Assembly (NCBI RefSeq): GCF_019649055.1
Contig: NW_026570622.1
Location: 1 to 26,640, forward strand
Direction: 5' to 3'
Length of the DNA stretch: 26,640 bases
DNA from: Paramacrobiotus metropolitanus
Taxonomy: Eukaryota > Tardigrada > Eutardigrada > Parachela > Macrobiotidae
The translations under genes and the position numbers were made by a program. This document shows, piece after piece, positions 1 through 26,640 of the stretch. Under the pieces are notes generated by a model. The model made no database searches. It saw nothing but the letters and a program-made list of their open reading frames with translations, and had not been told where the DNA came from. Position 1 is the stretch's first letter. Each line of letters starts with the position of its first letter.

Positions 1-1
1 C

Positions 2-70
2 CAGGCCGTGAACGTCAACGAAAGCGTCTGGTCGGATTACAGCAACAGCCCCGGTGCTGCGGATGTTTAA
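2..70 (+). CDS. 3' end of an upstream protein-coding gene (partial)
   Basis: The frame starting at base 2 is open from the window edge to a TAA at 68-70. It gives 22 residues, beginning QAVNVNESVWSDYS and ending PGAADV. Balanced codon use and a polyadenylation signal about 150 bp downstream suggest the last coding exon of a gene lying mainly to the left. The piece is too short to assign a family. It could also be chance, since only 22 codons are visible. Confidence 0.45.
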   Translation, partial: QAVNVNESVWSDYSNSPGAADV

Positions 71-218
71 ATGGCTTCCAGACTGCGAACAAAATGTAGA
101 CTCTATAATTATGCTTTTAGCCGACAGTGGAAGTTTATGTTCGGCGGTGTCAGTAGTGCGGTGGCAAAGTGCGTAGAGTAGTGATGTGTTGTAACGTTTG
201 ATAATTTTACCGCTCGCA

Positions 219-224
219 AATAAA
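219..224 (+). promoter_or_regulatory. Polyadenylation signal AATAAA
   Basis: A canonical AATAAA hexamer lies about 150 bp after the stop codon at 68-70, a normal 3'UTR distance. It probably ends the upstream partial gene. Confidence 0.45.
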
Positions 225-451
225 CTGCCGAACAGCACTTTTAATTTGGCAAAATATGTGAAGAGTTGAAGCAACTAAACTGTTTCGGCGGCCAACCGGC
301 GGGATTCGGTTTGTGTAACCGCAAAATGCTAAGTTTGCCGTCTCCAGCATTTTGGCATTTTGAAAGAATGTTCTCTTGCAACCGGCGGATTGTCGCCAAG
401 TCCGCAACAGACACTGGAAAAACTTTTCGGATTTTTTTGCACCCGTTTCCG

Positions 452-680
452 CACTTATGCAAAATGAACCCTTCGCGTTTATTTATGTACGTGTTTATGC
501 ATTTATTCAAAGTGAATCTTTCGCGTTTAGTCATGCGCGGATTCATACAAAACGAAACTTTACCGTTTATTTATCCACTATGCATTTGCAAAACTCATCT
601 TTATTGTTTATTTGTGCACCAGTTTATGCGTTTACGCGTTTATGCCTTTATGCAGAAAAAATCTTTAGTGTTTATTAGTG
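452..680 (+). repeat. Degenerate ~40 bp tandem repeat (TTTATGC-rich minisatellite)
   Basis: About five diverged units follow each other at 452-490, 491-538, 539-578, 579-619 and 620-680. Each carries a TTATGCAAAATGAA-like half followed by TTTCGCGTTTATTTATGC or a close variant. The fifth unit has an extra internal TTTATGC block. The stretch is open in one frame (266-775), but the protein would only be an echo of the repeat, so it is not called coding. The inverted complement of the unit recurs near 16620-16740. Confidence 0.7.
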
Positions 681-1831
681 CGTTTAGTTATGCAGTTAGA
701 AAATCAAATTGCGAAACTGGCCAACGAGTACACTTAAATCGAAATAGGCTTCTTTACTATAAACACGCAGCTTGAAACATTTCCTGCAAATATGCGCATC
801 TGCTGTAGCAAACAGCCGCACAGTTTTTGCGATAGCAAGTGAAGTGCTGAAGATGGGATAAGCTCCCTAGCAATATTCACGTAAGACCGATCGAAGAACT
901 TAGCTTGATAAAAAAAAATTTCCCGAAGTTATTATCGGTTCCGGCGGGCGATTGTTCGCGACCAAAATTGCGGAAGTATGCCGACGGTAAAACAAAACAG
1001 CGGTGTACCCAGCCTTCGCTGCCATTACATAACCCCTAACGGCTAACCGCATTCCCTTTAGGAGTAATTCAATTAATTCTGCGAAATGCGATTGGCATTC
1101 GCATCTGGCAAATGGATCCGCAACGGTTGCAGTGACTGCTCGCGGTCAATATACATATTGCAGCAATTTAAATATGCTTGCTTTATGAGCGCGAGCGTTT
1201 ACTAAGCGAAAGCCAGAAGCAAGGTTCAGGTTTTTTTTTCTCTGCTGGAAATATACAGTTAAACGTAACTATGATTTCCAGAAGGGAAAAAGTCTAGGGA
1301 TGACAAACTGGCATCTTAGGCGGTAGGCGATGGCATCAGTAAAGGAATCGATCATAAATACGAAAACAAGTGATCGTAATAGTGGCGAATAACAAGGTAG
1401 TCGTATGAGGCGGAAGGCAGTTACTGGTAACTGCAGTTTGAAAAATCTTTGATTTTCTGTTTGCTCGTTTAAACAAAGTTTCAATAGGACAGTCTGTTAA
1501 AATGATTATAATTTACTGCTGTGTTCATATTATCTATCTTATTTCTTATGACAAAATCGAAGGAGTTTCTTAATTTTTGGAAACCAGTTCTGCAGGAAAT
1601 AGGCAAAAACTGTAATTACGTGTTGCTCGCAGCGGTTCACGTTACATGATCACACATGGTTTCAAATCGAGCGCTCAAGGAAAATACAGCGGCAAATATA
1701 CGTACGAGTATAATCCGATGGCATATTTTGTTCTCGTAGTATTCTGAGTCAGCAAGTCGGCATTACTTTCTGCGCAGTTCAGATAGCGTGCGAACCCATT
1801 TTGTCAGGGTACCCACTGCAAAGCAGCGATA
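681..1831. other. Intergenic, upstream of the astacin gene
   Basis: AT-rich sequence with short homopolymer runs and no supported gene, RNA or repeat. It should hold the promoter and 5'UTR of the astacin gene starting at 1832, but no convincing TATA box or initiator could be picked by eye. Bases 71-451 are likewise non-coding apart from the AATAAA at 219. Confidence 0.4.
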
Positions 1832-3484
1832 ATGTTGCACTTCGGATTGAGATGCGGAATCGCATTACTCGTCCTCCTCTGTGGTTCTTCCACTGCCCGA
1901 ACGCTACCAGAAAGTAATTTAAAAATAACTTTCAGTTCCGTAACTTGCCTCTACCATCACTGATGTTTTTCAAAGACATTTAAGCACTATAGTTTTCTGA
2001 ATAATTTTATTATATTTGCAGACTGGAGACAGTACGTTGATGCCGATACAATGGCAGACAGTAACGATCAATCGCGATACAGCAACGACTACTGGGAGGG
2101 CGACATTGCAGGGATTGATTTCGAAGAGGTATCGGCTCGTTATTTATTTGCTCGTTTATTATCAAGATATCGCTAATGCGTGAGCGGTATTTTTGAAGGT
2201 GAAAGGGAATTACGCCGCCAATGCGGTCGACAACGACGCTTTGCTGTGGCCCAACAATACTGTTCCCTATGAATTCACCACGCAAACTTCGGCGGCATTC
2301 AGTAATCCATTTGACGTTCAAACTATGGTTCAAGAATTCCTTTAGTGTATAACGATTCAAAATAATTCAAATATTTTGCGAACACAGCGCTCATTTTAGG
2401 TTCATCGGAAACGAGAATGATTAAGGAAGCGATGGATATTATCATGCATTTCACCGGCAACTGTGTCAAATTTGTGCCTCGTACTTACCACCTTGATTAC
2501 GTTAAATTTCAAAAAAGCTTTCAGTGAGTCATCAGTAGCTACGCGCAATCAAAAATTCTGAGATACTCACCGTTATTTGCAGTAAATGCAACTCATTCAT
2601 TTCAGATGCTCGTCGAATATCGGTCGGACGGGACAGAAGCAGTTAATACAGCTGACACCGAGTTGCATAGCCCATTACGGCTGCATCCAGCACGAGCTGA
2701 TGCACACGCTGGGTTTCTACCACGAACAGTCACGCCTCGATCGGGATGACCACGTTATCATCAACTGGGATAACATTGCGGCAGGTGCGCAAAATTCTCA
2801 AAGTAGCAACGTTTTGTGCTGTTGCTTGATAAAATCCTTTGGCACGTCAGGAACAACAAATTTAAAAAAAAAACAAACTATTTCCTAAAATTACAGACGT
2901 TTTAGTTTCGGCAACGTGTCGACGATTCTGCAGCTAGATTGTTGAACGATCGGGTTTTTTAGAGGACAAAGTCCAGTTTGAGAAGCGTAAAGGCGTGACA
3001 TTTGACCTTCCCTACGACTACCAGTCGATTATGCACTACGAACTGAAAGCCTTCGCTAAAGACCCGAATTTCCCTACCATAGTACCGTTAGTGAGGGGAA
3101 TGAAAATGGGACAGAACGAGAATCTGAGTCCACTAGACTTGGCCAGGATTTACAAGCGCTTCAGGTGCAACGTGCCCACCGATACAGATTTCAGGTGCAC
3201 GCAAGGGATATGCCCCGCTTCCGATACGATGGCGTCCGCGATGCAAGGTTCGCCGCTTAGAATTCCTCTCAACAGTATTATCTTCGGCAACTGTTACGTT
3301 ATCGTGTTGTGAGTTATTTCCATTAAAAGTGCAAACATGAAAATGATAGTAATTAGCATCAGCATTTAGAGAATTCAGGCAGCGCCAGCAGTGCCAAGTC
3401 ACTCCCAAAATTATCGCAAGAGGTTTGCGTCCCACCGAGCACTGCGAGCTTGGCTTCGGATGTTACTTCTGCTGCCCAGGATGA
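1832..3484 (+). CDS. Secreted astacin-family (M12A) zinc metalloprotease, 7 exons
   Basis: Exons chosen from GT..AG sites with consistent phase are 1832-1913, 2022-2128, 2199-2301, 2400-2523, 2606-2784, 2963-3308 and 3379-3484, giving 348 residues. Introns are 70-178 bp. The start at 1832 begins a signal peptide ([18 protein letters not shown]). The propeptide carries YWEGDI at about 51-56, matching the inhibitory aspartate switch of astacins. The catalytic domain starts near 71 (WPNNTVPY at 80-87). [12 protein letters not shown] at 168-179 is the HExxHxxGxxHE zinc site, and SIMHY at 220-224 is the Met-turn with its zinc-ligand Tyr. A family-typical [15 protein letters not shown] segment and a final domain Cys (RFRC) follow. 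The last exons add about 80 residues ending in a Cys cluster ([13 protein letters not shown]), which is not a known astacin tail. All catalytic residues are present, so the enzyme is probably active outside the cell. Substrate is unknown. Exon 7 is the least certain. Confidence 0.88.
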
Positions 3485-3603
3485 GCCTCAGGGTAGGAAA
3501 AATCGGTTCACTGGAAGATCTTCTGAACCGTTTGGCGTTAGAATCTGTTAATTTAAACTGCCTGCATTGTGGTCAGGAGTACATGTACACACGAACCTTC
3601 CAG

Positions 3604-5176
3604 ATCGCAGTTCCCATCCGGAAGACTATGTCTACCCACTGCCCCGTCGCCCTGTGTTGACCTGGACACCTGAAGAGTGCGGACAGCAACCTTCGTCCGA
3701 GAGCGGGTGCTCAATCTACGACTTTCATGCCAACTGCACCCAGGGGCAAAGCAAAGACACAGTTTTATTTTACAAGCTAACTTGCCAGGAATACACCTAT
3801 GGCTTGGTTAGTACACGTTCAATTTTTTCCGGAATGTTTTTTTAGTTGTATCCACAGAATCCCACCGTATTCCACAGTATCCTCTGCGTATCCTTCATGT
3901 ATCCCTCAAATTTTCTACTTTGCTTTAGTTACTGCATTATTGCACCGTATTATGTGCATCCCAAATGTAAGTGCTATCCGGTTACTCGACGGATACAGTA
4001 AGGATACGTTAAGATAAGTTCGGGATACTGCAGTTACTGATGACCCTTAAACCTGTATTCAACAGGATACATGAAGGATACGTAAACGATACTGTGGCAT
4101 GGGATACGATGGGATACTGGCTACATAACTTAGTATGTATTCGGCACGTATTTGAAATATTGTTAATTTGGACATGCTTTTTAATTAGCGTATCCCATAG
4201 TATCCCCACGGTATCCTTTGGGTATCCTCCATGTATCCCGTTAGTATGTTTTCTTAGTGTTCTTAGGTTTCTTAGGCTTTTTAACGGGGTTCATGTGGGA
4301 TACATAGAGGATACTGCAGAGATACGGGGTGATACGGCAACAATCGAACAGACGTCAAAAAATTGTAAGGATACATGAGGGATTCGTAGAGGATACCGTG
4401 GAATACGGCAGAATACTGTGGGTACAAGCAAAAAAACATGCCTCGAAAACTTTAACGTGTACGAAATCGTTCATATCTCACAGAAATCAGACCCAGACGG
4501 AATTAGAGCTGTCACTGAAGCGTTGGCCCGGCCACCCATCCGCAACATAGCCGCTTTTTGGGAAGACTCCAAGAATTTTACTGGTGAACTGTTGCAACCC
4601 ATTCGTAAACAAATCATTCGGTTCCAGCTAATATCTGCGGAGAGCAGCCGAGCCACCGGCAAGCTTCGTGAAATGATGTTGACCAATATGCTTGATTTTT
4701 GTGTAAACCATTGTCGTTTAAATGTGAATATCGCTATCCAGCGAACGGATTTCACCACTTCTCCGAAGCTTCGCATACTCGCTATCGTTGGGTGTCGAAT
4801 TGCATTGCTGGAAGCCGACAGCTTCTTCTATCTGATGGATCTTCGGGTGATTAAGGTGGAGTTTTGGAGTTCTTCAGATGACGACGATGACGTCGATGAC
4901 GACGATTTTCGTCTTCCAGTGCACGGCAAAAACGGCGAATCGTCAGTTGCCTTGCCAGGTGACACAAGGCCCATTGGTCACATTCACTGCGATCCGGCTC
5001 GTGTATCTGTATGGTATCGTGCGTGGATAGCCAGGAATCCGTATCTGATTCAGAATCGAACAGTAGGCAGTGTGTATAACGTGGGAGGACTGAGGAACGA
5101 CGGTTACACGCACGATGAACTTTTTGCGCCGATTAACTGCAGCAACGCCATTATGAGCACTAAAAAACCGGTCTAA
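3604..5176 (+). CDS. Putative extracellular Cys-rich / leucine-rich-repeat-like protein (5' end unresolved)
   Basis: Two exons are supported. The first ends at 3806 before GTTAGT and is open back through about 3567; acceptors CAG ending at 3576, 3603 or 3610 are possible, and 3604 is my choice. It reads LTWTPEECGQQPSSESGC and continues with several more Cys. The second starts after a pyrimidine-rich CAG at 4483 and runs to TAA at 5174-5176. Both boundaries are phase 0, so the frame joins without a break across the 677 bp intron. The second exon has segments spaced like leucine-rich repeats (LRILAIVGCRIALLEADSFF, then LMDLRVIKVEF), an acidic run of Asp near 4882-4905, and a WYRAWIARNPYLIQ segment. 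No initiator or signal-peptide exon was found. It could be a distal part of the astacin transcript or an independent gene. An AATAAA lies at 5513. Confidence 0.6.
3872..4097. mobile_element. MITE-like inverted-repeat element 1 inside an intron
   Basis: A 33 bp arm at 3872-3904, beginning CCACAGTATCC and ending ATGTATCC, is matched in inverted orientation at 4065-4097 with about 3 mismatches. GTATCC or GGATAC motifs flank both arms. No transposase is present. The element lies wholly in the intron 3807-4483. No clear target-site duplication could be assigned. Confidence 0.6.
4206..4401. mobile_element. MITE-like inverted-repeat element 2 inside the same intron
   Basis: The arm at 4206-4238 (CCACGGTATCC..ATGTATCC) pairs with 4369-4401, with about 6 mismatches in 33. 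It is a relative of element 1, so four copies of one 33 bp motif alternate in orientation within 530 bp. A further internal GGATACATAGAGGATAC block lies near 4298-4314. Confidence 0.55.
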
Positions 5177-5512
5177 GAAAATTTAGGCTAAGAAAAATAC
5201 CGCTCAGACAGCGGAGCTTTGCTATTGATGCGCAATGGCATGATTTTCTTTGTGGAGTTTGGAATGCGCTTAAGCTAACCCTTTTAACGATTTGCAATCT
5301 CTTCCCCCATACAGGCTTTTGGTCCTGCTACTTATTTCACAAAAAAAGCTTAATCATTTTTGTGATAAGGGTTAGGTACCTCGATTTCGTAATTTTCGCG
5401 TCCTCTGGCGTGACAACGACAGCGAAAAGTTGCAAACTGCTGAAGTTTGTGTGTGCAGCAGTGGAAGCGCGCTTCCCCAGTTGCCCGCTGCAAGCTTCAG
5501 ATCACTGCGCTT

Positions 5513-5518
5513 AATAAA
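5513..5518 (+). promoter_or_regulatory. Polyadenylation signal AATAAA
   Basis: AATAAA about 340 bp after the TAA at 5176, in the context TTAATAAAGTTTCTG. It is the best candidate 3' end for the LRR-like gene. The stretch 5177-5773 shows nothing else recognisable. Confidence 0.45.
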
Positions 5519-5773
5519 GTTTCTGTTTATTCATTTCCGTAACTTTTATTTTTTGGACTAGATAAATTTTCTTAAAAAACGAAGATAGAAGAAGTTGATA
5601 AAACCGAAAATATACTGTACCAACAGCCTATCTGGCTGCTGTTCTAGAGCAGTGGGTAGGTTAAAATGTACCTTACCACGATCTGTCGGCTGCTAGGATG
5701 AAAAATGGCACGGCTGGCAACGATGCTGGCCGAAGACGCTCTTACTGATCTGACACAATTACACAGGTGGCTC

Positions 5774-6930
5774 CGATTGGGATGACGCTTGTAGCCGGCA
5801 GAAAGGTGGACGGGTGGATGGTGGATGTTCAATGAAATCGCATCCACCAATCTGCCGACCTTCGGCAGATTGGTGGATGAGCCGTCCACCTTTCTGCCGG
5901 ATCGTATCCACCTTTCTGCCGAAGGTCGGCAAATTGGTGGACGAGCCATCCACCTTTCTGCCGGAGCACATCCACCTTTTTCTAAGGCATCCACCTTTCT
6001 GCCGAACCAATCGATCGGCGTCGATTGATGTGACAAGGAAGCCATTGAGTGCATTCAGGCCCATTGTAAGATCAGTCAGTGCATGCGTACACTGCTCCGG
6101 CAGAAAGGTGGATGCGATCACCCAGATGTTCCTATCACTCTTTCTAAACATGTCATCCTACTCGTTTTGGTTCTCCGGAGAGATTTGTTTTTATTTTCGA
6201 AATTTAGTTTAAACCTAGAGCTAGGCGAGGAGCACCGTACTCCTCGTCAATCAGCTCGCTGTCTCCGCAGATGAAAAAGTGAAGACCACATTTTTTCCTC
6301 TCTCCTCGCCTAGCTGTAGGTTTAAACTAAATTTCGAAAATAAAAACAAATCTCTCCGGAGAACCAAAACGAGTAGGATGACATGTTTAGAAAGTTTTTT
6401 AGACAGCGGCTCTCTATCCAGATACAACGGGGGAATGCGATTTGTGTAATGGGTACAATTCCCGATCAGGATAGCATTGAGGAAGTGTTTCTGTTATGAG
6501 ATTAATGTTTTCTAGTACTAAGTTTGTACTTGTGACATGATACTTATTAAAGGTGCAGGTTATGTTTAGAAAGAGTGATAGGAACATCTGGGTGATCGCA
6601 TCCACCTTTCTGCCGGAGCAGTGTACGCATGCATTGACTGATCTTACAATGGGCCTGAATGCACTCAATGGCTTCCTTGTCACATCAATCGACGCCGATC
6701 GATTGTCTACAGAAAGGTGGATGCCTTAGAAAAGGTGGATGTGCTCCGGCAGAAAGATGGCTCGTCCACTTGCCGACCTTCGGCAGAAAGGTGGATACGA
6801 TCCGGCAGAAGAGGTGGCTCATCCACCAATCTGCCGAAGGTCGGCAGATTGGTGGATGCGATTTCATTGAACATCCACCATCCACCCGTCCACCTTTCTG
6901 CCGGCTACAGACGCTGGTTCATCCCAATCG
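5774..6930. mobile_element. Large foldback (long inverted repeat) element with internal CCACCTTTCTGCCG subrepeats
   Basis: The left arm 5774-6232 (459 bp) is the reverse complement of 6302-6930 over nearly its whole length once a 179 bp insertion in the right arm is removed; the loop is only about 69 bp. The outer 370 bp of each arm are packed with CCACCTTTCTGCCG and its complement, which are themselves nested hairpins (for example CCACCAATCTGCCG opposite CGGCAGATTGGTGG near 5846-5875). The inner 90 bp of each arm are non-repetitive. Small indels separate the arms. No protein is encoded: the open frames here follow the repeats. It resembles foldback-type DNA transposons, which have subrepeated long terminal arms, but no transposase or target duplication was found. 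Confidence 0.8.
6395..6573. mobile_element. 167 bp insertion in the right foldback arm, flanked by 12 bp direct repeats
   Basis: The left foldback arm has no counterpart to this segment. ATGTTTAGAAAG occurs at 6383-6394 and again at 6562-6573, so one copy plus 167 bp (6395-6561) is extra. That is the footprint of an insertion with a 12 bp target duplication, or of a deletion between direct repeats in the left arm. The insert has no ORF or terminal inverted repeat that I can see. Confidence 0.6.
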
Positions 6931-7870
6931 TTCGAACGCAACAAGGTAACTCAAGGCATATTTAATGACAAGGGCGTTCAAGAAACGGAGCAAGAGATTA
7001 GAACAATGTTAGACGATGCAGTTATACGGTGCAATTAGAGCACCGTTAATTAGACGGTGCAAGCTGTAGCAAGCTAAGTATATATATAACACCCTTTATT
7101 GAGTTCCATTTGCTGTTATGCGGCAAAAAACCCCTAATACAAATTAGGGAAAAGGCATAACCTATTCTTTTGAAAAGTTTTGTAAACAAAACTTGTGCAA
7201 CGAAACTGCAATAAGGTAAAAGACCGCTTGCTCTCCTCTACTTTACACATGAATCTTTTTTTTGGTATTTTCCTAGAAAAAAAAAATTAAAGCAGAGATT
7301 ATAGTGGTTAAGAGTAAGGAAAGGACGATCACAATATAAATTATGCAGGATGTATGGCAAGCTACAATGCAACACACCAACCGCATAAAAAAACGAACAT
7401 AATTACTAAACATGTATACTCATGCACTCGCTTGGCGAAGGGCAGGCACGTCGCTTTCGGTGGATTGCGATTGCTGACCGCAAAAACTGTGCGCACTTGA
7501 TGGGAGAAGGAAAAGTGAAGTATGAGCTTGAAACGAGTCAGCGTGAAGACGAGAGAGATACGGCGCAGAGAGAGCTAGCCGGCGAAATTGAGATCATAGT
7601 GAGTGTTAAACTCGCATCAGACTCGACAGTCAGTGGATATAGCTTAGCTTTCGCAACCCCTATAGTGCAGCTATGAGAGAATTGATATTGGGAAGCAGAA
7701 ACCAAAACGTGGAAATTTGTTGGAAAGTTATAAAAACGTTGAAATTTTTCAGATTTACCCATCAGACTTTCATTCAATATTAAAAATATGCCTTCAGTAA
7801 AGTTTTGGAAAAAACCGAAATTTTCAAAAGTTATGACTTTTTAATAATTATATTACGTAATAAGCGCCAG
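6931..7870. other. Non-coding AT-rich spacer
   Basis: No supported gene. It contains a perfect hairpin at 7027-7045 (CGGTGC, 7 nt loop, GCACCG) with a third CGGTGC copy near 7054, a TATATATATA stretch near 7078, and poly-A tracts. The open frame 7422-7676 has no recognisable domain and ordinary composition, so it is not called. Confidence 0.4.
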
Positions 7871-9211
7871 TTAGACACTGAAAAGTTTAGTTGGGCCAGG
7901 TGGAAGCCACAGTTTATCCGAGCGCCTATTGAAGACAGCATAACTACAACAAAGAGCAATTTTAGCCATTTTCTTACAAATTAAGGAGGAAGTGTTAGAA
8001 TTACAACCAGATATTTGCTTCAACAAGCAGGTCAAACTATGACTGGTACTTTTGGGAATCATTCCCAAAGATCCCACAGCAATATGATGTTGCTTTACAG
8101 TCCAACCTAGTCCTGCAAGATCGTTCTGCAGACTGGCGTATCGCGTACTTTTCCTAGACTCAGCGTTGCGAAAACTTTCTACCGATTCAAAAGGTACTGT
8201 TATTTCAACAATATCGATACGTTTCAGTGACCTATTAATTACAGTAATATCAGGGAAAACGTTAGTTGTGAGAATGTCAGAAGGAATAGTGTCAACATGC
8301 GAAGAATAGGAATCAGGCGCTAGATCACACAGGACTTCGGTGTGCTTGTCGGTGTCCTTGATTGCAGCAGTTAATCCGTCAGCCAGTGCTTTGACGACAC
8401 TGTTGTGCCTCCATGTAAAGCGCGCAGACTGTAATGAGACTGGACAACCATTAAGTATATGACCAAGTGTGCCAGCAGCATTATCGCATAATGGACAATT
8501 AGGAGTTACCAGTTTGCCCCATTTGTGGAGATTGGTAAAAGATGGAGCGACATTTAGTCGAGCTCGGGTGAGAAAAGAACATGTGCTCCGTGGTAGGTCG
8601 AATTTCAGGGAAGACCAGTAACTGTCGGCGTCTTCCTCATTAGCAACACGCAGCCATGCACCTTGTTGTACAAGACTGGCCACGTGTTGTTCTCGCTCCA
8701 GTGTGATGATGGAGTGAACATGGGAAGACACATTGTCTTTGGCAGTGGCACGAGCTTTGTTACAGGCAGCGGTGCTGCCATCGCCTGCCACAATAGCAGC
8801 ACGGGCGCTATCAGCCTCAGCCTGAATAACGGGGGCAAACTGGTGCATGGGGTTAGACGGCGATTGTATCGCCTCCTCGGCGGCACACTGAACTACTGGG
8901 TCAGTACTAGAGATTAGACAATCAACAATAAGACCACCTCTAGCTTGGTAATAGATGGTTTTGATAGATTTGAAATTAGCACCCTGCGGTAGAAACAAGG
9001 AATCAGTGTTAGCGCACTGAGGGAGGCGAAGCCACTTACGCAAAAACTTGTTGCTCAATGTTTGCAACTTATCAACAGCTGCCGGATTCAGATCGTGTAC
9101 AGTTAAAAGGAAACGGATTGACTGAACAATATAGTTATTATAGAGATTCATTTCTGTTGACTTACCGCAAGTCAGACTTACAAAAAGCCAAGTGGCAGTG
9201 AGTAACAACAA
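7871..9211 (-). pseudogene. R2/NeSL-like non-LTR retrotransposon, C-terminal zinc knuckle and endonuclease part
   Basis: A 446-residue minus-strand frame corresponds to the region after the reverse transcriptase of retrotransposons with a restriction-enzyme-like endonuclease. YNNYIVQSIRFLLTVHDL near residues 25-42 is the segment following the RT thumb. CPLCDNAAGTLGHILNGCP near 238-256 is a C-x2-C-x7-H-x4-C zinc motif. FPDITVINRSLKRIDIVEIT near 320-340 fits the PD-(D/E)xK-type endonuclease core. Most of its start region, before about residue 15, has no element homology I can recognise. The frame is unbroken but lacks an RT, so it is a truncated copy that could not move alone. The copy starts just where the fragment at 9861-11767 stops. 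Confidence 0.8.
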
Positions 9212-9860
9212 ATGACGCGTAAAAAACTATCCAATAATGCGATAACATACCAACTGTCACTGCCGCGATAAGTGAATGACCGAACTTACGCTAAGTAAGC
9301 CTGTTGATAAACAACTGCGTACATGTACTTTATGCATCTTCACAACGCACATGGAAAAAAAGAGCGCGAAAATGTTACTGTATATCCAATTATCTTCAGT
9401 ACATCGGGATAGCTAATTAGCCGTCTTGAATGACTATCGAGTTTGCTTTTATATTGCTTAATTAATAATTATTGCGCAAAATTACCACCTAATTAGTAAT
9501 GAATGCCATCTCAAAGTTATTAAATTAATGGTAGCATATGCATCTCTCTGCGATGTAATTATGTTAAATCTGATTTTGTTATTACACAGCGTCGATAACA
9601 TAACATTAACGTGCAATGCAGTGCAGTTGCATTGCACTCACCGTGTACATCGTGTAACGTGTAACACGCACAATGCATGGATAAGTCAACGATGCCAAAC
9701 GGAAAATCTAGTCGAGACTAGATTTTCCGTTTGGCAATGTTGCCTTAAAGTGGGCATGTGTTGACTGTTGCAACAAACCAATGCACAACGCTTGCGTTAT
9801 CTCTGAATGACACATAGGACCGTGACGCACAGGCTGTTGGGCTGCATTATCATAAGGCAG
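9212..9860. other. Spacer between two retrotransposon fragments, with two strong hairpins
   Basis: No gene is supported in these 649 bp. Hairpin 1 has 10 bp arms GTGCAATGCA (9611-9620) and TGCATTGCAC (9628-9637). Hairpin 2 has perfect 20 bp arms at 9694-9713 and 9716-9735 around a 2 nt spacer. The segment could be an element inserted into one retrotransposon or simply DNA between two truncated copies. Confidence 0.5.
9694..9735. repeat. Perfect 20 bp inverted repeat, 2 nt spacer
   Basis: The arm GCCAAACGGAAAATCTAGTC at 9694-9713 is exactly complementary to 9716-9735, leaving only GA between. It could extrude as a cruciform or be the stem of an RNA hairpin. No T-run follows to suggest a pol III terminator. 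Confidence 0.85.
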
Positions 9861-11767
9861 TCAGAACTGAAAGTACCTATTGTAAATCCACAATTTAAAT
9901 TCATCACGAAGAGACAGCTGGTCAGTTTTTAGAAGCAAATCCATTAAACAATTATTGATACTTTTATGAGCGTTGCGACGCTGGTTATTTGAAAAGACAT
10001 ACGAACCAAGAAATTTCATTGGTTCCGATTTTATATTAGGCACAGCAACTCCGTTAACAAAAAATTCAGTATCAGAAGCGACACCTCTTATTAAAGAAAA
10101 AGACCTGCATTTCGAAACTTTTAAAAAAGGCCCATCTTTGCCATTCGAACGTTAACTTCACGCAAGAGCTTATCCATAGAACGTTTATTGTTTGTTATTA
10201 AAGTCAGATCATCGGCAAAAGCAAGGGCGACCACTTTCTCGTTTTCGATTTCAATGCCGACATTGTTTTTCAGCTTCAAATACTCCAGTACCGGATTAAA
10301 ACACAGAAGAAACAGGATACAGCTCATTGAATCACCTTGGAACAGGCCAACTTTAAAGGGGATGGGATTAGTGGTAAAATCATTATTTTGCACCTTAACA
10401 GTTAAGCCGTCATAATAGGCCAGAATATAATTGATGTAAGACGCGCTGATTTTATAGCGGGAGAGAACATCTTTTAACAGCTCGTGTCTCACTGAACCGT
10501 AAGCATTTGCAATATCAAGCCATGCTACATGCAAAGCATGCTTAAGCTTACGCTGTTTTTCGATGATATGTTGCAGTTTCATCGAATGCTGCCCACAGCC
10601 GTTCATGCATTCGATGAAACCTTTCTGCACCGAGACATCAATAATATTATTTTTTTGAACAAAAGAAAGGATACGGTTCGAGATAACTGTATGCAAAATT
10701 TTTGCGCAACAGCTGGTTAGGGTAATTGGCCGATAGTTAGAGCAATCGCCAGCGTCACCGGCTTTGTACAAAAGAATAGTGCGACCAACTTTCCAAGAAA
10801 CTGGCGGAGTAGCGGTGGAGATAATTTTATTATACATCGCTGCTAAAAAATTGTGCAGTATAGGAAAATTTTTGAAAACACCATATCCCAGTCCATCAAG
10901 CCCCGATCCAGTACGCCCTGATTTTTTCTTCAGTGCACGATTAATTTCCCTGCCCAAAATTGGAGAGTCGTTAAAAGACATGAAAATTTCAGGAGATTTT
11001 AATTCATTAAGCCAAGACAAATTCAGCGGCTCACAGGCATCCGGGTTGTACGTTTTCTCGAAATGGGATTCAACATCGGCCTTGCTGAGACAGTTAGAAT
11101 TAGCGTCACCGGTTTTTGAAAATTTTTCTTTAATGAATGCATACCGATTTTTAAGAAAAAACTTTTCATTAGTCTCCATTTCTGACACTTTTTTCAGTTC
11201 AGAGATCCGATTGCTCAACCTTTTGTTCAAGACACGGAGATGCTGCAACGCAAACGCATCCTCTTCAGGCAGTTGAAAACCACGCGCCTGCAGTCGCCTA
11301 CGTTTACGAATGATTTTAGTGATGCGACCGGCAATTTTAAATTTTTCATCAATTAATTCACGGGGAACGGATCGCTTCATAATTTTATCAAAAAAAGTCG
11401 ATTTCGAAGCAGTTTTACATTTAAGAATTTTAATAAAATAATTGGCTAAAGACCAAGTTAATAATTCAATAACAGTATCTGCAGAAATGTGACCTAGTAA
11501 TTCAGCGCTTTTAAGCCGAGAAGTAATATCACCAATGAAATTTTCAAACCTGACAACTACTTCAGCAGGGAGCGATTCCCAGTCTGGCGCGATGATCTTG
11601 GGACGGGAACAATTTTCCTGGCATATCTGATCGATACTGGGTGAGAGTTGGTCATTAGCAATAATACCGGATAGTAAATTATATAAATCATCAACACTTT
11701 CGATATTGTAATTCACAATACGGATAGAAGCGGAAGCCATTTTCACACAAAAATTGAACGCATACAA
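9861..11767 (-). pseudogene. R2/NeSL-like non-LTR retrotransposon, N-terminal and reverse transcriptase part
   Basis: The minus-strand frame 11767-10121 encodes a 548-residue polyprotein portion. Visible RT blocks include YRPITLTSCCAKIL, SVQKGFIECMNGCGQH, HVAWLDIANAYGSV, LFQGDSMSCILFLLC and ALAFADDLTLIT, the last containing the catalytic FADD. The first likely Met is in MASASIRIVNY rather than at 11767. The frame ends at MGLF-stop in a six-T run (about 10126-10131). The thumb (SKCRSFSLIRG, then PMKFLGSYVF) continues in a frame shifted by one base to 9861, so one T is probably missing. No canonical slippery heptamer is present. The thumb stops at FKLWIYNRY, before the zinc knuckle and endonuclease. 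The copy is therefore broken, although its RT core is intact. Confidence 0.85.
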
Positions 11768-11938
11768 AAAAACAAGAAGGGTTTGAAATTCGGTCTGATG
11801 GTCAGTCGGAGAGCAAGGGTGATCGGGTGGAATACTGGCAAATTTCCGTCGGAAACGCCGAATATTTGGTAATCACACAAGCAAATGGTGGAGTTAACTC
11901 AGTTTAGTCAGTCTAACCGAAAGCGTGCAGCACGGTGC

Positions 11939-12006
11939 GAGCGATGGTCAAGACTGAGCGATGGTCAAGACTGAGCGATGGTCAAGACTGAGCGATGGTC
12001 AAGACT
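11939..12006 (+). repeat. Four perfect tandem copies of a 17 bp unit
   Basis: GAGCGATGGTCAAGACT is repeated at 11939, 11956, 11973 and 11990 without a mismatch, followed by a partial GA. Identity between copies suggests a recent expansion. It lies 10 bp before the GPCR exon and just outside the 5' end of the minus-strand retrotransposon. Confidence 0.95.
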
Positions 12007-12015
12007 GAATTCTAG

Positions 12016-12420
12016 AAATTCATGCGAAGAGAACTAGCCGGTAAAGTGGACAGAATTCATAACGCGATGAAATACATAAATCAAAGGACCGTGTCCAGTC
12101 ATACGGAGCACCATTCCAACACTATGCCGGTTGTGGATAGGAAAACATCCCGGAGAGAGCCGAAACGAGCACTGGTGGTGCTGGTGTTTCTGACGTTCAG
12201 TGTGGTGATCTGCTGGACGCCGGGAGTGTCGTACTTCACCATCCAGCTGGTGTTTAAAGTGGAGTTGCCGTATGTGTGGCTGCAGATTGGCGCGATGATG
12301 TTCTCCTCGCAGTCGGTGGTCGATCCCATTGTGCTGGCGCTGAGCGTCGCAGACGTCAGGGAGACGATTGTGCTGGTTGCCAAAAAAGCCCGTAAAACGT
12401 GTTTTGAAAATGAATGTTAG
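12016..12420 (+). CDS. Rhodopsin-like (class A) GPCR, terminal exon with TM6 and TM7 (partial)
   Basis: The frame runs to TAG at 12418-12420. An in-frame TAG ends at 12015 in TTCTAG, a possible 3' splice site, so the exon probably begins at 12016; ATG at 12022 gives 132 residues. Residues 1-49 are basic and polar, as in a third intracellular loop. TM6 is about 50-73, with CWTP at 64-67 matching the class A CWxP motif. TM7 is about 84-107 and ends SQSVVDPIVLAL, so the usual NPxxY is DPxxL. The tail holds KKARKTCFENEC, with a Cys near the membrane that could be palmitoylated. TM1-TM5 are not in the window. Upstream lies the retrotransposon, so the rest is either beyond a long intron or lost. 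The ligand class cannot be told. Confidence 0.8.
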   Translation, partial: KFMRRELAGKVDRIHNAMKYINQRTVSSHTEHHSNTMPVVDRKTSRREPKRALVVLVFLTFSVVICWTPGVSYFTIQLVFKVELPYVWLQIGAMMFSSQSVVDPIVLALSVADVRETIVLVAKKARKTCFENEC

Positions 12421-13374
12421 TCGCTTGTGATTGATACTCCCAAGCAAGTTACTTGAATGTTTGTTAGCACTGCTTTTTTTGGCATGGTAAATGTTCCATT
12501 TTTATGGCAGACTCTACAGTCGACGCAGGACAAACGTTGGGACATCAGGTGCCCCTATTTTAAATAATGACGGATAATGAGGCTCTATCTGAAAAATACC
12601 TATCCAGATTAGAAAGTGTCTCTGTCTCGCATATCTTGAAATCTGTGCTGATCCACACTTTTTCCTCTCTGTAAATTGTTGATCGGCTGTGATTCGGTTT
12701 TCCTGTAATCCACATCCTGTCGACAGCAAAACAGCTGCAACCTGAGCTCAATCGCACAGCAGTCACTCCACAGCGCTTATTTTTTCCAAAACAAATCGTG
12801 AGTAATTTATTATGTATTATGCTGAGCACTTACAACACAAGAAATTTTTAACAGATTCTGATTTTAACATAAAAAAATGTTAACGTCCTAAGATGAAGCT
12901 GGAGTGAAAATACCCGCATTTCCAAATATTTTCTTCGAAGTGTTGACATTTTATTGTCTAATACATTTGCTTACATTGCGATGCGTGAAATATCCGATTG
13001 GGGTTTTTGGCTGTAAAAAAGCTAAAAAAAACGCATCCAGGTGTACCAACAGTTCAATGTAGACAGTGCTGAGTACCGAAAAGATCAATATGTGATTTTT
13101 TTGTGTGCACGAGTATGCGTGATAAAAGCTTGATCGCTTAGTAAAGCGCTTTGCAAGCTTTCTGCTGCGATAATTGTTTCTATAACTTCTATAAATTTTG
13201 CAAATAAACGCACATAATACGAAGATTCCCCTTACATCAAACCTCGGTTTTAAGAGGTTTTAAATTTTACAATGAATATTAAATGCACGAATTTGGTATT
13301 ATATATCAGGTCATTTCCCTGCGATTTGAAAGCCAAAGATTTCTTACGCAAACTTCCGTCCGTGTGCGGTTGAA
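12421..13374. other. GPCR 3' flank, no other gene seen
   Basis: AT-rich sequence without recognisable domains. An AATAAA at 13203-13208 is a possible, rather distant, polyadenylation signal for the GPCR exon. Confidence 0.35.
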
Positions 13375-13655
13375 CCGGGAAACCATGCCTCCTTGACAGC
13401 TGTATTCCCGACATCTACGACGCCGCCGCCCTGGTGGGCGCCCTCCTGCGCGACCTTCTGCGCTCCTCCCCCGATCGAGGCCCAGACGCGCCCGCTTCCG
13501 GGGCGGGCGCACGTGTCGGCATTGGAGCCGCACCCGGGCGACAGTCAGGAGAGCAGGACCTACGCCCACCCCCAACGGACTGCTGCCCGGTGGCGCGCTG
13601 AACGTCATAATGGCCGCCGGGGCGGAGGATGGGGTCCGTGCAGCGCCGCTACCTT
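13375..13655. other. Isolated GC-rich block, possibly an exon fragment
   Basis: About 280 bp are strikingly GC-rich while both flanks are AT-rich. Three overlapping frames are open because of composition. The plus frame reading CIPDIYDAAALVGALLRDLL, then RSSPDRGPDAP, looks most protein-like, with an amphipathic helix then Pro/Gly/Ala-rich linker; it ends at a TGA near 13600. I could not match it to a family. A weak resemblance to the helix around the LLK..LREL region of RhoGAP domains is not enough for a call. Confidence 0.35.
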
Positions 13656-14050
13656 GCAGTCCTCAAGTTGACAATCCTAGAATCGACAATTCAAAATCCG
13701 CGTAACTAACAAAAACGAAGAAGGAAGCAGTAAGAACAGGCACAAACCGTTTCAGGACAACGTTTCAGAATTTGGGCGTCGGCGTTCGCCGCAGAGACTG
13801 CTCTTTATGGAAAGAACGCCGCGGAAACTTCTTAAACACGGAGAGATTTCCGAAATTAGGTCGAAAATTCGTTCAAAAGGGGCAGCATCCAAACTCAGGG
13901 AAGAAAAACCGGCACAGGGGCGCCTAGAATTATTTGCTCACGAGAATTCGATTTTATAACTGCCGATAATGCTTTGAATTATGCAGCAATAACAGCTGTT
14001 AACGAGTTCAGAAATAACTTCGATGTAAAAAAAATTAAAAAATAGATAGT

Positions 14051-14190
14051 GCACGCAGATAAAGGTACTGCCGAATGAATATGTACGGAGTCAAAGGTAG
14101 TGCTCAAAAAGATAGTGTACCGAATGGAAGGTAGCGCAAAAAGTTGTGCACGGAACGAAAAGGTAGTGCAAAAGGTTGAGTACGAAGTGG
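14051..14190 (+). repeat. Degenerate ~32 bp tandem repeat
   Basis: Units start at 14051, 14083, 14117, 14148 and 14180 (lengths 32, 34, 31, 32, partial). Consensus is roughly GTACGGAATGAAAGGTAGTG followed by CAAAAAGTTGT. The units have diverged by substitution and small indels. Confidence 0.7.
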
Positions 14191-15313
14191 TCACCTAATA
14201 ATAACTGCTTGTAAGGAACGTTACCTAATTATTAATGACTAGGGAACGGTTAATCCACGAATGATTTAACGGCCGTTGCTGATACAAGCGGCGCAGCCAG
14301 GCGAATTCGCAGTCGCAGTGTAGTGCCCGCACCCACGGCATCCGGTCGCTCGCAAGAAAACTGTTACGATATCTCCAGTGACAACAAAATGGTTGGACAA
14401 GTCCGAAAACTGCACAAGAACAGGGTTCCCGCTCATATTAGCTTGGGCAATAAACATACACAATTACACATAGGTATAGGCATTACGTGCAAAAGCGGTA
14501 ACCCACACTGGGAAGCGGGAATTCGCATCCGGTTTCATTTATGTTGGCTGTTCACGCATGGAAATATGGAGCAGATTGGCAGTAGAGCCAGTTTTCCCAT
14601 TAAATATGCTACAGTCGATAAAACAAAAACTACCAGTCAAAATAAAAGAAAAATTCAATGCGTGACTCCATTCATTTAATTCTGGCGCGTCGAAGTTATG
14701 CTCAAAATCAAATAATAAATGTCAACAAATTACTGGATGTTACTTTTATTACGAAATAAATAATCAACATGACAATAACCTAACCTAACACTAAGTACGT
14801 ATTCTTGTATAAAACTCGCTTTCCGGCTTCGCTTCGGTCTAATAGTGCTAGCCTAAAGCGGTGCACTTCCCTAGTTTTATTTATTCTAGTTATTTTTTTT
14901 ATTTTCTTTTTTATTATTTAACCGCGGACAGATTAGAGTGTGACCGACGGACAGACGAAATCCCGTGTCCTTGAACAGAGGGACCTTCGGACCTAAAGGG
15001 TGCCACCAGGATTAGTCGCCCTTCGGTCGCCTGATCCAGGTGGCGCCCCTTCAATGGCCGGATGAAAACGGGTCGGCGTTTCGGTAGATCCGTCTGCAGT
15101 AGCATTATTTCCGCCGTCTACCAAATGAACCAAACTGACAATGAAGAAACCCGGTAAATTGTTAGGTGACGGGGTTGGCGTCCAGCGACAACGCTGTTTG
15201 TATCCCTGGATGTCATAACACGACGATGCCAAAATCGCCGTCAGCCATTTAGGCTATTGGGGCTCTCAGATCCTCTGCTGCGTCACTGCCCCGCGTAATG
15301 CGTTGCAGCTGGG
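14191..15313. other. Non-coding stretch with an extended hairpin
   Basis: No supported gene; the open frame 14323-14679 (118 codons, no ATG at its start) has no recognisable domain. Bases 14998-15015 and 15031-15048 form an 18-pair stem with one mismatch and two G-T pairs (left arm starts GGGTGCCACC, right arm ends GGTGGCGCCC). AATAAA-type hexamers occur near 14755-14762. Confidence 0.35.
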
Positions 15314-15380
15314 TAGCCATAAATCTCGGTTTGGCGATATTCTCAAGTTGAGAATATCGTCACACCGAGATTTATGGCTA
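15314..15380. repeat. 33 bp near-perfect palindrome with 1 nt spacer
   Basis: The arm 15314-15346 (TAGCCATAAATCTCGG..ATATTCTCAA) is complementary to 15348-15380 at 31 of 33 positions. A second small hairpin follows at 15382-15396 (GTTGAGA, one base, TCTCAAC). A third partial copy of ATCGTCACACC lies at about 15407-15417. Confidence 0.85.
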
Positions 15381-15752
15381 TGTTGAGAATCTCAACAAGG
15401 ATTAAATCGTCACACCAGGGTACTGATGAATTCGTGAAACTCAGTCACAATTAACTGCGATGGACTGCTGATGGCGGCTAAGAATGATAATAAGTTTGCC
15501 AGAAACAGCCGAAGATTAGCAATCCATCTGGAGGTAATATGGAGCAGACAGAACAGTAATCGGCGCATTGATCCCATAGCGGATTACGAAAATGCCTGCC
15601 ATCGGCAGCCATAGTTAAGCTAAATTAAATTGCGTTTCCACATCTTGAGAAGGACAAGCCAAAAACGAGCCTCTGCTTGTCCCGCTGCATAAGACAACTT
15701 TACGCTGGAATATGCCAGGTGTCAACGGCCACAAAAGCACCGGTGTAGAAAA

Positions 15753-16251
15753 TTAAATGTCCCATTCTAAAGGAAGTGCATCCTTATGTATTAACTTTAT
15801 GACTAAGCGACTAGCTGCACCCTGTTCCAGTATTCCATACATCTGAGCATTTCCAGGAGCGTATCCATCGATTATTGTTTGCTCCCAACAAGCAAGCTCG
15901 CTTTTCCTGTTATCCGGACAGCGCCGCCGTTGAAACTGCATCTTTACCCGGATCGCGTTCTGCGGTTTCATTTAGCAAGATTGATCCAGTAAGCCGGACG
16001 AACGTATGATTAAATTACTGTATGGACGACTTTACGCCTTACTGCAAAATGATACCTGTGTAGTGTTCGAGCGGGAGACATTGCAGGCAATCACTGATTC
16101 CAAGAGCCCGTATTTTCTCAGCCAATCGAGACCACCACCGGCATGCAACAAAACGCGCCAGTAGCGGAGATTACGGTGCGATTGGATTGCTTCCTGTACT
16201 TCAGGCAACGAGGTTGGATTGCCGGGAGCCAGTTTGACGTATAAAGCGGCG
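15753..16251 (-). CDS. Unrecognised protein, last two exons (partial, minus strand)
   Basis: Exon 16251-16056 starts after TATTATGCAG and ends with CAG before GTATCA. Exon 15959-15753 starts after AACCGCAG and ends at TAA. The intron is 96 bp, similar to those of the astacin gene, and the junction is phase 0, so the frame continues. The first exon reads LAPGNPTSLPEVQEAIQSHR and then a WRVLLHAGGGLDWLRKYGLL helix-like segment. The second contains CPDNRKSELACWEQTIIDGY and ends LEWDI. I do not recognise the family. The fit of two independent splice sites and phase is the main support. Upstream exons were not found, so the gene is incomplete here or is a remnant. Confidence 0.45.
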
Positions 16252-16619
16252 CTGCATAATATGTGACACCATAATAATGTTAGGCTCTCGCACAGTCTGA
16301 CGTAACTGCCCACTCTAATCACGAAGCAAGCATTGAGGAAGGTTAGCAATTAAAGCCACAATTGGGAATAAAAAAATAAGCCATACAAATATGATGCTCA
16401 CTTCTTTTTCGCAATACATCAGTTCTTATTCTGAAACCTTAAGATCACGAATCTAATACTTAAATTTGCAGTATTTTTACATCACATTTCCATCGCAAAA
16501 GTATGTATTACGACGAGTTGCAAGCAAGGAATGAGAACTGCGAGCAGTCGTAGTCCATCGCAGTCGCTTAGCTCACTGGCCTGTTTACAGGCTAGAACAG
16601 ACGTTGCTACAAAATGTTA

Positions 16620-16740
16620 AGTGCGAAGTGCATAAAAGAAAGTGTGCATAAATAAACACGAAAGTTTCATTTTGCATAAAGGCATAAACATGTCCATAAA
16701 TAGCAACATAATACCGTGAATAAATACATGCTACAGCGGC
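16620..16740 (-). repeat. Inverted relative of the 452-680 minisatellite
   Basis: Read on the minus strand, this stretch gives TTTATGCAAAATGAAACTTT, then CGTGTTTATTTATGC, the same unit as at 452-490. Additional GCATAAA and ATAAATA motifs extend to about 16735. Confidence 0.65.
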
Positions 16741-17407
16741 AGTCGCAGCACATCAGGCCATAAACCGGAAACGATGCAAGTATCGGATTCTGAGCGAACA
16801 GTACTGGTTTTATCCCTTTGCCATGAAAAGCCTCGGACTGCTCGGCGAAACAGCCAGAGAAGTGGTCAGCTTTTTTTAAAGCGCCGTATTAGTATTGGAT
16901 CAAAGGCAATGCGACTGCCGTTTTAGGAACCTTTCCGTGCAAGAATAAAGTTACTGATAATACTGAATTTTACATTTTGAATTTACATATTGGATTTACA
17001 TATTGAATTTTGGTAATTTTTTATTACATACGTTGTAAAATGAAGAAATATTGTTAGCAGCACAGTATAGCCCACGGCAGTATAGCCCAGTAAGTAGGCG
17101 GACAAGTTCGCCGTGAGATAACGAGGATGTACGTGTATATACGATATACATACGTGTACAAGCTGCTGAAATATGCGACCGAAAGTTTGTTGGGTGAATA
17201 TTTGTTTCTTCTACTGAGAATGTGCCGCCTTTAGTAATGAGTAGTAAAAAATTTTTCTGTGATTTGTGTGGAAAAATTTGATTGACGGCGCATGGGATAG
17301 CGTCACATCGCGACAGTGGAAAATGAAGAGAAGCTCAAGCCCGCAACTTACGAAACAAGCCCGGGCTCCCCACTGCATCCCCCCAACCAGTTCCACACGA
17401 CGAAAAC
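16741..17407. other. Non-coding spacer before the second retrotransposon
   Basis: No gene is supported. There is a short direct repeat CAGTATAGCCCA near 17065-17092 and an imperfect ACGTGTATAT palindrome near 17130-17160. From about 17266 codon use begins to resemble the following retrotransposon frame, so its 5' part may start here. Confidence 0.3.
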
Positions 17408-20160
17408 TTGCTGGACAAGCTCTCTCGGTTGCGACGAACCAATCCTATCCTCCCGCATGTTCCAGTAGGTGCGCGAGATGCATGTGCAAATGCGTTTGCG
17501 GATCTACTAGCCGGATGCTGCGCGAAAAATGACATGGAAGCGTGGAGCAACTTACTTTTCTTTGCACCAAGCATCCTGTCAGCTCCTTCTACGAAGTCTG
17601 GTACTGGCTCACCACTCGCTACGTCGGTAAAAAAGAAATTGTCAAGTAAGCAGACAAAAGATATCATCCCGTTGAAAAAGAAGCAGCCAAAGACCGCAGC
17701 AGCAGTAAAGGCAAAACTGGTCAACGCCAAACTGGAAAGTGAGCACGATGAGCATTCTCGTTTCACACGAGAATGCTCTTGGACGCGCGATGAGCATTCT
17801 CCTTTCACAAGAAACCATCGCGCCTTCAACTGACGAAGTCATTGCAATTTTAAAAGAAAAACATCCAGGTCGACCCGTTGACCTGGATGCTACGGTGCGT
17901 AACGTCGACGCGATACCTTCTGAAGTAAAGCATAGAGGTAATAGCTTGCTGTAGAGTCGTTTGATACAGGAACCTGCCCTGGCCAGGATGGATTACGCGC
18001 TGATCATCTTAAGGATCTGCTATCCACGCAAGGAGAGACACCCAGGAAACTGTTATAAGCTCTAATGAGATTTGCGGATCACATGCTAAACAAGGAGATT
18101 CCCGCAGAAGCAAAGAAGGTGTTCTTCGGAGCCAACATGTTCCCGTTCCTTAAACCTAACGGTGGCATCCGTCCCAGTGCATCAGGATGCACGTTACGCC
18201 GCCTTGTAGCGAAGATAATTTGTTTCCGGCTGGCAGAAGAAATGGGTAATTATTTTCGCCCAGTTCAGTTCGGATTTGGGACGAAACAGGGAGCAGAAAT
18301 CATCGTGCACAGTGCCATGGAGTTTTTACAGACACCGTCAGCCGCACGCATTCTTAAAATTTGATTTTGCAAACGCTTTCAACACCGTTCGGCGGGATAA
18401 ACTTATGGAAAAAGTATTCGACCGTATACCTGCATATTTTAATTTTGTTCGTTCTGCCAACGGAGAAGACACAGTTCTGTTCTGCATTTCTCCTGCCAGT
18501 GGTGTCACCATACCTTCCGCCAGCGGTGTCTAGCAGGGCGATCCATGTGCACCAATGTTCTATAATTTACTAACATAAGATTTTTGTTCCCAGATTAAAG
18601 CCGAAACTAATCTGTGGTTTTTGAATGACGGTGTGTCTGCTGTAGACCCAGAAGTTTTTAAAGACTATATGGTAAATCTCCAAGAAGCAGCCGCCAAAGT
18701 GGGCTTGAGACTAAACACGGCAAAGTGTGAATTAATCGTGGCCGGCGGAACACCTGCAGAGCGTGAAACGTAGCCCAGTTATTCCTAAACGCGGTACCGG
18801 ATATTCGCATTTCTAAACCGGAGGAACTGGAACTGCTAGGCTCACCCTCACTGAGCGAAGCGATTGCGGGCGCGTTGATGAGGAAAGTCGGTCAAACCCA
18901 ACTGCTTGCCGGCCAACTCGATATATTGCCTTCATATCAGGCGTTTTTCTTGTCAAAGAATTGATTTACGCTGCCAAAATTGTTATATATCTTAGAACTT
19001 CTCCCTGCTGGCAGGATCCTGAAGAATTACGGAAATTCGACGATGTCATCCGATTTAAAGCGAAACAGATGACCAATGTTGCAATGTCGGACACAATATG
19101 GAACCAAGCATCGCTACCCACGAAATTTTGAGGCTTAGGGTTGATCAGCGCAACCGAAGTGGCAGTAGCTGCTTACACCTCGTCAGTCCATGGTGCTGTC
19201 GACATGGTGTGTGAGGTTACCCGCAATGAAGCCATCAAGGATCGGTGTAACCACCTGACAGAAGTGTGGACATCTCGCATTTCTACCGAACCCCCTCGCA
19301 CAGAAAGTCGCCGGTTTCAGTCCGCGTGGACTACGCCACAGCACACCCAGACAGCATCCCGCATGATGGAGAACGCCGACGTAATTATCTCTGCTTGCCT
19401 GTTGGCTGCATCCTCATCGGAGTCGCGCGCCTGGTTGTCAGCATTGCCAGTACTCCTCTTCGGAAACCTTTTGGAATATGTCCCTTCTTACGCAAAGCCG
19501 TTGCGCGACGGTTGGGAGCCCCAGTCTGTGAACAGCATGTATGCCGTTGCGGGAACGTAGTGGACAGCCTGGGACACCATGGCTTGGTTTGCTAGTTAGC
19601 GAAAGGAAGGCATGGCGTTCACACCGTGTTGAATGATGTGACAAAGCTAGCCTTGCACTCTGCACGAATGCCATCATCCCTCGAGCCGCCGGGACTGGAC
19701 AGAGCAGATGGGAAGAGACCAGACGGAGTTACCGCTTTCCCATGGAAAAATGGAAAACCGTTATTATGGGAGGTGACAGTGGCACACACGTTCGCTCAGA
19801 CGTACATCGCCCGGACATCACGGGTGGCGGCAAGTGCAGCGAAAGCACGCGAAAATCATAAGCTAGGAAAGTACGATGGACTTGCAGACCGATATGTAGT
19901 ACAGCCGATCGCGTTCGAAACCACGGGCACATATAAACCACTCACAAAGAAATTCTTCAAGGAGCTGTCGCGAAATATCAGCGATTGTACTGGTAACCCT
20001 CGATTAGGAGTTTTTGCGCCAGAAAATCAGTATTGAGATACAACGGGGAAACGCTGTCTCTGTTCTTGGAACGTTTAATGACATGGTTGACTACGATGAT
20101 GTGCTTTTTGCTTTTAGGTTAGCTAAACGGAAGTCATGGTTCTGTTGTTGATTATTAATG
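17408..20160 (+). pseudogene. Degenerate non-LTR retrotransposon with RT and PD-(D/E)xK endonuclease (second family)
   Basis: Recognisable blocks in order: HVPVGARDACANAFADLL and AWSNLLFF (17450-17570); RT with FFGANMFPFLKPNGGIRPSA and LRRLVAK (18119-18210); DFANAFNTVRRDKL (18363-18404); GV-stop-QGDP with TAG for an expected Gln (18532-18534); FLNDG (18618-18632), where FLDDG is expected; LNTAKCELIV (18712-18741); a Cys/His block VCRCGNVVDSLGHHGLVC (about 19540-19593); and GKRPDGVTAFPWKNGKPLLW, then EVTVAHTFA (19709-19798), the endonuclease core. The reading frame changes several times and stops interrupt it at 17952, 18055, 18532 and about 18960. It is a different lineage from the minus-strand fragments. 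It is certainly inactive. Confidence 0.85.
17750..17778. repeat. 12 bp perfect hairpin within the retrotransposon
   Basis: GAGCATTCTCGT at 17750-17761 pairs exactly with ACGAGAATGCTC at 17767-17778. Another GAGCATTCTC copy follows at 17792, with a CGCGATGAGCATTCTC context resembling the first. The duplication coincides with loss of the reading frame. Confidence 0.8.
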
Positions 20161-20176
20161 TACTGTTATGAATACC

Positions 20177-20182
20177 AATAAA
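20177..20182 (+). promoter_or_regulatory. AATAAA at the retrotransposon 3' end
   Basis: AATAAA in the context ATACCAATAAAACAATCC, about 140 bp after the last retrotransposon codons at 20036. It plausibly marks the end of the element transcript. Confidence 0.35.
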
Positions 20183-21060
20183 ACAATCCACCGGTTTGCC
20201 GTTCGAAGTGCGCCCCTGATGAGGCTGTTGCGTAAGTCACTACCGTTAGCACTAATAACGGATTTTTGGCCGCTAAAATAACAACTGTGATTCTGCAGTA
20301 ATTCTTGCAGGTAGTTCTATATATTATCAGCAGCACGGCGCAGAGGCTCACGATAAATAGGAAATGAGGCTTTATTGTGTGATAGCAATAAAGTACAGCA
20401 CTGTGCGTGAGCAAAATCATGACTGACAAGAATGATCGGCTGAATGAGCCGTAACATGGAAAATGCCTATCTGCGGCACTGGGCTGATCCAACACGAGCG
20501 AACGAACGCTCATTGGCCGAGACGTATAGCCGTAGGCGTGGTAAGGCAGCCGAGCCAGAGTCGAGGCCAATACGGCTGCAGGAGCAGTGCGACTCGGTGT
20601 GAGTCAGCACACCGGAAGCAGGACTGTCGCTGGCTGCCTACTCATAGGCTGCAATGGCGACTGGCCCAACATACCCTGGGCAGGAGTCCGAGCCCTGCGA
20701 AGGACCGGCCTCATACCGCTCAGTGCCCGCTCCGCACTCGATATGGGGTCGGTGGCTGCGCCTCGGTGATGTCCGATGAAGGTCTCTCGGTGCCGCGTTC
20801 TCCTCCGGACCCGTGGTGGCGATACAACTCACGGCAGAAATCCGAAGGTCGGTCGGGATTCTTGTTGGACCAGTGTAGGCTTCTGTTGATGAACCTCCGT
20901 AACGGCAAGAAAATGAAAGTAAAAATGAACATCAGTCTCTCTCTCTCTCTCTTAATAAAACATTATTTCATAGTTAGAAAAACAGAAAAACAAAATCAAA
21001 GTCTTTGGTCCGGGGCTTTGGTCCGGGACTTATTCCGACAGGATGACGTCCGTCCCCGGG
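20183..21060. other. Spacer with a (CT)n tract, possible end of another retroelement
   Basis: Bases 20460-20935 are richer in GC and in short protein-like stretches, but no frame stays open with a recognisable domain apart from composition. They end at a 17 nt (CT)n run (20936-20952) followed by AATAAAAC. That resembles the simple-repeat tail of some non-LTR elements. Near 21001 the phrase CTTTGGTCCGGG is duplicated. Confidence 0.3.
20936..20952 (+). repeat. (CT)n microsatellite
   Basis: Seventeen nucleotides of uninterrupted TC/CT alternation just before TAATAAAAC. Confidence 0.9.
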
Positions 21061-21383
21061 GTCTCTAGTCCACTAGAAATCCGGTCATCTAGGTCCGAGG
21101 CATCGGTTCTCGGGATACCCAATGGTACCGGTTCAATTCACCGAGGGTCGAAGGTGCGACCCTATTGACTTCGTGTAAAGGGTATGGATCTCCATTGTCG
21201 GGTGCGGAACGGGCGTGAAACACACTTTCGACCGGGATCCTCCGGTAAAAGTTTGATTGGAACCTTCATAGCCGGGTAAGACAGGTCGTACTTACATCCA
21301 GCCGGGATTCATAGGGTAAGCTGATGGGGGAGGCACTGTCGCTGCTTGTGAAAACCATAAGGCATCCTCCCTGGGTGAGGAAT

Positions 21384-21400
21384 AAGACCTATTGGGTCTT
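21384..21400. repeat. Family A hairpin, stem AAGACC/GGTCTT
   Basis: Perfect 6 bp stem around the loop TATTG. It shares only the CC-TATTG-GG apex with the neighbouring copy at 21464. A variant with AGACC/GGTCT and loop TAATTG lies at 22473-22488. Confidence 0.8.
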
Positions 21401-21463
21401 TTAATCGGTGGATCGTCCGGTGATCCAAGGTTCTATCCGGGCATAACCGTGATGTCGTGTCCT

Positions 21464-21480
21464 GTCACCTATTGGGTAAC
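21464..21480. repeat. Family A hairpin, stem GTCACC/GGTAAC
   Basis: A 6-pair stem with one C-A mismatch around TATTG. It is extended by TCCT at 21460-21463 facing AAGGA at 21481-21485 with one bulged A. Confidence 0.75.
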
Positions 21481-21525
21481 AAGGACCGGTTGATGCCTGG
21501 TTTCCACAGGTTGAGCGGCTAGTGG

Positions 21526-21562
21526 ACGTGGTTCACACTGCACCGTGCATTGTGAACCACGT
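21526..21562. repeat. 12 bp perfect hairpin in the array
   Basis: ACGTGGTTCACA at 21526-21537 pairs with TGTGAACCACGT at 21551-21562. After one mismatch, an inner TGCA/TGCA stem continues around CCG, giving about 16 pairs in all. Confidence 0.85.
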
Positions 21563-21646
21563 TCTGGTCCGAATGATGCTATGGCCTCTGTGCGGGAGTC
21601 CGATCCCTTGTCCGGTTGGCTTCAAGACTTTGAAGTCCGATAATAG

Positions 21647-21661
21647 CCTCGGTGACCGAGG
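21647..21661. repeat. Family B hairpin, stem CCTCGGT/ACCGAGG
   Basis: Perfect 7 bp stem around a single G. Other family B copies: 21891-21905 (CCTCG/CGAGG), 22227-22240 (CCTC/GAGG), 23060-23074 (CCTCGG/CTGAGG with a G-T pair) and 23877-23897 (nine pairs, TAACCTCGG/CTGAGGTTA). Confidence 0.75.
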
Positions 21662-21939
21662 GTTTGGTCAGCTCCGGTTGCAGCATCAGAGTCCATGCTC
21701 AGCCTCGGTTACTGAGTCTAAGTCCTTTGGCAGCCTCGGTACTCGAGTTAGAGTCCGGGTTATACCCTCGGCTGCACTGGCAAATGGGGTACACTGATGT
21801 TCCGCTCGGCTGAAAATCTTAATTTTGTATCTTGCCACCTATTGGGTAACTCGGAGAGGATATTCGACGGGGTTCGAAGGGTCAAGGCAGCCTCGGTACT
21901 CGAGGTTAAGTCCCGATGTACCCTCGGCTGTGGTGGTAG

Positions 21940-21955
21940 ATCGCGGTTACGCGAT
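21940..21955. repeat. Family C hairpin, stem ATCGCG/CGCGAT
   Basis: Perfect 6 bp stem around GTTA. The related copy at 22903-22914 has CGTAT/ATACG around TT, showing a different but still paired stem. Confidence 0.75.
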
Positions 21956-21999
21956 GTGCTGGATGTACTGTGCGGCCAGTAATCCCAAATCTGTCTCTT

Positions 22000-22016
22000 G
22001 TTACCTATTGGGTAAC
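22000..22016. repeat. Family A hairpin, stem GTTACC/GGTAAC
   Basis: Perfect 6 bp stem, loop TATTG. Further A copies with GTCGCC/GGCAAC lie at 22146-22162, 23162-23178, 23647-23663 and 23814-23830; all four keep the same C-A mismatch. Confidence 0.8.
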
Positions 22017-23432
22017 TCGGGAAGGGTGGGTTCCGGACTTTGAAGATTGAAGTCCGAGGGTCGATTAGCCTCGGTTGGCTGGCAGATCGCGGTTGACGGT
22101 CTGATGGTCGCTACATCCCGGCAAAAACCTTTGCTGTCGGTGTAAGTCGCCTATTGGGCAACTCTACCGAGGGTCTTACCGATGAGATGACGTTGCTACC
22201 CGAGGCAGCCAACGTGTCTGGGGTAGCCTCGGTGGTGAGGTAGTCAGCATCTGGTAAGGCTGGTCCTAAAGCATTCTGCACGGGCAAAAAACCTTCGACG
22301 TCTCCCGAAACCTATTGGGTAACACGAAGAGGGTCATTGCCTCCAAACAGGGTCCAGGCCTCGGTGACGAGACTGGCCCAACATGGTCTGGTGGGAGTTC
22401 GCTTGATGCTGGAGATGTCCACCGGGCGACTAGCAAAAATCATGCAAAAAGAAGCTATTCGACGGCTGTAAAAGACCTAATTGGGTCTAAGCCGCGAGGT
22501 AGACACTCTAAGTTTTAAAGACGGAGTCCATGCTGGTCCGTTCCTCGGCTGGTCCCGTGCTTCCGCTTAGGCGGTAACATCCGCGATCCCGGAATGATGC
22601 ATCCTATCTTGGTCATCGGGGAACGCAGTCCATTCTGGCCGGTTCACGCCGGGGGATTCTCTACGGGAGGTCCGTTCTGGATCATATCCGGGCAATCCAG
22701 CTGGTTAAACAGGCGCAAGAGGCCTACTGGGCCATTACTCCAACTTCTCAAGTAGGGGTGGGGGTATGAGTGTGCATAATGTCCCGCTTCATCCGTTCTG
22801 GAGGTGGAATGGAAGCCTATTGGGCCTCGGTGGGCATCCTTGCCGAGTTAGAGTCCGTGAGTAGCCACGGTCTTCGGTGGGCTTCCATGGTGAGGTAGAG
22901 GTCGTATTTATACGCGATCTGCGGGGGTTTGCGTCTTCCAAGGGTCATTCTGCCGGAGCGACAGGCCAGTGGAGCAAAACGGATCACGCCGCGCAGCACC
23001 GTCCCGTCGCTTTTTGTACGATGGATTCTGCCAGAGTTATGGGTTGGGTCCGACCGCAGCCTCGGTTGCTGAGGTAAAGTTCAATTCCGAGCCCCTGCAG
23101 TCGGTCAGCTTTTTAAGTTTCGAGGTCTTTCGTCCTGGCAAACCCGTCAATTCCGTGTCCAGTCGCCTATTGGGCAACGTAGACCGGATAAGACTAGGCT
23201 TCGAGAGTCCAATCCGAGGGTTGCCAGAGGTTGCTGAGTTAAAGTAAATGCAGCCTTGTAGCCCCGGCTGCGGAGTTAAAGTCCGCTGGCAGCCCTGAAG
23301 CAAGTTGAAGTCCGTAAGAAGCCCTGCCTTCAGATCGTGGTTAGTCGCGACCTGCGTTGGCTAGGGTGAAGGCTCCGTTCTGGGCCGAAATGGTGGCAAG
23401 TCGTGGTTGGAGACCGCAGTCTGCGGTGCTGA

Positions 23433-23570
23433 GGTTGTTGATGCCGAAGGATCCAAGCATTCTACCGGATGCTGTCCGGTGGAAACCGCGGAAGACATAC
23501 CGGTACGGTGCGAGCACTGAAGTTCTGACGGCTGCACTCGTACTTGCCTGGTCAATCCGGGGAGTCCGTT
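23433..23570 (+). repeat. 138 bp duplicated module, copy 1
   Basis: It aligns without gaps to 24351-24488. Shared landmarks are GGTTGTTG at the start, ATGCTGTCCGG, AACCGCGGAAGAC, CGGTACGGTGCGAGCAC, TTCTGACGGCTGCAC and GGTCAATCCGGGGAGTCCGT. It contains its own hairpin ACCGGA/TCCGGT (23464-23480). Confidence 0.85.
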
Positions 23571-23720
23571 CGTGTCTGTGGTTAGACACTCTGCTGGGTC
23601 GGATTTCCGATGTTTCAACCAGGCGAAACCCTTATTTTCGTCTCCCGTCGCCTATTGGGCAACATAGAGAGGGTTTTCGCTGGACTTGGAAGTCTCGATC
23701 GGGTTATCCTCCATGTCCAA

Positions 23721-23736
23721 AGTAACTTCGGTTACT
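23721..23736 (+). repeat. Hairpin AGTAAC/GTTACT with a cTTCGg tetraloop
   Basis: The perfect 6 bp stem closes on C-TTCG-G, the sequence of the very stable UNCG RNA tetraloop when transcribed from the plus strand. That hints at a plus-strand RNA, on a single example. Confidence 0.7.
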
Positions 23737-23780
23737 GGGATAGCCTCGGTATGGCCCTTGGCTAAGCTGAATCCTCGGTG

Positions 23781-23837
23781 TTTTGCCGGGCAAAATCCCT
23801 AATTTTGTCTCCTGTCGCCTATTGGGCAACGTGGAGA
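23781..23837 (+). repeat. Complete E+A hairpin module
   Basis: TTTTGCC (23781-23787) pairs with GGCAAAA (23789-23795). Alternatively CAAAAT (23791-23796) pairs with ATTTTG (23802-23807). Directly after, TCTCC (23808-23812) pairs with GGAGA (23833-23837), enclosing the family A stem GTCGCC (23814-23819), TATTG, GGCAAC (23825-23830). The two E pairings share bases and so exclude each other. Confidence 0.7.
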
Positions 23838-24100
23838 GGGGTATCACCGGCCCTCCGAGGTTGGATAGGATGAGGGTAACCTCGGTGTCTGAGGTTAAGC
23901 CTCTGGGCTGGAGTCCGAGTCCGGCTCACTGTCCTGTCAGCTCCAGTGGGGTTCTTTCGAGAGTGGATTGGGACTTAGAATTTCCACGGGGGTTAAGTTG
24001 GACCTATGGGGCCTCAAACTCCGGTTCCTTCAGGGTCCGGGTGGTTATTAGCATCCATCTGTTCAGTGGCTTAATGTGTTTGAAGACTGCGACGTAGCAA

Positions 24101-24121
24101 ATCGTGGTTAAGAGCCGCGAT
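24101..24121. repeat. Family C hairpin, stem ATCGTGG/CCGCGAT
   Basis: Seven pairs including one T-G, loop TTAAGAG. Family copies at 24205-24218 (CGTGG/CCGCG), 24318-24340 (AGAT plus GTG facing CAC and ATCT) and 24626-24638 (CGTA/TACG) retain pairing with changed stems. Confidence 0.75.
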
Positions 24122-24350
24122 CTGTGGATGGAATATGGTCGCGGAGGTCTCCACGGACGGCCGTACCTGTGGCGGTCCTCTGTTGCTTTTCTTCGGTAGC
24201 AGAACGTGGTTAGCCGCGAACTGCAGTTCAAACATCGTTGACTCTGGCAAAGGTTCCATTCTGGGCCAATGGTGATAGCCAATCGTGGTTGAAGTCGCAG
24301 TCTGCGATGTTGGTAGCAGATGTGGTTGAGGACACGATCTGTGCCATGAA

Positions 24351-24488
24351 GGTTGTTGGTGCCGGAGGATCCGAACATTCTGACGGATGCTGTCCGGGAG
24401 AAACCGCGGAAGACGCGCCGGTACGGTGCGAGCACCGAAATTCTGACGGCTGCACCCGTATTTACCGGGTCAATCCGGGGAGTCCGTT
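24351..24488 (+). repeat. 138 bp duplicated module, copy 2
   Basis: Gap-free partner of 23433-23570, 918 bp downstream. It contains the perfect hairpin CGGTGC/GCACCG (24424-24437); copy 1 has GCACTG there, giving a G-T pair. Confidence 0.85.
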
Positions 24489-24819
24489 TCTTCGGATTCA
24501 GAATGTTTACCCTCAGAGGGTGGAGTTAGACTTAAGCTTCTCCACCGAGGGTCAAATTGGACTTAGAATTTTCGACGGGGGTTCAACCACCGTATGCCTT
24601 ATTGAGGATCCGGTTAGGTAGAGAACGTAGTTAGTACGATCTGCGCTTCTGGTCCATTCTGCCACCGTATCCCTTATTGAGGGTCCGTATGGTAGAAGAT
24701 GTGGTTAGGACGCGATTTACGGGGGTTTTACTGCCGTTTCCATTATTGAGGGTCCGGCTAGTAGCGAAAACAGGGTGAACGCCGCGATCTGCGGTGGCAA
24801 GGTCCGGGAACTATTGTCC

Positions 24820-24838
24820 ACGTCCCTATTGGGGACGT
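24820..24838. repeat. Family A hairpin, stem ACGTCCC/GGGACGT
   Basis: Perfect 7 bp stem around TATTG. Related copies are CCCT/AGGG at 24671-24683, ACTC/GGGT at 24877-24889, ACCC/GGGT at 25055-25067, GCACC/GGCGC at 26241-26255 and ACTCGCC/GGCAAGT at 26294-26312. Confidence 0.8.
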
Positions 24839-26361
24839 CGTCGTGACCGTTTTCGGCTAGCTTTATGGTAAGCTTAACTCTATTGGGGTCCGGCTACCGT
24901 TAAGCTCCAGGTCGCCGAAGCTCTTCCGATGTCCGATGTCTATGGGACCTGTATTGAGCCTTCGGCTTTCTTCGTTGGCCAGCCTCCGTCCATCGACGCG
25001 ATTCTTCCTACAATGGTCCGGGGCCGGTTGAGCTTCTCTGGATTGATGGGGTCAACCCTATTGGGGTCACTACCACCATCAAAGATTGTACCGGGAGTGG
25101 TCTCTGTACGATCAAAAGTCTGAAATTATACCAAATTCTATGGTTCCCTATAAATTACGTCGTATGGCTACTACGATCAGGTACGGCCGGTTCTCGCTCG
25201 TATCCGCATTGGAGGGAGTCGATTCTACGATTCACAGACGCATTCTGCATCCACTGAGGTGTTGTGTTGTTTCCTTTGTCGGCCCGATTGATGTGGCTGG
25301 TTTAGCCTCAACCTTCAGTCATTCAGGCTTCTTCGGCTTCTCCGATGCAGCCTTGGGTAATTTGAAGGAGTCCGATATCTGCGTCGAGCCGACCCTCACG
25401 GGGGTCTTGCACCGTCGTAGAAAGTCAAAATTGAAGTCAAGGCTCGGTCTGTGCCATTGTCTTCACGGTTTCCGGAAAATTCGGGCTGTCTAGCCGGGCG
25501 TCCGGGATCGGGGCTTCGGGTTCTCCAAGGCTTCCATAACATGTCTATGAGGGTGATGACCTGTTTGGTGCCAAGTCTGACTTCCAGCTCCGGGTTAACC
25601 ACATTCTTGCCTATGTAGCAAGGCGGGGCCATCGGAAAGTGCGTTTTCTTACGGATGTGAACCTCGGGTCGATCGCCTCCTGCGCTCCTATCCGGTTGAT
25701 TACTCCGTTCAGGTGTAATTTGGCGGTTTCGGGCCGTCGCGTCCGGCTTAAGTCCGATTTTCGGTGATATCCCTCTCTCTACCGACGAAGTTTGGAGTTT
25801 TCGCCCGTAAAATGGCAGCTTTGCCCGGTCAGTCAAGTTTTCCAGCCATCTTGCTCGGTGAAGGTAGGGTCCGGACCCCTGAGTGAGGGTTCCCACCGTC
25901 ATTTGGAAGGGTCCGAGGTTCATCCTTAGGGGGTGCGTTTGAGGTCCCCAAACGTCTTTTTCGGTCCGGCAAGGCCGATTCTCGGTCCTTTTCCGGATGA
26001 CTAGGGTTGCTTCTCGGCGGTTTGAGGCTACAAGTCGGGAACGTCAAAATTCCACCCGGTGAACTCGCCTTGTGAGTCACCTTCCGTGTCGGTAAAGAAG
26101 TCCCTTGGATCCATTCTGGATCCATTCTGGTAACCGTGTCACTTCATTGGGATAATACCGGGTCATCGAGGTTTGATGACACCGCGGCAACGGTTAGTAC
26201 CGGGTACGAGCCTCCGTTGATTGGAGCAATGGTTGCCATGGCACCTATTGGGCGCTCAAAGCCAACCCGAGCCTCCGGGTTCCCAGTATTCACACTCGCC
26301 TATTGGGCAAGTCGGAACCTCGGATCCAATTTAGGATGGCTCTCGGAAAGTTCTATCCCGG

Positions 26362-26640
26362 TCATTCTCCAGGTATCTTCTGGCATTCAGTAGTGGTCAC
26401 CAGCCGATCACTTGAGTAACCACTACTGAGGAGCTTTTTATCGCCCCAGAGTGCTTCTACCTCGGCTTGCATGGCTGCTAGCTCGACCTGGCTTGAAGGA
26501 GACATTAGCGGCTCTTCTATCTGCCACTCAGTGCCCGATGCCTCTGGTATCGGGATTGACTTCACTGTCTCATTCTCCCTTCTGGGTTCGTCTACCTTCG
26601 GAGCTTCTTCTTCCGGAGCAATCGTCTGTCGCTCGCCGGT
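26362..26640 (-). CDS. Protein-coding exon of unknown function, open at the window edge (partial)
   Basis: The minus-strand frame is open from 26640 to a TGA at 26362-26364, giving 92 residues. The N-terminal part is acidic and polar (APEEEAPKVDEPRRENE), followed by EWQIEEPLMSPSSQVE and a predicted helix LAAMQAEVEALWGDKKLL. Composition and codon use differ from the echo frames of the hairpin array, so I take it as a real exon. The true 3' boundary may be a donor before the TGA, for example GTGACC near 26400. It has no recognised domain. A cytoplasmic or gag-like protein are both possible. The array would then be its intron or 3' flank. Confidence 0.5.
   Translation of the reverse strand, partial: TGERQTIAPEEEAPKVDEPRRENETVKSIPIPEASGTEWQIEEPLMSPSSQVELAAMQAEVEALWGDKKLLSSGYSSDRLVTTTECQKIPGE
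26387..26429. repeat. 11 bp inverted repeat overlapping the exon
   Basis: TCAGTAGTGGT at 26387-26397 is exactly complementary to 26419-26429, with a 21 nt loop. It lies at the border between the coding frame and the hairpin array. Confidence 0.75.

Follow-up and report, generated by a model that had tools for sequence, protein, structure and literature searches.

Repeated CAAUA hairpins in the 3′ non-coding region of a Gypsy-type retrotransposon of the tardigrade Paramacrobiotus metropolitanus: candidate protein-binding sites with a putative role in RNA packaging

The packaging stem-loops of HIV-1 and MLV are few and located near the 5′ end of the RNA, and hairpin loops are read by the zinc-knuckle Gag. 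Dispersed packaging signals, consisting of many stem-loops over one genome RNA, are described for MS2 and hepatitis B virus (PMC6281560, in excerpt). According to part of a review of Ty1 and Ty3, the cis packaging signals of these elements are not clearly defined, and scattered sites may contribute (PMC4974528).

Here, we analyzed a stretch of 26,640 nucleotides from P. metropolitanus (contig NW_026570622.1, hereafter the window). Its RNA resembles the MS2 and hepatitis B virus signals, as excerpted in PMC6281560, in having many stem-loops per molecule, a short shared loop motif, and variable stems. It differs from them in that the loop is nearly fixed (CAAUA), the carrier is an LTR retrotransposon, and the contact with Gag is putative. 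A zinc-knuckle Gag occurring together with hairpin loops is shared with HIV-1 and MLV (the reading of loops is putative here), whereas the hairpins number about 20 and are densest near the 3′ end. The LTRs, 4-bp target duplications, CCHC Gag, and RT-RNase H-integrase order are those of yeast Ty3 (PMC4974528, in part); compared with the Ty3 described in excerpts of PMC4974528 and PMC11381356, the tardigrade element is longer, has additional ORFs, and carries a covarying hairpin in many copies. Burro of planarians and Ogre of plants are likewise Gypsy elements of unusual size that include further ORFs (PMC6431247, in excerpt). In contrast to those, the LTRs here are about 350-400 bp long; the likeness drawn is one of general features.

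Judged by homology, positions 20672-26361 of the minus strand are almost certainly the 3′ non-coding part of an LTR element. By its sequence, the element is a dispersed Ty3/Gypsy LTR retrotransposon, the minus strand being the sense strand. The region is bounded by the LTR at 20325 and by the stop codon of a gag-side ORF at 26362. The 3′ LTR (20325-20671, minus strand, sense orientation) matches both LTRs of the copies C59, C105, and C59b, and its edges were set by comparison with C105 and C59b. It is the only LTR of the window copy because the contig ends at 26640. The assignment of 20672-26361 as non-coding is based on homology to C59 and on a tested ORF with no Pfam match. Positions 26362-26640 (minus strand) comprise the last 92 codons and the stop of the ORF located after gag, which is truncated where the contig ends; its translation resembles the C59 ORF 10835-12436. 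In comparison with C59, the window copy lacks about 3 kb, including an accessory ORF, the gap lying between 25245 and 25662. The C59 LTRs are 353 bp long, are 99.4% identical to each other, and are flanked by the target duplication CAAA. Duplications of 4 bp were also observed at C105 (CACT) and C59b (CTAT), and no matching duplication was found at one LTR pair of C1, a member of a sister subfamily. The genome contains at least 144 matches to the copy, its own included (40 of 117 candidates were scored). Among the matches listed, LTR matches of the sister subfamily are spaced by 25-33 kb in six pairs and by 14 kb in a seventh. A candidate primer-binding site, TGGTAGCAGATC, adjoins the 5′ LTR in C105, with near variants in C59, C142, C59b, C50, and C1; its likeness to initiator tRNA-Met is putative.

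Gag-like ORFs are located on the minus strand in copies of the element. The zinc knuckle CX2CX4HX4C is present in Gag of C59, C142, C48, and C50, and Gag of one sister-subfamily copy has a Gly/Arg-rich stretch. Three C17 copies carry R in place of the knuckle histidine, and the Retrotrans_gag match (E 0.016) is below the Pfam cut-off, a second Pfam search giving none; both observations count against Gag as a reader of the hairpins described below. In the larger sister subfamily (C39, L024), the element sense strand encodes RVT_1, RNase H, integrase zinc-binding, and rve domains, in that order. No reverse transcriptase or integrase match was obtained in the C59 and C142 stretches, which belong to the subfamily of the window, so this subfamily appears to be a non-autonomous relative. 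The accessory ORF adjoins the 3′ region and holds a CxxC...CxxC stretch. The original prediction described more than 5 kb with no protein gene. ORFs of up to 215 aa are present in the region. The one ORF tested (25396-26043, minus strand) had no Pfam match, and the corresponding 3′ region of C59 has no ORF of at least 200 aa wholly inside it.

The prediction also proposed several hairpin families (A, B, C, and E) with covarying stems. Family A was confirmed. On the minus strand it reads NNNNCC-CAATA-GGNNNN, which gives a stem of about 6 bp closed by the pentaloop CAAUA. Within 20672-26640 of the minus strand, 13 of the 21 CAATA have at least five consecutive pairs directly at the loop. This number falls to 3 if G.U is disallowed, and the same 21 places have 3 stems on the plus strand. 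As a control, 1000 dinucleotide shuffles of 20672-26640 were used; they contained on average 4.3 CAATA (maximum 13), and 0.02 CAATA with a stem (maximum 2). When all 1024 pentamer loops were ranked on either strand, CAATA came first with 13 stems, the next best having 3.

Thirteen main hairpins, all on the minus strand, were identified by a stem search next to CAATA and by a match to the hairpin covariance model, and their stems comprise 5 to 9 consecutive pairs. Five pairs are formed at 26241-26255; six at 25053-25069, 23814-23830, 23162-23178, 22812-22828, 22000-22016, 21834-21850, and 21384-21400; seven at 26294-26312, 24820-24838, and 23646-23664; eight at 22144-22164; and nine at 21461-21483. 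The remaining 8 of the 21 CAATA have fewer than five pairs. They include weaker hairpins on the same strand, found by the model match, with four pairs (24671-24683) or three pairs (24597-24607 and 22310-22320), and five minus-strand CAATA with 0 or 1 pair in the stem listing, whose loops end at 21167, 24748, 24816, 24885, and 24956.

Covariation in the window was assayed on the 21 sites chosen by the loop alone. As predicted, the copies differ and remain paired: 83.3% of stem cells were paired, compared with 58.2% after shuffling, and the covariation score was 0.699 compared with 0.230; neither value was reached in any of 500 shuffles. All six stem pairs covary across the sites, and slid registers gave only 20.6-46.0% pairing. 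Counting the pairs altered at both positions gave 6 (shuffled, 4.6; reached in 50 of 500 shuffles). The predicted G-T pairs are real as well. At least 4 of 6 pairs are Watson-Crick in 15 of the 21 sites, and the remaining cells of these sites comprise 13 G.U, 1 A.C, and 3 other combinations; this excess of G.U assigns the wobble pairs to minus-strand RNA.

The same behavior was observed in other copies. Hairpins in six genomic stretches were found 111 times in sense and 0 times in antisense orientation, and all 179 covariance-model matches fell on the sense strand. Covariation holds over 255 distinct sites; 165 of these, picked regardless of strand, contain 88 G.U and 20 A.C. Twelve stretches were compared with each other, with counts that ignore the relatedness of copies. 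Lack of covariation across copies had been named in advance as grounds for giving up the prediction; these stretches gave no such refutation of family A. Changes on both sides of CAAUA stems kept pairing in 78 cases and broke it in 10, whereas for hairpins with other pentaloops the figures were 68 and 95. Single changes broke pairing in 188 cases and kept it in 189; this even split, like the eight window CAATA with fewer than five pairs, weighs against the reading proposed below. Between-copy identity was 0.971 for the loop, 0.941 for the stem, and 0.861 for the flank. These data indicate that the CAAUA hairpin is very likely under selection in the sense RNA. We estimate about 20 CAAUA hairpins per element RNA, distributed over the 3′ region and the accessory and gag ORFs; 25 of 145 hairpins lie inside ORFs of at least 200 aa, in two reading frames (17 and 8). 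At L020, a locus of a related Gypsy element in this genome, 1 of 13 sense CAATA forms a hairpin, which is a weak negative control since the 3′ region of that element is possibly absent; its best other loop on the plus strand was ACAGA (3 of 17). In Rfam 15, no family reached the gathering score over the whole window, and none was found up to E 1 in 20341-26640. A literature search for CAAUA hairpins returned a coronavirus paper and no such element. One telomere pattern was also searched for and had no match.

Families B, C, and E did not behave in this way, and this part of the prediction was not confirmed. They were tested together with GGACTT, first by comparing the best helix with random flanks and then by scoring how the flanks pair at every inner offset, and neither test gave a strong stem. 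They are repeated words with no convincing covarying stems, pairing around the core words being near the shuffled level. Family B with fixed CG ends showed a weak excess (Watson-Crick 0.32-0.45 in register, 0.11-0.44 slid). Family C has a short stem, in which pairs 1 and 3 account for most of the signal and the six outer ones contribute little more. Family E pairs slightly more than its control on either strand (0.55 vs. 0.40 and 0.53 vs. 0.35, at 35 distinct sites). The B, C, and E helices appear longer on the plus strand, where they stand without a matched control. CGGAC is enriched in sense (39 vs. 11.1), and its flanks showed no pairing. Folding energy was considered and rejected as a signal, since it lay just slightly under the shuffled values both in the hairpin stretch and in ORF sequence (mean z -0.93 minus and -0.66 plus for 20700-26330; -0.40 and -0.44 for 13000-17000).

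Of the origins offered by the original prediction, a palindromic satellite is contradicted by the LTRs and target duplications of a dispersed retrotransposon. An imperfect palindrome with 18-nt arms occurs at 21526-21562, outside the CAAUA family, and would suit satellite palindromes or recombination hot spots maintained at the DNA level. The arrays that Tandem Repeats Finder detected in the region are all short (2-3 copies), none spanning it, and the sense bias of the wobble pairs and model matches would be meaningless in double-stranded DNA; such a DNA mechanism is therefore highly improbable. The same holds for a cluster of small-RNA precursors or silencing triggers: the many hairpins per transcript are compatible with it, but a conserved loop on stems that are 5 to 9 bp long and free to vary in sequence is the reverse of a microRNA precursor, and there is no Rfam match. 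A stand-alone long non-coding RNA was not borne out either, the expected transcript being the RNA of the LTR element with gag upstream.

A loop that is kept on a stem that needs only to pair suggests a protein reading the loop on its stem. Hence the CAAUA hairpins are probably repeated binding sites for a protein. Signals for host RNA-binding proteins are common in 3′ non-coding parts, and the hairpins are densest in that part of the element (in C39, 11 of the 17 hairpins of the stretch fall between 2910 and 7672). A host protein, exploited by the element for transport, germ-cell localization, stability, or translation control, would explain the covariation data equally well. However, about 20 sites per RNA, many of them in ORFs, fit an RNA-coating protein better than a localization signal, and the covariance model had no match in window positions 1-20340 or at the loci L020, L021, and L023. 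We regard a host reader as unlikely.

Less likely again is another protein of the element, such as the product of the accessory ORF, with the hairpins helping the long RNA to leave the nucleus or to be translated. The accessory ORF, with its CxxC...CxxC stretch, is common to both subfamilies (L008:453-1289 and L011:8716-9999, compared by eye), and a precedent is the Gypsy element Cer1 of C. elegans, whose accessory protein exports genomic RNA (PMC10309623, in excerpt). Against this, the ORF has no Pfam match at cut-off and no PDB match by sequence, and it is wholly or mostly absent from the window and C17 copies, which retain the hairpins.

The element's own Gag is the likeliest single candidate for the reader, at a little short of even odds, and the hairpins would then be dispersed packaging signals. 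The element RNA would display about 20 CAAUA hairpins of some six pairs each, and many of them may be bound by Gag molecules; the CCHC zinc knuckle and, in one sister-subfamily copy, the Gly/Arg-rich stretch are motifs seen in the Gag sequences. By binding, Gag would label this long RNA for packaging, and particles would begin to assemble on it. The pol-less subfamily of the window would rely on the machinery of its pol-bearing sister, and this dependence may be why it retains the hairpins. Packaging signals might be expected everywhere in the RNA, yet the pol stretch of the sister subfamily is nearly free of hairpins (1 in L024), which speaks against packaging. To the explanation as a whole, a Gypsy-type 3′ region with repeated CAAUA sites, a Gag reader, and a role in packaging, we assign a probability of roughly 0.5.

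Possibly, and with slightly more reserve than for Gag itself, this is an animal LTR family with a repeated packaging code, in which a CAAUA address read by Gag recurs every few hundred bases through coding and non-coding sequence and pol-less relatives persist by keeping the address. A single fixed-loop motif that recurs some twenty times along each RNA and is preserved through covariation offers a sharp, testable prediction on the packaging of retroelement RNA. If true, it would account for the continued mobility of a relative that lacks pol and measures about 15 kb.

With 21061-26330 as the query, at least 144 matches were found in the 169.8-Mb genome of the species, its own copy counted, with the best 40 of 117 candidates scored. 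A terminal repeat is found on the left of the region. The complete element at C59 measures 14.85 kb and has 353-bp direct repeats (TGTGACAG...CCAACA; 99.4% identity) bordered by a CAAA duplication. Two further copies, C105 and C59b, are each 10.9 kb long, with LTR identities of 96.3% and 95.7% and target duplications CACT and CTAT, respectively, and two solo LTRs are flanked by TCAT (C66) and CTAT (C117). Comparison with these copies placed the LTR of the window at 20325-20671; its partner is out of view, as the contig stops at 26640. At C17:165000-194999 a unit of the element, 9.3-9.5 kb long, is present three times in tandem with about 99% identity.

The Gag-like ORFs are encoded on the minus strand. 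The same strand of C39, a copy of a sister subfamily, carries RVT_1 (E 1.9e-27), RNase H (7.2e-32), integrase zinc-binding (2.1e-17) and rve (3.8e-15) domains, in this order. Where the 5' LTR (in sense orientation) meets the interior of C105, the sequence is TGGTAGCAGATC, with near variants in other copies, which we take to resemble an initiator tRNA-Met site. Minus is therefore the sense strand, the LTR at 20325-20671 is the 3' LTR, and the studied region is the 3' non-coding region, which stops at 26362, the stop of the gag-side ORF. A zinc knuckle (CX2CX4HX4C) was found in the Gag of C59, C142, C48 and C50, and the three C17 copies have R at the position of its histidine. In each of C59, C142 and C48, the last 48 nt of the gag ORF are shared with the ORF that follows it, which may be a programmed frameshift.

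In the stretches retrieved from C59 and C142, neither RT nor integrase queries gave a match, so the subfamily of the window looks pol-less; in C48, one 92-aa piece matches the query portion preceding RT. The LTR matches of the sister subfamily form same-orientation pairs on single contigs, at least six being spaced 25-33 kb (C50, C1 (two), C68 (two), C4) and, among the matches listed, one 14 kb (C110). In C50 and C1 the 3' region lies at one end and gag at the other. The LTRs of one C1 pair are 96% identical and have no matching target duplication, so that their spacing gives only a putative length for a single insertion.

The sense strand of 20672-26640 contains 21 CAATA, of which 13 are closed by at least five pairs, or 3 when G.U is disallowed. 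Reading the plus strand at the same 21 places gave 3 with a stem, and no stemmed CAATA was found on the plus strand of this stretch. In 1000 shuffles the mean was 0.02 (maximum 2), and CAATA ranks first among all 1024 pentamer loops on either strand. Sense hairpins number 22 in C59, 24 in C142, 17 in C39, 13 in C105, 13 in C59b and 22 in C48, that is 111 vs 0 antisense. At its gag end, C50 has a further 8 in sense and C1 a further 5 (antisense 0), and a pol stretch of the sister subfamily has 1. In 15 fetched loci, 120 of 145 hairpins lie outside ORFs of at least 200 aa and 25 inside. As the latter occupy two frames (17 and 8), a repeated peptide does not account for them; the third frame would bring TAG into frame.

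The original prediction held that the stems covary while staying paired, and for this hairpin, its family A, that was borne out. No gaps were needed to align the 21 sites of the window. Stem cells were paired in 83.3% vs 58.2% in shuffles, with 36 vs 13.0 cells altered on both sides, 19 vs 13.3 further pair types and a covariation score of 0.699 vs 0.230, none of these being matched in 500 shuffles; pairs with a both-side change (6 vs 4.6) were reached in 50 of 500. Slid registers paired at 20.6-46.0%. Across 11 stretches (295 sites, 255 distinct), Watson-Crick pairing at pairs 1-6 was 75, 75, 71, 58, 55 and 49%, vs 48, 52, 30, 25, 29 and 31% in shuffles; pairs 7 and 8 showed no excess, and pair 9 reached 42 vs 29%. 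When copies from 12 stretches were compared, both-side changes kept pairing in 78 cases and broke it in 10, and one-side changes kept it in 189 and broke it in 188, where one event is counted several times because the comparisons are ordered pairs of related copies, and these counts, like the covariation counts, are not fully corrected for relatedness. In a control set of 375 hairpin sites whose pentaloop differs from CAAUA, both-side changes kept pairing in 68 cases and broke it in 95, and one-side changes kept it in 583 and broke it in 936; gapped sites (58 CAAUA, 182 control) were set aside. Between-copy identity was 0.971 in the loop, 0.941 in the stem and 0.861 in the flank, vs 0.860 for control loops. 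The commonest loop changes were U4 to C (49/864) and A5 to G (20/864).

The selective constraint on the hairpin works in the sense RNA. Sites with at least four of six Watson-Crick pairs were chosen by a rule blind to strand, and in the sense reading of the window (15 of 21 sites) the remaining cells comprised 13 G.U, 1 A.C and 3 other, which upholds for family A the proposal that its G-T pairs are meaningful in RNA. The 11 stretches together (165 of 255 distinct sites) gave 88 G.U, 20 A.C and 66 other. A covariance model built on the 21 window sites was searched against 19 sources (183,144 bases). With E values up to 0.5 allowed, 179 matches were obtained, all in sense orientation. The 18 that fall in the window are training sites, and many of the remaining 161 correspond to these sites in further copies. 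No match was found in L020, L021 and L023 (26 kb) or in window 1-20340.

For the predicted families B, C and E, no convincing covarying stem was found. The region as a whole folds only slightly better than shuffles, contains no long tandem array and has no Rfam match. CGGAC is enriched on the minus strand of 20672-26640 (39 vs 11.1 in shuffles); its flanks there show no pairing, and it is perhaps a second, linear motif. An inverted repeat at 21526-21562 (18-nt arms, 1-nt gap) lies inside a stretch missing from C59. Elsewhere, the window contains retroelement ORFs on the minus strand at 7871-9226 and 10121-11872, matching zf-RVT (under cut-off) and RVT_1. It also has, at 5774-6930, two inverted copies of a sequence of about 380 bp (94% similarity), with tandem copies of a unit containing CATCCACCTTTCTGCCG, and a perfect tandem array of 4.1 copies of GAGCGATGGTCAAGACT at 11939-12008. 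On the plus strand are an astacin exon (2586-2888) and a 7tm_1 match under cut-off (12016-12420), which indicate that the genome is that of an animal.

A fixed loop on a free stem points to a protein reading the loop, and the CAAUA hairpin suggests such a site. Each element RNA carries about twenty sites, coding and non-coding, in sense only. Because of this, and because the hairpin is kept in the apparently pol-less subfamily and nearly absent from the related Gypsy L020 (1 of 13 CAATA; pol pieces 42-83% and integrase 51% identical), we favour, from sequence comparison, a reader encoded by the element itself; L020 is a weak control because it may be missing its own 3' region. The main rival is a host protein reading the hairpins. 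Within the element, the protein of the accessory ORF, which adjoins the 3' region in C59, is the second candidate. Dispersed packaging signals are described for RNA viruses in the part of a review consulted (PMC6281560), and the consulted part of another (PMC4974528) does not settle which cis-acting signals Ty1 and Ty3 use. Gag would be the first candidate reader of the hairpins, since it has a zinc knuckle and must recognise the element RNA.
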